From Streptomyces sp. NBC_00536 (lineage in GTDB: Bacteria; Actinomycetota; Actinomycetes; Streptomycetales; Streptomycetaceae): DNA of 64,000 bases. Position 1 is the stretch's first letter. Each line of letters begins with the position of its first letter. The stretch is from positions 2,356,001 through 2,420,000 of the forward strand of contig NZ_CP107819.1 in the NCBI RefSeq assembly GCF_036346295.1, given 5' to 3'. Both the position numbers and the translations under genes were made by a program. Of the stretch, positions 1 through 64,000 are shown piece by piece. The notes beneath the pieces were generated by a model. That model searched no databases and was not told the origin of the DNA. It saw only the letters and a list, made by a program, of their open reading frames with translations.

Positions 1-21
1 AACCGTGATGCTGGAGCCGTG

Positions 22-540
22 ATGGACGAGACGGAGTTCTGGGAGATCGTCGACCGTACCCGCGAGGCCGCCGAGGGCGACCCCGAGGAACACGCCGACC
101 TGCTCGTCGAGCGGCTGACGCGGCTCGACCCTGACTCCGTCCTGGACTTCGCCCGGCACTTCGAGTCCCGGTACAACCGCGCGTACACCTGGGACCTGTG
201 GGGCGCGGCCGCCGTCCTGCTGAACGGGGCGAGCGACGACGCCTTCGACTTCTTCCGCTGCTGGCTGATCGGCCAGGGCCGGGAGGTCTTCGAGGGCGCG
301 GTGCACGACCCGGACCACCTCGCCGAGCTGCTGGACGACTTCGACGAGGAGATCGACGGGGACGGCGAGGAGCTGGGCTACGCGGCCGACGAGGCGTACG
401 AGCAGCTCACCGGCGCGGAGCCGCCCGACCTGGGCGTCCCCCAGCAGGCCGCGGAGCCGGAGGGCACCGTGCTCGACCTCGAAGACGAGGCCGGGCTGGC
501 GGAACACTTCCCCCGGCTCTGGGAACGCTTCGGCGCGTAG
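22..540 (+). CDS. DUF4240 domain-containing protein
   Basis: A 172-aa acidic, cytoplasmic protein without signal peptide or membrane segment. The N-terminus (MDETEFWEIVDRTRE) and the central WDLWGAAAVLLNG and DFFRCWLIGQGR stretches are the usual DUF4240 pattern, a family of unknown function common in Streptomyces. The ATG at 22 is preferred over the GTG at 19 because GGAG at 13-16 then lies 5 nt upstream. Its stop is 8 bp from the convergent SDR gene, so the two transcripts run into each other. Family assignment is from recognition of the pattern; the role is unknown. Confidence 0.8.
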   Translation: MDETEFWEIVDRTREAAEGDPEEHADLLVERLTRLDPDSVLDFARHFESRYNRAYTWDLWGAAAVLLNGASDDAFDFFRCWLIGQGREVFEGAVHDPDHLAELLDDFDEEIDGDGEELGYAADEAYEQLTGAEPPDLGVPQQAAEPEGTVLDLEDEAGLAEHFPRLWERFGA

Positions 541-548
541 TCCTGTGT

Positions 549-1319
549 CTAGTAGTGGGTGCCGCCGTCGATACGGATCTCCGTACCGGTGATGAAGGCG
601 CCGTCCTCCGAGCCGAGCATCGCCACGACGCCCGCGACGGTCTGCGGACCGGCGAAGCCCTGGCCGAGGGCCGGGGCCAGCTTCGCGAAGAGGCTCCAGT
701 CGGTGTCCTCGGGCAGGCCGGGGCCGTTGCCGGTGGTCATCCCGCTCTCGATGGAGCCCGGGGCGACGGCGACGAAGCGCACGCCCTGCTTGCTGTACTC
801 GGCGGCGAGGGCGTGGGTCATCGACTGGATGCCGCCCTTGCTCGCCGCGTAGGCCGCCATGTAGGGGTGGGCGAAGGTCGCCGAGGTGGAGCTGAAGTTG
901 ACGACGACCGGCTGGTCGCCCTCGATCAGCGCCGGGATCGCCTCGCGGATCATCAGGAAGGTGCCGGTCAGGTTGACCGTGATGACCTTGTTCCAGAAGT
1001 CGAGCGTGGTCTGGTGGGTGTGCGCGGAGCGCAGGATCCCGGCTGCGTTGACGAGTACGTCGAGCCCCCCGAGGCCCTCGACGGCCGCGGCCACGCCCGC
1101 CCGTACGGCGGCTTCGTCGGATATGTCGAGGACGGCGGTGGTGAGCGCTGCGCCGTGCCCGTCGGCCGCGGCCTGCTCGGCGGTGGCCTTCAGGCCGGCC
1201 TCGCTGACGTCCACGGTGTGGACCCGGCCGCCCTCGGAGAGGATGCGGTGGACGGTGGCCTGGCCGATGCCGGAGCCACCGCCGGTGATGAGGACGCGAC
1301 GTCCTTCGTAACGGTTCAT
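549..1319 (-). CDS. SDR family NAD(P)-dependent oxidoreductase
   Basis: A 256-aa classical short-chain dehydrogenase/reductase. The Rossmann motif TGGGSGIG is near residue 12, the NAG-type motif (VNAAGIL) near 85, the catalytic Ser in NFSSTSATF, and the YxxxK motif as YAASKGG; the C-terminus GTEIRIDGGTHY is typical. It would oxidise or reduce a small alcohol or ketone in the cytoplasm; the substrate cannot be told. The ATG at 1319 fits the family N-terminus; an in-frame ATG at 1331 would add four residues. It is divergent from a TetR regulator across an ~87-bp gap, so repression by that regulator is the simple inference. Confidence 0.9.
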   Translation of the reverse strand: MNRYEGRRVLITGGGSGIGQATVHRILSEGGRVHTVDVSEAGLKATAEQAAADGHGAALTTAVLDISDEAAVRAGVAAAVEGLGGLDVLVNAAGILRSAHTHQTTLDFWNKVITVNLTGTFLMIREAIPALIEGDQPVVVNFSSTSATFAHPYMAAYAASKGGIQSMTHALAAEYSKQGVRFVAVAPGSIESGMTTGNGPGLPEDTDWSLFAKLAPALGQGFAGPQTVAGVVAMLGSEDGAFITGTEIRIDGGTHY

Positions 1320-1340
1320 AGGGCCAAACATACGACTCGA

Positions 1341-1355
1341 TGGCACGTTTTGCCA
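1341..1355. promoter_or_regulatory. possible TetR operator (TGGCA-n5-TGCCA)
   Basis: A short inverted repeat, TGGCA-CGTTT-TGCCA, in the divergent SDR/TetR promoter region. A second loose pair, GCAT-n8-ATGC, follows directly. Both are short, so this is only a candidate site for the neighbouring TetR protein. Confidence 0.3.
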
Positions 1356-1405
1356 GCATGACAATGAATGCCGCAGTATTCCCTCGTCCCAGGTAGGCTT
1401 CGGGG

Positions 1406-2059
1406 GTGAGATCTCCCCGCCCGTACTCTCCCCAGCCCGGCTCCGGGGCACAGTCGCTGACCGAACGCCGCAAGGCCGCCACCCAGCTGGACATCGCCCG
1501 CGCCGCCTGCGAACTCTTCGCCGAACACGGCCCCGACGGCACCACCGCCGAGGACATCGCGCACCGCGCGGGTGTGGCGCTGCGCACGTTCTACCGCTAC
1601 TTCCGCAACAAGCAGGAAGCCGTGGCACCGCTGCTCGCGGGCGGCGGAGACGAATGGCGCGCCCTGCTCGCCGAGGAACGCCCCGGCACCCCCCTGGCCG
1701 AGGCCCTGGAGCGCGCCGTCACCCGCTCCCTCACGGACCCCCTCGTCATAGGAGAGGGCCTGGAGGTCACCCGGGGCCTGCTCCGCGCGGCGGCGGGCGA
1801 CCCCGCCCTGCGGGCCGTCTGGTACCGGGTCAACCAGGAGTCCGAGGAACAGCTGGTCCCCCTGATCGCCCGCCTCGCCGGCCCGGACGCGGACGCCCTG
1901 TCGGTCCGCCTCCTCGCCGCGGCGGCCACCGACGCGATCCGCGTGGCCCTGGAAGTCTGGTCCACCACCGACGGCCCCACCCAGGGCCCCGGCTCCCCCG
2001 CCACCCTCGCCGCCCAAAGCCTCCACGCCTTGACGGGCGCGATGCCGCTGCTGCGGTGA
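1406..2059 (+). CDS. TetR/AcrR family transcriptional regulator
   Basis: A 217-aa regulator. The N-terminal helix-turn-helix spans about residues 25-70 (ARAACELFAEHG, TTAEDIAHRAGVALRTFYRY, FRNKQE), followed by a helical ligand-binding region with a MftR-like C-terminal fold. The GTG start gives a short extra tail of about 20 residues before the HTH. It is divergently transcribed from the SDR gene and is its most likely regulator. Its TGA directly abuts the stop codon of the convergent Hsp90-like gene, with no space between them. Confidence 0.9.
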   Translation: MRSPRPYSPQPGSGAQSLTERRKAATQLDIARAACELFAEHGPDGTTAEDIAHRAGVALRTFYRYFRNKQEAVAPLLAGGGDEWRALLAEERPGTPLAEALERAVTRSLTDPLVIGEGLEVTRGLLRAAAGDPALRAVWYRVNQESEEQLVPLIARLAGPDADALSVRLLAAAATDAIRVALEVWSTTDGPTQGPGSPATLAAQSLHALTGAMPLLR

Positions 2060-5000
2060 CTAGGCCCGGGGTACGCGCGCCAGCGCGGCCCGGATGGTCT
2101 GCGCGGGGTCGGGCACGTCCAGGCCCAACTGCCGGAGCAGTTCCACGATCTCGTGCAGGGTCTTGCCCCGCTCCTCGGCCGCTTCGCACAGGACCTGGAG
2201 GGAGAAGTCACGCGATGTCGGCACGTCACCCTCCGCCTTCCTGCTCATCCCGATCAGCTTCCACGCCTCTCGCTCGGACAGTCCCTCCGGCAGGGAGGCG
2301 TGGGACACTTGGAGCCGGTAGACCTGCAGGCGCCTCGCCAACACCGCGGGCGTGACTTGCAACTCGTAGGCGACGGCGACCACATGGGCGAGGGGTACCG
2401 TCGCACCGACGTCGAGGACATGCCAGGGAAAGATGCCCCCGTGCAGTACGTCCCGGTCCAGATCGGTCGGGCGCTTCGGTACCTCCAGCGGCACCCGGAA
2501 CCCGTACGCCCTCAGCCGGGCGATCCGGTGCCGCATCCTCTCCGGCGATTCCCAGAATCCGTCGAAGACCTGGACGTAGGAGAGCGGCTCTTCCGGGTCG
2601 AGGAATCCGGTGTTCACCCTGTCGGACAGAACGTCGACGTCCGCTTGCGCCACGTGGGGCGCCATCACCCGGGGGCCACCGAACCCGAGCGCCTCCAGAC
2701 GGTCGATTACCTCTCCCGGCCGCTCCTGCGACCGTTGCGCGACCGCGAGGACATGGCCGGGTGTCGCGGCGCGGGACCGCTCCAACCAGGACGGCTTCCC
2801 GTTCCCGCCCACGCTCAGCAGTGCGACGAGCTCCTCCCCTGGGTGTTCCGGGAGCCCGGCGGCGTCCGGCCGGAGGCCATGGGCTGCGAGCCGTAGGCAG
2901 ACTTCGGAGACGGCCAGCCCGGAGTCCAGGCTCGCCTTGGCGAGGTGCCCGGCGGGAACCTCGGACCCGGGCATGAAGCACGCACCGCCGTGACGCTTCG
3001 GGTCGAGCCGGATCAGAGGCTCATGCTCGGCCGTCTCGCACATCTCCACCACGTCCTGCGGCACCTCGCAGCCGAACCCGCGCAGATGGGCGGCCGCTTC
3101 GGCGGGCCCCTTCCGGCACTCGCGCACGGCCACCATGAGGGCGGCGGTCGTGACCGGCCCGCAGTCCGGACGGATTCCGCCAGAAATCGCGTCAAAAACG
3201 CGGCTGTCGACCGTGGTCAGACGGGCGTCCCGCGTCCAGTTCGCAGGAGAGAGTCCGGGAAAACCGAGAGCATCGGCCTGCCGGGCGACGTCCCGCGGGT
3301 CCGCCCGGAATCCCCGCGCGATACGAGCGATGTCATTGAGATCCAGATGCACCTTGCTGTTCCGCACCAGCACCTGATCGGAGGGCAGTGCGCTGCGGAG
3401 CCCCTGTACCTCACCGACCTCGGGACAGCATTCCACCAGCGTGGACATCGTGGCTTGCGGGCGTTGGGCGAGGACCCGCCAGAGAAGGATGTGGTCGGGC
3501 ACGGTATCGAGCCATTCCACCTCCGATGTGTCCAGGTCGCCCATCCTCCTGCCGGACCGGAGGATGAAGACATCGGCCGGGAAGAAACCCACGTCGCCTC
3601 CTCCCAGGGCCGCACCCCCCACGAGGAAGCGCCGTCCGCTCGCTGCCAGCGCGGTTGTCACGATGTCCGCCAGCGGCGCGCTCGCGGTAGCGACCCGGCA
3701 CAGCCACGCGTAGTCCGAGAATTCCGGCTCACCGCCCGCGAGGACGTGCGCGGCACCCTCCAACAGCCCTCGTACGACCGGCTCGACATCGTCGATGACG
3801 TTCCTGCGGTCCACCGAGAGCCGGGCCGGGGACCACGGGCCGGTCAGGTTGATCACCGCACCGACCAGGCCGCGCCCGGCAAGCACCCCAGCGCTCTCGA
3901 CGGGGTCCACCACCAGCCCGTCCACCAGCAGCGCGCCCCCGCGCTCACACCACAGGACGTGCGCACCGGCCGGAGCTCCGACCCATTCCCGCACCGTGCC
4001 AGACGCCGACAGCCCGAACTCGCGCGGGTCGTAGTCCGCCCGGGGCTTGAACCGGCCGGCGGGCCAGACGGTGCCCTCGCCACCGTCCTCCGCCGTCGTC
4101 TCGAACTCGGCGATCCCCAGCAGCCGTTCCAGCACCCCCACACTGGACCACCCCTCCGGCAGCAGCCCCGGGCGCAGCCTCAGCCGGATGGTCGTCCCCG
4201 CCTCGCGCCCGCGCAGGGCGGTCTTGACGATGCGGAACAGGTGGCCGGGGCCGCAGATGGACACCTCGTAAACCGGGCCGAAGCTGCCGTCCGGGGCCAT
4301 CCGGCAGGTGGTGACGCTGACCTCGTCGGCCAGCATGAAGTAGCTGAGCACCCCGATCCCGAACCGGCTGTTCGGATAGAGGGTGACCGGAGGGTCCAGG
4401 GCCTCCCAGGCCGCCCGTTCCAGCTTGAACTCCAGCTGTTCGGCGAAGCGCGCGCCCGCCTGGGCGAAGACCCCGCGGAGTTCCGCCTCGCCCATGCCGA
4501 CGCCGTTGTCGGTGCACTCCAGGTAGCCGACGCCGTCCGCGTCGACCCCCTGGACGAAGGAGATCCGTCCCTCGTAGCCGCTCTGGTGGCGCCCGGCGGG
4601 CGGGTGGGTCCGGTCGAGGTATTCGCTGCGCGCCCGCCGGTACCGGCAGGCGTCCAGCGCGTTCTGGTACAGCTCGCGGACCGCCAGGTCGCGGTCCTTG
4701 TACAGCTCGATGCCCATGGCCAGGTCCCGGAACCGCCTGCCGTCGCTGCGGAACCTCGCGTACCCGTCGAAGGCCCCGTCCGCCGCCGTCACGGCGTCCG
4801 CGGACAGCCGCACGGGCAGGACCGGCAGGGGATCGGTGATCCGGTCCCGGGCGGTGCGCCGGACCGCGTCGAGCACCTCGTCGACCCGCCCCACGTATTC
4901 GCGGAGCCCCTCGACCACGGCCTCGTGGCGGCACTCCGCCCGCAGCACCGGCAGCTCGGGGGAGCCGCCCCAGGCCGCCTCCCGCAGGGTCCGGTGCAGC

Positions 5001-5962
5001 TCGACGAGGTTCACGGGGTGCGGGATGGCGAGGTGCTCGGCGACGATCCCGGGCATCGCGGTCATGCCGGGGGTCATGGCGTGCCCGAGCGCCCCCAGCA
5101 GCATCAGCCGCTGTTCGCGGATCAGCTGGGGACCGTCCGCGGTGCGGACCCGTTCCTCGGCGGCGAGCTGGCCCAGGAACTCGGGATGGCACACGTCGGG
5201 CCCGCGCCGCAGGCCCTGGAGCAGGGCGGTGATCCGGCGCGGGGCGAGCACCTCACCAAGCGAGGCGGCGGCCCCTGCGCCCAGGCCTTCGAGCAGACCG
5301 GCCACCGACCGGGGGTCGGCGAACTCGCGCTGCTGGACCAGCCAGCGGTGGAACAGCCACCACCCCGCCTGCGCCTGCGCCTCCCCCTCCGGGCTCCGCA
5401 GGGCCCGCTGCACCAGCGTCTCGTCCTGGTCGACGAAGACCTCGTACGCCCTGCGGTCCGGCCCGGCGGCCTCCTCGGGCCGCAGGCTCCAGGGGCGGAT
5501 CCCGGCCAGCAGGGCGGCCCGCTCCAGGTAGTGCACCCGGTGCAGGAAGGGCAGCAGCACCAGCAGGGCCGCCTCGGCGGGGTACAGGTCGAAGCCGGGG
5601 CTGCGGTCCGGTTCGCCCAGCAGCAGTTCGATCTGCTCCAGGAAACGCGAAGGGAGCCCGGGATCGGCCCACGGGTCCGCCGCCAGTTCCGCTTCCAGCA
5701 CGTCCCGCCGCTCGGCGAGCACGGCCAGTACTGCGGCCACCGCGTCCCGGCCGGCCCGGCACTCGCGGCCGCCGCCCACGTGCCGCCAGACCCCGGCTCC
5801 GTCCGCCCTCCGCAGCCAGTCGTCGGCCGCCGCCGGGTCCGGCCCCGGCGGGGTGGGCGGCGACGTCCACACCGACAGGTTCGAGATCGTCTGCGCCTGC
5901 ACCACCACCCCGGCGACCTCGTCGCCGATCACGGTGTTGCGCACCGTCCCCTGCTCGTCCAC
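2060..5962 (-). CDS. Hsp90-like ATPase with amyloid-like N-terminal motif and C-terminal winged-helix-like repeats
   Basis: A ~1300-aa protein. Residues 5-26 hold an N-x3-G-x4-G-x3-Q pattern (RNTVIGDEVAGVVVQAQTI). Residues ~40-400 are helical. A GHKL/Hsp90 ATPase follows: RELYQNALDA near 431 (catalytic Glu and Mg-binding Asn), TDNGVGMGE near 487, and the glycine loop SRFGIGVLSYF near 536. From ~860 to the C-terminus are repeated units of about 65-80 aa, each with an amphipathic helix ending like RLEALGFGGP, RLRAYGFRVP, LRQLGLDVP. This order fits the Hsp90 plus wHTH-repeat proteins predicted in actinobacterial conflict systems. The GTG at 5962 is chosen because GGGGCGGGA precedes it; a GTG at 6001 has no ribosome site. 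The target is unknown, and no obvious effector lies next door. Confidence 0.75.
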   Translation of the reverse strand: MDEQGTVRNTVIGDEVAGVVVQAQTISNLSVWTSPPTPPGPDPAAADDWLRRADGAGVWRHVGGGRECRAGRDAVAAVLAVLAERRDVLEAELAADPWADPGLPSRFLEQIELLLGEPDRSPGFDLYPAEAALLVLLPFLHRVHYLERAALLAGIRPWSLRPEEAAGPDRRAYEVFVDQDETLVQRALRSPEGEAQAQAGWWLFHRWLVQQREFADPRSVAGLLEGLGAGAAASLGEVLAPRRITALLQGLRRGPDVCHPEFLGQLAAEERVRTADGPQLIREQRLMLLGALGHAMTPGMTAMPGIVAEHLAIPHPVNLVELHRTLREAAWGGSPELPVLRAECRHEAVVEGLREYVGRVDEVLDAVRRTARDRITDPLPVLPVRLSADAVTAADGAFDGYARFRSDGRRFRDLAMGIELYKDRDLAVRELYQNALDACRYRRARSEYLDRTHPPAGRHQSGYEGRISFVQGVDADGVGYLECTDNGVGMGEAELRGVFAQAGARFAEQLEFKLERAAWEALDPPVTLYPNSRFGIGVLSYFMLADEVSVTTCRMAPDGSFGPVYEVSICGPGHLFRIVKTALRGREAGTTIRLRLRPGLLPEGWSSVGVLERLLGIAEFETTAEDGGEGTVWPAGRFKPRADYDPREFGLSASGTVREWVGAPAGAHVLWCERGGALLVDGLVVDPVESAGVLAGRGLVGAVINLTGPWSPARLSVDRRNVIDDVEPVVRGLLEGAAHVLAGGEPEFSDYAWLCRVATASAPLADIVTTALAASGRRFLVGGAALGGGDVGFFPADVFILRSGRRMGDLDTSEVEWLDTVPDHILLWRVLAQRPQATMSTLVECCPEVGEVQGLRSALPSDQVLVRNSKVHLDLNDIARIARGFRADPRDVARQADALGFPGLSPANWTRDARLTTVDSRVFDAISGGIRPDCGPVTTAALMVAVRECRKGPAEAAAHLRGFGCEVPQDVVEMCETAEHEPLIRLDPKRHGGACFMPGSEVPAGHLAKASLDSGLAVSEVCLRLAAHGLRPDAAGLPEHPGEELVALLSVGGNGKPSWLERSRAATPGHVLAVAQRSQERPGEVIDRLEALGFGGPRVMAPHVAQADVDVLSDRVNTGFLDPEEPLSYVQVFDGFWESPERMRHRIARLRAYGFRVPLEVPKRPTDLDRDVLHGGIFPWHVLDVGATVPLAHVVAVAYELQVTPAVLARRLQVYRLQVSHASLPEGLSEREAWKLIGMSRKAEGDVPTSRDFSLQVLCEAAEERGKTLHEIVELLRQLGLDVPDPAQTIRAALARVPRA

Positions 5963-6005
5963 CGATCCCGCCCCTTTCCCCGGTGCGGAAACCTTAGACA
6001 CGGCG

Positions 6006-6042
6006 AAGGGCCGCCGTCCCGGTATCCGGGGCGGCGGCCCTT
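6006..6042 (-). terminator. hairpin terminator downstream of glnA
   Basis: A 15-bp stem with one G-T pair (AAGGGCCGCCGTCCC paired with GGGGCGGCGGCCCTT) around a 7-nt loop. It lies 20 bp past the glnA stop and upstream of the Hsp90-like gene on the same strand, separating the two units. Confidence 0.75.
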
Positions 6043-6061
6043 ACTGGTACTACTGCACGGC

Positions 6062-7471
6062 TTAGAGGTCGAAGTACAGCTCGAACTCGTGCGGGTGCGG
6101 GCGCAGCGCGATCGGGGCGATCTCGTGGGTGCGCTTGTAGTCGATCCAGGTCTCGATCAGGTCGGACGTGAAGACGCCGCCGGCCTGGAGGTACTCGTTG
6201 TCCTCCTCCAGCGCGCGCAGCACCGCGTCGAGGGAGGTCGGGACCTGCGGGACGCTCGCGTGCTCGTCGGGCGAGAGCTCGTAGAGGTCCTTGTCGATCG
6301 GCTCCATCGGCTCGATCTTGTTCTTGACACCGTCGAGGCCCGCGAGCAGCAGCGCCGAGAAGGCGAGGTACGGGTTGGACGACGGGTCCGGGGCGCGGAA
6401 CTCGACGCGCTTGGCCTTCGGGTTCGAGCCCGTGATCGGGATGCGCATGGCGGCGGAGCGGTTGCGCTGCGAGTAGACCATGTTGACCGGGGCCTCGAAG
6501 CCGGGCACCAGGCGGTGGTACGAGTTCACCGTCGGGTTGGTGAAGGCGAGGAGCGACGGGGCGTGCTTGAGGATGCCGCCGATGTAGTAGCGGGCGGTGT
6601 CCGAGAGGCCCGCGTAGCCGGACTCGTCGTAGAACAGCGGGTCGCCGTTCGCCCACAGCGACTGGTGCACGTGCATGCCCGAGCCGTTGTCGCCGAAGAT
6701 CGGCTTCGGCATGAAGGTCGCGGTCTTGCCGTTGCGCCAGGCGACGTTCTTCACGATGTACTTGAAGAGCATGAGGTCGTCGGCCGCGGCGAGCAGCGTG
6801 TTGAACTTGTAGTTGATCTCGGCCTGGCCGCCGGTGCCGACCTCGTGGTGCTGGCGCTCGACCTGGAGGCCCTGGGCGTCCAGTTCGAGGGAGATCTCGG
6901 CGCGCAGGTCGGCGAAGTGGTCGACCGGGGCGACGGGGAAGTAACCGCCCTTGTAGCGGACCTTGTAGCCGCGGTTGTTCTCGGTCGAGCCCGTGTTCCA
7001 GGCGCCGGCCTCGGAGTCGATGTGGTAGAAGCTCTCGTTCGCGCTGGTCGCGAAGCGCACGTTGTCGAACACGTAGAACTCGGCCTCGGGGCCGAAGTAC
7101 GCGGTGTCGGCGATGCCGGTGGAGGCGAGGTACGCCTCGGCCTTCTTCGCGATGTTGCGCGGGTCGCGGCTGTAGGCCTCGCCCGTGATCGGGTCGTGGA
7201 TGAAGAAGTTGATGTTGAGCGTCTTGTCCTTGCGGAACGGGTCCATACGGGCCGTCGACAGGTCGGCGCGCAGCGCCATGTCGGACTCGTGGATCGCCTG
7301 GAAGCCGCGGATCGAAGAGCCGTCGAACGCCAGTTCATCGTCCGGGTTGAAGACGCCGGCCGGGATCGTGAAGTGCTGCATCACGCCGGGCAGGTCACAG
7401 AAACGGACGTCGACCATCTTGACGTCGTTGTCTGCGATGTACTTCTTCACTTCGTCGGCGTTCTGGAACAT
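6062..7471 (-). CDS. glnA: type I glutamine synthetase
   Basis: A 469-aa GSI that makes glutamine from glutamate, ammonia and ATP. Family signatures are the N-terminal [24 protein letters not shown], the glutamate-binding and metal residues in [11 protein letters not shown], the HQSLW and [13 protein letters not shown] motifs, and the adenylylation loop [10 protein letters not shown], whose Tyr falls at residue 397, the position modified in E. coli GlnA. The start is fixed by AGGAGGAG 7-8 nt before the ATG. A GlnR box lies about 100 bp upstream. The C-terminal half of GlnE, which adenylylates this enzyme, is at the right end of the window. It is a single-gene unit with its own terminator. Confidence 0.98.
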
Positions 7472-7573
7472 CCAACTCCTCCTACTCCCGACCCCCCGGG
7501 CAGGGGCGGGCTGCATAGCTCGTGGTGCGTCCAGTGCGGTGGCGCACGCTGGTCCCGACCATAAGCAAACGGG

Positions 7574-7611
7574 ATTTCTCAAGCATGACCCATTTGTTTC
7601 GCACAAGTTAA
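7574..7611 (-). promoter_or_regulatory. GlnR box upstream of glnA
   Basis: On the minus strand four half-sites occur with exact 6-nt spacing: TTAAC-n6-GAAAC-n6-GTCAT-n6-GAAAT. This matches the a/b site layout of Streptomyces GlnR operators (GTnAC-n6-GAAAC repeated). A TATGGT hexamer, a possible -10, lies 10 nt further downstream at 7558-7563. The box would therefore cover the -35 area, as expected for activation. Confidence 0.85.
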
Positions 7612-7659
7612 CCAGGGTCCCGTCGAAGCCCGCGGGAACACCACGGGTACCGTGGTCGG

Positions 7660-8127
7660 GTGGACAACAGGCAAGCAATCGGATCGTGGCTCTCCGGCCC
7701 GCGCGCGGCCGCCGAGGACATGGGCGCCGACTTCGGGTACCCGGGCCAGCAGCTCGGCCTCCCCAAGGAGGGCCCGGGTTCCGTGGCCCGCTTCGGCCGC
7801 AGGCTGGGCGCCGTGGCCATCGACTGGTTCGGCTGCCAGGTGATCGCGTACGGCCTGATCGCGCGGGGCGACATGACCGCGACGGGCAACTGGACCCTGG
7901 GGCTCTTCGTGACGCTGGCCGTCCTGACGGTGGGCACCGTGGGCTTCACCCCCGGCAAGCGGATCCTCGGACTCCGGGTGATCTCGGAGAACGGCGGCCG
8001 CCTCGGCTTCGGCCGCGTGGTGCTGCGCACCCTGCTGCTGGCCCTGGTCGTCCCGGCGGTCATCTGGGACCGCGACGCCCGCGGCCTGCACGACCGCCTC
8101 TCCCGCGCCGTCCAGGTCCGTATCTGA
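7660..8127 (+). CDS. RDD family membrane protein
   Basis: A 155-aa integral membrane protein of the RDD family, divergent from glnA. The RDD-type features are [15 protein letters not shown] (about residues 46-60, Arg then Asp), a second hydrophobic helix at ~80-98, the [12 protein letters not shown] signature after it, and a last helix with [25 protein letters not shown]. The soluble N-terminal ~40 residues are typical of the Streptomyces group next to glnA. Function is unknown; some RDD proteins have been linked to ion transport. The GTG at 7660 starts just downstream of the GlnR box, so the intergenic region is shared. Confidence 0.85.
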
Positions 8128-8141
8128 ACAACATCCGGTGC

Positions 8142-8194
8142 ACATACAAGTGGGGCGCCCCCGGTCGATGACCGGGGGCGCCCCACTTGTATGT
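8142..8194. terminator. perfect 25-bp bidirectional terminator
   Basis: A perfect inverted repeat: 25-nt arms at 8142-8166 and 8170-8194 with a 3-nt GAT loop. It sits between the convergent RDD and DUF4191 genes and should end transcription from both sides. Confidence 0.85.
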
Positions 8195-8223
8195 CTTGTA
8201 TGCAATGCGGCTCGCGTCGCGGG

Positions 8224-8925
8224 TCAGCCGCGCGGCGGCCGCTGACCGCCCCGGGCGCCGCGGCCCGGGATCGGACCCTTGGGGATGGGCATGTTGCTCA
8301 TCAGGTCACCCATGGCACGGAGCTTGTCGTTCACCGCGGTGATCTGCGGGCCCTGCAGGACGCGCGGGAGCTTGAGGAGCGTCGTGCGCACCTTCTTGAG
8401 CGGGACCTCGCCCTCGCCCGTGCCGACGATGATGTCGTGCACCGGGATGTCCGGCATGATGCGCGCCAGCTTCTTCTTCTCGGCGGCGAGCAGGCTCTTG
8501 ACCCGGTTCGGGTTGCCCTCGGCCACGAGCACGACGCCGGCCTTGCCGACCGCGCGGTGCACGATGTCCTGCTGGCGGCTCATCGCGATGGCGGGGGTGG
8601 TGGTCCAGCCCCGCCCCACGTTGTCCAGTACCGCCGCGGCGGCGCCCGGCTGGCCCTCCATCTGCCCGAAGGCGGCGGCCTCGGCACGCCGTCCGAAGAT
8701 GATCGCCATCGCCAGGAACGCCACCAGGAGACCCAGGATGCCCAGGTAGACCGGGTGGCCGATCAGGAAGCCGATCCCGAGGAAGACACCAAGGGTGACG
8801 ATTCCCACGCCCGCGACGATGAGACCGACCTTGGGGTCGGCCTTACGGGTCATCTTGTACGTCAGGGCGATCTGCTTCAGTCGCCCGGGGTTCGCAGCAG
8901 TCTCTGCGTTTGACTTCCTCGCCAT
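8224..8925 (-). CDS. DUF4191 domain-containing membrane protein
   Basis: A 233-aa protein matching DUF4191, an actinobacterial family of unknown role. A short basic N-terminus (MARKSNAETAANPGRLKQI) is followed by two hydrophobic helices at about 35-53 and 58-76 (VGLIVAGVGIVTLGVFL, HPVYLGILGLLVAFLAMAI). A cytoplasmic domain with GRRAEAAAFGQMEGQPGA and RGWTTTPAIAMSRQQD follows. The Arg/Gly/Pro-rich tail is low complexity. The neighbour order with lipA, lipB and glnA is conserved in Streptomyces, but a working link to lipoate synthesis is only inferred from position. Confidence 0.85.
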   Translation of the reverse strand: MARKSNAETAANPGRLKQIALTYKMTRKADPKVGLIVAGVGIVTLGVFLGIGFLIGHPVYLGILGLLVAFLAMAIIFGRRAEAAAFGQMEGQPGAAAAVLDNVGRGWTTTPAIAMSRQQDIVHRAVGKAGVVLVAEGNPNRVKSLLAAEKKKLARIMPDIPVHDIIVGTGEGEVPLKKVRTTLLKLPRVLQGPQITAVNDKLRAMGDLMSNMPIPKGPIPGRGARGGQRPPRG

Positions 8926-8935
8926 GCAGCGAAGT

Positions 8936-9133
8936 TTACGTGGCCTGCGGGGTCCGGGTCGCCGCGGCCTCGAGTACGTGCTCGGTTTCGACCCGGTCCT
9001 TGGCCCTGCGACGGTCTTCGAGGACCGCCGTCCAGGCGTTGCGCCGGGCGCCGCTCATGAGCAGCGACTCGATGCCCCGGAAGGCATCGGTGAACGACGG
9101 GATGGCGATGGCGCGAACGGGCGCGGCCTGCAT
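8936..9133 (-). CDS. small GlnR-linked conserved protein (SCO2195-like)
   Basis: A 65-aa soluble protein, MQAAPVRAIAIPSFTDAFRG onward, with a RRNAWTAVLEDRRRAKDR helix. A small gene of this kind sits at the same place, between lipA and the DUF4191 gene, in S. coelicolor (SCO2195), and that family is described as GlnR-regulated. GAGAGGGATCGAC precedes the ATG, giving a usable ribosome site. It is 10 bp upstream of the DUF4191 start on the same strand. Molecular function is unknown. A possible GlnR-like site lies about 120 bp upstream. Confidence 0.7.
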   Translation of the reverse strand: MQAAPVRAIAIPSFTDAFRGIESLLMSGARRNAWTAVLEDRRRAKDRVETEHVLEAAATRTPQAT

Positions 9134-9250
9134 GTCGATCCCTCTCTGGTGCTCTCATCGATGGAGCTGCGTGGTGCTGCGGGGTACTGCGGGGGCGGCG
9201 CTCGCGCGGTGGCGCGTGTGCGGTGAGTGGACCCAGCGTCACTGATTGGT

Positions 9251-9290
9251 GTTACCAGGGCATGACCGACTGGTCAAACGGTGATGAAAC
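9251..9290 (-). promoter_or_regulatory. possible degenerate GlnR box
   Basis: Half-site-like pentamers with 6-nt spacing can be read in the region: GTTAC-n6-ATGAC-n6-GTCAA and, in a shifted register, CAAAC-n6-GAAAC. The match is poorer than for glnA and glnII. It lies upstream of the small SCO2195-like gene, which is the reason it is listed. Confidence 0.35.
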
Positions 9291-9394
9291 ATTGACGCGG
9301 CCCACCAGGTGTCTCCCTTGAGGGAGCCTAGGGGCCGCGTCGCCGTGGTGTTACTGCTTGGTAAGACTTTGTGCGCGAATTCACACAGTCCGCG

Positions 9395-10342
9395 TCACGC
9401 GGTCGTCCGGTGGTCCATCGCCTGCTGGTACAGCCGGCCGGCGCGGTACGAGGAACGCACCAGCGGACCCGACATCACACCGGAGAAGCCGATGTCCTCG
9501 GCCTCCTTCGCCAGCTCCACGAACTCGGCCGGCTTCACCCAGCGCTCCACGGGGTGGTGCCGCGACGAGGGCCGCAGGTACTGGGTGATCGTGATGAGTT
9601 CGCAACCCGCGGCGTGCAGGTCCTTGAGCGCCTGGGTGACTTCCTCGCGCTCCTCGCCCATGCCGAGGATCAGGTTCGACTTGGTGACCAGGCCGTACTC
9701 GCGCGCCTTGGTGATCACGTCGAGCGAGCGCTCGTAGCGGAAGCCGGGGCGGATCCGCTTGAAGATCCGCGGGACCGTCTCGACGTTGTGCGCGAAGACC
9801 TCGGGGCGGGAGGCGAAGACCTCCTCCAGCAGCTCCGGGACCGCGTTGAAGTCCGGGGCGAGCAGCTCGACCTTGGTGTGGCCGCCCGCGCGCTCCGCCG
9901 TCTGCTGGTGGATCTGGCGCACGGTCTCGGCGTACAGCCAGGCGCCGCCGTCGGGCAGGTCGTCGCGGGCGACACCGGTGATGGTGGCGTAGTTCAGGTC
10001 CATGGTGACCACGGACTCGCCCACGCGGCGCGGCTCGTCGCGGTCGAGGGCCTCGGGCTTGCCCGTGTCGATCTGGCAGAAGTCACAGCGCCGGGTGCAC
10101 TGGTCGCCACCGATGAGGAAGGTGGCCTCGCGGTCCTCCCAGCATTCGTAAATGTTCGGACAGCCCGCTTCCTGGCACACCGTGTGCAGTCCTTCGCCCT
10201 TCACCAGGGCCTGCATCTTGGTGTACTCGGGACCCATTTTCGCCCGGGTCTTGATCCACTCGGGCTTGCGCTCGATGGGCGTCTGGGCGTTACGGACCTC
10301 CAGGCGCAGCATCTTGCGTCCGTCGGGTGCGACTGCGGACAC
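9395..10342 (-). CDS. lipA: lipoyl synthase
   Basis: A 315-aa radical SAM enzyme that inserts two sulfurs into octanoyl groups on lipoyl domains. The auxiliary cluster motif is [12 protein letters not shown], and the radical SAM CxxxCxxC is CTRRCDFC. The family stretch [19 protein letters not shown] and the C-terminal RSSYRAG, which supplies the conserved Ser ligand, are present. The GTG at 10342 follows AGGGAG and gives the standard N-terminus [17 protein letters not shown]. It lies about 110 bp downstream of lipB on the same strand, so the two can be made together or from an intervening promoter. Confidence 0.97.
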
Positions 10343-10451
10343 GACCGGCTCCCTGTGACTTCGATTCTTCGGCGCCCACCAGGGTACGCCCGTAATTTCA
10401 TATGTTCTTACGTCGGCCAACCTGCGGGCGGCCGGACCCATTCCCGCAGGG

Positions 10452-11249
10452 TCAGGAGGCCGCGGGCTCCACGACGCGCGGCCGCGGCTCGGCGCCCTCC
10501 AGGACGTCCTTCAGGTGGCCCTCGATGACCGGCAGCACCTCGGCGATGGTGATCTCGCGGCCCAGTTCGTACGAGAGCGAGGTCACACCGGCGTCGCGGA
10601 TGCCGCAGGGGACGATCCGGTCGAACCAGGTGTTGTCGGGGTTCACGTTGATCGCGAAGCCGTGCATCGTGACGCCCTTGGCGACCCGGATGCCTATCGC
10701 GGCGAGCTTGCGGTCCTCGCGGCGCTGGCCGGCGTTGGAGGGGGCGTACTCCGGCCCGTTCAGCCGGGGGTCGAACTCCTCGTCCGCGAGGCGCGGGTCG
10801 AAGTCCAGGGACAGCCCGCCGATCTTCGGCCGGTCCTCGACGGGGTCGCCGAGCACCCAGACGCCGGAGCGGCCCTCGACCCGGGTGGTCTCCAGGCCGA
10901 AATCGGCGGCGGTGCGGATCAGCGCGTCCTCCAGCCGCCGGACGTGGGCGACCACGTCCACCGGGCGGGGCAGCTTCATGATCGGGTAGCCGACGAGCTG
11001 GCCGGGGCCGTGCCAGGTGATCTTGCCGCCGCGGTCCACGTCGACCACCGGGGTGCCGTCGAGGGGGCGCTCACTGTCGGCCGTGCGCCGGCCCGCCGTG
11101 TAGACCGGCAGGTGCTCCAGCAGCAGACAGGTGTCCTCGGTCTCGTCCGCGAAGCGCGCGGCGTGGACCCGCCGCTGCTCTTCCCAGGCCTCGGTGTACT
11201 CGACGGCATCCGGCCCGAAGCCCAGATGGACAAACCGCAGCTCAGCCAC
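10452..11249 (-). CDS. lipB: octanoyl-[ACP]:protein N-octanoyltransferase
   Basis: A 265-aa LipB that moves octanoate from acyl-carrier protein to lipoyl domains, the step before LipA. Key motifs are [18 protein letters not shown] (about residues 73-90), the catalytic Lys in [20 protein letters not shown], and the catalytic Cys in [15 protein letters not shown]. Length is normal with a slightly long C-terminal tail. The GTG start gives the family N-terminus [12 protein letters not shown]. It is upstream of lipA in the same direction. Confidence 0.97.
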
Positions 11250-11357
11250 CGCAGCGCCTCCTCATTGAACCCGCTGTGCGTGCATATCGCACCCATATCG
11301 CACCCACCCAGCGTACGGCTCCCCCGCGGCCGGTCGGCAGCGCCCCCGCGCGGCCCC

Positions 11358-11618
11358 CTAGTCCTGGGCCGGAGGCGGAGCCGGGAGGCGCCGGGGCTGC
11401 CGGCGGCCCTTCGGCGGCCGGTCCGGGTCCTCGTCGGCCCGCGGCAGCCGCCGGTGCCCCTCGGAGTGGTCGTTGACCCAGCCGCACACCCCGCAGGCGT
11501 AGCGCCCGTCGAGCCCGGCGATCAGCGTGCCGCACCGGCGGCACTCGGCCTCGGTGATCTCCGGCGCGGGAAGCGGGGCCGTGGATTCCGGTACGGGCTC
11601 GTGGGGCCAGCGGGTCAT
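11358..11618 (-). CDS. small zinc-ribbon-like protein
   Basis: An 86-aa protein with two CxxC knuckles, CRRCGTL near residue 26 and CGVCGW near 42, so a zinc ribbon is likely. The ends are Pro/Arg-rich (HRRLPRADEDPDRPPKGRR) and probably disordered. A small gene of this type lies upstream of lipB in related genomes. No specific function can be given. The ATG at 11618 gives the zinc ribbon a normal N-terminal lead. Confidence 0.6.
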   Translation of the reverse strand: MTRWPHEPVPESTAPLPAPEITEAECRRCGTLIAGLDGRYACGVCGWVNDHSEGHRRLPRADEDPDRPPKGRRQPRRLPAPPPAQD

Positions 11619-11781
11619 GCCCGCAGCTTATGCGGGGGCTCGGGGGCAGTCCGTAAAGAGCCTGCCCGGTTCTTCGCACGATCGGATGAATGTGGGATAG
11701 AAGGGGCGGTCCGGGCAGTGTTCGCCGCTACATTCACGCCGTTCACAGGGCCGGGACACCGGTCCGTCACGTCAGGAGACC

Positions 11782-13230
11782 GTGGAGCCGATGACGGAAC
11801 GACCTGCCCAGCGCGTCCCCAACCGGCAGCTCGCGGCACTGATCGCCGAGGCCGGGTTCTCCAATGCCGGGCTCGCCCGCCGCGTCGACCAGCTCGGGCT
11901 GGAACACGGTCTCGATCTGCGGTACGACAAAACCTCGGTCACCCGGTGGCTGCGCGGCCAGCAGCCGCGCGGGACCACCCCCGCGCTGATCGCCGAGGTC
12001 TTCACCCGGCGGCTCGGGCGGCGGCTCTCGGCCCAGGACCTCGGGCTGGACGCCTGCGCTCCGGTCTACGCGGGGCTGGAGTTCGCGGCCACCCCCGAGG
12101 AGGCGGTGGACATCGCGAGCGGCCTGTGGCGCAAGGACTCCGGGTCCCACGCCGAACTGCGGAAGATCGCCTTCACCCCCGCCGGACTCGTCGTCCCCAG
12201 CCGGGACTGGCTGATCGGCCGGGCCGACGAACGGGTCGGCCGCGGCGCGGACCCCGGCGCCTCCCGGATCCCGGCCCAGGGCCGGTCCACCGTGCCCCGC
12301 CAGCGCCAGATCGACCGCGGCCCGGGCCAGCGGGTCACCTCCGGGGACATCGCCGCGCTCAGATCGGTCGGCGAGCTCTTCCGGGCCCTGGACCACGCCT
12401 ACGGCGGCGGTCACGCCCGCCAGGCCCTGGTGCGCTATCTGGAGCACGAGGCCGAGCCGATGCTGCGCGGCACCTACGGCGAGAACTCCGGGCGGCGGCT
12501 CTTCGCGGCCGCCGCCGACCTGACCCGGCTGGCCGGCTGGACCTCGTACGACATCGCCGCCCACGGACTGGCCCAGCGCTACTTCGTGCAGGCCCTGCGC
12601 CTCGCCCAGGCCGCCGGGGACCGGCCCTACGGCGCCTACGTGCTCGTCACCATGAGCCGCCAGGCGGTCTACCTCGGCCACGGCCGGGAGGCCGTCCAGC
12701 TGGCCCGGGTGGCGCAGCAGGGCGTCGGATCGGGCCCGCCCCAGGTGGTCCAGGGGCTGCTGCACGCGGCGGAGGCCCGGGGGCACGCGGTGCTCGGCGA
12801 GGTACGGGCGGCCACCGCCTCCCTCGTACGGGCGGAACGCGCGCTCGGCGCGGCGCGCCCCGGTGACGACGTACCGCACTGGGCGCGCACCTTCGACGAG
12901 GGGGAGCTGGCCGACGAGTTCGGGCACTGCCACCGCGACCTGCAGCAGTACCGGGCCTCGGCGCAGCACGCGGAGCGCTCGCTCCAGCTGCGGGCGCCGG
13001 GCTTCGCGCGCTCCCGGCTGTTCTGCCGGGTGGTGCTGGCCACGGCCCGGCTGGGGCTGGGCGAGCTGGACCAGGCGTGCGCGCTGGGCGCGGAGGCGGC
13101 GCAGCAGGCGATGGAGATGCGCTCGGCGCGCGCGGTGGAGTACGTACGGGACTTCGAGCGGCGGCTGGAGCCGTACCGGGACGCGGCGGCCGTACGGACC
13201 TACCGGGACCGGGTGGCGGCCTTGTCGTAG
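11782..13230 (+). CDS. transcriptional regulator with N-terminal HTH and TPR-like repeats
   Basis: A 482-aa protein of a Streptomyces regulator group that includes NsdA-like proteins. The N-terminal ~75 residues resemble a HTH region (RQLAALIAEAGFSNAGLARRVDQLG, then YDKTSVTRWLRGQQPR). From ~195 to the end the protein is helical with TPR-like segments (YFVQALRLAQAAGDRPYGAY, QAVYLGHGREAVQLARVAQQ, DRDLQQYRASAQHAERSLQL-type repeats). Such proteins control development or antibiotic production. GTG at 11782 and ATG at 11791 are both possible: AGGAG at 11774-11778 is 3 nt from the first and 12 nt from the second. It is divergent from the zinc-ribbon gene. Confidence 0.75.
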   Translation: MEPMTERPAQRVPNRQLAALIAEAGFSNAGLARRVDQLGLEHGLDLRYDKTSVTRWLRGQQPRGTTPALIAEVFTRRLGRRLSAQDLGLDACAPVYAGLEFAATPEEAVDIASGLWRKDSGSHAELRKIAFTPAGLVVPSRDWLIGRADERVGRGADPGASRIPAQGRSTVPRQRQIDRGPGQRVTSGDIAALRSVGELFRALDHAYGGGHARQALVRYLEHEAEPMLRGTYGENSGRRLFAAAADLTRLAGWTSYDIAAHGLAQRYFVQALRLAQAAGDRPYGAYVLVTMSRQAVYLGHGREAVQLARVAQQGVGSGPPQVVQGLLHAAEARGHAVLGEVRAATASLVRAERALGAARPGDDVPHWARTFDEGELADEFGHCHRDLQQYRASAQHAERSLQLRAPGFARSRLFCRVVLATARLGLGELDQACALGAEAAQQAMEMRSARAVEYVRDFERRLEPYRDAAAVRTYRDRVAALS

Positions 13231-13346
13231 GCCCTGTCGTAGCGCCGACCGCAGCCCACTCCAGCCTCGCCGGCGATTGAGGCGCCCCCGGAGGGCCAAC
13301 CGAGCGGCACCAGCCCGCCGACCCGAGTCGCGCCCCGGACGCACCG

Positions 13347-13378
13347 GGGGCCCGGCCCCCTTGAGGGAACCGGGCCCC
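13347..13378. terminator. hairpin terminator between convergent genes
   Basis: Arms GGGGCCCGG and CCGGGCCCC enclose an inner CCC-TTGA-GGG hairpin. It sits 14 bp from the flavoprotein stop and about 115 bp past the regulator stop. A degenerate copy of the Streptomyces GCCGGCG-TTGAGGCG repeat lies just before it at about 13267-13288. Confidence 0.7.
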
Positions 13379-13391
13379 GTACTGGGTGGTT

Positions 13392-14645
13392 TCAGGCCGC
13401 CGCCGGCACGGGCTCCGCGGCCGGCACCGGGATGCCGAAGTCGCGCAGGACGGCGGTGGTGGCGCGGCGCGCCGAATGCAGGGCGCCCTGCACCGTGTTG
13501 GTGTCCCGGTGGTCGCCGCATACGTACAGCCCGGCGAGCAGTCGGACCGTGCGCCGCGTGTCGTACGGCGCGGGCATCGCGGGGACGGCCTCGGGCGTGT
13601 GGTGGACGGCGAGCAGCTCCCAGTCCCGGGTGGAGGTCTCGTAGAGCCGGGCGAGGCGGGAGGCCACCGTCCGGGCGGGCGGCGGCGGACCGAGGACGGT
13701 GGTGCTGACGAGCGAACGCCCGGCCGGGGCGCGGCTCGGGTCGACGGCGCTCATCACGGTGGTGTGGGAGACCGGCCAGGTGGGGTCGCCGTCGAGCAGC
13801 AGCGATCCGTCCCAGGGCAGTGGGGCGGCGGTCGCGTGGTGGATGACGGTGATCTGGTGGAAGCGGGGCACCCGCAGGCCGGGCAGCAGCTCGGCCGCGG
13901 CGCGGGCGCCGGTCGCGAGCAGGACGGAGCGGCAGGCGAAGTCGCCGTGCTCCTCGGTGGTCACCAGGTTGGTGGCGACCGAGCGCACCCGCACGCCGGT
14001 GCGCACCGTGCCGGGCGGCAGCCCGGCCGCGAGGAGCGCGGGCAGGGCCGCGGCCCCGCCCTGCGGTACCGCGAGGCGGCCGCGGGCGAAGCGGCGCAGT
14101 GCGAGGTCGGCGACCCGGCTGGAGGTGGTGAGTTCCGGGTCGCAGAGCAGGGTGGCGAGCAGGGGGCGCAGCACGCCGGTGACCGTGCGCGGGGGCAGGG
14201 TCCGGGTGCGGAGCGCGGCGAGCGCGGTGCGCTCGGGGCGGGCCAGGACCCGTTCCTCGGGCAGGGCCGCGAGGCGGCCGAGCGCGGCGCTGAGCCGGGC
14301 CTGGTCGAGCGAGCCGCTGGCGAGGGCGCGGGCCGGGGTGAGGGCTCCGGCCCGGAGCTGTTTGCCCTCGCTGTGGACGAGGACGCCGGGTGCGAAGGGC
14401 CGCAGGACCAGGTCCTCCAGGCCTGGCGTGCGGGTGAGTTCCGGGTACGTGGTGTTGAGGAGCTGACCGACCCGGTCCAACCGGAATCCGTCGGTCCGCT
14501 CGGTGGCCATCCGGCCGCCGGGATCGCCGGCGGCCTCCAGGACGGTGACGCTGACCCCCGCTGCGATCAGATGGTGTGCCGCCGCGAGTCCTGAGACTCC
14601 GGCTCCTACGATGACTACGTCCGCATGGTGTGCGCTGCTGAGCAC
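13392..14645 (-). CDS. FAD-dependent oxidoreductase (amine-oxidase/phytoene-desaturase type)
   Basis: A 417-aa flavoprotein. The N-terminal FAD Rossmann motif is VVIVGAGVSGLAAAHHL (about residues 9-25), followed by the GG-doublet region VLEAAGDPGGRMAT. The C-terminal FAD contact is RLLAGLYVCGDH near 374. The protein belongs to the amine-oxidase/NAD(P)-binding Rossmann superfamily. A Gly/Ala-rich tail ends the protein. The substrate is unknown. The GTG follows GGGGAGGGG. The gene is preceded, 95-160 bp upstream, by six 11-bp phased direct repeats, which suggest dedicated control. It is the next gene downstream of the TIGR01777 oxidoreductase on the same strand. Confidence 0.8.
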   Translation of the reverse strand: MLSSAHHADVVIVGAGVSGLAAAHHLIAAGVSVTVLEAAGDPGGRMATERTDGFRLDRVGQLLNTTYPELTRTPGLEDLVLRPFAPGVLVHSEGKQLRAGALTPARALASGSLDQARLSAALGRLAALPEERVLARPERTALAALRTRTLPPRTVTGVLRPLLATLLCDPELTTSSRVADLALRRFARGRLAVPQGGAAALPALLAAGLPPGTVRTGVRVRSVATNLVTTEEHGDFACRSVLLATGARAAAELLPGLRVPRFHQITVIHHATAAPLPWDGSLLLDGDPTWPVSHTTVMSAVDPSRAPAGRSLVSTTVLGPPPPARTVASRLARLYETSTRDWELLAVHHTPEAVPAMPAPYDTRRTVRLLAGLYVCGDHRDTNTVQGALHSARRATTAVLRDFGIPVPAAEPVPAAA

Positions 14646-14740
14646 GTGCCCCTCCCCGAGGTCGGCGCGGCTTGTCTGGTCCTCCTTCCCCCAACCAGCT
14701 CCAGCAGAACCCGAGTTGGACGCGCATTTTCGAACAGATC

Positions 14741-14805
14741 TGGTTGCATACAGGTCGCACTACGGACACATACGGGTCGCATGCGGGTCACAAACGGTCG
14801 CACGC
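14741..14805 (-). promoter_or_regulatory. six 11-bp phased direct repeats (iteron-like operator)
   Basis: Heptamers of the type GGTCGCA recur at 14742 (GGTTGCA), 14753 (GGTCGCA), 14764 (GGACACA), 14775 (GGTCGCA), 14786 (GGTCACA) and 14796 (GGTCGCA). Spacings are 11, 11, 11, 11 and 10 bp, so all face the same side of the helix. They lie upstream of the flavoprotein gene that starts at 14645. Head-to-tail MerR-type regulators such as the B12 photoreceptor CarH use 11-bp direct repeats; the sequence here differs from the published CarH consensus, so the binding protein is unknown. Confidence 0.6.
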
Positions 14806-14887
14806 CGAAGGGCGTCCGCCCGCCGGTGCGCCCCGGGTACGCGCCCCCGGTCCGCGCCCCCGCGCGCCCCGGGCTTCCCCCGCGCGA

Positions 14888-15778
14888 CTACCCCAGCGCG
14901 GCCCGGATCGAGTCCTCGATCCCCGGGTCGCGGAAGCGGAATCCCGACTCCAGCAGCCGTGCGGGTCGCACCCGCTGACTGCCCAGCACGTCCCCGGCGA
15001 ACTCCCCCAGCACCAGCCGCATCACCGGCGCCGGTACGGCGCACACCGTCGGCCGCCGCAGTACGCGCCCCATGGCCGCGGTGACCTCACGGTTGGTCAG
15101 GGGCTCCGGGGCGGTCAGGTTCACCGGGCCCGACAGCTCCGGGGTGACGATCAGGTGGCGCAGGGCCGCGATCTCGTCGTGCATGGAGATGTACGACCAG
15201 TACTGGCGGCCGTTGCCGAAGCGGCCGCCGATGCCCGCCCGGAACACCGGGAAGAGCTTGCCCCAGGCTCCGCCCTCGGCCGCGACGACCAGCCCGGTCC
15301 GGGCGAAGACGGTCCGGACCCCGGCCGCCGCCGCGGGGGCGGCGGCCGCCTCCCACTCGACGCAGACGGAGGGCAGGAAGCCGTGGCCCGGCGGGGCGCT
15401 CTCGTCGACGGCGCGCTGTCCGGTGTCGCCGTAGTAGCCGATGGCCGACCCGCAGACCAGCACGGACGGCGGCCGCTCCAGCGCCGCCACGGCGGTGGCG
15501 ATCGCGGCGGTGCCGAGGACACGGCTGTCCCGGATCTCCCGCTTGTACGCCGCCGACCAGCGGTGGTCGCCCACCCCGGCCCCGGCCAGGTGCACGACGG
15601 CGCCGCTCCCGGCCAGCGCGCCGGGCGCGACGTACCCGCGGCGCGGGTCCCACTCCGCCTCGTCCGCCGCGGCGGGGGCGCGCCGCACGAGCCGCACGAC
15701 GTCATGCCCGTCCGCGCGCAACGACCGCACGAGCGCCGTCCCAATAAGCCCGGCCGAGCCGGTAACCACGATCCGCAT
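14888..15778 (-). CDS. TIGR01777 family oxidoreductase (NAD-dependent epimerase-like)
   Basis: A 296-aa SDR-like protein of the TIGR01777/YfcH group. The nucleotide-binding motif is VVTGSAGLIGTALVRSL (about residues 4-20). Family marks are VHLAGAGVGDHRW, LVCGSAIGYYGDTG, FARTGLV, the WSYISMHDEIAAL stretch and the C-terminal DUF1731-type region with VPAPVMRLVLGEFAGDVLGSQRV. The length is normal. The role of the family is poorly defined. The ATG gives MRIVVTGSAG, and an AT-free promoter region follows in a repeat-rich zone. It is upstream of the flavoprotein on the same strand, with a 242-bp gap containing phased repeats. Confidence 0.9.
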   Translation of the reverse strand: MRIVVTGSAGLIGTALVRSLRADGHDVVRLVRRAPAAADEAEWDPRRGYVAPGALAGSGAVVHLAGAGVGDHRWSAAYKREIRDSRVLGTAAIATAVAALERPPSVLVCGSAIGYYGDTGQRAVDESAPPGHGFLPSVCVEWEAAAAPAAAAGVRTVFARTGLVVAAEGGAWGKLFPVFRAGIGGRFGNGRQYWSYISMHDEIAALRHLIVTPELSGPVNLTAPEPLTNREVTAAMGRVLRRPTVCAVPAPVMRLVLGEFAGDVLGSQRVRPARLLESGFRFRDPGIEDSIRAALG

Positions 15779-15895
15779 CCCCCCATCCTGCCTCCCCGCC
15801 GAGCCGGTCCACCTTTAGCCCCGCCGGGGCCAAATCCAGCCCCGCCGGGCCACCCTCAGCTCGCCGGGGCCAAATCCAGCCCCGCCGGGCACCTC

Positions 15896-16165
15896 CAGCC
15901 CCGCCGGCGTTTGAGGCGCGGGGTCCGGGGCGGAGCCCCAGGCGCTGCCGCCACCTCCAGCCCCGCCTGGCACCTCCAGCCCCGCCGGCGCTTGAGGCGC
16001 GGGGTCCGGGGCGGAGCCCCAGGCGCCGCCGCCACCTCCAGCCCCGCCGGCGTTTGAGGCGCGGGGTCTGGGGCGGAGCCCCAGGAGCCCCGCAGGGGGC
16101 AACGGCCCTTGCGGGCCGCACCGGGCTCCGCCCGGACCCGCGCCTCAAACGCCGGCGAGGCTGGA
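15896..16165. repeat. GC-rich palindromic intergenic repeats
   Basis: Three direct copies of a ~48-bp unit (GCCGGCG-TTTGAGGCG core followed by GGGGTCCGGGGCGGAGCCCC) begin at 15896, 15977 and 16039. One inverted copy lies at 16121-16165. This is the common Streptomyces intergenic palindrome family. It fills most of the ~640 bp between the TIGR01777 and VIT1 genes; no gene is seen in that gap. Confidence 0.85.
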
Positions 16166-16307
16166 GATGGCCCGGCCGGGCAAGGCATGCCCGGTGGGCG
16201 AGGCTGAAGCTGCCCGGCCGGGCAAAGGGTGGCGGCGGGCGCGGCTGGGATGGCCCGGCGGGGCCGAAGGGGGCCCGCGGAGGCGGAGGGCGGCCCCGGA
16301 GGGCGGC

Positions 16308-16437
16308 GGTCAGGTGGAGCCGAGGGCCGCCCCGCAGGGGGGCGGTCAGGTGGAGCCGAGGGCCGCCCCGCAGGGGGGCGGTCAGGTGGAGCCGAGGGCC
16401 GCCCCGCAGGGGGGCGGTCAGGTGGAGCCGAGCCAGG
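16308..16437. repeat. 36-bp tandem array including the VIT1 stop codon
   Basis: Units of 36 bp start at 16308, 16344, 16380 and 16416. Three are complete and near identical; the fourth is the real 3' end of the VIT1 gene. Each full unit repeats the last codons and TGA of the gene plus a hairpin (CCGCCCC-n5-GGGGCGG, for example 16327-16345). The array therefore acts as a triple terminator-like structure on either strand. Confidence 0.9.
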
Positions 16438-17119
16438 TGCCCACCGCGTAGGTGACGGACATGGCCACGGCGCCGCCGGCCACGTTGCGCAGGACCGCCC
16501 GCCCCACCGGCGCCGCCCCGAGCCGCGCGCTGACGACCCCGCACAGCGCCAGCGCACACAGCACCGCCCCCGCGGTCACCGGCACCCGCCACCCCGCCCC
16601 CGGCAGCACGATCGCCAGCAACGGCAGCACCGCCCCGACCGTGAACGCGATCAGGCTCGCCAGCGCCGCATGCCACGGGTTCGCCAGCTCGTCGGGGTTG
16701 ATCCCGAGTTCCACCCGGGCATGGGCCCGCAGCGCGTCCCGTTCCGTCAGCTGCTGCGCCGCCTCCCGCGCCACCTCCTCGCTCAGCCCGCGCGCCTCCA
16801 GCAGCCCGGCCAGCTCGGCCAGCTCCGCTTCGGGCTCTTCGGCGAGTTCCCGCCGCTCCATCTCCAGCGCGGCCCGTTCCGAGTCCCGCTGGGAACTCAC
16901 GGACACGTACTCCCCCGCCGCCATGGACAGCGAGCCCGCCAGCAGTCCGGCGACCCCGGCCGTCAGGATCTCCGGGCGGCTCGTCGTCGCCCCGGCCACG
17001 CCCACCACCAGCCCGGCCGTGGAGATGATTCCGTCGTTGGCCCCGAGCACACCGGCCCGCAGCCAGTTGAGCCGGGTGCTGATGGCCCCGCTCTGCGATT
17101 CCCCGTCGTAGTCCGTCAC
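16418..17119 (-). CDS. VIT1/CCC1 transporter family protein
   Basis: A 233-aa membrane protein of the vacuolar iron transporter family, expected to move Fe2+ or Mn2+ out of the cytoplasm. Family marks are LRAGVLGANDGIISTAGLVVG (helix 1, split here for length), GLLAGSLSMAAGEYVSVSSQ (helix 2), a Glu-rich cytoplasmic metal-binding segment (RDSERAALEMERRELAEEPE), and three C-terminal helices ending MSVTYAVGTWLGST. The GTG at 17119 has GAGAG 8 nt upstream; another GTG at 17137 has none. Its last codons and stop form the first unit of a 36-bp tandem array. It is divergent from the PP2C gene. Confidence 0.9.
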   Translation of the reverse strand: MTDYDGESQSGAISTRLNWLRAGVLGANDGIISTAGLVVGVAGATTSRPEILTAGVAGLLAGSLSMAAGEYVSVSSQRDSERAALEMERRELAEEPEAELAELAGLLEARGLSEEVAREAAQQLTERDALRAHARVELGINPDELANPWHAALASLIAFTVGAVLPLLAIVLPGAGWRVPVTAGAVLCALALCGVVSARLGAAPVGRAVLRNVAGGAVAMSVTYAVGTWLGST

Positions 17120-17185
17120 GGGTCCACTCTCGGTCACGCGGCCGCCCGGCGTGCGCGCCGACGCCCCTGGTACCAGGGTGGAGTG

Positions 17186-18274
17186 GTGAGACGCGGACGC
17201 GAGGAACCGGGCTGGCTGCGCGGGGAGCCCCCGCCGCGCTGGGCCCGGTTCGCGCCCGCCGTGGCCCTGGTGGTGCTCGTGGCCGCCCAGGGCCTGACCC
17301 CGGGCAACGTGGAGCTGGGGTTCTTCCTGGCCGGACTGCCTCCGGTGGCGGCGTTCTCGTACGGGGCGACCGGCACCGCGTTCTTCGCCGCCCTGGTGCT
17401 GGCCCTGCTCGGCCTGCCGGGCCTGGGCGTCGGCCATGCCCGGGGCACCGACCTGGCGACGGTGGCCGCCATCGGGCTGCTCAGCGTGGTCATCGCCTGG
17501 GTGCGCAAGCGCCGGGACGCACAGCTGGTCAGCGTACGGACGGTGGCGGAGGCGGCCCAGCTGGCCGTGCTCCCGCCGGTCCCGCCCGCGGTGGGCCCGG
17601 TGCGGTGCGCCGGGCTGTACCGGGCGGCCCAGTACGGCACCCTGGTCGGCGGTGACCTGTACGACGTACGGGCGGGCCCGCACGGGGTCCGCGCCCTGGT
17701 CGGGGACGTCCAGGGCCACGGGCTGGCCGCGGTCGCCACGGTCGCGGCGCTGCTCGGCGCGTTCCGCGAGGCGGTGCTGGACGACGCCGGGCTGACGGCG
17801 GTCGCCGCCCGCCTGGACCGCCGCCTGCGCACGGACGCGGAGAACACGGCGGACACCGAGGTGTTCGCGACCGCCCTGCTGCTGGAGTTCCCGCCCGCGC
17901 TGGACCTCGTACGGATCGTCTCCTGCGGCCATCCCCCGGCGCTGCTGCTGCGCCACGGCTCGGTCACGGAACTGGCGGCGGAGCCGGGCCCTCCGCTCGG
18001 CCTGGGGCTCCTGGACCTGACCCCGCTCCAGGTCGCCGTCACGGCGCTGCGCCCCAGCGACCGGCTGCTGCTGTACACGGACGGGGTGACCGAGGCCCGG
18101 GACGCGATCGGGGCGTTCTACCCGCTGGCCGACCGGGTGCCCGCCCTGCTGGCGGGCAGCCCGGCGGACCTCACGGGACTGGCGAACGCGGTGTGGCGGG
18201 ACCTGGTCCGCTTCACCGACGGCGGCCCCCGGGACGACGTGGCCCTGCTCGTCCTGTCGGTCCCGGCACGCTGA
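17186..18274 (+). CDS. membrane-anchored PP2C/SpoIIE-type serine phosphatase
   Basis: A 362-aa protein. Three hydrophobic helices cover about residues 20-100 (VALVVLVAAQGL, GFFLAGLPPVAAF, FFAALVLALLGLPG). A cytoplasmic PP2C-like SpoIIE domain follows, with metal-binding Asp residues in GGDLYDV (about 157) and GDVQGHG (about 173), SCGHPPALLLR, and LLLYTDGVTEARD and GPRDDVALLVL near the end. It lacks PAS or GAF domains. Such phosphatases act on anti-anti-sigma factors. The GTG at 17186 has GGTGGAG just upstream. It is divergent from VIT1 with a ~66-bp gap. Confidence 0.9.
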   Translation: MRRGREEPGWLRGEPPPRWARFAPAVALVVLVAAQGLTPGNVELGFFLAGLPPVAAFSYGATGTAFFAALVLALLGLPGLGVGHARGTDLATVAAIGLLSVVIAWVRKRRDAQLVSVRTVAEAAQLAVLPPVPPAVGPVRCAGLYRAAQYGTLVGGDLYDVRAGPHGVRALVGDVQGHGLAAVATVAALLGAFREAVLDDAGLTAVAARLDRRLRTDAENTADTEVFATALLLEFPPALDLVRIVSCGHPPALLLRHGSVTELAAEPGPPLGLGLLDLTPLQVAVTALRPSDRLLLYTDGVTEARDAIGAFYPLADRVPALLAGSPADLTGLANAVWRDLVRFTDGGPRDDVALLVLSVPAR

Positions 18275-18276
18275 CC

Positions 18277-18317
18277 CCGGGGGTCGCCAGGGTCCCTGGG
18301 ACCCCGGCGACCCCCGG
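18277..18317. terminator. bidirectional hairpin terminator
   Basis: Arms CCGGGGGTCGCC and GGCGACCCCCGG pair perfectly around an inner GGGTCCC/GGGACCC-type hairpin. It begins 3 bp after the phosphatase stop and precedes the convergent small gene. Confidence 0.8.
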
Positions 18318-18330
18318 CGGCCGGTGAGGC

Positions 18331-18585
18331 TCAGCCCGCCTGGCGGATGAACGAGCGCACCATCTTGCAGGTGACATTGGACGGCCGGTGGATACCCACC
18401 CGCACCGCCATCGTCCGGATCTTCCGGTTCGTCGCGCGCTGAGCGTCATACGTCCCCGTGTCGAGCAGGGATATCGCCAGCCGCATCGCCTTGAGACGGC
18501 GGTTGTGGCTCTCGTACCACTCGCGGGGCAGACCCGCGGGCAGTGCCTTCTTCTTGGGCATCGAAATGATCGCGGCAGCGGCCAT
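18331..18585 (-). CDS. small conserved basic protein
   Basis: An 84-aa, strongly basic protein (MPKKKALPAGLPREWYESHN, then RRLKAMRLAISLLDTGTYDA, ending VTCKMVRSFIRQAG). The ATG at 18585 follows GGGAGG by 7 nt, so it is preferred to the internal ATG that begins MPKKK. The length and charge suggest nucleic-acid contact, but no family is recognised. It is flanked by a terminator on one side and an ArsC-like gene, divergent, on the other. Confidence 0.6.
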   Translation of the reverse strand: MAAAAIISMPKKKALPAGLPREWYESHNRRLKAMRLAISLLDTGTYDAQRATNRKIRTMAVRVGIHRPSNVTCKMVRSFIRQAG

Positions 18586-18690
18586 CTACAGCCTCCCAAA
18601 CGGTAGTTGGCTTCCTGTCGTGCTCCCTCGATTTTACCGGGGACCACTGACAAAAGCCCCTGGCCAGACAGCCTCGCTAGGCTTCGGCCC

Positions 18691-19062
18691 ATGGAGATCT
18701 GGATCAACCCCGCCTGCTCGAAGTGCCGCAGCGCGCTCACCCTCCTCGACGCCGAAGGCGCCGACTACACGGTGCGGCGCTACCTGGACGACGTACCGTC
18801 CGAGGACGAGATCCGCACGGTGCTCGGCCGCCTCGGCCTGGAGCCCTGGGACATCACGCGTACGTCCGACCCGCTCGCCAAGGAGACCGGCGTACGAGAG
18901 CTGCCGCGCGAGGCGACGGACGCGGCGCGGGCCCGCTGGATCAGCCACCTCGCCGCACACCCGAAGCTCATCCAGCGCCCGATCATCACGGCCGACGACG
19001 GCACGGCGGTCGTGGCCCGCACGGACGAAGCCGTCCGCGACGCCCTCTCCCGCCACGCGTAA
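18691..19062 (+). CDS. ArsC/Spx-like thioredoxin-fold protein
   Basis: A 123-aa protein of the arsenate reductase (ArsC, glutaredoxin-type) family. The N-terminal catalytic motif is NPACSKCRSAL with Cys residues at positions 9 and 12, then YLDDVPSEDEI, and HPKLIQRPIITADDG near the C-terminus, where the Arg-Pro pair is conserved. It probably works in thiol redox or arsenate reduction. No ars transporter or ArsR lies nearby, so an arsenic role is not supported by context. The ATG at 18691 gives the family N-terminus MEIWINPAC. Confidence 0.85.
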   Translation: MEIWINPACSKCRSALTLLDAEGADYTVRRYLDDVPSEDEIRTVLGRLGLEPWDITRTSDPLAKETGVRELPREATDAARARWISHLAAHPKLIQRPIITADDGTAVVARTDEAVRDALSRHA

Positions 19063-19124
19063 AACCGCTGGCCACGCTAAAACTGCTGGCCACACCCCCT
19101 CACCGGTCCGTAGCGTCGGTGCGC

Positions 19125-19634
19125 ATGACCACTTCGCCTTCGCTGCGCACCGCACGCCTCACCCTCGACCCGTACACCCCGGGCGACGAAGAGGACTTCG
19201 TCGCCCTGTTCCAGGACGAACGGGTGTCGCGGTGGATGGGCGACGGGCCGGCGCCGGAGGCCGACGACCGCGCCCTGTTCGGGCGGATCTTCACGAAGGT
19301 CTACGCCCAGCAGCTCTTCGACGTCTGGGCCGTCCGCCGCGACGGCGCCCTCGTCGGGCACGCGGAGATCAAACCGACCACCGAGAGCGGCGGCCACGAA
19401 CTCATCTACGCCCTGTCCCCCGCCGCCTGGGGCGCGGGCCTCGGCACGGAGATCGCCGAGGCGCTCGTCGCCTACGCCTTCACCACCCTCGCCCTGACCG
19501 AAGTCCACGCCACGGTGGCCGCCGAAAACGAAGCCTCCCTGACCCTGCTGACCCGCATCGGCTTCACCCACACCAGGGACGTCCGCGAGCGGGACGGGGG
19601 CGTGACGCGGGTGCTGACGCGGGTGGGGGTGTAA
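19125..19634 (+). CDS. GNAT family N-acetyltransferase
   Basis: A 169-aa acetyltransferase of the RimJ-like GNAT type. It starts SLRTARLTLDPYTPGDEEDF, has GHAEIKPTTESGGHELIYAL, the acetyl-CoA loop AAWGAGLGTEIAEALVAYAF, and ends ENEASLTLLTRIGFTHTRD. The substrate is unknown. It follows the ArsC-like gene by ~60 bp on the same strand and may be co-transcribed. The ATG at 19125 matches the family start. The stop lies ~50 bp before a long inverted-repeat element. Confidence 0.9.
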   Translation: MTTSPSLRTARLTLDPYTPGDEEDFVALFQDERVSRWMGDGPAPEADDRALFGRIFTKVYAQQLFDVWAVRRDGALVGHAEIKPTTESGGHELIYALSPAAWGAGLGTEIAEALVAYAFTTLALTEVHATVAAENEASLTLLTRIGFTHTRDVRERDGGVTRVLTRVGV

Positions 19635-19687
19635 CTGGGGGCCCGGCTGGCGCCGGGTGCGGCTTCGCCGCAAAGGGTGCGTTGTGC

Positions 19688-20531
19688 GCGTCCGGGTCGG
19701 GGAGGTTCCGGGGGCTGCCCGCCAGTTCAACTGTCTCTTCGCGGTGCCGCGCCCTGTCAAGGGCGCTCCCTGCGGTCGCGTCGCTACGCGATGGCCTACG
19801 GCCACCCTTGACAGGGCGCGTCCCCACGAAAAGCCAAGAACTGTCGGGCGGCCCCCGGGGGAAGGCATGGGGGACAGGAGCCACTTACCGGGATTCCGGG
19901 CGGGTGGGCCGGGGGCCAGGTGCGGCCAAGCCGCGCCCTCCGGGCGAAACAAGCGACAAGCCGCACCCAAATCGCTACGCGCTCCTCCGAGAGCGGCGTC
20001 TGCGGCCCGTTTTGGGCTGGTGGCGGGTGCGGGGAGGCCGAAAGCTCGGCCAGATGAGCATGGAGTCGGGTCAAGCGACTCTCGACACTCAACACCCCTT
20101 CAAGATGCACCTTTTGCGGCGCTTTGGACCCCTCACTTTGGTGCGGACGGCTGCCAGACCCGTCTCCACTTCGGCCTGACGGAAGTCCCAGGCACAAACA
20201 GCCCGCAGACGCCTCCCCGAGCGCAACTGTGTAGCGATCTGAGCGCGGGTCTGTTGCTTGTCGTCTGTTCGCCCGGAGGGCGCGGCTGGGCCGCACCCGG
20301 CCGCTGGCCCACCCGCCCAGAACACCGGGTCGTGGATCAGGTCCCCCACGCCTTCCCCCGGGGGCCGCCCGACAGTTCTTGGCTTTTCGTGACGGGGCGC
20401 GCTGTCAAGGGTGGCCGCAGGCCATCGCGAAGCGACGCGACCGAAGGGAGCGCCCTTGACAGGGTGACCCGGCACGAAGAGACAGTTGAACTGACGGGCA
20501 GCCCCCGGACGATCCCCGACCCCGGACGCTC
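19688..20531. repeat. long imperfect inverted-repeat element (~330-bp arms)
   Basis: The left arm (about 19688-20013) is the reverse complement of the right arm (about 20195-20531), with most positions matching and some stretches exact; 19825-19866 and 20350-20391 match over 42 nt. The spacer is ~180 bp. Each arm has an inner palindrome: CCCTGTCAAGGG (19752-19763) with CCCTTGACAGGG (19805-19816), and GCTGTCAAGGG (20401-20411) with CCCTTGACAGGG (20453-20464). Open frames across it lack start signals and look spurious. No transposase is present. It may be a non-autonomous element or a structured RNA locus. Confidence 0.75.
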
Positions 20532-20581
20532 GAAACACAGGTAAGGGCGGCGCAGCCGCCCCCCCGGCCCCGGACACGTAA

Positions 20582-20998
20582 AACACCGGCCCGACGGCCG
20601 AGTTGGCCGGGCTCACGGGTGTCCGGCCCGATCCCGGCCTGATGGAGTGGGACTACGGCGGCTACGAGGGTCTGACCGCGGCGCAGATCCAGGAGACGAG
20701 GCCGGGCTGGGACCTGTGGCGGGACGGCGTCATTCCCGGCGACGCCACCTGCCCTGGTGAGTATCTCCAGCAGGTGGCAGCGCGCACAGACGCGGTACTC
20801 GACCGGATTCGGCCCCTGTTGGACGACGGCGATGTCGCCGTCGTCGCCCATGGCCACCTGGCGCGCGTGCTCACCGTGCGCTGGCTCGGCCTCGACGCAT
20901 CCGCCGCCCGACTGCTCGGCCACCCGCACCCCGGCACCCTCAGCTTCCTGGCCACCGAAGACGGGCAGCCCGTCATCGGCGCGTGGAACGTCCCGTAG
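20582..20998 (+). pseudogene. histidine phosphatase family protein, 5'-truncated
   Basis: This frame encodes only the C-terminal ~137 residues of a phosphoglycerate-mutase-like histidine phosphatase: TAELAGLTGVRPDPG, LMEWDYGGYEGLTAAQI, PGEYLQQVAARTDAVL, VAVVAHGHLARVLTVRW and GHPHPGTLSFL. The second catalytic His is present, but the N-terminal RHGET segment (~80 residues) is missing. An in-frame TAA at 20579-20581 lies directly upstream, next to the end of the inverted-repeat element. The missing 5' part is not found on the other side of the element. A TTG at 20603 could start a short product, which would lack the catalytic RHG. Confidence 0.8.
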
Positions 20999-21054
20999 CG
21001 GTCTCGCGCCGCCTCAACCCGCCTCGCGGCCATGCCGGTTGAGGTGATCATCCC

Positions 21055-21924
21055 CTAAGCCAGCCACCGCCCCACCGCCTCCACGACCTCCACCGCCCCC
21101 GTGAACGGGAGTGCGTGGTGCGAGATCCCGGGGAGTACGTCGACCACCGCGCCCGGTATCGCCGCCGCCGCGCGCGCCGCGCGTGCGGCGGAGTGGCATC
21201 GGGCGGCTCCTGCGAAGACGGCCAGCAGGGGCACATCCGCCCCCGCGCCCACCCCCGGTACCGGGCGCGCGCCCGTGACGGGGCGGGTGGCCGGGAATCC
21301 GGCTGCCGCCGTGCGCACCCGCAGCCAGGCCGGGTCGAGAGGGGCGCCACCGGTCTCCCAGGCCAGGAACGAGCGGATCCGCTCGGGCGTGGGGCGCAGC
21401 AGCATCGGCAGGGCCCGCGCCACGTAGCCCGGGCGCAGTCCGGTGAAGACCTGGGTGGGGTCGAGCAGCACCAGGCGCCGCAGCCGTTCGGGGCGCTGGG
21501 CGGCGTAGTGTGCGGCGATCCATCCGCCGTAGGAATACCCGCCCAGCTCCACGACCCCCTCCCCCTCCCCCAGCCCCAGTCCGTCGAGGACGGCGTCGAG
21601 CCACTCCGCGAGGTCGGCGGCCGTGCGTAGTGACCGCCCTTCGGCCGGCACGCTCATCCCGGGTTCCCCCACCAGGTCCACGGCGTGGACCCGCCGTTCC
21701 CGCGCGAGCCCGGCCCGCAGGCAGGCCCCCCACACCAGCGACGAGGTCCCGCCTCCGGGGAGGAGTACGAGCGGCGGGGCGCCTGCGGGACCGGTGCTGT
21801 TGACGCGGGTGAGGCCGTAGGGGGTCGGGATCATGCGGGCGCCGGGCGGGCCGGGCCACTGGTGGAGCGCGGCGTCGTACGCGGTACGGAAGTCCTCGTA
21901 AGCGGCGGTACGGAAGGTGTCCAC
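21055..21924 (-). CDS. alpha/beta hydrolase
   Basis: A 289-aa alpha/beta-hydrolase fold protein. The oxyanion strand is PLVLLPGGGTSSLVWG, the nucleophile elbow is GGYSYGGWIAAHYA (Ser near residue 139), the acid lies near the C-terminal third, and the catalytic His is in GISHHALPF near 268. It is cytoplasmic and probably an esterase or lactonase; the substrate is unknown. The GTG at 21924 has GAGGAAG 8 nt upstream. An ATG at 21960 would place the start inside the MarR operator, so it is rejected. It is divergent from a MarR gene. Confidence 0.88.
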   Translation of the reverse strand: MDTFRTAAYEDFRTAYDAALHQWPGPPGARMIPTPYGLTRVNSTGPAGAPPLVLLPGGGTSSLVWGACLRAGLARERRVHAVDLVGEPGMSVPAEGRSLRTAADLAEWLDAVLDGLGLGEGEGVVELGGYSYGGWIAAHYAAQRPERLRRLVLLDPTQVFTGLRPGYVARALPMLLRPTPERIRSFLAWETGGAPLDPAWLRVRTAAAGFPATRPVTGARPVPGVGAGADVPLLAVFAGAARCHSAARAARAAAAIPGAVVDVLPGISHHALPFTGAVEVVEAVGRWLA

Positions 21925-21944
21925 GCGATAATCTTCCTCAGCAA

Positions 21945-21972
21945 TAATCTTGATGAACAATCATCTTGATGA
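21945..21972. promoter_or_regulatory. probable MarR operator repeats
   Basis: The palindrome TCATC-TT-GATGA occupies 21961-21972, and a degenerate copy, TAATCTTGATGA, occupies 21945-21956, 16 bp away. They lie in the divergent hydrolase/MarR promoter region, where a MarR dimer would be expected to bind and control both directions. Confidence 0.6.
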
Positions 21973-22014
21973 GCGAGAGATCTGTATCCGTACCGGATCC
22001 TAGGCGGAGGCACC

Positions 22015-22464
22015 ATGCCCGACAACCCCGACCCCGACCCCCTGGAGCTCGTCCACCTCCTCCGTGCCGCCTCCGTCGAATTCGGGCTGCGCCAGGCGGA
22101 GTTCGGGGCCGCTCACGGGATGCATCCGACCGATGTCCGTGCCCTGATCTGCCTGCTCGACGCCGCGCGCGCGGGTGAGAGGGCCACGGCGGGGCTGCTG
22201 GCCGCGCGGCTCGGTCTCAACTCGGCCGGTACGACCGCCGTGATCGACCGGTTGGAACGGCTCGGCCATGTCAACCGTTTCCGTGACGGGGCCGACCGGC
22301 GACGGGTGTTGCTCCAGGTGTCCCCCGAGGCCGTACGGATGGGCCAGGCGTTCTTCGGGCCCGTGATCGACGGCCTGGTCGATCTGCTCGGCACCTTCGG
22401 TCCGGCCGAGCGCGCCGCCATCCACCGGTTCCTGACCTCCGCCCGAACGGCCCTCACCCCGTGA
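22015..22464 (+). CDS. MarR family transcriptional regulator
   Basis: A 149-aa winged-helix regulator. The DNA-binding region spans about residues 40-110: HPTDVRALICLLDA, ATAGLLAARLGLNSAGTTAV, IDRLERLGHVNRF and the wing RDGADRRRVLLQVS, followed by the dimer helix. It probably senses a small phenolic or lipophilic ligand and represses the divergent hydrolase. Its stop overlaps the next gene by 4 bp (GTGA), so the two are translationally coupled. Confidence 0.92.
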   Translation: MPDNPDPDPLELVHLLRAASVEFGLRQAEFGAAHGMHPTDVRALICLLDAARAGERATAGLLAARLGLNSAGTTAVIDRLERLGHVNRFRDGADRRRVLLQVSPEAVRMGQAFFGPVIDGLVDLLGTFGPAERAAIHRFLTSARTALTP

Positions 22465-23939
22465 CCGCCCACCCGAAGTCCCACCCCGCCGACGACCCCA
22501 CACCCCCCGCCAGCGCCAACGGCAGCGACCTGCACCTCGACCTGTCCCCGCACGGTTCCCGCCGTACCGCGCTCGCCCAGGCGCTGCGCGAGGCCGTTCG
22601 CGGGGGGCGACTCGTGGCCGGGACCCGGTTGCCGCCGTACCGGTCCCTCGCCGCCGACCTCGGGGTGGCCCGGGGGACGGTCGCCGACGCGTATGCCGAG
22701 CTGGTCGCCGAGGGGTGGTTCACCGCCCGGCAGGGTTCCGGCACCCGGGTCGCGGAGGGGATGCCGGTGCGTCCGGTGCGGCCCGCCGCCGGGCCCGCGC
22801 CCGTGCCCCGGGCGCACCGGTACGACCTGACCCAGGGCAAGCCCGACCCCGCCTCCTTTCCGCGCGGTGCCTGGTCCGCGAGTGCCCGCCGGGCGCTGGC
22901 CGCGGCTCCGGCCGATGCCTTCGGGCCCGGGGATCCGCGCGGGCGGCCCGAGCTGCGGCGGGCGCTGGCGGAGTACCTGGCCCGGGCGCGTGGGGTGCGT
23001 ACCGATGCCGAGCACATCGTGGTCTGCGCGGGTTTCGCCAACGGCCTGCGCCTGCTGGCGGGGCTGCGGCCGCGGGACTGGGCGGTGGAGGCGTACGGGC
23101 TGCCGTTCCACCACGGGATCCTGGCCGCCGCGGGGGTGCGCCCGTACGCCGTCCCCATCGACGGGGACGGCGCCCGTACCGACGCCCTGCCGGCCCGGGC
23201 GCGTACGGTCCTGCTCACCCCCGCGCACCAGTTCCCGACCGGGGGCCCCCTGCTCCCGGCCCGCCGGACGGCGGCCGTCGAGTGGGCGCGGTCCACCGGG
23301 GGCGTGATCCTGGAGGACGACTACGACGGGGAGTTCCGCTACGACCGCAAGCCGGTCGGCGCCCTCCAGGGCCTGGCCCCCGACCGGGTGGTCTACGCGG
23401 GGTCGCTGAGCAAGAGCCTGTCCCCCGCCCTGCGGCTGGGCTGGCTGGTCCTGCCCGAGGCGCTGGCCGGGCGGGTCGTGGCGGCGAAGGGGCAGCGGGA
23501 GTCGTGGACGAGCGCGGTGGACCAGCTGACCTTCGCCGACTTCCTGGACTCGGGCGCGTACGACCGGCACGTCCGCCGGATGCGGCACCGCTACCGCGCC
23601 CGCCGCGACCACCTGGTGGCGGCCCTGGCGCGGCGCGCCCCGCAGGTCCGGGTCACGGGCATCGCGGCGGGCCTGCACGCGGTCCTCGACGTCCCGCCGG
23701 GCACGGAGTCCTCGGCCCTGGCGGCGGCGCGGGGGGCGGGGCTGCTGCTGGACGGCCTGTCGGAGTACCGCCATCCCTCGGCCGGGGATCGCGACGAGAT
23801 CTCCCGCCAGGCCCCCCGCGAGGGGCTGGTCGTGGGCTACGCGGGCCTGGGCGACCGAGGGTTCGCGGAGGCGGTGGAGGTCCTGGCCGGGAGCCTGGGG
23901 GCGCTGGGGACGGCATCAGGGTCCCTGCGATCCCTGTGA
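22461..23939 (+). CDS. MocR/PdxR-type regulator (GntR HTH plus aminotransferase domain)
   Basis: A 492-aa fusion. Residues ~20-100 form a GntR winged helix (LAQALREAVRGGRLVAGTRL, PPYRSLAADLGVARGTVADA). The remainder is a fold-type I aminotransferase domain with the PLP region LEDDYDGEFRYDRKPVG and the Schiff-base Lys in VYAGSLSKSLSPALRLGW. MocR proteins use PLP as a ligand and often control PLP or GABA genes; no such target is adjacent here. It overlaps the MarR gene by 4 bp. It may act together with MarR on the hydrolase. Confidence 0.92.
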   Translation: MTAHPKSHPADDPTPPASANGSDLHLDLSPHGSRRTALAQALREAVRGGRLVAGTRLPPYRSLAADLGVARGTVADAYAELVAEGWFTARQGSGTRVAEGMPVRPVRPAAGPAPVPRAHRYDLTQGKPDPASFPRGAWSASARRALAAAPADAFGPGDPRGRPELRRALAEYLARARGVRTDAEHIVVCAGFANGLRLLAGLRPRDWAVEAYGLPFHHGILAAAGVRPYAVPIDGDGARTDALPARARTVLLTPAHQFPTGGPLLPARRTAAVEWARSTGGVILEDDYDGEFRYDRKPVGALQGLAPDRVVYAGSLSKSLSPALRLGWLVLPEALAGRVVAAKGQRESWTSAVDQLTFADFLDSGAYDRHVRRMRHRYRARRDHLVAALARRAPQVRVTGIAAGLHAVLDVPPGTESSALAAARGAGLLLDGLSEYRHPSAGDRDEISRQAPREGLVVGYAGLGDRGFAEAVEVLAGSLGALGTASGSLRSL

Positions 23940-23963
23940 TCCGCGACTCCCTGTTCTGATTGA

Positions 23964-23979
23964 TCTTGCGCATGCAAGA
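23964..23979. promoter_or_regulatory. palindrome upstream of SMP-30 gene
   Basis: A perfect 6-bp arm palindrome, TCTTGC-GCAT-GCAAGA, 70 bp before the SMP-30 start. A second small hairpin, GCCGAA-GGATA-TTCGGC, follows near 24007-24023, just before the ribosome site. The first looks like an operator; its regulator is unknown. Confidence 0.4.
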
Positions 23980-24048
23980 CACCATCTTGGAGACTTGAGT
24001 TCACGCCGAAGGATATTCGGCAGCCACCCGCCCGGAGGGAAGACGCAC

Positions 24049-25002
24049 ATGGTCAGCGAGCGCCCCGCGCTGTACGAGATGTTCGACGAACGGTTCCGGA
24101 CCGGCCGGTGCATGAACGGCGACGACGGGCTCGAAGTCCTCCACACCGGCTGCCGCTGGGCCGAGGGCCCGCTCTACCTGCCCGCCTGGCGGCAGTTGGT
24201 CTGGAGCGACATCCCCAACGACCGGATGCTGCGGTGGGACGAGGAGACCGGCGCCGTCAGCGTCTTCCGGCGCTCCGCCGGACACACGAACGGCAACACC
24301 CTGGACCGTCAGGGCCGTCTGATCACCTGCGAGCAGGGCAACCGCCGGGTGACGCGGACCGAACACGACGGCACGGTCACGGTCCTGGCCGACCGCTGGC
24401 AGGGCAAGCGGCTGAACAGCCCGAACGACGCGGCGGTCCACTCCGACGGCTCGGTCTGGTTCTCCGACCCCGACTTCGGCATCACCAGTGACTACGAGGG
24501 CCACCGCGCGCAGAGCGAGATCGGCGCCAACAACGTCTACCGCGTCGACCCCGCCACCGGCGAAGTGCGGCTGGTCGCCGACGGCTTCGGCGCCCCGAAC
24601 GGCCTGGTCTTTTCACCCGACGAGCGGCAGCTCTTCGTCTCCGACACCCGGGCGGGCCGCATCCGGGTCTTCGACGTGCGCGAGGACGGCACCCTCTCGG
24701 ACGGAGAGGTCTTCGCCGAGGCCGCGGCGCGCGGCGGGGCCCGCTTCGACAACCTCCGCTTCGATGACGGCGGCCGGCTCTGGGTGGCCGCGATGGACGA
24801 CGGGGTGCACTGCTACGACCCCGACGGCACGCTCATCGGACGGCTCCGGGTCCCCGAGACGGTGTCGAACATCGCCTGGGGCGGCGCCAAGCGGAACCGC
24901 CTCTTCATCACGGCGGAGACCAGCCTCTACTCGCTGGTCATGGGCGTGACGGGCACCCACCCGACCGGGCCGGGCCACCAGCCGTGGCAGGGGAGCCTGT
25001 GA
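24049..25002 (+). CDS. SMP-30/gluconolactonase/LRE family protein
   Basis: A 317-aa beta-propeller lactonase. Metal-site and family marks are GCRWAEGPLYLPA (Glu near 37), GHTNGNTLDRQGRLITCEQG, LNSPNDAAVHSDGSVWFSDP (Asn/Asp ligands) and GAPNGLVFSPDE with FDNLRFDDGG, where the catalytic Asp lies. It would open a sugar lactone in the cytoplasm. The ATG follows CGGAGGGA closely. It overlaps the kinase gene by 4 bp, so the pair forms an operon. The palindrome upstream may control both. Confidence 0.92.
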   Translation: MVSERPALYEMFDERFRTGRCMNGDDGLEVLHTGCRWAEGPLYLPAWRQLVWSDIPNDRMLRWDEETGAVSVFRRSAGHTNGNTLDRQGRLITCEQGNRRVTRTEHDGTVTVLADRWQGKRLNSPNDAAVHSDGSVWFSDPDFGITSDYEGHRAQSEIGANNVYRVDPATGEVRLVADGFGAPNGLVFSPDERQLFVSDTRAGRIRVFDVREDGTLSDGEVFAEAAARGGARFDNLRFDDGGRLWVAAMDDGVHCYDPDGTLIGRLRVPETVSNIAWGGAKRNRLFITAETSLYSLVMGVTGTHPTGPGHQPWQGSL

Positions 25003-25973
25003 GCACGCCGATGGACGAGGACCGGGGAGCCGACTGGGCCGCCACGCGGGCGTGGGTGGCCGGGGGCCTGCCCGAAGGAGAGCGCATCGAGGCGGCGGCG
25101 CGGCTGCGCGGCGGCTGGACCTCCGAGATGCGCCGGCTGGAGATCGCCGGACCCGGCGGCCGGCGCGGGCTCGTGCTGCGGTCCTTCGTCAAGCCGTTCT
25201 ACGTGCGGCACGCGGAAGGCCTGCTGCGCCGCGAGGCGGACGTCCTGCGCTTCCTGGCGGGTACGGACGTACCCGCGGCCGGGTTCGTGGCCCTGGACGC
25301 GGCGGCGCGCCACTGCGACCACCCGTCCCTGCTGATGACCCTGCTGCCCGGGACCGTGCGCACGGACGACGCGGAGGCCGGCCCGCGCGCCGCACTGCTG
25401 GCCCGTCAGCTGGTGCGCGTCCACGGGCTGCCGGTGCCCGCGGCGGCGCGGCCCCGCGCCTACGAGGCGTGGACCTCCGCCGAGCGGGTGCGCCCGCCCG
25501 CGGACACCGGGCGGCCGGAGCTGTGGCGGCGGGCCGTGGACGTCATCCGCCGGGATCCGCCCGGGTACCGGCCGTGCTTCCTGCACCGGGACTTCCACCC
25601 GGGCAACGTCCTCTTCACGGGCGGCGGCGCCGGGCTGCGGATCAGCGGGGTCGTCGACTGGGTGGAGACCTCCTGGGGCCCGGCCGACCTGGACGTGGCC
25701 CACTGCTCGACGGCGCTGGCGCTGCTGCACGGCGTCCCGGCGGGCATGGCCTTCGCCGACCGGTACGCGGCGGCGGGCGGCGCCCTGGCCGGGGACCCCG
25801 CCGCGCACCTCTACTGGCGGCTGCTGGACGCCCTGGCCTTCGCGCCGGACGCCGAGAAGGTGGCCGTGCCCTGGCGCGACCTCGGCCGCACCGACCTGAC
25901 CCCGGCCGTGCTGACCGGGCGGCTGGAGGGCTACCTCCAGGCCCTCTTCGACCGGTACGGGAGGAACTCGTAG
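24999..25973 (+). CDS. APH-type phosphotransferase
   Basis: A 324-aa protein with the aminoglycoside-phosphotransferase fold. The catalytic loop FLHRDFHPGNVLF is near residue 193 (Asp and Asn present), and the metal-binding Asp is in GVVDWVETSWGPADLDVAH. The N-lobe is short, beginning after an Asp-rich lead. Such proteins phosphorylate small molecules, often sugars or aminoglycosides; the lactonase partner favours a sugar or metabolite. The GTG at 24999 follows AGGGGAG and overlaps the previous TGA (GTGA). Confidence 0.85.
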   Translation: MSTPMDEDRGADWAATRAWVAGGLPEGERIEAAARLRGGWTSEMRRLEIAGPGGRRGLVLRSFVKPFYVRHAEGLLRREADVLRFLAGTDVPAAGFVALDAAARHCDHPSLLMTLLPGTVRTDDAEAGPRAALLARQLVRVHGLPVPAAARPRAYEAWTSAERVRPPADTGRPELWRRAVDVIRRDPPGYRPCFLHRDFHPGNVLFTGGGAGLRISGVVDWVETSWGPADLDVAHCSTALALLHGVPAGMAFADRYAAAGGALAGDPAAHLYWRLLDALAFAPDAEKVAVPWRDLGRTDLTPAVLTGRLEGYLQALFDRYGRNS

Positions 25974-26030
25974 GCTGATCGACACAAAGGGGACTTCCAC
26001 CCCTTTCTCCAGCCAAAGGGACATTCATCC

Positions 26031-26570
26031 ATGAGCGACGACATCAGCTCCCCGCCGCCCGCGCCCGCGTCCCCGCCCCCGCTCCCCCGCCCGCGGCGGG
26101 GCGCCGACTGGATGTTCGGCGGGGTGTACGGGACGGTGCTGGCCAGCGGGCTGCTGGCGGCGCTCGACCAGAAGAGCGGCGAGTACACCCCGTACTACGA
26201 CGCCAGCTGGGTGCTCGTGACCGCCGCGACCGCCGCGCTCGCGCACGGCTACTCCCACCACATGACCACCCACCAGGACGGCTCGGCGGGCCACCGCTGG
26301 CGGCTGCTGGCCCGGGCGCTGTTCAACGAGTGGCCGATGATCGTGGCCACGCTGCCCACCGTGCTCCTGCTGGTGCTGGCCGGGGTGATCGGCTGGGACT
26401 CGCACGGGGTGACGGCCGTCGGGCTCGGGCTGAACACCGCGCTGCTCTTCGCGTGGGGGTCCCTGGTCGCGCTCCGGGTCGGCTACCGGATGGCCTCGGC
26501 GCTGCTGATCGGAGCGGCGGACGCCACGATCGGGCTGGTGATCATCGTGGCGAACGCGCTCATCAAGTAG
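26031..26570 (+). CDS. small integral membrane protein
   Basis: A 179-aa protein with a Pro-rich N-terminus (about residues 1-24) and four or five hydrophobic helices: MFGGVYGTVLASGLLAAL, ASWVLVTAATAALAHGYSHH, ATLPTVLLLVLAGVIGW, GLGLNTALLFAWGSLVAL and SALLIGAADATIGLVIIV. GYSHHMTTH in the loop after helix 2 is His-rich. Gene spacing of 57 bp suggests that it could be read with the kinase. No function is recognised. Confidence 0.7.
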   Translation: MSDDISSPPPAPASPPPLPRPRRGADWMFGGVYGTVLASGLLAALDQKSGEYTPYYDASWVLVTAATAALAHGYSHHMTTHQDGSAGHRWRLLARALFNEWPMIVATLPTVLLLVLAGVIGWDSHGVTAVGLGLNTALLFAWGSLVALRVGYRMASALLIGAADATIGLVIIVANALIK

Positions 26571-26607
26571 CCGGGTCAGGTGGCCGGTCGGGCGGACCCG
26601 GCCGGGG

Positions 26608-27561
26608 CTACCGCTCCGCCGGGCCCGCCTGGGCCTCCGCCTCCGCCAGGATCTCCGTCAGCCGGGCGCCGAAGGCCGCGTCCCGGGGGTCGGGTACGCC
26701 CGTGCGCGCCGAGGTCAGGAGGGCGTCCAGGGCGCGGCCGTAGGCGCCCGGTACGTCGCTCCAGTCCGGGAGGCCGTGCACCCCGGCCGTGCCGCGCAGT
26801 TCCAGGCCCACTCCGGCGGCGGCGGTGGGGGCGCTCAGACTGAGGGTGGCCGTGCTGGCCGCGCCGGAGGTGTGTCGCAGGGCCAGCTGGACGACGTCGC
26901 CGGGGCCGCGCGTGGCGCTGATCCGGACCACGTCGCCGAGGACGGGGATGAGGACGGACAGGGCGTGCGGGCCCACGTCCCACAGGCCGCCCTTCTCCTT
27001 GCGCCAGGGCGAATCGGCGTACGCGCTGGGCGCGCCGTCGGGCGGGAAGACCGCGCCGAGCCAGTGGGCGCCGGCCGTGAACCAGCCGTCCCGGGCGGCC
27101 TGTTCCTCGACCCAGCGCGCGGTCGGCTGGGCGAAGCGCAGGGTGAGGAAGACGATGGAGGCGACCTGGTGGCGGGCGGCCGCGTCGGCCACGGCGCGGG
27201 CCTGGTCGACATCGGTGGCCACCGGTTTGTCGAGCAGCAGGTGGCATCCGGCGGCGGCCGCCCGGACGGCGAGCGGGGCCTGGACATCGGGGGGCAGCGC
27301 GAAGGCCACGGCGTCACAGTCCGCGAACAGCGCGTCGGGGTCTTCGTACACCTTCACCCCGTACTCGGCCGCGAGTTCGGCGGCGGCCTCGGGCCGTCGG
27401 CCCCAGACTCCGGCGAACGCGGAGCCGGTGTGCGCGGCGAGGGCGGGGGCATGGGTGCGGCGGGCCCAGGGGCCGGTACCGAGCAGGCCCACGCGGGGCA
27501 GTGCCCCGCGGGGCTGGTCGGAGCCGTCATGTGCGGAAGTGAAATCATACGAAATGCTCAC
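26608..27561 (-). CDS. Gfo/Idh/MocA family oxidoreductase
   Basis: A 317-aa NAD(P)-dependent oxidoreductase. The N-terminal Rossmann motif is VGLLGTGPWARRTHAPALAA (about residues 24-43). The family Lys-Pro motif occurs as HLLLDKPVATDVDQA near 110, followed by VASIVFLTLRFAQPTARWV. The C-terminal half is the beta-sheet GFO domain (KEKGGLWDVGPHALSVL). The substrate is unknown, likely a sugar or inositol. The GTG at 27561 is taken because the upstream frame has no ribosome site. It is divergent from glnII. Confidence 0.9.
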   Translation of the reverse strand: MSISYDFTSAHDGSDQPRGALPRVGLLGTGPWARRTHAPALAAHTGSAFAGVWGRRPEAAAELAAEYGVKVYEDPDALFADCDAVAFALPPDVQAPLAVRAAAAGCHLLLDKPVATDVDQARAVADAAARHQVASIVFLTLRFAQPTARWVEEQAARDGWFTAGAHWLGAVFPPDGAPSAYADSPWRKEKGGLWDVGPHALSVLIPVLGDVVRISATRGPGDVVQLALRHTSGAASTATLSLSAPTAAAGVGLELRGTAGVHGLPDWSDVPGAYGRALDALLTSARTGVPDPRDAAFGARLTEILAEAEAQAGPAER

Positions 27562-27659
27562 GCGCCCAGTCTGCCCCACGCGCCGGGCCCCCGGACGGAC
27601 GCGCGGCCACCCGCCGCCCCGCACCCGCACACACACCCCCGCCCGCGCCGTAAACGTCG

Positions 27660-27697
27660 GTAACACGGGGTTCACACACGGGCAACGGAAGAGAAAT
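27660..27697 (+). promoter_or_regulatory. GlnR box upstream of glnII
   Basis: Four half-sites with exact 6-nt spacing: GTAAC-n6-TTCAC-n6-GCAAC-n6-GAAAT. They match the Streptomyces GlnR operator layout and lie 68 bp before the glnII start. A further GTAAA at 27649-27653 may extend the site. Confidence 0.85.
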
Positions 27698-27764
27698 CGC
27701 GAGCGGGCACGCTGCGGTCATCACCGCAGTCACCGCAGCACCCGCAGAGTCTGAGGACGGTCCC

Positions 27765-28784
27765 GTGAGCTACAAGGCTGAGTACATCTGGATCGACGGC
27801 ACCGAGCCGACGGCCAAGCTCCGCTCCAAGACGAAGATCATGTCGGACGGCGACGAGCTGCCGATCTGGGGCTTCGACGGATCGAGCACGAACCAGGCCG
27901 AGGGCCACGCCTCCGACCGGGTGCTCCAGCCCGTGTTCTCCTGCCCGGACCCGATCCGCGGCGGCGCCAACCTCCTCGTCCTGTGCGAGGTGCTGAACAT
28001 CGACATGACCCCGCACGAGTCGAACACCCGCGCCCTGCTGCGCCCGGTCGCCGAGAAGCACGCCGCGCAGGAGTCGATCTTCGGCATCGAGCAGGAGTAC
28101 ACCTTCTTCGACGGGATCCGCCCGCTCGGCTTCCCCGTCGGCGGCTTCCCCGCCGCCCAGGGCGGCTACTACTGCGGCGTGGGCGCGGACGAGATCTTCG
28201 GCCGCGAGATCGTCGAGAAGCACCTCGACCACTGCCTCGCGGCGGGTCTGAGCATCTCCGGCATCAACGCCGAGGTCATGCCGGGCCAGTGGGAGTTCCA
28301 GGTCGGCCCCGTCGGCCCGCTGGAGGTCTCCGACCAGCTGTGGATCGCGCGCTGGCTGCTCTACCGCACGGCCGAGGACTTCAACGTCTCGGCGACCCTG
28401 GACCCGAAGCCGGTCAAGGGCGACTGGAACGGCGCGGGCGCGCACACCAACTTCTCGACGAAGTCGATGCGCGAGGACTACCGCGCGATCATCCGCGCGT
28501 GCGAGTCGCTGGGCGAGGGCAGCAAGCCGCTCGACCACGTGAAGAACTACGGCGCCGGCATCGACGACCGCCTGACGGGCCTGCACGAGACCGCCCCCTG
28601 GAACGAGTACAGCTACGGCGTCTCGAACCGCGGCGCCTCCGTCCGCATCCCGTGGCAGGTGGAGAAGGACGGCAAGGGCTACATCGAGGACCGCCGCCCG
28701 AACGCGAACGTGGACCCGTACGTGGTGACCCGCCTGATCGTGGACACCTGCTGCACCGCCCTGGAGAAGGACGGCCTGGTCTGA
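27765..28784 (+). CDS. glnII: type II glutamine synthetase
   Basis: A 339-aa eukaryote-type GSII. Marks are EYIWIDGTEPTAKLRSKTKI (N-terminus), WGFDGSSTNQAEG, FGIEQEYTFF (metal and glutamate ligands), NAEVMPGQWEFQVGP, GDWNGAGAHTNFSTKSM and VSNRGASVRIPW. It makes glutamine and is not known to be adenylylated by GlnE; it lacks the GSI adenylylation Tyr. The GTG start lies 13 nt after GAGG-type sequence (TCTGAGGACG). A GlnR box upstream and a strong terminator downstream make it a single-gene unit. Streptomyces typically carry both GSI and GSII. Confidence 0.98.
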   Translation: MSYKAEYIWIDGTEPTAKLRSKTKIMSDGDELPIWGFDGSSTNQAEGHASDRVLQPVFSCPDPIRGGANLLVLCEVLNIDMTPHESNTRALLRPVAEKHAAQESIFGIEQEYTFFDGIRPLGFPVGGFPAAQGGYYCGVGADEIFGREIVEKHLDHCLAAGLSISGINAEVMPGQWEFQVGPVGPLEVSDQLWIARWLLYRTAEDFNVSATLDPKPVKGDWNGAGAHTNFSTKSMREDYRAIIRACESLGEGSKPLDHVKNYGAGIDDRLTGLHETAPWNEYSYGVSNRGASVRIPWQVEKDGKGYIEDRRPNANVDPYVVTRLIVDTCCTALEKDGLV

Positions 28785-28801
28785 GACCGCCCGCCCGACG
28801 G

Positions 28802-28858
28802 CACTGACAACGGCGCCCACCTGCCCCTTCGGGGGTGCGGTGGGCGCCGTTGTCAGTG
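28802..28858. terminator. 20-bp hairpin terminator after glnII
   Basis: Arms at 28802-28821 and 28839-28858 pair perfectly over 20 nt around an inner CCCC-TTC-GGGG hairpin. It lies 18 bp past the glnII stop. Confidence 0.85.
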
Positions 28859-28906
28859 GGCCGTGCCACCGTTGTTCCCATGACGGGGACAGCGAGGGCG
28901 ACGGGC

Positions 28907-29887
28907 ATGACGATGGGCCTGGCGACGGGCATGGCGATCAGGATCGAGACGGAGCGCGGCGAGGCCTACGTGCGGCCCGCGCCGGGCGAGTTGGAGCGGC
29001 TGGCGGAGCGCATCGGCGCGGACGGCGACCACTTCCTCATCGTCGAGCGGCTCCCGAGCGACCCCGACGTCTACATACAGGTCTGGCACGACGCGGCCGA
29101 CAGCGGCGGCGAGGCCTACCAGTTGGAGTACCGGGACGGCAGTCCCGACCGGCACTTCCGTGCCTTCCTGCACACCGGCGCCGAGGTCGGTGCGGTGATG
29201 GCGGGCTGGGCGCGCGGGGACGAGGGCTGGGAGCTGGGTCCGGCCTGGGAGCGCGTCCTCTTCACCCCGGAGGAGACGCCGCCGCCGCTAGACGACGCCG
29301 TGCGCGAGCAACTGGAGGAGCGGGTCCGGCTGTCGCTGCGGTGCGGGTACGCCGGGCGGAAGGAACTGGCCGAGCTGGCCGAGGACTACCTGGTCACCGG
29401 GACGGTACGCCCGGTCTCCGCGGCGCAGGCCATGGCCCTGGCGGTGCGGCTGTGGCGGGAGCGGCTCGCGGAGCAGGCCGACTGGAGCGGCGAGACCGAT
29501 CCCGAGCGGCTGGCCCGGGCGTTCGCGGCGCTGGAGGCCGCCGGGATCACGGCGCGGGAGAACTTCACGTGCTGCCGTGGCTGCGGCCTGGCGGAGATCC
29601 GGGGCGCGGGATCCGGGGCGGCGCGCGGGTTCGTGTTCTTCCACCGCCAGTGCACCGAGGGCGCTGCGGAGGGCGGGGACCTCTTCCTGTTCTACGGGGG
29701 CTTCGCGCCGGACGGGGAGCGTGACGGGGAGCCGGACGACGCGGCGTCCGACGAGCGGACCGTGGCCGTGGGGCGGGAGGTGGTCGCCGCCCTGGAGGGG
29801 GTGGGACTGCGGTGGAGCTGGGACGGATCCGCCCACGATGCGATACGTGTGACCGGCCTGGACTGGCGGAAGCGACTGACCCGTTGA
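28907..29887 (+). CDS. DUF6891 domain-containing protein
   Basis: A ~326-aa soluble protein. The N-terminal part (about residues 9-110) has an immunity/SUKH-like appearance (MAIRIETERGEAYVRP and YIQVWHDAADSGGEAYQLEY). The C-terminal ~210 residues match DUF6891: GRKELAELAEDYLVTG, FTCCRGCGLAEI with a CC-x2-C group, RGFVFFHRQCTE and TVAVGREVVAALEGVGL. The role is unknown. ATG 28907 is favoured because GAGGG lies 8 nt upstream; ATGs at 28880, 28913 and 28931 are alternatives. Confidence 0.7.
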   Translation: MTMGLATGMAIRIETERGEAYVRPAPGELERLAERIGADGDHFLIVERLPSDPDVYIQVWHDAADSGGEAYQLEYRDGSPDRHFRAFLHTGAEVGAVMAGWARGDEGWELGPAWERVLFTPEETPPPLDDAVREQLEERVRLSLRCGYAGRKELAELAEDYLVTGTVRPVSAAQAMALAVRLWRERLAEQADWSGETDPERLARAFAALEAAGITARENFTCCRGCGLAEIRGAGSGAARGFVFFHRQCTEGAAEGGDLFLFYGGFAPDGERDGEPDDAASDERTVAVGREVVAALEGVGLRWSWDGSAHDAIRVTGLDWRKRLTR

Positions 29888-30234
29888 CGGTATGTCCGGT
29901 ATTGAGCGGGTGTCGCGCGACCATGATCGCGGAATTTGAGATTCCGATCCAGCAGGTGAGACGGGGTCTGCCCCGGGCGCGGGACATCTGCTTGAATGGC
30001 CGCATGGCCGGCTATCCGCACAACTCCTCGACAGGTCGCAGCGACCTCGAGCCGTTCTGGCCTTCCCGTCAGGATCACGATTTCGACCGGGTGTGTTGCC
30101 GCGCGAAGAACGCGCCGGCCCTCTAAAGCCTTCCGGAACCTCTGCTCCAGACCTTCCCGAAGGCCTTCGGTCTGCGCGGTACGACGACGACGTACGTCTC
30201 CTGCCGACTCTCCGCGTGAAAGAGCTGACCACTC
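29888..30234 (+). other. intergenic leader region of the winged-helix regulator
   Basis: About 350 bp without a supported gene. A perfect 14-bp palindrome, CCGAAGGCCTTCGG, lies at 30157-30170, 65 bp before the regulator start. A short open frame crosses 29812-30126, but it overlaps the preceding gene and has no ribosome site. The region could be a long 5' UTR; nothing more is seen. Confidence 0.3.
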
Positions 30235-30861
30235 ATGGCGAACACCCGTTCCCTCTCCACCGCCACCTCCGCTGCGACCGCCCACCGCCCCTACCCGCCC
30301 AGTACGAACCCCAGCCCCCGCCACCGGCTGCGCGCCGTCGACCGGGACGAGGTCGCCCGCGTGGTGGACTTCCTGCCGCCCGGCGCCACCTGGCTGCCCG
30401 CGCCGCAGCACACCGTGCCGACCCTGCCGGGCCAGCCGCCGATGGTCGGCTACCTGGTGCTCGTACCGGCCGACCACCAGCAGCCGCCGCTCACGCTCGC
30501 GCCGGCCCCGTTCGCCACGGCCGCCTTCGGCCCGGGAGCCCCCGCCTCCCCCTCCGCCGCAGCCCCGGCCATCACGGGCGACGCGCTCGTGCGGATCGAC
30601 TCCGAGCAGCGCACGGCGGAGGTCGACGGCGAGGTGCTGGACCTGACGTACCTGGAATTCGAGCTGCTGGCGCACCTGGTGGCGCACCCGCACCGGGTGC
30701 ACAGCCGTGACCAGCTGGTCACCACCGTGTGGGGCTACGGCCACGTCGGCGACGGCCGGACCGTGGACGTCCACATCGCCCGGCTGCGCCGCAAGCTGGG
30801 CGTGGCGCACCGCGGCGCGATCCAGACCGTGCGCCGGGTGGGCTACAAGTACGCCCCCTGA
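30235..30861 (+). CDS. orphan winged-helix transcriptional regulator (OmpR/PhoB-type DNA-binding domain)
   Basis: A 208-aa regulator with no phosphoreceiver. Residues 1-110 are a Pro/Ala-rich region holding RLRAVDRDEVARVVDFLPPG and VGYLVLVPADHQQPP. The C-terminal ~95 residues are a Trans_reg_C winged helix: VRIDSEQRTAEVDGEVLDLT, FELLAHLVAHPHRVHSRDQL, VTTVWGYGHVGDGRTVDVHI, RRKLG and VGYKYAP. No histidine kinase is adjacent. It may bind DNA constitutively or respond to a partner through the N-terminal segment. It follows a ~350-bp gap and ends before a strong hairpin. Confidence 0.85.
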   Translation: MANTRSLSTATSAATAHRPYPPSTNPSPRHRLRAVDRDEVARVVDFLPPGATWLPAPQHTVPTLPGQPPMVGYLVLVPADHQQPPLTLAPAPFATAAFGPGAPASPSAAAPAITGDALVRIDSEQRTAEVDGEVLDLTYLEFELLAHLVAHPHRVHSRDQLVTTVWGYGHVGDGRTVDVHIARLRRKLGVAHRGAIQTVRRVGYKYAP

Positions 30862-30902
30862 GCGCTCGTGCGCAGTCGGCCGAAGTGAACTGAACTGGTA
30901 CC

Positions 30903-30948
30903 GACGGTGGGCCCGTGCTTCGCGAGGGGAGGCACGGGTCCACCGTTG
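30903..30948. terminator. hairpin terminator between convergent genes
   Basis: An imperfect stem pairs CGACGGTGG-x-CCCGTGC with GCACGGG-x-CCACCGTTG around a 13-nt loop. It separates the winged-helix regulator from the convergent PepSY gene. Confidence 0.65.
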
Positions 30949-30965
30949 GCGCGTGCGGGGCAGGG

Positions 30966-32456
30966 TCAGGAAGCCGGGGCCTCCTGGGGCTCCTCCCGCC
31001 GGGCCTTCCCGCGGCGGGACACCGCGCCGAGCACCATGTCCACCGCCAGGAAGCACAGCAGGCTGATCCCGAGCAGCGGCACGAACCAGCCGACCACGGC
31101 CGTCACTGCGGCCAGCGGCAGCAGCACCGTCACCGGCGCCTTCCGCCAGGCCCCGCGCGGCTGGGCCCGGCCCACGGACAGGGTGCGGTCCTTGGTCGGC
31201 CTGCGCAGCCACCACATGCGGTAGCCCCAGAAGACCAGGAACATGAGCGCGAGGGCGAGGGCCGCCAGCGCGAGCTGGTTGACCAGCCCGAACAGCAGGC
31301 CCATGTGCCCGTCGATGCCGAAGCGGGTCAGCTTGGCGAGCAACGGGTAGTCGGCGAAGCGCAGTTCGTCCATGACCGTGCCGTCGGCGGGGTCCACGGA
31401 CACCGCGTCGAGGTGGACCGGGACCGTGCGGTCCCGCTCCTTGATGACGTACCCCTTGCCCTGGGCGGGCAGGGTCACCTGGAGCTGCTCGGTGACCCCG
31501 GCCGCGCGGGCGGCCTCGACGGCCTTGTCGATGCCGACGTCGGGGCCGACCGGCATGATCATCTGGCCGTTGGCGTCGATCTTGTGGTTCGCGTGCTCGT
31601 CGCCGCCGTCGTCGGCGCCGCCCTTGAGCTTGGCGGACACGGACGGGGTGGCGCCGCCCAGCCGGTCCTGGAGCTGCCCGATGTTCTCACCGGCGTACTT
31701 CGACCAGGTCAGACCGGTCGCCGACAGGGCCACCAGACCCACGACGGCCCACAGGCCGACGGTCCCGTGCCACGACAGGGTGCGGCGCCGCCCGGTGGCC
31801 GCGCGGTCCGGAAGGACCAGCTCCGCCCGGCGCTTGCGGGTTCGGCCGATCCACAGCACGAGCCCGCCGAGCGCGACGACCCAGAGCCAGCTCGCGGCCA
31901 GCTCACTGTAGTTGCGCCCGAACTCGCCGAGCTGGAGGCTGGAGTGGAACTCGCTGAGCCAGGCCCGCAGCGGCAGCGCGTCGCCGGTCGTGGCCAGCTG
32001 CCCGCGCACGTCCGCGGTGTAGGGGTCGACGAAGACGGTGAGCGTCTCGCCGTCCGCGAGCCCCGGGCTCTTCATGACCACCCGGGTGGTGGCGTCCGCC
32101 TCGGGCGCGGGCCAGACCGCGGTGACCTCGCCCTTGGGCGCGGCCCCCTTGGCGGCCGCGACCTGTGCGCTGAGCGGCAGCGCGTGCTGTCCGACGTGGG
32201 CGACGGTCAGCTCGTCGGAGTAGACGACCTTCTCGGCCTGGAAGGAGAGGGCGTACATCAGCCCGGTCGCGGCGGCGACGAAGAGCAGCGGGGCCATGAG
32301 CAGCCCGGCGTAGAAGTGCACGCGCAGGACGAGCGGGCGCAGGGCCGCCCAGGCACCGCGCCGGCGGGGCCGCGGCGCGGGGGCGGGGGTGGTGGCGGGG
32401 GTGGTTTCGGGATCGGCGGCAGGGACATGGGTGTCCCTGATTTCCTCAATGGACAT
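30966..32456 (-). CDS. PepSY-associated transmembrane protein
   Basis: A 496-aa membrane protein of the PepSY_TM family. A Pro-rich cytoplasmic N-terminus precedes helix 1 (LRVHFYAGLLMAPLLFVAAA), whose HFYAG motif is typical. An outer PepSY domain follows (VTAVWPAPEADATTRVVMKS). Helices near residues 195-215 (SWLWVVALGGLVLWIG) and 235-260 are followed by a second periplasmic loop, and helices lie near 390-475 (MFLVFWGYRMWWLRR). Members are linked to ferric reduction or metal handling. ATG 32456 has AGGA 6 nt upstream. It is read with the Met-rich gene upstream, which favours a copper or iron role. Confidence 0.88.
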   Translation of the reverse strand: MSIEEIRDTHVPAADPETTPATTPAPAPRPRRRGAWAALRPLVLRVHFYAGLLMAPLLFVAAATGLMYALSFQAEKVVYSDELTVAHVGQHALPLSAQVAAAKGAAPKGEVTAVWPAPEADATTRVVMKSPGLADGETLTVFVDPYTADVRGQLATTGDALPLRAWLSEFHSSLQLGEFGRNYSELAASWLWVVALGGLVLWIGRTRKRRAELVLPDRAATGRRRTLSWHGTVGLWAVVGLVALSATGLTWSKYAGENIGQLQDRLGGATPSVSAKLKGGADDGGDEHANHKIDANGQMIMPVGPDVGIDKAVEAARAAGVTEQLQVTLPAQGKGYVIKERDRTVPVHLDAVSVDPADGTVMDELRFADYPLLAKLTRFGIDGHMGLLFGLVNQLALAALALALMFLVFWGYRMWWLRRPTKDRTLSVGRAQPRGAWRKAPVTVLLPLAAVTAVVGWFVPLLGISLLCFLAVDMVLGAVSRRGKARREEPQEAPAS

Positions 32457-32518
32457 GACGGTCCTAGGGGTTGGCGAAGACATGGGGAAACCGGCCCCAG
32501 GTCTCGCCGGATCGCCGG

Positions 32519-33268
32519 TCAGGCGCAGGCAGGACGGCCGGGGGCCGTGGCGCGGGTGTGCGACGGCCCGGGCGGTCCCCGCTTGACGGCGTCATGGACG
32601 CGTACGGCGCCGCGCAGCGTGCGCGGCGGCTCCGGAGTGCGGGGGCGCGCGGGGCGGGCGGGCGTCCGGGGGCGGTGCGCCCGTACGAGCCCCAGCGCCC
32701 GGCGCAACGGCGCGGCCGCGACCGCGGCGAGCGCCCCCAGCGTGCGGGCAAGCCGGAAGACCGCGGCCTCGCCCCAGGCGAGCCACACCGCGCAGAACAG
32801 CGCGGCGAGCACGTGGGCGGCGATCATGCCGAGACCGCCGTGCCCGGCCATGGAACCCATGGAGTCCATGCCGGGCATGCCACCCATGCCGTCCATGCCG
32901 TCCATGGCTGCCATCCCGGGCATCGCGTCCATCCCCGGCATGGGGGGCATGGGCGCGTGGCCGTGGGCGGCCTGTGCCGGGCCGGGCGCGGACGGGGACG
33001 CGGTCCCGTGCGGCTCGCCCAGTGCGGAGAACAGCAGGTGGAGCACGCCCTGTACGGCGACCAGCGCGCCCCCGATGGCCACGCCCCCGCGGCGGCGCCC
33101 GGCGGCGAGCCAGGCGAGGGAACCGGTCACCCCAAAAGCTGCCAGAAGCCCTGGAACCGGAATGTCATGGCCAGACATGTACGAATGCCCCAGCGCGGCC
33201 AATGCGACACACACCGCCGCGAACATCGCGGCCCGCGTACGGCGCATGGGCGCGGGGGCAGGTGACAT
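32519..33268 (-). CDS. Met/His-rich membrane protein (putative metal-linked)
   Basis: A 249-aa protein with four or five hydrophobic helices: AAMFAAVCVALAALGHSYMS, VPGLLAAFGVTGSLAWLAAG, IGGALVAVQGVLHLLFSAL and GMIAAHVLAALFCAVWLAWG. Between helices 3 and 4 is a loop with many Met residues (MPPMPGMDAMPGMAAMDG and following) flanked by His, as in copper-binding segments. The C-terminus is basic and Pro-rich. The gene sits 62 bp upstream of the PepSY gene on the same strand. Copper handling is an inference from the Met-rich loop. ATG 33268 is chosen as the family-like start. Confidence 0.7.
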   Translation of the reverse strand: MSPAPAPMRRTRAAMFAAVCVALAALGHSYMSGHDIPVPGLLAAFGVTGSLAWLAAGRRRGGVAIGGALVAVQGVLHLLFSALGEPHGTASPSAPGPAQAAHGHAPMPPMPGMDAMPGMAAMDGMDGMGGMPGMDSMGSMAGHGGLGMIAAHVLAALFCAVWLAWGEAAVFRLARTLGALAAVAAAPLRRALGLVRAHRPRTPARPARPRTPEPPRTLRGAVRVHDAVKRGPPGPSHTRATAPGRPACA

Positions 33269-33337
33269 GGTCCGAACATGTTCCCACCCGCCGGGCCCGC
33301 CGGGAACGGCGGTACCGGTTGTGCGGGCCACGCGCCC

Positions 33338-33946
33338 ATGGCCGATCATGATCAAGTGAATCCACTACTGCTGGGGCCGGTCTACACCGGCGGCGTGCAG
33401 CTCGGTGCGTACGCGCTGGAGCGGCTGGGCGAGCGGGAGCGCGAACGGGTGCTGCGGGGCTGCTCGACCAATGTCGACAATCTCGCCGACGGGCGCTGGG
33501 AGACCCTGCTGAGCAGCGCCTTCGTGGTGGAGGAGCCGATGCCGCTGCCCTACGCGCTGCTGCTGCTCACCGTCCTCGGGTACGCCGAGTACGCGTACGG
33601 GGCCTGGTGGGCCGCCGGGGTTTTCCTGCTCGGGCACGCGGGGGCCACGCTGCTCGTTTACGGGACGCTGCGGGCGCGCCGGGCCGGGGCGCCGACCCGG
33701 CGGGCGGTGGACGTGGGGACCAGCTACGGCTTCAACGCGGTCCTGGGCGCCCTCACCTCGGCGCTGCCGCGCGGGGCCGTGCGCGGCGCCGCCCGGGCGG
33801 GGCTGCTGGCGCTCGCGCTGCGGCCGGTGCTGCGGCGGGAGCGGACCTTCACCGACGCCGGGCACCTGGCGGCGCTGGGGATCGGGGTCGGGGTCGCCCT
33901 CGCCGCCGATTACCTTTCCCGCACAAAACATCCGAAAATAGCCTGA
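33338..33946 (+). CDS. rhomboid-like membrane protein
   Basis: A 202-aa protein of the rhomboid-like group seen in actinobacteria. It has CSTNVDNLADGRWETLLSSA near residues 40-60, the helices PYALLLLTVLGYAEYAYGAW and AAGVFLLGHAGATLLVYGTL, the DVGTSYGFNAVLGALTSALP segment with YG-F, and a final LAALGIGVGVALAADYLS helix. The rhomboid GxSG Ser is replaced by GTSYG, so activity as a protease is uncertain. The ATG at 33338 is followed by a GTG at 33356; neither has a good ribosome site. It is divergent from the Met-rich gene. Confidence 0.7.
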   Translation: MADHDQVNPLLLGPVYTGGVQLGAYALERLGERERERVLRGCSTNVDNLADGRWETLLSSAFVVEEPMPLPYALLLLTVLGYAEYAYGAWWAAGVFLLGHAGATLLVYGTLRARRAGAPTRRAVDVGTSYGFNAVLGALTSALPRGAVRGAARAGLLALALRPVLRRERTFTDAGHLAALGIGVGVALAADYLSRTKHPKIA

Positions 33947-33995
33947 GCGCGGTCGGCGCCGTGCCCGCCCGCCCGTACCACTGGAGTTGCCCACG

Positions 33996-34790
33996 ATGAC
34001 CGCCACCCCGTCCACCACCGTCGCCAACTTCCGCGACCTCGGCGGCACCCGAATAGCCGGTGGCCGGACGGTGCGCCCCGGCCTGGTGCTGCGCTCCGGC
34101 CAGCTCGACCGGCTCGACCTGGCCGCCGACCCCGCCGTGGCGGCGCTGGGCCTGCGGACGGTGATCGACTTCCGCACCGACGCCGAACGCGGCGACCACC
34201 CGGACGTGGCACCTCCGGGGGCGCGGATGCTGGTGGCCGACGTCCTGGCCGACAAGGTGAACTCGGGCCGCATGCCGGCCGCCGCGCAGCTCAAGGACCT
34301 GCTGGCCGACCCCGCGGTGGCGGAGCGGCACCTGGGCGGCGGCAAGGCGCAGGCGCTCTTCGCCGAGACCTACCGCTCCTTCGTCAGCTCGGCCTCGGGC
34401 CAGCGGTCGTACCGGACGCTGCTGACGGAGCTGGCGGACGAGGAGTCCGGGCCGCTCCTCTTCCACTGCACGGCGGGCAAGGACCGCACCGGGTGGGGGG
34501 CGACCGTGGTCCTGTCGCTGCTCGGTGCCGATGACGAGACGCTGATGACGGAGTACCTCTCGGTCAACCCGGCCGTCCGCGCCGCCTTCGCCCCGATGAT
34601 CGAGGGCTTCACCGCGGCGGGCGGTGACCCGGAGATCGCGCTGGCGCTGATCGGGGTCGTGCCGGAGTACCTGGCGGCGGCGCTGGACGAGGTCGCGGTG
34701 CGGTACGGGTCGATGGAGAAGTACGTCCGCGAAGGCCTCGGCGTCCCCGACCCCACGATCACCACCCTCCGCACCCGCCTCACGACCTGA
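33996..34790 (+). CDS. tyrosine-protein phosphatase (DSP/Y_phosphatase3 family)
   Basis: A 264-aa protein phosphatase. NFRDLGGTRIAGGRTVRPG (about residues 11-29) is the family N-terminal motif. The active-site P-loop is FHCTAGKDRTGWG near residue 160, with Cys, Lys and Arg present. DFRTDAERGDHPD marks the general acid region. It would dephosphorylate protein Tyr or phosphoinositide-like substrates. The ATG at 33996 follows GGAG by 11 nt; a TTG at 33987 is an in-frame alternative. It follows the rhomboid-like gene on the same strand. Confidence 0.9.
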   Translation: MTATPSTTVANFRDLGGTRIAGGRTVRPGLVLRSGQLDRLDLAADPAVAALGLRTVIDFRTDAERGDHPDVAPPGARMLVADVLADKVNSGRMPAAAQLKDLLADPAVAERHLGGGKAQALFAETYRSFVSSASGQRSYRTLLTELADEESGPLLFHCTAGKDRTGWGATVVLSLLGADDETLMTEYLSVNPAVRAAFAPMIEGFTAAGGDPEIALALIGVVPEYLAAALDEVAVRYGSMEKYVREGLGVPDPTITTLRTRLTT

Positions 34791-34799
34791 CCCCGGCCC

Positions 34800-35060
34800 C
34801 CTTTCCCTGGGCTCCGCCCGGACCCGCGCCTCAAACGCCGGCGAGGCTGTTTTCAGCCCGTCCGGCGTTTGAGGACCGGGGCCACCTCCCGGGACGCCCG
34901 GCCCACCCCAGCCCGTCCGGCGTTTGAGGACCGGGTCCGGGCAGCGCCCGGGACGCCAGCCGCAGGCGCCCCCACCCTTGACACGCGACCGCAGGCCGCA
35001 CTCCTGGGCTCTGCCCAGACCCGCGCCTCAAACGCCGGCGAGGCTGGAATTGCCCCGCAG
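34800..35060. repeat. cluster of GC-rich palindromic repeats
   Basis: At least four copies of the GCCTCAAACGCCGGCG/GTCCGGCGTTTGAGGAC family occur in both orientations: near 34828-34850, 34857-34882, 34911-34938 and 35022-35050. They fill the gap between the phosphatase and the next gene. No gene is seen. Confidence 0.8.
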
Positions 35061-35127
35061 GGGCCAAGCGCGCCCCCGGCAAGAGCCGGCGGGGTGACCA
35101 TACGGGGATTCGCTCGTTCTGCTGAAC

Positions 35128-37065
35128 GTGACTGCGCCGGACACCGCCACCCGCCCCCGCCCGCATCCCCTCGACGCCGGGGTCGACGTCGAGCGCGCCG
35201 AGGCCGCCATCGTCGAGCACTATCCGCGGCTGGTGCGGCTCGCCTACCTCGTGCTGCCGCCCTCCCTCGGGCGCAACCGCCGGGTGCTGACCGCGCATTC
35301 GCTGACCCAGCGGGCGCTGCCGCGCGGCCGGGAGGCGTCCGGCGCGCAGGGCCTCGTACCGTTCCAGCGCGGTGCGCAGGACGCCGATCCCGCCTCCGAC
35401 GCCGGGTACGCGTACGTCCGGCTGCGGGTGCTGCGGGCCGCGCTGGAGGCCGGGCTGCCGCTGACCTTCCGGTCCCTGCCCCGCCGCGCGCAGTTTCCGC
35501 CCGCGCTGCCGCAGGTGTGGGGGCTGCGGCTGTTCCCGCGTTCCGGCGGGGCCGAGGAGCTGGCCCTGGACCAGTGGCTGGCCACGCTCGACGGGCCCGC
35601 CCGCGCCGCGTGCGTGCTGCGGGCGCTGGAGCGGCTGGACGGCCCGGAGGTGCTGCTGGTGCTGACGGAGGCCGGGGTGGTGGATCCGGAGGCCGCGCTG
35701 GCCGCCGCCGGGGGGCCTTCGAACGACGCCCTCTTCGCCTCCCCCGAGTTCGATCCGTGCGTGCTGCAGGCCCGCCCCACGGACCTGCTGCGCCGCCGCC
35801 GCTGGGTGCGGGGTTCGCTCGCGGCGGGCGTGGCGCTGCTGGTGGGCGGGGCGCTGCTGGGGCTGCCGGGCGGGGGCTGGGGCGCCGATGGGGCCGCCGC
35901 GCCCGCGTACGCCCGTAACGCGGCGGCCGAGCAGGCGCTGGACCCGGCGAAGGTGACCCGCGCGGGGGCCGCGGACTGGCGCGGCGCCGACCGCTCCGAC
36001 TTCGCGGTCTGGCCCGCGCGGGGCGACCGTACGGACGACAAGGAGCTGCTGCGCCGCGCGCTGGCCGTCTGGGCCCGCCCCGGCGCCTCGGTGGTGGTGT
36101 CGGCGACCCCCGGTACTCCGGCGGGGCCGCCGATGGGACCGCCGCAGCTGCTGTTCGCGGGCGCGGTCGACCAGGCGGTGGTGGTGCTGATGTACGACGG
36201 GCTGCGCGTGGTGCGTTACGCCGAGCCGCGCTCCGGGACCGCGGGCGCGGCCCTGGACTTCGCCCGTACGGACGGCGCTGCGGCCGAGTCGGCGACGGCG
36301 CTGGTGCTGAGCCGGGTGGACGGCAACGTCCGCTATCTGACGGCTCCCTGGGTGACGGGGGCGTCGGTACGGGACCTCCTCAAGCCCTCCGACGCGCCGA
36401 CGCCGCTGCGGCTGGCCGCGGACGGGATCACCGCTCCGGTGGCGGGTCCGGCTCCGGCGGGTTCGTGTACCGCCTGGAACGCGCTGGCCCTGGAGACGGC
36501 CGCCGGGCCCCGGCTGGTGACGGACCTGGGCGAGCTGACCCCGGCCCGGCTGACCTCGGGCGCTCCGGGCGCGGTGCGTGACGTGACGCAGGCGGCGGAG
36601 CTGAGCGAGTGGTCGCGGATCGCGTGCCTGCTGCCGGCGGTCCGTTCGCACGGGGTGCGGTCGGTCAACTCGTGGGCGTACGCGCGCCAGCCGCTGCCGG
36701 AGAACAACGGTACGGCGGAGTGGCTGTGCACCCGGGCCGAGACCTGGCGGGGCACGGCGGACCGGGTGCAGGCGCAGTTCCTGGCGCCGGGCGCGCAGGT
36801 GGCGGCGCAGGCGGCCAAGGCGGAGGGTTCACCGGCCTGCGGGCCGCGGGAGCCCCGGGTGCTGGCGGGCGTGCTGTGGAAGTCGCAGGGCGGCCACTGG
36901 TACGTACTGGCGGCGGGCACGGCCCAGTTCACGTCGCTGTCGGTGACGGGCGGGGCCACGGGGTCGGCGGCCGGGAACCGGCTGGCGGTGAAGGCACCGG
37001 AGGGCGCTCAGGTGGAACTGTCCGGGAAGCTGACGGACGGCTCGAAGGCGGGCGTCCTGCGGTAG
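35128..37065 (+). CDS. membrane protein with degenerate sigma-factor-like N-terminal region
   Basis: A 645-aa protein. Residues ~18-55 (AEAAIVEHYPRLVRLAYLVL) look like ECF sigma region 2, and ~155-200 (LDGPARAACVLRALERLDG, then EVLLVLTEAGVVDPE) look like a worn region 4. A single hydrophobic helix (GSLAAGVALLVGGALLGLPG) lies at ~230-250. The remaining ~390 residues are an outside domain with several Cys (CTAWNALAL, IACLLPAV, WLCTRAETW, PACGPRE). DNA recognition looks lost, so sensing or anti-sigma-like roles are possible. The GTG at 35128 starts it; no close ribosome site is evident. Confidence 0.6.
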   Translation: MTAPDTATRPRPHPLDAGVDVERAEAAIVEHYPRLVRLAYLVLPPSLGRNRRVLTAHSLTQRALPRGREASGAQGLVPFQRGAQDADPASDAGYAYVRLRVLRAALEAGLPLTFRSLPRRAQFPPALPQVWGLRLFPRSGGAEELALDQWLATLDGPARAACVLRALERLDGPEVLLVLTEAGVVDPEAALAAAGGPSNDALFASPEFDPCVLQARPTDLLRRRRWVRGSLAAGVALLVGGALLGLPGGGWGADGAAAPAYARNAAAEQALDPAKVTRAGAADWRGADRSDFAVWPARGDRTDDKELLRRALAVWARPGASVVVSATPGTPAGPPMGPPQLLFAGAVDQAVVVLMYDGLRVVRYAEPRSGTAGAALDFARTDGAAAESATALVLSRVDGNVRYLTAPWVTGASVRDLLKPSDAPTPLRLAADGITAPVAGPAPAGSCTAWNALALETAAGPRLVTDLGELTPARLTSGAPGAVRDVTQAAELSEWSRIACLLPAVRSHGVRSVNSWAYARQPLPENNGTAEWLCTRAETWRGTADRVQAQFLAPGAQVAAQAAKAEGSPACGPREPRVLAGVLWKSQGGHWYVLAAGTAQFTSLSVTGGATGSAAGNRLAVKAPEGAQVELSGKLTDGSKAGVLR

Positions 37066-37127
37066 TCCCGCGACCGGAAGCTGCACGGGGGTGTTGCGCG
37101 GGCTCTACCCATCAGTACATTGACGCC

Positions 37128-38027
37128 ATGTCTAATACGCCGTCCGCACCTGCACCCGCACCCGTGGCGTCGGAGCACATACCGCTCAGGGCCCGGAACG
37201 TGTCCTTCTCCTGGGAGGACACCCCGCTCCACTGGCTGCCCGGCGACCCCTTCGCCGGGCACACCATGAACGTGCTGCACCTGCTGCTCCCGGCGGGCGA
37301 GCGCTGGTTCGTCCACGTGTACAAGCAGGTGCTGCCGTACATCACGGACGAACGGCTGCGGGCGGACGTGGTCGGCTTCATCGGCCAGGAGGCGATGCAC
37401 GCCGCCGCGCACGACGACGTACTCCCCCACCTCAAGCGCCTGGGCCTGGACCCCACCCCGTACACCGCGCAGGTGGACTGGCTCTTCGAGAAGCTCCTCG
37501 GGGACCGCACCCTGCCGCCGGGCCGGGCCCGCGAGTGGTGGCTCAAGGAGCGGGTGGCGACGATCGCGGCGATCGAGCACTACACCGCCTTCCTCGGCAA
37601 CTGGATCCTGAACGCCGACGAGCTGGACCGGCGGGGCGCGGACCCGGTGATGCTGGACCTGCTGCGCTGGCACGGGGCGGAGGAGGTCGAGCACCGGGCG
37701 GTGGCCTTCGAGCTGTTCATGCACATCGACGGCGGCTACCGGCGCCGGGCCAGGACCTGGGCGACGGCCTTCACCGCGCTGGTGTTCCTGTGGCAGCGCG
37801 GCGCCCGCTTCTTCATGGAGAACGACCCGGGCCTGCCGCGGGCCAAGGCGTCCTTCGGCCAGTTCTTCCGGGCGGGACAGCAGGGCGTACTGCCCTCGAC
37901 CGGCGCGATGCTGAAGTCGATCCCCTCGTACCTGTCCCGTACGTACCACCCCTCGCAGGAGGGGTCGACCGCCCAGGCCGCGGCGTACCTCGCCACCTCG
38001 CCCGGCGCGAACGGCGGTGCCCGGTGA
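37128..38027 (+). CDS. metal-dependent hydrolase (PF10118, ferritin-like)
   Basis: A 299-aa helical protein of the predicted metal-dependent hydrolase family PF10118. Metal-ligand-like residues occur in FIGQEAMHAAAHDDVLPHL (about 83-101), AAIEHYTAFLGNWIL and WHGAEEVEHRAVAFELF (about 184-200), giving the E/H pattern of a diiron helix bundle. It overlaps the PDR-type reductase by 4 bp, so the two products probably work as oxygenase/hydrolase and reductase. The ATG at 37128 fits the family N-terminus, preceded by a Pro/Ala tail. Confidence 0.85.
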   Translation: MSNTPSAPAPAPVASEHIPLRARNVSFSWEDTPLHWLPGDPFAGHTMNVLHLLLPAGERWFVHVYKQVLPYITDERLRADVVGFIGQEAMHAAAHDDVLPHLKRLGLDPTPYTAQVDWLFEKLLGDRTLPPGRAREWWLKERVATIAAIEHYTAFLGNWILNADELDRRGADPVMLDLLRWHGAEEVEHRAVAFELFMHIDGGYRRRARTWATAFTALVFLWQRGARFFMENDPGLPRAKASFGQFFRAGQQGVLPSTGAMLKSIPSYLSRTYHPSQEGSTAQAAAYLATSPGANGGAR

Positions 38028-39118
38028 GCCCGGTGAGCGCGATCGGCCCGGCGAGCGCTCTGAGCCCGGCGGTGCGGCGCGCGGCCACCGTGACCGCGGC
38101 GGCCGGGGCCGCGTGGCTGGCCAGGCGGGCCCTGCGGCGGCGGATCGAGCGCTCGCCGCTGTGGCCGCTCCCCGCCCTGGAACACCCGATATCGGGGTAC
38201 TCGCCGCGCCGGGCCCTGCGCGCGCTGATCGTCTCGCGCACGGAGCCCGCCGAGGGGGTGCTCCACCTGGTCCTGGAATCACCGGAGCTGCCCGCGTGGA
38301 GCCCGGGCGCGCACATCGACATCACGCTGCCGTCGGGGCTGGTGCGCCAGTACTCGCTGTGCGGGGACCCGGCGGACACGGGCCGCTACACGATCGCGGT
38401 CCGGCTGGTCGAGGACGGGCGCGGCGGTTCGCGCGAGGCGCACGCGGGGCTGACGGAGGGCTCGGAGCTGGAACTGCGGCCGCCGCGCAACCGGTTCGCG
38501 CTGGCCGCGGCCCCGTCGTACGTCTTCGTCGCGGGCGGGATCGGGATCACCCCGATCCTGCCGATGCTGCGTGCGGCCACGGCGGCGGGGGCCGCCTGGA
38601 CCCTGCTCTACGGCGGCCGCTCGCGGGCCTCGATGCCGTTCCTGGACGAGCTGGCGGCGTACGGGGAGCGGGTCACGGTGGTCCCCGAGGACGAGGCGGG
38701 CCTGCCGGGCCTGAGCGTGCTCGGGGCGGCCCCGGCGGGCACGCTGGTCTACTGCTGCGGCCCGGAGCCGCTGATGGCGGCGGCGGTGGCGGCGGCCCCG
38801 GCCGGTGTGGAGGTCCGGCTGGAGCGGTTCGCTCCGGGCGCGCCCTCGGGCGCGGACGCGCCGTTCACGGTGACGCTGGCGCGCTCGGGCCGCACGGTCG
38901 AGGTCCCGGCGGACGGCACGACGCTGGCGGCGGTGCGCCGGGAGCTGCCCGACACCCCGTACTCCTGCGAGCAGGGCTTCTGCGGCACCTGCCGGCAGGG
39001 AGTCCTGTCGGGCGAGGTGGACCACCGCGACGACCTGCTGACGGACGAGGAGCGCGGGACGTCGATGCTGCTGTGCGTGTCCCGGGCCCGGGGAGAACAC
39101 CTGACGCTGGACCTCTGA
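38024..39118 (+). CDS. PDR/VanB family oxidoreductase (flavin, NAD(P)H, 2Fe-2S)
   Basis: A 364-aa reductase. After a ~60-residue basic lead come a flavin domain (GAHIDITLPSGLVRQYSLCG near 92-111), an NAD(P) domain (YVFVAGGIGITPILPML near 164, and LVYCCGPEPLMAA), and a C-terminal plant-type 2Fe-2S domain with CEQGFCGTCRQG near 313 and a final Cys in MLLCVSRARG. It would pass electrons from NAD(P)H to a partner. The GTG at 38024 overlaps the hydrolase stop (GTGA), pointing to that partner. Confidence 0.9.
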   Translation: MSPVSAIGPASALSPAVRRAATVTAAAGAAWLARRALRRRIERSPLWPLPALEHPISGYSPRRALRALIVSRTEPAEGVLHLVLESPELPAWSPGAHIDITLPSGLVRQYSLCGDPADTGRYTIAVRLVEDGRGGSREAHAGLTEGSELELRPPRNRFALAAAPSYVFVAGGIGITPILPMLRAATAAGAAWTLLYGGRSRASMPFLDELAAYGERVTVVPEDEAGLPGLSVLGAAPAGTLVYCCGPEPLMAAAVAAAPAGVEVRLERFAPGAPSGADAPFTVTLARSGRTVEVPADGTTLAAVRRELPDTPYSCEQGFCGTCRQGVLSGEVDHRDDLLTDEERGTSMLLCVSRARGEHLTLDL

Positions 39119-39148
39119 GCGGGACCGTTGCGACCGGCGGGTTCAGGC

Positions 39149-39607
39149 TCACAGGTGGACGGTCAGGTACCGGGCGGCGCAGACCACGACGGCCGTCAGG
39201 AGGGCCCCCGGAACGCAGGCCGCCCAGGCCCCGACCGGGCGGCGGCGCGGATCGGCGACCGCCGCGAGCAGCAGGAGCAGCGCGGCGGGAAGGAAGAAGA
39301 CTCCGCCCAGCGAACAGCCCGCCACGGACCACAGGATGAGGGCCGCGCCGATGGCCTGGCAGGCGCCGACGAAGGCGGCCCGGCGGTGGCCGAGGAAGGA
39401 CGGCGCCAGGATCGGTACGGTCGTCACCAGGACACCCCAGGTGGCGGGCTGGCCCCACTCGCCCATGCGCAGCACGCCCGCGACGACGACGAGCGCTTCC
39501 ACCGCCGCGACCAGCGCGAAGGTGCGCTGCAGCCAGTGGATCCGGTCGTCGTCCCGCACCGCTCGTACCGTCACGGCTGCCCGCATGCCGGTCATCGCCC
39601 CCGCCAC
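39149..39607 (-). CDS. small membrane protein
   Basis: A 152-aa protein with four hydrophobic helices: TFALVAAVEALVVVAGVL, ATWGVLVTTVPILAPSFLG, AFVGACQAIGAALILWSVAG through VFFLPAALLLLLAAVA, and VPGALLTAVVVCAARYLTV. The GTG start at 39607 lies beside a palindromic operator and the gene is divergent from a TetR regulator, so TetR control is likely. No family is recognised. Confidence 0.65.
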   Translation of the reverse strand: MAGAMTGMRAAVTVRAVRDDDRIHWLQRTFALVAAVEALVVVAGVLRMGEWGQPATWGVLVTTVPILAPSFLGHRRAAFVGACQAIGAALILWSVAGCSLGGVFFLPAALLLLLAAVADPRRRPVGAWAACVPGALLTAVVVCAARYLTVHL

Positions 39608-39616
39608 CCTGGATTC

Positions 39617-39643
39617 TGAACGCGTTCAGTTGAACGTGTTCAA
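39617..39643. promoter_or_regulatory. TetR-type operator, double palindrome
   Basis: A perfect 12-bp palindrome, TGAACGCGTTCA (39617-39628), is followed at once by a near-perfect one, TTGAACGTGTTCAA (39630-39643). They lie between the divergent membrane gene and the TetR gene. The paired layout fits binding of two TetR dimers. Confidence 0.75.
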
Positions 39644-39687
39644 CATAGCGGATGCAGTCCCGCGCGCACTACCCGTAGGGTGTTGCC

Positions 39688-40431
39688 ATGACAACCGGGG
39701 TGCGACGCAGGATGGGTGTCGAGGAGCGGCGGCAGCAGCTGATCGGGGTGGCGCTGGACCTCTTCAGCCACCGGTCGCCCGACGAGGTGTCGATCGACGA
39801 GATCGCGGCGGCCGCCGGGATATCGCGGCCGCTCGTCTACCACTACTTTCCGGGCAAGTTGAGCCTGTACGAGGCCGCGCTGCGGCGGGCCGCCGACGAG
39901 TTGGCCGCGCGCTTCGACGAACCGCCCGAAGGGCCCCTGGGCGCCCGGCTGCTGCGGGTCATGGGCCGGTACTTCGCCTTCGTCGACGAGCACGGCCCCG
40001 GCTTCTCCGCCCTGATGCGCGGCGGCCCCGCGGTCGGCTCCAGCCGCACCAACGCGATGATCGACGAGGTCCGCCAGGCCGCCTACGAGCAGATCCTCAG
40101 CCACCTCGGCGTCCAGCGGCCGCCCGCGCGGCTGGAGCTGGTCGTGCGCTCCTGGGTCTCGCTCGCCGAGTCCACCGCGCTGATCTGGCTCGACGGCCGC
40201 CGGATCCCGCGCGCCGAGCTGGAGTTGCAGCTGGTGCACGACTTCGCCGCGCTCGCCGCGGTGAGCGCCGCCTACGACGAGGAGATGGCCGCGCTGCTGG
40301 TGCGGATCCTGGCGGACGAGCCCGCGGACGGCCCGTTCGGTGAACTGGTGCGGCGGCTCGCGGCGTTCGTGCCCGCAGTACCTCAGTCGACGCAGCCGTC
40401 GGCGCATCAGCCGGTGCCCCGCCCGCGGTGA
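39688..40431 (+). CDS. TetR family transcriptional regulator
   Basis: A 247-aa regulator. HTH at about residues 12-58: RRQQLIGVALDLFSHRSPDE, VSIDEIAAAAGISRPLVYHY, FPGKLSLYEAAL. The C-terminal part is the helical ligand domain, followed by a Pro/Gln/Ser tail. It probably represses the divergent small membrane gene and itself through the palindromes at 39617-39643. The neighbouring GNAT gene starts 10 bp after its stop and may be co-transcribed. Confidence 0.92.
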   Translation: MTTGVRRRMGVEERRQQLIGVALDLFSHRSPDEVSIDEIAAAAGISRPLVYHYFPGKLSLYEAALRRAADELAARFDEPPEGPLGARLLRVMGRYFAFVDEHGPGFSALMRGGPAVGSSRTNAMIDEVRQAAYEQILSHLGVQRPPARLELVVRSWVSLAESTALIWLDGRRIPRAELELQLVHDFAALAAVSAAYDEEMAALLVRILADEPADGPFGELVRRLAAFVPAVPQSTQPSAHQPVPRPR

Positions 40432-40441
40432 TAATGACCGC

Positions 40442-40978
40442 GTGATCATTGACGACGGGATCTTGTTCCGGCAGGCCGAGGAGAAGGACGCCGGCACGCT
40501 GGTGTCCCTGTACGACCAGGCCGCCCGGTGGATGCGGGCGCGGGGCATCGAGCAGTGGAAGCCGGGCGAGAAGGACACCGCGCACTTCCGCGCCCGGATG
40601 AAGGACGGCGAGGTGTGGATCGGCGCCGATGCCGACGGGCGGGTGTGCGGGGCGTACGAACTGTGGTGGTCCGACGAGGAGGCCTGGGGCGTCCAGCCGC
40701 CGGTCGCCGGGTACGTGCACCGGCTGATGGTCGAGCGCGAGGCCGCGCCCGCCGGAGCCGGGCGGCGCCTCCTCGAACACGCGGAGCGGCGCATCGCCCG
40801 GGCCGGCCTGGAGCGGGTGCGGCTGGACTGCGTCTCCACCAACCCCCGGCTGCTCGCGTACTACCAGGGCGCGGGCTACCGGGTGGTCGGGGAGTTCCCG
40901 TCCAAGCAGGCCTCGGACGGGCGGGTGTACGGGGTGATCCTGCTGGAGAAGCGGCTGGACCGCCTCACCGTGGTGTGA
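40442..40978 (+). CDS. GNAT family N-acetyltransferase
   Basis: A 178-aa acetyltransferase. It has ILFRQAEEKDAGTLVSLYDQ at the N-terminus, YVHRLMVEREAAPAGAGRRL (acetyl-CoA loop, about residues 94-113), and LDCVSTNPRLLAYYQGAGYR in the C-terminal region. The substrate is unknown. GTG 40442 is chosen because the family domain begins here, 10 bp after the TetR stop. It is convergent with the pullulanase gene, 18 bp apart. Confidence 0.88.
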   Translation: MIIDDGILFRQAEEKDAGTLVSLYDQAARWMRARGIEQWKPGEKDTAHFRARMKDGEVWIGADADGRVCGAYELWWSDEEAWGVQPPVAGYVHRLMVEREAAPAGAGRRLLEHAERRIARAGLERVRLDCVSTNPRLLAYYQGAGYRVVGEFPSKQASDGRVYGVILLEKRLDRLTVV

Positions 40979-40996
40979 GGCGGCCCTTGATCCCGC

Positions 40997-43900
40997 TCAG
41001 CGGGCTCCCTGCGCCGCCCCCTTCGTCGTGAAGACGGCCACCGTGCGGGCCGGGACCGTGAAGCCGCCGGTCCCGGTGTCGTACGCCGCGGACTTGACCA
41101 CCGGGTCGGCGCCCGCGGCCTGGCGCGGGTGCAGGACGTACGGCCGTCCGGCGAGGGACGGTACGCGCTGCTGCTGCGCGGTGGGCGTGGCGTTGAAGAC
41201 CACCACGAGGTCGCCGAGGGTCATGGTGATGACGCCCGGGGTCTCCGCCGGGCCCGCGAGCGGGAAGGCCAGCCGCGCCTGGACCTCGGCCGTGCCGGTC
41301 AGGGCGAAGTCGGCTTCGGTGGTGCGGATGGACAGCAGGTCCCGGTAGGCGGCCGAGGCACCGGTGATGTCGGTGCAGGACGGGCCGGGGGTGGTCAGCA
41401 GCGGGGCGGCGTACGGCCACTTCGCCCGGTTGTCGGCGGCGGGCGGCAGGCCCCGGCCGAAGCCGTTGCCCGTGCCACTGGCGTCCGCGCAGGTCCAGTG
41501 GATGGCGTTGAACCAGTCGCCGCTGTCGAAGGAGTTGCGGTCCAGGGACTTCGAGCGCAGCAGGTCGGTGCCCGCCTGGGAGAGCGAGGGGCCCTGGGAG
41601 AGGGTGGCCGTGGCCATCGCCAGGACCTGCATACGGGCCTGGTCGGCGGCCGGGGTCGCGGGCGGGAGCTTGTATTTGAGGGCGTCGTACAGCGACTCGT
41701 TGTCGTGGGCGTCCGCGTAGGCGAGCGCGTCGCCCGGCGCCGCCGCGTATCCGGCGCCCTGGCCGTTGTAGTCCAGCTGCGCGCCCGTGACCGTACGGCC
41801 GGTGGCGTCCGTGAAGCGGTAGCCCGCCAGGTTGCCGGTCAGCCCGACCTTGATCAGGTCCTGGGCGTGCCGCAGCCGGGCGAGCTGCTGCTCGGGGGTG
41901 CCGTTGGCGGCGGCCGCGTTGGGGTCGGTGAACAGGCCGGAGGCGAAGCCCTGGACGCGCGGGTCCTCGTCGAAGGGGCCGCCGCCGCGGACCGCGTCGC
42001 GGGCCCGGTCGGAGAAGGTGGCGATGCCGGTGCCCGCCATGTTCTTCTGGGTGGCCTGGACGAAGCGGGCGTCATCGGCGGCCTCGCCGAAGTTCCAGCC
42101 CTCGCCGTAGAGGATGACCTTCTTCCCGTCGACCCCGTCCTTGGCGGGGGTCAGCCGGTCCAGGGCGGCGCGCACGGCCAGGATGTTGGCCTTCGGCTGG
42201 TGTCCCATCAGGTCGAAGCGGAAGCCGTCGACCTTGTACTCCTTGGCCCAGGTGACGACCGAGTCCACGACCAGGCGGCCCATCATGGCGTTCTCGGTGG
42301 CGGTGTTGGAGCAGCAGCTGCTGGTGGCGACGGAGCCATCGGCGAGGAGGCGCTGGTAGTAGCCGGGGACCACGCGGTCCAGGACGGACAGGTCCGACTG
42401 GCCGGAGGCCGCGGTGTGGTTGTAGACCACGTCCATCACCGTGCGCAGGCCCGCGCCGTTGAGGGACTGGACCATGCGGCGGAACTCCACCGTGCGGGCG
42501 GTGCCGTTCGGGTCGCTCGCGTACGAGCCCTCCGGGACGGTGTAGTGGAGCGGGTCGTAGCCCCAGTTGTAGGCGTCCTTCGCGGCGGCGGCCGCCACGC
42601 AGGCCTGCTGCTGCGGGGAGTCGGGGGCGTAGACCGTGAGGTCGCAGGCGGGGGTGGTGCGGTTGGCCGGGTCCTCGGGGATGGTGGCGATGTCGAAGGC
42701 CGGGAGCAGGTGGACGTAGGAGGTGCCGGCCGCGGCGAGGGAGCGCAGGTGCTTCATGCCGGCCGAGTCGGTGTCGGTGAAGGCCAGGTACTGGCCGGGG
42801 TGCTTGCTGGTGGGGTCGGCGATCGAGAAGTCCCGGATGTGGAGTTCCTGGATCTGGGCCGAGGTGAAGGGGACGGGCGCGGGTTTGCGCAGGTCGCGCC
42901 AGCCGGGTGGCTGGAGCGCGGGGGCGGCCAGGTCGGTGACCAGGCTGTACGTCGAGTCGGTGGTCAGCGCGGTGGAGTAGGGGTCGGTGACCAGGTTGCG
43001 GACCACCTGGCGCACGCTCGGGGCCCAGACGGTCACCGCGTAGCGGTAGCGCTTGCCGGTCCAGGAGCGCTCGCCGTCCACCGACCAGACGCCGGTGGCG
43101 TCGTCGCGGTGCATGGGGACGGTGCGGGCGCCGCCGTCGAGTTCGAGGGAGACCTGCTGGGCGGTGGGCGCCCAGAGCGCGAGCCGGGGGCCGCGGGCGG
43201 AGAAGGTGGGGCCGAGCGGGGTGGTGTTCGCGTACAGGTCGTCCAGTACGCCCGCCAGCTGGACCCCGGTGGCGGCGAGCACGGCGCCGTTCGCGGCGCG
43301 GGCGCTCGCGACGAGCTGCCCGCGCAGCGCCTCGCGCACCCGGTCGCGGTCGCGCGGGTCGACGGTGAAGGCGGTGTACGCGGCCAGGTGCGGGAACTTC
43401 TTCTTCTGTACGTCGCTCAGCGCGCCCGGGGTCAGCCGCAGCCAGCGGGCCTTGTCGGTGCCGGTGAGGGCGCCGTCCGCGGCCTTGATCCCGCCCTCGC
43501 GGGAGGCCAGGAGCTGGACTGAAGCGGCGGCGGGCGGGGCGTTCCAGGCGAGGGTGTCGCGGTCGATCCAGACGGCCTCGGCCTTGGTGAGGTCGAGGGC
43601 GGCGGCGGATCCGGCGGGCTGCGGGAGCAGGTACTTCTGGCGGCCCGCGAGCAGCCAGGCCTCGTGGCCGGTGGCCTTGAGATCGAGGGACTGGTCGGTG
43701 GGGAGGTCCTTCTCGTCGCCCTTGTGGAGGATGTAGCTGAGCGAGGTGGCGCCGGGGGCGAGCGGGACCTCGTAGACCGCGCCGTAGGAATCGGTGCGGG
43801 CGGGGAGCAGCGGCTTGGACCAGTCGGTGGGGGTGGCGGCGCCGGTCCACACGTGCAGGCCCCAGCCGTCGTAGGCGCCGTCGGCGCGCTGGAGGTGGAG

Positions 43901-46408
43901 GACGGCCTTGTTCTGGTCCTGCGGCGGGTAGGCGGGCCGGTCGGTGCGGGCGGGCTCCTTGCCCTGCTCCAGCCAGATCTCGCCGGTCTTCGTCACGTCG
44001 ATGGTGCGGTCGGCGGCGACGTCCTTGGTGCCGTCCTTGTCGATGACCAGGTAACCGACGCTGCTCGCGCCGGGCTTGAGCTTGACGTGGGCGAAGGCGC
44101 CGTAGGCGTCGCGGCCGGTGAAGTCGTGCCCGGCGGGCCAGGTGGTGGCTTCGCCGTCCGCGAGGTCGCCCCAGGCGTAGAGGCGCCAGTTGGTGTAGTC
44201 GCCGTCGGGGCGGTGGTAGTGGACGACCGCGTCCTCGCGCTGGGTGGCGGTGGGGACCTCGGGGGGCGGGGCCTGGCCGGCGGTGGAGGCGGCCAGCGCG
44301 CTCGCGGTGCGGCCGGAGGCGTCGATGACGACGGCCTTGTAGCGCAGCGGGGTGCCCTGGGGGGCGGTGATGTGCTGGGTGACCTTGTAGGGGGCGTGGT
44401 CGGCGGAGCCGAGGACCTGCCAGGGGTCGTTGCCGCTCTGGGCGGCGAAGACGACGCGGTTCAGGCCGCTCGGGCCGCTCGGGCCGCCGCCGGTGACGGT
44501 GGCGGACAGTTCGGCGGTGCCCGTGGTGCCGGGGGCGGGCGGGGCGAGGGTGACGGCGGGGCGGGTGGCGGGGGCCGGGAGGGGGGTGGTGGCCATGAGG
44601 ACCACGCTGCCGAGGGCGGGGGCGGTGACGGAGAGCTTGCCGGTGGAGGAGGCCCAGACCGTGGTGGTGCCCGCGCCGCCGTAGAGGACGGTGTAGGCGG
44701 CGCCCGCCGGGGCGTCGAGTTCCACGGTGCGGGGGGCCGGGCCGTTGTTGGCGGCGACCAGGTACTCGGTGCGGGTGCGGGGGTCCGTACGGGCGAAGGC
44801 GTAGACGGAGCCGTCGGCGAGGCGCTCGCTCTGGACGCCGTCGCGCAGGGCGGGGTGGGCCTTGGTCAGCTTCGAGAGAGCACTGATCTGCTGGTAGAGC
44901 GGGTGTCCCGGATCGTAAGCATCGCTCGCGTGTGTGCGCACTGTTCCGAGCTGGTCGTCATCGAGGTAGTCCGGGGTCTTGGAGGCGAAGAGGGACTGGC
45001 GGGCGTCCTTGTCGCCGCCCGCGCCCGTGAAGCCCTGCTCGTCGCCGTAGTAGATGACCGGGTTGCCCCGGGAGAAGAACATCAGCTCGTTCGCCAGCCG
45101 GTAGCGGTCCAGAAGCTCCTGCTCCCCCGCCCCCGGCCGGTCCTGCTTCAGGAAGGAGCCGAACCTCCCCATGTCGTGGTTGCCGAGGAAGGTCACCTGC
45201 TCGTAGGCGTTCGCCTTGTCGCTGGTGTACCGGTAGTCCTCGCCGAGGACGGACGCCAGCCGCCCGGCTCCGGCGCCCTGGGCGGCGTACGCCCGGATCG
45301 CGTCCTGGAGCGGGAAGTCCAGGGTGGCGTCGAGGCGCCCCCGCGTCACGTACGGCGAGGTGACGGCGGTGTCCGCGGAGTACACCTCGCCGAACATGAA
45401 GAACTTCGGGCGCCCGCGCTTGGCCGCGTACGCGTCGAGGGCGGTGGCCCACTGCGTCCAGAACGGCAGGTCGACGTGCTTGACGGTGTCGATCCGGAAG
45501 CCGTCGATATCGAAGTCCCGCACCCACTTCTCGTAGATCTTCTCCATCCCGCTGACCACCTCGGGACGCTCGGTCCACAGGTCGTCGAGCCCGGAGAAGT
45601 CGCCCTGCTCGGCGGACTCGCCCGCGAAGGTCGAGTCACCGCGGTTGTGGTACATCGCCGGATCGTTCAGCCAGGCCGGGACCTTCGCGTCCTTCTTCGC
45701 CGCGGGCACGAGCGGCGTGCGCGGGAAGGAGGCCGGACCCGTCTTCGGGAAGGGCTTCTTCCCGTCCGCGTAGTCGGAGTCGTCGAAGGCCACCCCGTCC
45801 TTGGTCAGATAGGGAAAGGCCCCCTTCGACAGATAGGAGTGGGACGTCCCCTCATAGTCGACGACATCGGCGGTGTGGTTGGTGATGACATCGAAGAAGA
45901 CCTTCATCCCCTTCCCGTGCGCCTTGTCGATCAGCCGCTCCAGGTCGGCGTTGGTCCCGAAGTGCGGGTCGACCTGGGTGAAGTCCGTGATCCAGTACCC
46001 GTGGTAGCCCGCCGAGGCGTTCGAACCCTCGCCCTGCACCGGCTGGTTCTTGAAGATGGGCGCCATCCAGATGGCGGTGGTGCCCAGCCCCTTGATGTAG
46101 TCCAGCCGGTCGGTCAGCCCCTTGAGGTCCCCGCCCTGGTAGAAGCCCTTGTCGGTCGGGTCGAAACCGGTCTGCATGCGGCTGCCGGTCAGCCCGCCCC
46201 GGTCATTGCGCGGGTCGCCGTTCGCGAACCGGTCCGGGAGGACGAAGTAGAACTGCTCCCGGGTGAGATCGTGCCGGGCGGGCTGCGCCGCCAGTTTCGC
46301 GTCCGAGGGCGGCGGAGCGGGAGCCTTGACGGCGGCCGCCGCGGGGAGTGCGGGCAGGAGGGCCACCGCCAGCGCGGCGGCGACGGTTCCTGCGACGGGG
46401 CGTATCAA
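40997..46408 (-). CDS. secreted amylase-pullulanase (two GH13 catalytic domains)
   Basis: A 1803-aa secreted enzyme. A signal peptide covers residues 1-27 ([16 protein letters not shown]). First GH13 domain, ~45-620: [23 protein letters not shown] (nucleophile Asp), MFGEVYSAD (acid Glu), [10 protein letters not shown]. Residues ~620-720 are Ig-like. Two pullulanase-associated CBM41-like modules, ~720-930, begin [20 protein letters not shown] and [20 protein letters not shown]. The pullulanase GH13 domain follows: [28 protein letters not shown] (nucleophile), [11 protein letters not shown] (acid Glu), [12 protein letters not shown]. It would debranch and hydrolyse starch or pullulan outside the cell. 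The TTG at 46408 follows AGGAG by 8 nt. It is 57 bp downstream of the alpha-amylase. Confidence 0.95.
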
Positions 46409-46465
46409 GGCGGAATCTCCTCGGGACGGGGCGGATGGGCTGAGGCGGCGGGGTGGAGCGACGGA

Positions 46466-48163
46466 TCAGTTGCGCCAGGTGTCGCTGAGGGCGACCTTGC
46501 CGCTCGCGGGGACGGTGGCCGTACGGTTGGCGCCGCTCTCCCAGGTGACGTTGCCCGCGGCGTCCTTGCGGACGTACTTGTAGGCGAAGGTCGTCCCGGC
46601 GGGCAGGGAGACGTCGAGCTTCCAGACCGGGTAGGCGGCCGGGTCGAGCTTGAGCGCGGAGGCGGTGTTCCAGTTCCCCAGCGCGCCCTGGTCACCGGTG
46701 ACGTAGATGTTCTGGCCGGGCACGGTGGTGGCGTTGACCGCGAAGGAGGCCCCGGCCGCGGCGGGCGGGGGCGTCGTACCGCCCGCGCACGTGCGGGCGT
46801 TGACGTGGAGCGCGACGGCCGTGTCCGGTCCGAGGGTCGCCGTGAACTGCCCGGAGCCGTTCACCGTGACGCCCCGGCCGCTCTGCACGTCGCAGTAGTC
46901 GCCCGCCGGGAGCGAGGTCTGGAAGGTCCGGGTCAGCGCCGACGCCTCGTGGTTGATGGCGACGTACGCCGTCGCCCCGCGTCCGAAGGCGATCTGGTCG
47001 CCGCCGTTGTCCCACCAGTTGGTGACGGCCTGACCGCGGGCGGAGTTGTGGAAGCCCACCATCGAGGAGATCTCGCGCCAGGCGTGCTGGCACGTCCACC
47101 CGTCGCTGTAACAGGAGTTGACGGCCCCGCCATTGGGCGGACCGGCGTCCCGGTCGGTGAACGCGTACCCCGAGTGCACGTCCGGGGAGCCGTAGGGCCA
47201 GGCCAGCATGAAGACGTTGGCGAGGGTGTAGGTGGCGCCCGCGGTCTGGTTGAGGGTGTCACCGCCGCGCTCGGTGTCGTGGTTGTCGACGAAGACGGCG
47301 GCCTGGCCGCTGGGCATGTACCCCCAGGCCTCGCCGAAGTTCTTGAGGGAGGCGAGGTTCTCGTTCTGGAAGATCCGCTTGAGGTCGCGGGCGTAGCGGA
47401 ACTCCTGCACGTCACCGTTGCCGAGGTACTCGCTCGGCGAGACGGCCTCGCCCGCGCCGTAGATCGCCTCCTGCTTCCAGTAGGCGTCCGGCTTGGTCAG
47501 CCGGGACTTGATGTTGGCGAGGTCGGCGGCGGGCATGTGCTTGGCGGCGTCGATGCGGAAGCCGTCGACCCCGAGGGAGAGCAGGTCGTTCAGGTACCCG
47601 GCGATGCGCCCGCGCACGTACTCCTCGCCGGTGTCCAGGTCGGCCAGCTGCACCAGCTCGCAGTTCTGGATGTTGGCGCGGTCCTGGTAGTTGGAGATGG
47701 TGGCGCGGCAGTCGTCCATGTCGGCGCCGGAGTAAAGACCCGGGTAGTTGTACTTCGTGTACGAACTGCCCCCGGTTCCGGTGCCGTCGGAGGCGGCCAT
47801 GTGGTTGATCACGGAGTCGGCGACGACCTTCACGCCCGCCGTGTGGCAGGTGTCGACCATCGCCTTGAACCCGGCCCGGTCACCGAGCCGCCCGGCGATC
47901 TTGTAGCTCACGGGCTGGTACGAGGTCCACCACTGGGACCCCTGGATGTGCTCCTGGGGCGGCGAGACCTGCACGTACCCGTACCCGGCGGGGCCGAGGC
48001 TATCGGTGCAGGCCTTGGCGACGGAGGCGAAGTTCCACTCGAAGAGGACGGCGGTGACGTCCCGTTGGGCGGGCGGCGAGGCGACGGCCTGCGGCGCCTG
48101 CCAGGTGAAGGCGGCGGCGCTGAGGACGGTGAGCGCGACCACGGCTCTGTGGATGCGGGGCAT
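46466..48163 (-). CDS. secreted alpha-amylase with C-terminal CBM20
   Basis: A 565-aa extracellular amylase. Signal peptide residues 1-28 ([20 protein letters not shown]). The GH13 catalytic domain has [21 protein letters not shown] (nucleophile Asp), [14 protein letters not shown] (acid Glu) and [11 protein letters not shown]. The C-terminal ~105 residues are a CBM20 starch-binding domain: [35 protein letters not shown] and [23 protein letters not shown] 48163 lies 6 nt after AGGAGG. Upstream is an operator with CTGCAAG/CTTGC elements, typical of maltose-regulated amylases. The pullulanase is downstream on the same strand, so the pair is probably one operon. Confidence 0.96.
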
Positions 48164-48225
48164 GGGGGGCCTCCTGGCGAAAGAGGTGGGGATTGTTGGC
48201 GACCGTAGGCCCCGCCCCTGCCCGC

Positions 48226-48253
48226 TGCAAGACCTTGCGCAAGAGATTGCAGA
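48226..48253 (-). promoter_or_regulatory. putative MalR operator upstream of alpha-amylase
   Basis: CTGCAAG (48226-48232), the palindrome CTTGCGCAAG (48235-48244) and ATTGCAG (48247-48253) lie 63-90 bp before the amylase start. CTTGCAG-type repeats are the classic control elements of Streptomyces amylase promoters, recognised by the LacI-type MalR/Reg1 regulator. Confidence 0.65.
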
Positions 48254-48462
48254 ATTGTTTCTCCGCCGTGTCCTGGCGGGTCCTGCCGGGTTCCGCGCGG
48301 GAGCGTCAGGCGCGGACGCGCCTGGGGGCACGCAGGAGTCGGCCCGGGGCGCAGCGGAGGCCCGCCTGGCCACGCGGGTCGGGCAGCAGTACGGCTACGA
48401 CATGCCGGAGTGGATCGTGCTGACGGTGGACGGCGGCGCAGACGGTCGCGGTCCCGGAAGGC

Positions 48463-48770
48463 TCAGCGGCCAGTGGCTCCGCCGCGACGACGGGCCTTCA
48501 CCGCAGCGGTGTACTGCTCACGCGTCAGGTCTTCCGCGCCGGCCGGTCCCGCACCGATATGAGCGGCGCCGACTGCGGCGGTCCGGCCGCTGCCGAACGC
48601 GGCCCCCACTGGCTCCGGGGCCTGGACGAGGCGGGCCCAGTGCGGACCGGCCCGGTAAGCGGGTGAACTCGACGTCGTCGAGGGCGATCCACGTGTCCGC
48701 CGCGAACAGCTTGACCAGCGTGGCCCGCCTCGGAAACAGGCTGGGCCGGTGGATGGCACACAGCCCACCC
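48463..48770 (-). pseudogene. degraded coding remnant
   Basis: Two minus-strand frames carry protein-like sequence that looks like one split gene: HRPSLFPRRATLVKLFAADT and WIALDDVEFTRLP in one frame, then GPHWARLVQAPEPVGAAFGS and LTREQYTAAVKARRRGGATG in another, ending at 48463. Neither half has a start of its own. No family is recognised. It lies in the disrupted patch between the amylase promoter and YdcF. Confidence 0.35.
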
Positions 48771-48782
48771 CGCGCCGGGAAA

Positions 48783-49448
48783 TCAGGAGATGAGGCGGCT
48801 TGTGAAGCCGTCGCGGATGAGGGATTCGTACGCGTCACGTACGTCCTCCGGGACATCCTGGGCGATGGCGAACCCGTTCTTCGGATACTCGATCACCCGC
48901 TGGAGATCACCGACGAGCATGTCGAGGACGAGTTTCTCGTCGCCGATGCTCTTGAGGTAGTCGTCCAGCTCAAGCGGCTCCGAGGCACAGATGATCTCGA
49001 CCTCCGGCCACAGCTTGCGGGCGGTGGCGAAGGACCGTCGCTCCATATACGGCTTGGAGACCAGCAGGACGGTCTTCGGGATTATGCCGTTCGCGGCCAG
49101 GAGTTCGCGGCTGAGGGTGATGTTCTGGCCGGTGTTCGCGGCGTTCGGTTCGACGAGGATCGCGTCGTCGGGGACGCCGAGTTCACGTGCGTGCTCGCGG
49201 AAGTGGACCGCTTCGCCACGGGGGAACCGGGCCCGGGTGGTGGGGCTGTTGCCGCCGGTGAACACGAGGACCGGGAAGAGACCAGTGCGATAGAGGCCGG
49301 CGGAGGCGGCGGCGACTCCGAGGTCGTGGCTGCCCAGTCCGATCGCGACGTCCACCGGGGCCAGATCGTGGCCCATCTGGTGGTAGTCCCAGATCAGCTT
49401 GGCCTTGCGCCACTGGTCCTCGGTGATCGTCTGCTGGATGTCCGTCAC
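48783..49448 (-). CDS. YdcF family protein (DUF218)
   Basis: A 221-aa protein of the YdcF/DUF218 family, predicted Rossmann-like and possibly S-adenosylmethionine-binding. Marks are PVDVAIGLGSHDLGVAAASA, VLVFTGGNSPTTRARFPRGE, VEPNAANTGQNITLSRELLA (the NT-x-N core) and VLLVSKPYMERRSFATARKL. It lacks membrane segments. The GTG follows AGGGAGAAG. It lies 22 bp downstream of an XRE-type regulator gene that has frameshifts. In Streptomyces these two genes often occur together. Confidence 0.9.
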   Translation of the reverse strand: MTDIQQTITEDQWRKAKLIWDYHQMGHDLAPVDVAIGLGSHDLGVAAASAGLYRTGLFPVLVFTGGNSPTTRARFPRGEAVHFREHARELGVPDDAILVEPNAANTGQNITLSRELLAANGIIPKTVLLVSKPYMERRSFATARKLWPEVEIICASEPLELDDYLKSIGDEKLVLDMLVGDLQRVIEYPKNGFAIAQDVPEDVRDAYESLIRDGFTSRLIS

Positions 49449-49470
49449 GCGATCTTCTCCCTGGTCACCG

Positions 49471-50310
49471 TCATCGGAGGCCGCTGGCGCCCTCGCTCAT
49501 GGCCCTGATGCCCTCGATGCTGGCCAGCTGGTGCCTGAGGCCGAACCGCCCGGCCAGTTTGGCTGCTTTGCCGAGGACGTGAAGGCCATCATCGCGGGTG
49601 GCCGGGTCGGAGAGCAGGATGTGGCCGTGTGCGGTTTCCAGGCGGACCCGCTGCATCGGCGCATCGGTCGCGGCCGTGCTGCGGGCGATGGAGATGAAGT
49701 GCAGGGCGTTCGTCAGGTCACCGGCGCCGCGGCGGGCCAGGGCGAGCTTCTGGTGGGCGACCGACCAGTCCTCGGGCTCGGCGAGGTCTTCGAACTCCCG
49801 GGTCGCGGCGAGCATGACGCGGGAGGCATGGCTGTGGCTGGAGATCGCCCAGCAGGGCAGTCGAACGGGCGAAGAGGTAGAGGCCCTTGTCATCGAGGGC
49901 GGTCGGCTTGAACCGTCCGAGCCAGCGGCGGATCAAGCTGTCGGCGAAGGTGAAGTCCTGCCGCGACAGGGCGACCATGGCCCGGTCAAGATCGTCGGTC
50001 CACGACTCGTACTCCCAGGCCAGGGGCCCACTGCTGGTCACCCGGCGAGCACTGGCGGCGGGAGCGGTCCGGCCGGCTTCGGACAGGAAGGTCTCGAAGC
50101 GGAGGTGGGCGGCGGCATCCGCGCGGGCCAGAGCGGTATCCAAGATCGCCTGGGTGTCCTGGCGGGGCTCGGTCGCGGCCAGGAGCTTCTCCCACTTGGA
50201 GATCGTCCTGATGCCGACGCCGAGGTGGCCGGCGAATGATCGGACGCTCAGCCGCAGCGCAAGACGCAGGGCACGGCCTCCAGGCCGGTCCAGTGGTGCA
50301 CGGTCGCCAC
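49471..50310 (-). pseudogene. XRE family regulator, frameshifted
   Basis: The gene can be rebuilt from three frames. It starts at GTG 50310 with AAGGGAG upstream and reads VATVHHWTGLEA. A 1-base loss near 50275 then shifts to the frame reading RALRLALRLSVRSFAGHLGV, ISKWEKLLAATEPRQDTQAI and LDDLDRAMVALSRQDF-type text up to YLFARSTALLGDLQ. A 1-base gain near 49853 shifts again to SHSHASRVMLAATREFEDL through to the C-terminus SIEGIRAMSEGASGLR. The product is a HTH regulator with TPR-like tail. Two frameshifts argue for a pseudogene, though sequencing error is possible. It is paired with YdcF. Confidence 0.7.
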
Positions 50311-50464
50311 ACGTCGCTCCCTTCCTGCCGCCATCGAAGCACGGCCCGCACGAGCGGGGGGACACACGTGCAACGGAAGTACAACAGGCGGTCATTTCCG
50401 AAGCTTTGGGGCAGGTCCAGGCTGAGTGCTGACACAGCCGACGGACCTTTGGACGGACACCACC

Positions 50465-50647
50465 ATGAAACCCCTCACCGAGCATCGCGGCGTCAGCGGT
50501 CCGGTCGTTTACGGCTACCTGCGGCTGGTCCAGGCCTCCCCGGCCCGCCAGACGGCCCTGAACGAGGCTCTGGCCGAGTACTGCCGCCAGCACGAGCTGA
50601 CGCTCTCGGGGGTGTCCACCGAACGGGACACCGGGAGCATCCCCTGA
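50465..50647 (+). CDS. truncated recombinase-like small protein
   Basis: A 60-aa frame, MKPLTEHRGVSGPVVYGYL onward, with ALNEALAEYCRQHELTLSGV. The VYGYLR start followed by an EYC-x-HELTL helix resembles small serine-recombinase-like proteins of Streptomyces, but the rest of that domain is absent. No clear ribosome site precedes it. It is probably a remnant beside the broken XRE gene. Confidence 0.35.
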   Translation: MKPLTEHRGVSGPVVYGYLRLVQASPARQTALNEALAEYCRQHELTLSGVSTERDTGSIP

Positions 50648-50653
50648 CCGAAC

Positions 50654-50816
50654 ATGGAGGCGAGGCCGGGGCTCAGCCAGGCAGTCCTCGACCGCGCTCG
50701 CGTCGGCTGGGAGCGTTTCCTCTCCTCCCTTGAGGAGTCGGCCGATGACTGAGCGGTACGTGTACGTTCCCCATCGCCTGCTGCGCCGCCGTGTGCGCGA
50801 TGTCGCGTCCGCCTGA
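50654..50816 (+). other. two tiny overlapping open frames
   Basis: A 32-codon frame (MEARPGLSQAVLDRARVGWE...) ends at 50752, and a 23-codon frame (MTERYVYVPHRLLRRRVRDV...) starts inside its end at 50745 and stops at 50816. The overlap suggests coupling, but no ribosome site is seen and no family is known. They may be remnants of a larger gene. Confidence 0.2.
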
Positions 50817-50981
50817 CCGGCGGGCATGGGGGCGGGGTCCTGCGGCTCTCCCGGGGGCAGGCGTACGGGAGTTGACGGTGAATCAATGGATCTTCAGACG
50901 GTAAGGTTTGCGCCAGTGAGGGGCGTTGTTGCGCCATCACATGGCCACATCTGAGTGCTGACCCAAGGATGGCTTTACTTC

Positions 50982-51347
50982 ATGAAGATCGGTTCGAAGG
51001 CCGTGCGGGTTGCCGCGGGGCTGGCTCTTTCGATGACCGCGGTGATCGGCTTCAGCGGGACCGCGCAGGCCAACCACATGGCTCCCACGCTGCGGTACGG
51101 ATCCTCCGGGTACGCGGTCGAGTGCGTACAGATTCTGCTCAACCGGGCCGGGCTCGGGCACAGCATCAAGGTCGACGGCCAGTACGGGCGTGACACCAAG
51201 GGGATGGTGGAGGACTTCCAGCGGGCGCGCGGGCGGCTGGACATCGACGGCGTCGTCGGCAGGCAGACCGGTGGCGCCCTGTGGGAGCTGACCTACAGCC
51301 AGCCGAGGTGGTACACCGACTGCTTCGACTACATACCGACCCCGTAG
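50982..51347 (+). CDS. secreted peptidoglycan-binding domain protein
   Basis: A 121-aa protein with a signal peptide (residues 1-32, GLALSMTAVIGFSGTAQA) and one PG_binding_1 domain: LRYGSSGYAVECVQILLNRA, KVDGQYGRDTKGMVEDFQRA, DIDGVVGRQTGGALWEL. The tail (PRWYTDCFDYIPTP) contains one of two Cys residues in the mature protein. It should bind cell-wall peptidoglycan. ATG 50982 gives the best signal peptide; a GTG at 50955 is the in-frame alternative. It is monocistronic and convergent with a LacI gene. Confidence 0.85.
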   Translation: MKIGSKAVRVAAGLALSMTAVIGFSGTAQANHMAPTLRYGSSGYAVECVQILLNRAGLGHSIKVDGQYGRDTKGMVEDFQRARGRLDIDGVVGRQTGGALWELTYSQPRWYTDCFDYIPTP

Positions 51348-51369
51348 GAGTCGTCAGTCGTCAGTCGTC

Positions 51370-51406
51370 GGCCCGGCCCCGTCACTCCCGTGGCGGGGCC
51401 TGGGCC
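51370..51406. terminator. hairpin overlapping the LacI gene 3' end
   Basis: GGCCCGGCCCCG (51370-51381) pairs with CGGGGCCTGGGCC (51394-51406) with one bulge. The loop contains the LacI stop codon. It could serve as a terminator for the convergent peptidoglycan-binding gene. Three TCGTCAG-type repeats (51351-51371) lie directly before it. Confidence 0.45.
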
Positions 51407-52392
51407 GTTGAGCCGCGGACGACCAGTTCCGGCTGGAACACGAACTCCGTGCGCTGGACCGGGGTGCCGCCCACCGCCTCCAGCAGGGCGCCCACCGCCG
51501 CCGTCGCCATCGCGCGGACCGGCTGGCGGATGGTGGTCAGCGGCGGGTCGGTGAAGGCGATCAGCGGGGAGTCGTCGAAGCCGACCACCGACACGTCCTC
51601 CGGGACGCGAAGGCCCCGTTCGCGGGCCGCCCGGATGACGCCCAGCGCCATCGGGTCGCTCCCGCACACGATCCCCGTGCAGCCGCGGTCCAGCAGTGCG
51701 CCCCCCGCCGCGTGCCCGCCCTCCACCGTGAACAGGGTGCGCTGGATCAGGCCCTCCGCCTCGGCCGTCGGCACCGCGGCGAGGAAGCCCTGCTCCTTGC
51801 GGGCCGAGGGGACGTAGCGCGTCGGCCCGATCGCCAGGCCGATCCGCCGGTGCCCGAGGTCCTCCAGGTGCCGGACCGCCATGTCCGCCGCCGCCCGGTC
51901 GTCCGGCGAGATGAACGGCGCGTTCACCTGCTCGTTGAAGCCGTTGATCAGCACGAACGGCACCCCGCGCGCCGCGAGCCGCCGGTAGCGGGCCGGGTCC
52001 GCCGAGGAATCCGCGTGGAGCCCCGACAGGAACACGATCCCCGTCACCCCCCGCTCCTCCAGCTGCTCCACCAGCTCGTCCTCGGTGGCCCCGCCGGGGG
52101 TCTGCGTGCACAGCACCGGCGTGTACCCGTGCCCGGCCAGCGCCTGCTCGATGACCTGGGCGAACGCCGGGAAGATCGGGTTGGTCAGCTCGGGGGTGAG
52201 CAGCCCGACGAGCCCGTTGCTGCGCCGGCGCAGCCGTACGGGCCGTTCGTAGCCGAGCAGGTCGAGCGCGGCCAGCACCTTGTGCCGGGTGCCGGCCGCG
52301 ACGCCCGCCTTGCCGTTGAGCACCCGGCTGACGGTCGCCTCGCTGACCTGGGCCTGCGCGGCGATGTCCGTCAGCCGTAGGGGGGAGGTCAC
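51382..52392 (-). CDS. LacI family transcriptional regulator (MalR paralogue)
   Basis: A 336-aa LacI-type regulator. The HTH is LTDIAAQAQVSEATVSRVLN followed by the hinge helix region, then a periplasmic-binding-like sugar domain: LLTPELTNPIFPAFAQVIEQ, GIVCGSDPMALGVIRAARER, VSVVGFDDSPLIAFTDPPLT. It is closely similar to the regulator at 59168-60190. It is the last gene after malE-malF-malG-alpha-glucosidase, and its GTG overlaps the alpha-glucosidase stop by 4 bp, so it is part of the regulated operon and may give feedback. Confidence 0.93.
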   Translation of the reverse strand: MTSPLRLTDIAAQAQVSEATVSRVLNGKAGVAAGTRHKVLAALDLLGYERPVRLRRRSNGLVGLLTPELTNPIFPAFAQVIEQALAGHGYTPVLCTQTPGGATEDELVEQLEERGVTGIVFLSGLHADSSADPARYRRLAARGVPFVLINGFNEQVNAPFISPDDRAAADMAVRHLEDLGHRRIGLAIGPTRYVPSARKEQGFLAAVPTAEAEGLIQRTLFTVEGGHAAGGALLDRGCTGIVCGSDPMALGVIRAARERGLRVPEDVSVVGFDDSPLIAFTDPPLTTIRQPVRAMATAAVGALLEAVGGTPVQRTEFVFQPELVVRGSTAQAPPRE

Positions 52393-54026
52393 CCCTGCCA
52401 CCACACCGCCGTGTCGGCCGGGAGCAGCTCCGGGTCGGCCAGCGGGCCGCTGGCCAGCAGTACGGTTCCGGGCGCGGGGACGCGTACCGCCTCGCCGCCC
52501 GTGTTCACCGTGCAGACGAACTCCCCGCGCCGGAAGGCCAGCACCCCGGCCGGGGCGGCCAGCCACTCCACCGCGTCCCCGGCGCCCAGGTCGGCCCGCT
52601 CGCGCCGGATCCGCAGCGCGGCGCGGTACAGCTCCAGGGTGGAGTGCGGGTCCCCGGTCTGCGCGGCCACGCTCAGCCCCGCCCACTCCACCGGCTGCGG
52701 CAACCAGCTCCCCCCGCTCCCGAACCCGTACGGAGCCACCTCACCCGACCACGGAATCGGCACCCGGCACCCGTCCCGCAAACCATCCTGACCCGCACTG
52801 CGCGAGAACGCCGGATCCTGCCGCACCCCGTCCGGCAGGTCCACCACCTCCGGCAGACCCAGCTCCTCCCCCTGATACACATACGCCGACCCCGGCAACG
52901 CCAGCATCAGCAACGCCGCCGCCCGCGCACGCGCCAGACCCCGCGCCCCACCCCCGTACCGCGTCACATGCCGCACCACATCGTGATTCGACAGCACCCA
53001 CGTCGTCGGAGCACCCACGGGCCGCATCGCGTCGAGCGATTCGTCGATGGTGGCGCGCAGCGCCTCCGCGTCCCACCCGGTGTTCAGGTACTGGAAGTTG
53101 AAGGCCTGGTGCAGTTCGTCGGGCCGCAGGTAGAGCGCGGTGCGGTCCGCGCTCGGGGTCCACGCTTCGGCGACCCCGATGCGGTCACCGGCGTACTCCT
53201 CCAGCACGGTCCGCCAGGAGCGGTAGATCTCGTGGACGCCGTCCTGGTCGAAGAAGGGCAGCACCTGGTTGCCGAGCAGCTTGAGCTGCTCGTCGCGGCC
53301 GAGGTCGGGCAGGCCGGGGGCCTTGACCAGGCCGTGCGCGACGTCGATGCGGAAGCCGTCGGCGCCGAGGTCCAGCCAGAACCGCAGGATCGAGCGGAAC
53401 TCGTCCTGGACGGCGGGGTGTTCCCAGTTGAAGTCGGGCTGCTCCGGAGCGAAGAGGTGCAGGTACCACTCCCCGCCCGAGCCGCCCGAGCCGCCCGAGC
53501 CGTCCGAGCCATCGGCGACCCGCGTCCAGGCCGGCCCGCCGAAGATCGACTCCCAGTCGTTCGGCGGCAGTTCCCCGTCCGCCCCGCGCCCCGGCCGGAA
53601 GTGGAAGCGTTCGCGCAGCGGGGTGCCGGGGCCCTCCCGGAGTGCCTGCTTGAACCATTCGTGCTGGTCGGAGCAGTGGTTGGGGACCAGGTCCACGATG
53701 ATCCGCAGGCCCAGTGCGTGGGCTTCGCGGATCACGGCGTCGGCGTCGTGCAGGCTGCCGAACATCGGGTCGATGGCGCGGTAGTCGGCGACGTCGTAGC
53801 CCGCGTCGGCCTGCGGGGAGGCGTAGAACGGGCTGAGCCAGACGGCGTCGACGCCCAGTTCCTTGAGGTAGGGCAGCCGGGTCCGGACGCCTTCGAGGTC
53901 GCCCATCCCGTCCCCGTTGCTGTCAGCGAAGCTGCGCGGATAGACCTGGTAGATCACCGCTTCCCGCCACCAGCCGGGCTGGGTGCCGGTCGGGGTGGGA
54001 AGAGCGTCGGCGAGGTGCTGGGTCAT
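52389..54026 (-). CDS. alpha-glucosidase (GH13), copy 1
   Basis: A 545-aa cytoplasmic GH13 enzyme of the oligo-1,6-/alpha-1,4-glucosidase type. Marks are WWREAVIYQVYPRSFADSNG, IIVDLVPNHCSDQHEWF, GFRIDVAHGL (nucleophile Asp), GVAEAWTPSAD (acid Glu) and WVLSNHDVVRHVTRYGG. It would release glucose from imported maltodextrins. ATG 54026 follows AAGGA by 5 nt, 46 bp after malG. Bases 52622-53012 are almost identical to the second alpha-glucosidase gene, and the codon use there differs from flanking sequence (more T-ending codons). Confidence 0.93.
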   Translation of the reverse strand: MTQHLADALPTPTGTQPGWWREAVIYQVYPRSFADSNGDGMGDLEGVRTRLPYLKELGVDAVWLSPFYASPQADAGYDVADYRAIDPMFGSLHDADAVIREAHALGLRIIVDLVPNHCSDQHEWFKQALREGPGTPLRERFHFRPGRGADGELPPNDWESIFGGPAWTRVADGSDGSGGSGGSGGEWYLHLFAPEQPDFNWEHPAVQDEFRSILRFWLDLGADGFRIDVAHGLVKAPGLPDLGRDEQLKLLGNQVLPFFDQDGVHEIYRSWRTVLEEYAGDRIGVAEAWTPSADRTALYLRPDELHQAFNFQYLNTGWDAEALRATIDESLDAMRPVGAPTTWVLSNHDVVRHVTRYGGGARGLARARAAALLMLALPGSAYVYQGEELGLPEVVDLPDGVRQDPAFSRSAGQDGLRDGCRVPIPWSGEVAPYGFGSGGSWLPQPVEWAGLSVAAQTGDPHSTLELYRAALRIRRERADLGAGDAVEWLAAPAGVLAFRRGEFVCTVNTGGEAVRVPAPGTVLLASGPLADPELLPADTAVWWQG

Positions 54027-54072
54027 GTCGTCCTTGGAGAGATCGGGCCGGTGTACGCGTCGGGCAGGGTGG

Positions 54073-54963
54073 TCAGCCCTTGGTCGCGCCCGCGGTCATG
54101 CCGGCGACGAGGTGGCGCTGGGCGAAGACGAAGAAGATCGCCGCGGGGATCGCGATGAGGACGGAAGCCGCCGTCATCGGACCCCAGTTGGCGGTGTACT
54201 GGGTGACGAAGGTCTGGAGACCTCCGGCCAGCGTGAGGTTGTCGTCGCCGACCAGGAAGGCGGAGGCGTACGCGACCTCGCCCCAGGCGGTGATGAACGA
54301 GTAGAAGGCGGTGACCGCGAGGCCCGGCCGGGCCAGCGGGAGGATCAGCCGCCAGAAGGTCCCGAAGGGGTTGAGCCCGTCGACCCGGCCCGATTCGTCG
54401 ATCTCGATCGGGATGGTGTCGAAGAAGCCCTTCATCATCCAGGCGCAGAACGGCACCGCGATGGTGAGGTACGTGATGATCAGGCCGAGCGGCTGGTTGA
54501 GCAGCCCCAGCTCTCCCATCAGGTTGTAGAGCGGGACGATGAGGATGGCCATCGGGAACATCTGGGTGATGAGCAGGGTCCACATCAGCGGCTTCATGCC
54601 GGGGAAGCGGAACCGGCTGACCGCGTACCCGGTGGTCGCGGCGATGAACACGCCGAGGACCGTGGTGATGCCCGCGACCAGCACCGAGTTGCCGAACCAG
54701 GTGAAGAAGGACGTGTGGTCCACCAGGTAGCGGTAGTTGTCGAGGGTGGGGTCCTTGATGAAGTCGGTACTGACCGCCTGCTGCGGCGGCTTGAGCGAGG
54801 TCAGCAGGATCCACAGCACCGGGAAGACCGCGACGACGGCCGCGACGACGAGGGTGGCGTGCAGGGCGACGGAGGCGAGCGGTCCGCGCTGCCCGCGCGG
54901 CCGCACCGCCTTGGCCTCTTTGACGGCGCCGGATGTGACGGCACTGGAGGTGGTCACGGTCAC
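54073..54963 (-). CDS. malG: maltose/maltodextrin ABC transporter permease MalG
   Basis: A 296-aa inner-membrane permease with six predicted helices (ATLVVAAVVAVFPVLWIL first). The EAA loop is EIDESGRVDGLNPFGTFWRL, near residue 206, where the ATPase binds. The C-terminal helix ends IPAAIFFVFAQRHLVAGMTA. Together with MalF it forms the channel. GTG 54963 overlaps the malF stop by 4 bp. No ATPase gene is in the operon; Streptomyces normally use the shared MsiK. Confidence 0.95.
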   Translation of the reverse strand: MTVTTSSAVTSGAVKEAKAVRPRGQRGPLASVALHATLVVAAVVAVFPVLWILLTSLKPPQQAVSTDFIKDPTLDNYRYLVDHTSFFTWFGNSVLVAGITTVLGVFIAATTGYAVSRFRFPGMKPLMWTLLITQMFPMAILIVPLYNLMGELGLLNQPLGLIITYLTIAVPFCAWMMKGFFDTIPIEIDESGRVDGLNPFGTFWRLILPLARPGLAVTAFYSFITAWGEVAYASAFLVGDDNLTLAGGLQTFVTQYTANWGPMTAASVLIAIPAAIFFVFAQRHLVAGMTAGATKG

Positions 54964-55988
54964 CACACCTCTCCCTGCTTGCGCAGCGAACGCCGGTAGA
55001 CCAGCGCGAAGATCATGAGCAGGGCCAGGATGAGGACGCCCCAGGTCGCGGACCCGGCGAAGTCGCGCGGGCTGGTCACGAACGCCTGGCGGAAGGCCTG
55101 GGTCACGAGGATCTCGGTGGAGTCGCCCGGCCCGCCCCGGGTGAGCAGGAAGATCACCGGGAACATGTTGAAGGTCCAGATGGTGGAGAGCAGGATCACC
55201 GTCATGCTGACCGTGCGCAGCCCCGGCAGGGTGATGTGCCGGAAGCGCTGCCAGGGGCTCGCGCCGTCCATCTCCGCGGCCTCGTACAGCTCGCCGGGGA
55301 TGGACTGGAGGCCGCCGAGCAGGGCCACCATCATGAAGGGGATGCCCAGCCAGACGTTGACGGTGATGACGGCGAGCTTGGCCCAGGTGGGGTCGTCGAG
55401 CCACGGGACGGCGGAGATCCCGCCGCCTTCGAGGACCTTGTTGAGGATGCCGTTGTCGCGGTTGAAGAGGAACCGCCAGGCGAAGACGGAGACGAAGCCG
55501 GGGACGGCCCAGGGCAGGATGAGCGCCATCCGGTAGACGGCGCGGCCCCGGAAGTCCCGGTTGAGGATGGTGGCGAGGCCGAGGCCGAGCGCGAAGGTGA
55601 CGGACACGCACGCGACGGTCCAGATCACCGTCCACACCAGCCGGTCCAGGAAGACCGGGTCGCTCAGCGCGGCCGTGTAGTTGTCGAAGCCGACGAACTG
55701 GTACGTCGCGTCGATGGTGTTGGGGCCGATCGTACGGGCGACGTTGCGCTCGTTGGCGTCGGTCAGCGACAGGTAGATCCCGCGGACCAGCGGCCACCCG
55801 ACGATCACGCCGAGGACGAGCACCACGGGGGTGACCATCGTCCAGGCGTACCAGTGGGTGGCCAGCGCGCGCCGGACCCGGCCGGGGCTGGCCCCGGGCT
55901 TGCGGTCGGTCCCGCGCCCCCGGCCGCGGGCGACGTCGATGTCGTCACCCGCGGCCGCGGCCACAGACCGGCTGGTCTGAGATGCCAT
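54960..55988 (-). CDS. malF: maltose/maltodextrin ABC transporter permease MalF
   Basis: A 342-aa permease. After a ~40-residue cytoplasmic lead there are six helices, starting WYAWTMVTPVVLVLGVIVGW. The EAA loop ELYEAAEMDGASPWQRFRHI is near residue 237. It is 7 bp downstream of malE and overlaps malG by 4 bp, so malEFG forms a tight operon. Confidence 0.95.
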   Translation of the reverse strand: MASQTSRSVAAAAGDDIDVARGRGRGTDRKPGASPGRVRRALATHWYAWTMVTPVVLVLGVIVGWPLVRGIYLSLTDANERNVARTIGPNTIDATYQFVGFDNYTAALSDPVFLDRLVWTVIWTVACVSVTFALGLGLATILNRDFRGRAVYRMALILPWAVPGFVSVFAWRFLFNRDNGILNKVLEGGGISAVPWLDDPTWAKLAVITVNVWLGIPFMMVALLGGLQSIPGELYEAAEMDGASPWQRFRHITLPGLRTVSMTVILLSTIWTFNMFPVIFLLTRGGPGDSTEILVTQAFRQAFVTSPRDFAGSATWGVLILALLMIFALVYRRSLRKQGEVW

Positions 55989-55995
55989 CGTCGTA

Positions 55996-57267
55996 CTACT
56001 TCCAGCCCTTGAGGATCTTGCGGAACTCGACGCCGGTCGCCTTGGCCGCGTCCTCCGGGCTCGACGTGCCGGTGACCGCCTTGGTGAACTGGAGCTTGAG
56101 GGGCTCGAAGAGGGAGCCGTTCTCCGGGATCCAGGCGCGCTCGACGGCCTTGTCGACGGCGGGCTTGAAGAACGCGACCATCTCGTTGCCCTTGACCTCC
56201 GGCGTCTCGTAGGCGGCGGTGCGGGTCGGGAGCAGGCTCAGTTCCTTGGTGGCCTGGACCTGGACTTCCTGGGAGGTCATGTACTCGACGAAGGCGTGCG
56301 CGGCGGTGCGGTTCTTGGAACCGGCGTAGACGGCCAGGTCGTGGCCGCCCTGCGGGGCGCCCGCCTTGACGGAGCCGGCCGGGACCGCGCTGATGCCGAG
56401 GTTGGTCTTGTCGGTGAACTGGGCGCCGGAGTAGGTGTCCTTGACCGCCCACGGGCCGTTGACCATCATCGCGACCTCGCCCGACTTGAAGGCGGTCTGC
56501 ATGTTGTCGTAGCCGTCGGTGGCGTTGGTGACCGCCGCGCCGGAGGTGATCAGGTCGCGGGCGTCCTTGAAGGCCTTGATGCCCGCCGCGTTGTCGATGG
56601 TGACCGTCTTGGTCTTGGCGTCGACGAGGTCGCCGCCCTCTCCGTAGATGAAGGGGAGGGACCAGTAGGAGTCGTCGCCGCGCAGGTAGAGGCCGGTCTT
56701 GCCGGTCTTCGCCTTGATCGCGGCGGCGGCGGTCTTGAGCTCTTCGAGGTTGGTCGGGGGCTTGACGCCCGCGTCCGCCAGCATCTTCTTGTTGTAGAAG
56801 AGGCCGAGGGAGTCGATGACCTGCGGGACGGCGTAGAGCTGGCTCTCGTACTTGCCGCTGGCCGCGGCCTGGGGCAGGAACTCGGCGTCGACCTTCTTGG
56901 CCGCGTCGGCGGGGACCTTGTCCAGGTAGCCGAGCGAGGCGAAGTCGGCGACCCAGCCCACGTCGGCGCGGATGACGTCGGGGGCCTCGGCGCCGCTGCT
57001 GAAGGCGTTCTTGACCTTGTTCTGCGCGTCGCCGTACGGAACGTTGACGTACTTGACGGTCACCTTCGGGTGCTGGGCGGTGAACGCCTCGGCGATCTTC
57101 TGGAAGGTGGCCTTCTCCGTGTCGTTGGAGGTGTCCCACCAGGTGACCGTGCCGGAGATCTCGCCACCGGCGTTGTCGCCGCCGTTGTCGTTCTTGTCGC
57201 CGCCGCAAGCCGTCGCCGCGAGCGCCAGAGCCGCGACCAGCGCGGTGGCCGCTATGCCACGCCGCAT
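55996..57267 (-). CDS. malE: maltose/maltodextrin-binding lipoprotein MalE
   Basis: A 423-aa substrate-binding lipoprotein. The signal peptide ends with the lipobox LAATACGG, giving a lipid-anchored Cys at residue 21. The mature domain has VTWWDTSNDTEKATFQKIAE, GEVAMMVNGPWAVKDTY and GGHDLAVYAGSKNRTAAHAF, typical of maltose-binding proteins. It would deliver maltodextrins to MalFG. ATG follows AAGGAG by 6 nt. A CTTGC...TGCAAG operator-like sequence lies upstream at 57352-57372. Confidence 0.96.
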   Translation of the reverse strand: MRRGIAATALVAALALAATACGGDKNDNGGDNAGGEISGTVTWWDTSNDTEKATFQKIAEAFTAQHPKVTVKYVNVPYGDAQNKVKNAFSSGAEAPDVIRADVGWVADFASLGYLDKVPADAAKKVDAEFLPQAAASGKYESQLYAVPQVIDSLGLFYNKKMLADAGVKPPTNLEELKTAAAAIKAKTGKTGLYLRGDDSYWSLPFIYGEGGDLVDAKTKTVTIDNAAGIKAFKDARDLITSGAAVTNATDGYDNMQTAFKSGEVAMMVNGPWAVKDTYSGAQFTDKTNLGISAVPAGSVKAGAPQGGHDLAVYAGSKNRTAAHAFVEYMTSQEVQVQATKELSLLPTRTAAYETPEVKGNEMVAFFKPAVDKAVERAWIPENGSLFEPLKLQFTKAVTGTSSPEDAAKATGVEFRKILKGWK

Positions 57268-57351
57268 ATGAACTCCTTCGATGATCCCGGCCGCGCCCTC
57301 GCGGTCCCGAGTTGCCAGGAACGTAACAAGCCTGAAAGCCGACCGAAAGAC

Positions 57352-57372
57352 CTTGCGGCAATTTTCTGCAAG
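57352..57372. promoter_or_regulatory. putative MalR operator in malE/alpha-glucosidase intergenic region
   Basis: CTTGC (57352-57356) and TGCAAG (57367-57372) flank an AT-rich core, in a 220-bp region between divergent malE and the second alpha-glucosidase. It shares TTGCGG/TGCAAGACC with the amylase operator. LacI-type repressor binding here could control both directions. Confidence 0.65.
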
Positions 57373-57489
57373 ACCTGGTGATCGTTACATCTGCGTGTCC
57401 GTACGGTTGCCGCAGCTTGCTGTTAGTTCGAACCGTCTTCGGGTGAACAGGCCCGCAACCAGGCGCCCGGTCCGGACGTTGACCCCGAT

Positions 57490-59142
57490 ATGACCCATGA
57501 GCTGACCGCCTCGCGGCTTGCAAGCGCTTCCAGCAACGTCACCGCGAGCGGCGGCTGGTGGCGCGATGCCGTCATCTATCAGGTGTACGTACGGTCCTTC
57601 GGAGACAGCGACGGGGACGGCGTCGGCGACCTGCGCGGGGTCCGCGAGCGGCTCCCGCACCTGGCCCGGCTCGGGGTGGACGCCGTCTGGCTCACCCCCT
57701 TCTACGTGTCCCCGCAGGCGGACGGCGGCTACGACGTCGCCGACTACCGGGCCGTGGACCCCCTCTTCGGCGACCTCTCCGACGCGGACGACCTCGTCCG
57801 GGCCGCCCACGCGCTGGGGCTGCGGGTGATCGTGGACGTGGTGCCGAACCACACCTCCGAGCGGCACCCCTGGTTCCGGGCGGCGCTCGCCGGGGCGCCC
57901 GGCGGGCCGGAGCGGGCGCGCTACCACTTCCGGCCGGGGCGCGGGGCGGGCGGGGAGCTGCCGCCGAACGACTGGGAGTCGATCTTCGGCGGGCCGGCCT
58001 GGACCCGGGTCGCGGACGGCTCCGGCGGCTCCGATGGGGAGTGGTACCTGCACCTCTTCGCCCGCGAGCAGCCCGATCTGAACTGGGAGCACCCCGGGGT
58101 GCGGGAGGAGTTCGACTCCGTCCTGCGGTTCTGGCTGGACCTGGGGGTGGACGGCTTCCGGATCGACGTCGCGCACGGCATGGTCAAGGCGGCCGGGCTG
58201 CCGGACCTCGGGCGCGGGGCGCAGGCCACCCTGATCGGCACCGAGCCGCTCCCCTTCTTCGACCAGGACGGGGTGCACGAGATCCACCGCTCCTGGCGCC
58301 GGCTGCTCGATACGTACGAGGGCCAGCGGATCGGGGTCGCCGAGGCGTGGGCGCCGACCTCCGAGCGCCTCGCCCTGTACGTGCGGCCCGACGAGCTGCA
58401 CCAGGCCTTCAACTTCCGGTTCCTCAAGTGCCCCTGGGACGCGGTGGCGATGCGGACGGTCATCGACGAGTCCCTGGCCGCCACCGCCTCCGTCGGCGCT
58501 CCGACGACGTGGGTGCTGTCGAATCACGATGTGGTGCGGCATGTGACGCGGTACGGGGGCGGGGCGCGGGGGCTGGCGCGTGCGCGGGCGGCGGCGTTGC
58601 TGATGCTGGCGTTGCCGGGGTCGGCGTACGTCTATCAGGGGGAGGAGCTGGGTCTGCCCGAGGTCGTCGACCTGCCGGACTGGGTGCGGCAGGATCCGGC
58701 GTTCTCGCGCAGCGCGGGGCAGGACGGGCTCAGGGACGGGTGCCGGGTGCCGATTCCGTGGTCGGGTGAGGTGGCTCCGTACGGGTTCGGGAGCGGCGGG
58801 AGCTGGCTGCCGCAGCCGGTGGAGTGGGCGGGGCTGAGCGTGGCCGCGCAGACCGGCGACCCGCACTCCACCCTGGAGCTGTACCGGGCGGCCATCGAGC
58901 TGCGCCGGGCCATCCCGGGCCTGGGTGCGGCGGAGCCCGGCCGGACCGGGATGCGGTGGCTGCCCGGGCCCGACGGGGTGCTCCTCTTCACCCGTCCCGG
59001 GTTCGTCTGCACCCTCAACACCCGCCCTTCGCCGGTCGAGCTTCCGGCGCCCGGAAGGCCCGTACTGTCCAGTTCGCCGGTGGAGACGGACGGGCGCACC
59101 GTCGTGCTTCCCGCCGATACGTGCACGTGGTGGGCAATGTGA
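57490..59142 (+). CDS. alpha-glucosidase (GH13), copy 2
   Basis: A 550-aa GH13 alpha-glucosidase paralogous to the one at 52389-54026. Marks are WWRDAVIYQVYVRSFGDSDG, VIVDVVPNHTSERHPWF, GFRIDVAHGMVKAAGLPDLG, GVAEAWAPTSERL and WVLSNHDVVRHVTRYGGGAR. It is divergent from malE and 25 bp upstream of a LacI regulator. A LacI-operator-like sequence lies within its first 45 bases. Bases 58498-58886 are almost identical to copy 1. ATG 57490 is the likely start; no better in-frame start follows. Confidence 0.93.
   Translation: MTHELTASRLASASSNVTASGGWWRDAVIYQVYVRSFGDSDGDGVGDLRGVRERLPHLARLGVDAVWLTPFYVSPQADGGYDVADYRAVDPLFGDLSDADDLVRAAHALGLRVIVDVVPNHTSERHPWFRAALAGAPGGPERARYHFRPGRGAGGELPPNDWESIFGGPAWTRVADGSGGSDGEWYLHLFAREQPDLNWEHPGVREEFDSVLRFWLDLGVDGFRIDVAHGMVKAAGLPDLGRGAQATLIGTEPLPFFDQDGVHEIHRSWRRLLDTYEGQRIGVAEAWAPTSERLALYVRPDELHQAFNFRFLKCPWDAVAMRTVIDESLAATASVGAPTTWVLSNHDVVRHVTRYGGGARGLARARAAALLMLALPGSAYVYQGEELGLPEVVDLPDWVRQDPAFSRSAGQDGLRDGCRVPIPWSGEVAPYGFGSGGSWLPQPVEWAGLSVAAQTGDPHSTLELYRAAIELRRAIPGLGAAEPGRTGMRWLPGPDGVLLFTRPGFVCTLNTRPSPVELPAPGRPVLSSSPVETDGRTVVLPADTCTWWAM
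57518..57533. promoter_or_regulatory. LacI-family operator-like site inside the alpha-glucosidase 5' end
   Basis: TTGCAAGCGCTTCCAG resembles the LacI-family operator form (TTGnAAnCGnTTnCAA), with a perfect GCTTGCAAGC palindrome at 57516-57525. It is 28-43 bp into the coding sequence, so it could act as a roadblock site. Confidence 0.45.
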
Positions 59143-59167
59143 CGTGCGACCGGTACAGTCCACTCCC

Positions 59168-60190
59168 ATGACCGCGCGGCTTGCCGACATCGCAGCTCAG
59201 GCGGGGGTCAGCGAAGCCACAGTCAGCCGGGTCCTCAACGGCAAGCCCGGTGTGGCCGCGGGCACCCGTGAATCCGTGCTGGCCGCGCTCGACGTCCTCG
59301 GGTACGAGCGTCCCGTGCGGCTGCGTCAACGCAGCGCCGGTCTCGTCGGGCTGATAACGCCCGAGCTGGACAACCCCATCTTCCCCGCGCTCGCGCAGGT
59401 CATCGGTCAGGCCCTCACCCGGCAGGGGTACACGCCGGTGCTGGCCACCCAGACGCCCGGCGGATCCACCGAGGACGAGCTGACCGAAATGCTCGTGGAC
59501 CGCGGGGTCTCGGGCATCATCTTCGTCTCCGGACTGCACGCGGACACCACCGCCGACATGGGGCGCTACGACCAACTCCGCGGCCAGGGCGTCCCGTACG
59601 TCCTCATCAACGGCTTCTCCGACAAGGTGCAGGCCCCCTTCGTCTCCCCCGACGACCGGGCCGCCATGCAGCTCGCGGTGACCCACCTGACGGCCCTCGG
59701 CCACACCCGGATCGGGCTGGCCGTCGGGCCCAAGCGGTTCGTGCCGGTGCTCCGCAAGATCGAGGGCTTCCGCCTGGGCATGCGCGAGCGGCTGGGGCTG
59801 GACGAGGCCGCGACCGAGGAGCTGATCCAGCACTCGCTGTACACGCTGGAGGGCGGGCAGGCCGCGGCCGGCGCGCTCATCGCCCGCGGCTGCACGGCCA
59901 TCGTGTGCGCCAGCGACATGATGGCGCTCGGCGCCGTACGGGCCGCCCGGCAGCAGGGGCTGCGGGTGCCGCAGGACGTGTCGGTGGTCGGCTTCGACGA
60001 CTCGCCGCTCATAGCGTTCACCGATCCGCCGCTGACCACCATCCGGCAGCCGGTCCAGGCGATGGGGCAGGCCGCCGTGCGGACCCTGCTGGAGGAGATC
60101 GGCGGGACTCCCGCGCCGCACAGCGAGTTCGTTTTCCTGCCGGAGCTGGTAGTGCGCGGGTCGACGGCCTCCGGCCCGGCCCGCCGCTAG
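59168..60190 (+). CDS. malR: LacI family maltose-operon regulator MalR
   Basis: A 340-aa LacI-type repressor. The HTH is RLADIAAQAGVSEATVSRVL at residues ~4-23, the hinge is near 50, and the sugar domain includes GLITPELDNPIFPALAQVIG, ALIARGCTAIVCASDMMALG and VSVVGFDDSPLIAFTDPPLT. It is the likely main repressor of malEFG, amylase and both alpha-glucosidases. Homology to S. coelicolor MalR is inferred from position next to malE. It is 25 bp downstream of alpha-glucosidase 2. A paralogue lies at 51382-52392. Confidence 0.88.
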   Translation: MTARLADIAAQAGVSEATVSRVLNGKPGVAAGTRESVLAALDVLGYERPVRLRQRSAGLVGLITPELDNPIFPALAQVIGQALTRQGYTPVLATQTPGGSTEDELTEMLVDRGVSGIIFVSGLHADTTADMGRYDQLRGQGVPYVLINGFSDKVQAPFVSPDDRAAMQLAVTHLTALGHTRIGLAVGPKRFVPVLRKIEGFRLGMRERLGLDEAATEELIQHSLYTLEGGQAAAGALIARGCTAIVCASDMMALGAVRAARQQGLRVPQDVSVVGFDDSPLIAFTDPPLTTIRQPVQAMGQAAVRTLLEEIGGTPAPHSEFVFLPELVVRGSTASGPARR

Positions 60191-60230
60191 CCCTGACTGA
60201 CCCTGACCTGCCCTGACCTGCCCTGACCTG
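60191..60230. repeat. 10-bp tandem array right after the malR stop
   Basis: Four 10-bp units directly follow the TAG stop: CCCTGACTGA, then three exact copies of CCCTGACCTG. There is no spacer between the stop and the array. Confidence 0.9.
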
Positions 60231-60332
60231 TGGTTTTCTCGTACGCGATCGTCCGTAGGGCGGAGCCCGTGCGAGGAAGACCGTACCGGGGGATGATCGG
60301 GGCACGAGCGCGATCTGACAGACTCTTTTCCC

Positions 60333-61250
60333 ATGGGTGAAGTGAGCGTGAAGACACTGGATACCAGGACGGACGTCTCGTCACCCGCCGTGTCCGAAGG
60401 CGGGACCGTGTCCCCCGGCGGATCCACGAGATCCCCGCGCGGGCTCCTGGACCGGCTGCGCGCGCCGCGCCGGCCGCGGATCTGGTTCGAGGTCCTGCTG
60501 ATCGCGCTGAGCTACTGGACGTACTCGCTGATCCGCAACTCGGTGCCCGAGGAGAAGGCGGCGGCGCTCGCGAACGCCGACTGGATCTGGGACATCGAGA
60601 ACACCCTCGGCATCGCCGTGGAGCGGAGCGTCAACCACGCCGTCGACTCGGTGACGTGGCTGATCGTCGGCATGAACTACTACTACGCCACCTTGCACTT
60701 CATCGTGACGATCGGCGTGCTGGTGTGGATCTACCGGTTCCATCCGGGGCGGTACGCCGCCGCCCGCCTGGTCCTCTTCGCCACCACCGGGGTGGCCCTG
60801 GTCGGCTACTACCTGTTCCCGCTCGCACCGCCCCGGCTGATGAACGGCAGTACGTTCATCGACACCGTGCTCAAGCACCGGACCTGGGGTTCCATGGCCT
60901 CCGGCGACCTCAAGCACATGTCGAACCAGTACGCGGCGATGCCGTCCATGCACATAGGGTGGTCGCTCTGGTGCGGGCTGACGGTCTTCGCCGTCGCCTC
61001 GGCGCCGTGGGCCCGGATCCTGGGCCTCCTCTACCCCGCGGCGACGCTCGTCGTCATCGTGGCGACCGCCAACCACTTCTGGCTGGACGCCGCGGGCGGC
61101 GCGCTCTGCCTGGTCTTCGGCTACCTCGTCTCCCGGACCTGGTACGGATCGCTGCCGCACCGGCTGCCGCGGCACCCCCTGCACACCGGTCCGCACCCGG
61201 CCTCGGCCGCGCTGCTGCGCCGGGTCCGCCGGGCCCGCTCCCGCGCCTGA
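60333..61250 (+). CDS. PAP2 superfamily membrane protein
   Basis: A 305-aa integral membrane phosphatase-like protein (PAP2/inositolphosphotransferase type). Six helices follow a ~55-residue cytoplasmic lead. Active-site marks are YAAMPSMHIGWSLWCGL (SxxH-like, near 206) and TANHFWLDAAGGALCLVFGY (HxxxD, near 244). It may act on lipid phosphates or in inositol-containing lipid synthesis. No ribosome site precedes the ATG at 60333; GTGs at 60342 and 60348 are alternatives. Confidence 0.88.
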   Translation: MGEVSVKTLDTRTDVSSPAVSEGGTVSPGGSTRSPRGLLDRLRAPRRPRIWFEVLLIALSYWTYSLIRNSVPEEKAAALANADWIWDIENTLGIAVERSVNHAVDSVTWLIVGMNYYYATLHFIVTIGVLVWIYRFHPGRYAAARLVLFATTGVALVGYYLFPLAPPRLMNGSTFIDTVLKHRTWGSMASGDLKHMSNQYAAMPSMHIGWSLWCGLTVFAVASAPWARILGLLYPAATLVVIVATANHFWLDAAGGALCLVFGYLVSRTWYGSLPHRLPRHPLHTGPHPASAALLRRVRRARSRA

Positions 61251-61328
61251 GCCCCGTCCGCGCGACAATGGTGGGGAGGGACGCGTCTGCCGTTGCGCAG
61301 AGGCGTCGCGGAGAGGCGGGACGTCTTG

Positions 61329-62069
61329 GTGACGTACGTAGCCGTGACCGCCCTGAGTCATGTGGGGCTGGTCCGCGAGCACAACGAGGACAGCCTCGTC
61401 GTGGGGCCGTGGACGGTGTGCGGGACCACGACCCGCAGCCCGCAGACGCTCCTGTTCCCCCTCGGCAGACCGCTCGTCGTCGCGGTGGCCGACGGGCTCG
61501 GCGGGCATCCGGGGGGCGAGGTCGCCAGCGAGCTGGTCGTGCGCCAGCTCGCCCTGCTCGGCCCTTCCCTGGACGGTGCCCAGGCCGTCGAGGACGCGCT
61601 GAACCTGTGCAATCGCGCGGTGCACTCGGCCACCGACGGCCGTCCGGAGCTGACCGCGATGGGGACCACCGTCGCCGGAACCCTGCTCCTGGAGGATTCG
61701 CTGCTGTCGTTCAACGTCGGCGACAGCAAGGTGTTCCGCTCGGCCCCGGACGGCCTGCGCCAGGTCAGCGTGGACGACAGCCCGCCGCCGCTACCGGGTC
61801 ACCGCACCACGTCGGCCGTCACCCAGACGCTGGGCGGAAGCCGCGCGCACCACGTCCTCACGCCCCATGTGGCGGCCTTCCCGCTGTCCACGGGCGATCG
61901 CTATCTGGTGTGCAGCGACGGACTGACCGACCCCGTGCCCGACGAGGCCATCAATGACGTGCTTCAGGTGCACGACGACGGCAAGGCGGCCTTCGAACTC
62001 TGGAAGGCCGCGATAGCGGCCGGAGGCCCCGACAACATCACCCTCGCACTGGTCCGCGTCGGCGCGTGA
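61329..62069 (+). CDS. PP2C family serine/threonine phosphatase
   Basis: A 246-aa soluble PP2C enzyme. Metal-binding marks are VREHNEDSLVVG (Asp near 16), VAVADGLGGHPGGEVAS near 54, SFNVGDSKVFR near 126 and YLVCSDGLTDPV with GGPDNITLALVRV at the end. It would reverse protein Ser/Thr phosphorylation. GTG 61329 is the likely start. Its stop codon forms part of the first unit of a 19-bp tandem array. It follows the PAP2 gene on the same strand. Confidence 0.9.
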   Translation: MTYVAVTALSHVGLVREHNEDSLVVGPWTVCGTTTRSPQTLLFPLGRPLVVAVADGLGGHPGGEVASELVVRQLALLGPSLDGAQAVEDALNLCNRAVHSATDGRPELTAMGTTVAGTLLLEDSLLSFNVGDSKVFRSAPDGLRQVSVDDSPPPLPGHRTTSAVTQTLGGSRAHHVLTPHVAAFPLSTGDRYLVCSDGLTDPVPDEAINDVLQVHDDGKAAFELWKAAIAAGGPDNITLALVRVGA

Positions 62070-62175
62070 GCCGCCATATCCGGCGTGAGCCGGCTTACCC
62101 GGCGTGAGCCGGCATACCCGGCGTGAGCCGCCATACCCGGCGTGAGCCGCATACCCGGCGTGAGCCGGCATACCC
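62063..62175. repeat. 19-bp tandem array starting at the PP2C stop codon
   Basis: Six units close to GGCGTGAGCCGGCATACCC occur at about 62063, 62082, 62101, 62120, 62139 and 62157; the fifth is 18 bp. The TGA within the first unit is the stop codon of the phosphatase gene. Confidence 0.9.
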
Positions 62176-62345
62176 AGCCTCGCCGGCGTTTGAGGCGCCG
62201 TATCCGCGTGAGCGGCCACATTCAGCCCCGCCGGCGTTTGAGGCGCCGCCGGAGGCGAGACCGGCCCGCGGACGGGCTCGGACTTCGGCCGTCCGCCGGA
62301 CAGCCCTCCGGGGGCGCCTCAAACGCCGGCGAGGCTGGATATTCC
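62176..62345. repeat. GC-rich palindromic repeats before glnE end
   Basis: Copies of the GCCGGCG-TTTGAGGCG family lie near 62176-62196 and 62226-62250 in one direction and at 62315-62340 in the other. Together they could form a long hairpin between the convergent phosphatase and glnE genes. No gene is seen. Confidence 0.8.
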
Positions 62346-62403
62346 CCGGCGCAGCCGGGTGTGGGCCCGGCGGGGCTGAGTGGGCCAGGCGGGGCTGAGT
62401 GGG

Positions 62404-64000
62404 TCAGGCGGCCCCGTAGAAGAGTTCGTCGACGACCGCACGCGCGCGGCGGGTGATGCGGCGGTAGTCGTCGAGCATCTCCCCCACCCGCCCCGGCGGG
62501 TACCCGAGGTAGCGCCCCACCGCCGCCAGCTCCCGCGCGTCGGAGGGGAACGTGTCCCCGGCCCGCCCCCGGACCAGCATCACCGCGTTGCGGACCCGGG
62601 TCGCCAGGACCCACGCCTCGTCCAGCGTCTGCGCTTCCTCGGTCGGGATCAGCCCCGCCGCGTGCGCCGCGGCCAGCGCCTCCCGGGTCCGGGTGGTGCG
62701 CAGGCCCGGTTCGGCCCACGCGTGCCGCATCTGGATCAGCTGGACCGTCCACTCGACGTCGCTCAGCCCGCCCCGGCCCAGTTTCGTGTGCAGCGTCGGG
62801 TCGGCCCCGCGCGGCAGCCGTTCCGATTCCATGCGCGCCTTGAGCCGCCGGATCTCGCGGACGGCGTCCTCCCCGAGCCCTTCGAAGGGGTAGCGCAGCG
62901 GGTCGATCAGGTCGATGAAGCGGGCGCCCAGTTCCGGGTCGCCCGCGACCGGCTCGGCGCGCAGCAGGGCCTGGCTCTCCCAGGTCAGGGCCCAGCGCCG
63001 GTAGTAGGCGGCGTAGGACGGCAGGGTCCGCACGAGCGGCCCGGAGCGGCCTTCGGGCCGCAGGTCGGCGTCGATGAGCAGCGGCGGGTCGGCGGTCGGC
63101 AGCTGGAGGAGTCTGCGCATTTCGGAGACGACGGTCTGGGCGGCCTTGGCGGCTTCCTGTTCGTCGACGCCTTCGCGGGGTTCGTGGACGAAGAGGACGT
63201 CGGCGTCGGAGCCGTAGCCCAGTTCGTGGCCGCCGAAGCGGCCGACGCCGATGACGGCGAACCGGGTGGGCAGGGTGTCGCCCCACTGGCCGCGGACGGC
63301 GGCGCGCAGGGCGCCCGCGATGGTGGCGGCGGTGAGGTCGGAGACGGCGTTTCCGACGCGGTCGACGAGGGCGCCGGGGTCCTCCTCGGCCGGGCTGTCC
63401 TCCGTACCGTAGGAGCCGATGATGTCGGCCGCGGTGGTGCGGAAGAGTTCGCGCCTGCGCACGCCGCGGGCGGCGGCGACCCCGGCTTCGGGGTGGTCGG
63501 CGCGGTTGACGGCGGCGAGCACCTCCTGGGCGAGGGCCTCGTGCGTACGGGGTTCCAGGCCGCCGGAGTCGCCGAGCAGGGCCACCGCTTCGGGGGCCCG
63601 CATGAGCAGGTCGGGGGCGAGGCGTCCGGCGGACAGGACGCGGGCGAGGTTCTCGGCGGCGGCGCCCTCGTCGCGCAGCAGCCGCAGGTACCAGGGGGTC
63701 TTGCCGAGGGCGTCGGAGACCTTGCGGAAGCCGAGCAGGCCGGCGTCGGGGTCGGCGGAGTCGGCGAACCAGCCCAGCAGCACGGGGAGCAGGGTGCGCT
63801 GGATGGCGGCCTTGCGGCTGACTCCGGAGGAGAGGGCCTCCAGGTGGCGCAGGGCGGCGGCCGGGTCGGCGTACCCGAGGGCTTCGAGGCGTTGTCCGGC
63901 GGCGCGCGGCGAGAGCCGGGTCTCGCCGGGGGCGAGCTGGGCGACGGCGTCGAGGAGCGGCCGGTAGAAGAGCTTCTCGTGCAGGCGGCGGACCACGGAG
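62404..64000 (-). CDS. glnE: bifunctional glutamine-synthetase adenylyltransferase/deadenylase, C-terminal part (partial)
   Basis: The last ~530 residues of GlnE; the 5' end lies beyond the window. The fragment has the central linker region and the C-terminal nucleotidyltransferase domain: FAVIGVGRFGGHELGYGSDA (metal-binding Asp in the SDADV stretch), LLIDADLRPEGRSGPLVRTL and LGRGGLSDVEWTVQLIQMRH, then a helical GlnD_UR_UTase-like end. This C-terminal half normally carries adenylylation activity. It would modify Tyr397 of GlnA, whose gene is at 6062-7471. The frame is open to the right edge. Confidence 0.95.
   Translation of the reverse strand, partial: SVVRRLHEKLFYRPLLDAVAQLAPGETRLSPRAAGQRLEALGYADPAAALRHLEALSSGVSRKAAIQRTLLPVLLGWFADSADPDAGLLGFRKVSDALGKTPWYLRLLRDEGAAAENLARVLSAGRLAPDLLMRAPEAVALLGDSGGLEPRTHEALAQEVLAAVNRADHPEAGVAAARGVRRRELFRTTAADIIGSYGTEDSPAEEDPGALVDRVGNAVSDLTAATIAGALRAAVRGQWGDTLPTRFAVIGVGRFGGHELGYGSDADVLFVHEPREGVDEQEAAKAAQTVVSEMRRLLQLPTADPPLLIDADLRPEGRSGPLVRTLPSYAAYYRRWALTWESQALLRAEPVAGDPELGARFIDLIDPLRYPFEGLGEDAVREIRRLKARMESERLPRGADPTLHTKLGRGGLSDVEWTVQLIQMRHAWAEPGLRTTRTREALAAAHAAGLIPTEEAQTLDEAWVLATRVRNAVMLVRGRAGDTFPSDARELAAVGRYLGYPPGRVGEMLDDYRRITRRARAVVDELFYGAA

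Follow-up and report, generated by a model that had tools for sequence, protein, structure and literature searches.

Bacterial amyloid signalosomes, as reportedly set out by Dyrka et al. in 2020, comprise a BASS motif, an NLR and a Bell effector. The gene described here lies in the window (the whole 64-kb stretch of DNA that was analysed) and encodes an Hsp90-type protein. Its common ground with the signalosomes, as far as the consulted part of PMC7889193 presents them, is the layout of a large ATP-binding receptor with a short motif at its N-terminus and a small helical protein with a related motif on its tail; it differs from them in that the ATPase is of the Hsp90 type, with no Pfam match to NB-ARC, NACHT or TPR. 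NLR-like and Bell-like pairs of the signalosome kind occur in the window genome too. In the working proposed below, where assembly of a receptor templates an executor, the protein would also be akin to fungal NWD2/HET-S and PNT1/HELLP and to the mammalian RHIM necrosome (PMC7889193, in part), a likeness of proposed working; Pfam gave no RHIM match. The BASS3 motif of Streptomyces atratus forms foci that are lost in two Q-to-P mutants, according to the available part of PMC9815663, and the same portion of the 2021 review (PMC7889193) asks whether signalling amyloids of fungi and bacteria act in NLR-independent pathways.

In the titles and abstract openings searched, which came mostly from outside subscription journals, no bacterial amyloid motif was linked to a protein of the Hsp90-like or iHD-CE type. 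The terms hsp90 and ghkl are absent from the available portions of PMC8195603 and PMC7159879, and the name iHD-CE did not occur in the literature searched. By domain content, the protein agrees with the Pfam iHD-CE (PF24401) and wHTH-HSP90_Na-assoc (PF24410) proteins, the same domains being matched above the curated cut-offs (324.8 bits against 27 and 98 bits against 23, respectively), but neither model extends over the N-terminal motif. With the Hsp90 chaperones HtpG and TRAP1 it has the N and M domains and the ATP-site residues in common; unlike them, it carries an iHD-CE domain ahead of the core and helix-turn-helix repeats after it, and no C-terminal dimerisation domain was noticed in it.

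Genomic setting and domain organisation

By ORF reading, the gene occupies 2060..5962 on the minus strand, from a GTG start at 5962 to a stop at 2060, and encodes 1,300 aa. Upstream of it lies GGGAAAGGGG, whose end is 8 bases from the GTG (read by eye). The upstream neighbour is a glutamine synthetase gene, and a terminator-like hairpin, likewise read by eye and assigned to neither strand, is located between the two genes at 6007..6040. A search of the 9.15 Mb genome at E ≤ 0.001 returned no second copy of the Hsp90-type gene. Elsewhere in the window, positions 15803-16432 hold densely packed tandem repeats, rich in GC, whose periods are 19-81 bases.

The only Pfam families in the protein are iHD-CE, HD-CE and wHTH-HSP90. 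The iHD-CE domain, overlooked in the initial annotation, spans residues 49-394 (4781..5818, minus strand) and was matched at E 9.5e-97 over profile positions 1-349 of 349. The Hsp90 N and M domains follow at residues 407-745 (3728..4744, minus strand). The complete GHKL/Hsp90 ATP site that had been read from the letters was borne out, all three motifs being found on the minus strand: QNALDA at residue 433 (4649..4666), the ATP/Mg site with N434 and, slightly upstream, Glu430; DNGVGM at 485 (4493..4510), the nucleotide-binding site; and FGIGVLS at 534 (4343..4363), with the lid glycines. Across the 40 rows of alignment A3, the QNALDA site is invariant, as are D, G, G and M of the second motif and F, G, G and V of the third. 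NCBIfam gave an HSP90 match over the ATPase region that fell below threshold. In the structure model the core adopts the Hsp90 N and M fold; when the whole model was searched, the alignments of the Hsp90 structural matches listed ended at model residues 240-466, and helix-turn-helix pairs came next. Arg719, within LSVDR, may stand for the arginine of the Hsp90 M domain. An NLR identity of the receptor was considered and dropped, given the Pfam result for NB-ARC and NACHT and a structure model that is that of an Hsp90.

The C-terminal part (residues 861-1300; 2063..3382, minus strand) consists, by Pfam and the structure model, of seven tandem units of ~63 aa with helix-turn-helix pairs of the PF24410 type. 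Repeats had been described at the outset for the last ~440 residues with a unit size of 65-80 aa, of which the repeats hold and the size does not. Three stretches of the protein match PF24410, every one of the seven units has helices in the model, and an eighth, more divergent unit may precede them. Of the winged-helix fold that had been proposed for these units, the helix-turn-helix pairs are present; the wing is not established, because strands in the modelled repeats span only one or two residues.

The N-terminal motif and the heads that replace it

The RHIM/BASS-like motif at residues 7-31 (VRNTVIGDEVAGVVVQAQTISNLSV; 5870..5944, minus strand) is delimited by its conservation, its leave-one-out score and its match to the tail of a second protein, P0005. 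It reads N9-x3-G13-x4-G18-x3-Q22, which upholds the pattern given in the initial annotation and moves it from the span of residues 8-26 stated there. A scan of genome contigs yielded 52 loci with relatives of the gene, in 22 of which the motif lies directly N-terminal to the iHD-CE domain. Its N and Q are invariant in all 23 aligned rows (the 22 relatives and the window), and the best segments of the motif-bearing full proteins are mostly 42-53% identical to the window protein (35% for L064).

With the window row removed from the profile, the window motif scored 21.7 bits and the next ORF of the window 1.8. This leave-one-out profile gave 28 matches above 10 bits among 13,167 ORFs from the flanks and the window, with the window ranking 24th of the 28, and 0/65,835 among shuffled ORFs; by the full motif profile, five of the 28 are neighbours, in the loci L042 and L038, and the other 23 belong to the family. 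Close relatives were defined as the 19 family genomes with an Hsp90-type match above 700 bits, and the motif is present in 17 of these, with scores of 12 to 51 bits. When the eight genomes that supplied the profile were excluded, together with G152, whose sequence is identical to L036, the motif was present in 9/10 of those that remained. A recognisable motif is absent from two of the 19, G152 and G123, where other heads take its place. Judged by sequence, the motif is real and beyond chance. In the close relatives L036, L041 and L022 (the last from G123), a different N-terminal head (NNEF..FVxMGRxI; NRIDGGQFQGPVFLVGGD) sits where the motif is usually found, perhaps representing other signalling motif classes.

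The amyloid-signalling-like N-terminus proposed initially is retained as a signalling-like motif on an Hsp90-type ATPase. Of the comparison with amyloid profiles that had been suggested as a check, the Pfam part came out negative: at E ≤ 10, through HMMER filters that discard most weak matches, Pfam matched none of 34 motif segments to RHIM or to any other family. In a direct comparison, the Frankia BASS3 peptide (from the available part of PMC8086366) and the window motif were similar at chance level.

The N-termini of 51 relatives were scored with head models trained on the same rows (motif 22, caspase 5, HTH 6), by which 22 carry the motif, 6 a caspase, 12 an HTH-like head and 11 none of these, with zero overlap. 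Of the six proteins in which a caspase replaces the motif, five had trained the caspase model, and those five were confirmed by Pfam. Peptidase_C14 exceeded the Pfam cut-off in 5/9 N-termini examined, and HTH_31 was matched below its cut-off in two of the nine. The caspase dyad motifs GHG and D-x-C are present in 6/6 aligned caspase heads. In a quick tree built from 50 Hsp90 cores (L070, L078 and L087 left out; three HTH labels assigned by eye), the five head classes require 7 changes, against a minimum of 4 and a shuffled mean of 24. One group of 25 contains 22 of the 23 motif rows and three degenerate ones, with L064 outside, and the proteins with a caspase head branch separately, together with three Lentzea proteins. 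The HTH-like head occurs in L058, L059, L061-L063, L065-L068, L070, L080 and L084, mostly Actinomadura relatives.

We read the N-terminus as the output end mainly because relatives fuse a caspase at the motif's place. The helix-turn-helix units of the array, and the HTH-like head in 12/51 relatives, would also suit a regulator whose repeats bind DNA and whose motif merely helps oligomerisation, but a protein-sensing scaffold accounts better for about seven such units attached to an ATPase that has relatives with caspase heads, and we regard a DNA-binding role as highly improbable.

Motif-bearing proteins in the same genome and beside relatives

The initial annotation had seen no adjacent effector and had suggested that one could be encoded elsewhere in the genome, traceable by its matching motif. 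The searches bore out both points: no other ORF of the window scored above 1.8 bits, and the motif alone, searched against the whole genome at E ≤ 10, returned itself and one other place, the C-terminal tail of P0005 (E 1.83, 48% identity), a candidate effector of 149 aa at G000:C1:3524122-3524571, 1.16 Mb from the Hsp90-type gene. The signalosome arrangement, in which the receptor's N-terminal motif recurs at the effector's C-terminus, is thereby found at 12 identities in 25 ungapped residues (score 54; 0/2,000 shuffles as high) and a genome-search E of only 1.83. The window motif scored 48 with the NLR-like P0003 (0/2,000 shuffles as high), 36 with P0006 (34/2,000), 33 with P0002 (70/2,000) and 27 with P0004 (27/2,000); in direct comparison, the other tails, those of the four Bell paralogs L173-L176, were similar to it at chance level.

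Motif profile A1 (E ≤ 10) matched 11 places in the genome, namely the window gene, P0003 (0.016), P0004 (0.66), six noise-like matches and, last of the 11, P0005 and P0006 (both E 9.3); the P0002 motif was not among them. A Bell profile that included P0005 and was free of Hsp90 rows recovered from the genome, at E ≤ 1, P0005, the four paralogs, the P0006 motif and then the Hsp90-type motif (E 0.61).

P0002 and P0003, with the motif at their N-termini, are encoded within ~10 kb of P0005, and a second pair, P0006 and P0004, is located elsewhere. P0002-P0004 were labelled NLR-like by the P-loop in each; P0003 and P0004 have TPR and NB-ARC matches, the latter (19.1 and 19.4 bits) short of the 23.5-bit cut-off, and P0002 has a TPR match only. 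The AF2 model of P0005 places helices within residues 3-101 and gives residues 105-141 a pLDDT <50, so that P0005 is modelled as a small, Bell-like helical bundle with a disordered, motif-bearing C-terminal tail. L176 (G000:C1:7523344-7523805), a P0005 paralog of the same genome (E 3.7e-11 with the Bell profile), ends in VQSGDRNVQVNRF, which shares 10/13 residues with the BASS3 peptide of Frankia; aggregation of this peptide is reported in the consulted part of PMC8086366. The BASS3-like tail of this paralog probably ties the P0005-type helical domain to published Bell effectors.

At L042 (Streptomyces olivochromogenes), two small proteins bear a C-terminal ISGGTQxGPVLQGRD, and ISGG-type motifs open two NB-ARC/TPR proteins. 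One of the small motif genes begins ~0.8 kb away from the Hsp90 gene, and a transposase-fragment-like ORF (by eye) separates the two; the motif of this Hsp90 protein is ISGGTQIGPVVQ. At L038, a small motif gene lies ~0.8 kb past the Hsp90 stop and adjoins a motif-bearing NB-ARC/TPR gene, and at L054 the motif of an NB-ARC/TPR gene is weak, at 5.9 bits. Hsp90 and Bell-like genes are near each other in these two, L042 and L038, of the 22 motif-bearing loci (flanks ≤10 kb, some shorter), and are not adjacent in the window genome. At L145 (G152:C6:265836-265901), a motif of the window type was seen by eye C-terminal to a TIR-like domain, making this protein a possible further effector.

Motif profile A2, which includes many rows from the same 28 relative-bearing genomes, gave at least three matches at E ≤ 1 in 28/28, of which one each may be the Hsp90 itself. 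Of the matches listed, 39 were fetched; 32 lie in open frames of ≤265 aa, and 19 are Bell-like with a C-terminal motif (by eye). In 18 genomes, Hsp90 and Bell motifs from the same genome had a similarity of 843, compared with 778 on average under permutation (sd 37, p 0.042; kinship ignored). A genome's own Bell set ranked first in 4/18, two of which, G301 and G305, are near-identical relatives, and last in 2/18, the window genome being fourth. Bell type I occurs in 186/297 family genomes (E ≤ 1e-15) and was not significantly commoner alongside a close relative (15/19 versus 171/278 genomes, one-sided p 0.098). Given the weak within-genome pairing and the non-significant co-occurrence, a loose shared motif code is a better fit than strict pairing of each Hsp90 with one Bell protein.

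Eukaryotic Hsp90 tends plant and animal NLRs. The N and M architecture, and the similarity of the motif to both P0005 and P0003, would be compatible with a chaperone-like brake, whose Hsp90 core would retain or take apart the assemblies that NLR-like and Bell-like proteins make through their motifs; we judge this quite improbable, as a caspase with an intact dyad at the motif's place in relatives is more in keeping with an output module than with a client hook, and the helix-turn-helix repeats come after the M domain in the model. It also seems unlikely that the motif is a plain docking peptide, recruiting a Bell-like or NLR-like partner through one-to-one pairing of strands, with neither amyloid nor templating involved. 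Motif sharing indicates homotypic contact at most, and no amyloid profile was matched (Pfam, E ≤ 10), but a motif at NLR N-termini and small-effector C-termini is the published signalosome layout (PMC7889193, in part).

Proposed working and meaning

The domain order, ATP-site residues, Hsp90 N and M fold, repeats, conserved motif and caspase-headed relatives (His and Cys) are established by sequence or model. Because the motif resembles the P0005 tail and the NLR-like N-termini of the same genome, the Hsp90-type protein is likely an NLR-free immune receptor, and we think it somewhat probable that ATP closure of its core would gather the motifs and seed an amyloid-like template acting on the predicted membrane-damaging P0005. 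The repeats would serve as the sensor of an invader or a host signal, and the iHD-CE domain (inactive HD by its Pfam name) would connect the core to the head. ATP would close the Hsp90 clamp and so pair the heads, and the paired motifs would convert the tail of the Bell-like P0005, which is disordered and bears the motif; the helical bundle of P0005 would attack the membrane of its own cell. The Hsp90-type protein would serve in defence. P0005 would be common to it and the adjoining NLR-like proteins, and therefore two kinds of ATPase receptor would converge on one effector.

This receptor proposal draws support from motif conservation, the leave-one-out test and the unseen relatives, and from the P0005 tail match, the Bell profile listing, the L042 and L038 neighbourhoods, the caspase heads, the Hsp90 fold with its invariant ATP-site residues and the BASS3-like tail of L176. 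It is weakened by low match strengths (E 1.83 for P0005; E 9.3 for both Bell tails with A1), weak pairing (p 0.042), the Bell co-occurrence (p 0.098), the 1.16 Mb distance, the 2/19 close relatives without the motif and the absence of an amyloid profile match.

The Hsp90-type family is a concrete, conserved candidate for NLR-independent amyloid signalling, its possible partner being encoded by the window genome too, and the question posed in the consulted part of PMC7889193 is therefore reducible to a two-gene experiment. If the proposal is true, Hsp90 chemistry would act as an immune switch instead of assisting folding, and the relatives with caspase heads would provide a natural control. More tentatively, Hsp90-type ATPases might constitute a second, NLR-independent class of amyloid-signalling receptor in filamentous bacteria, with swappable heads (amyloid motif, caspase, HTH) and Bell effectors in common with NLRs, which would amount to a bacterial hub in which two ATPase switches share one prion-like language.
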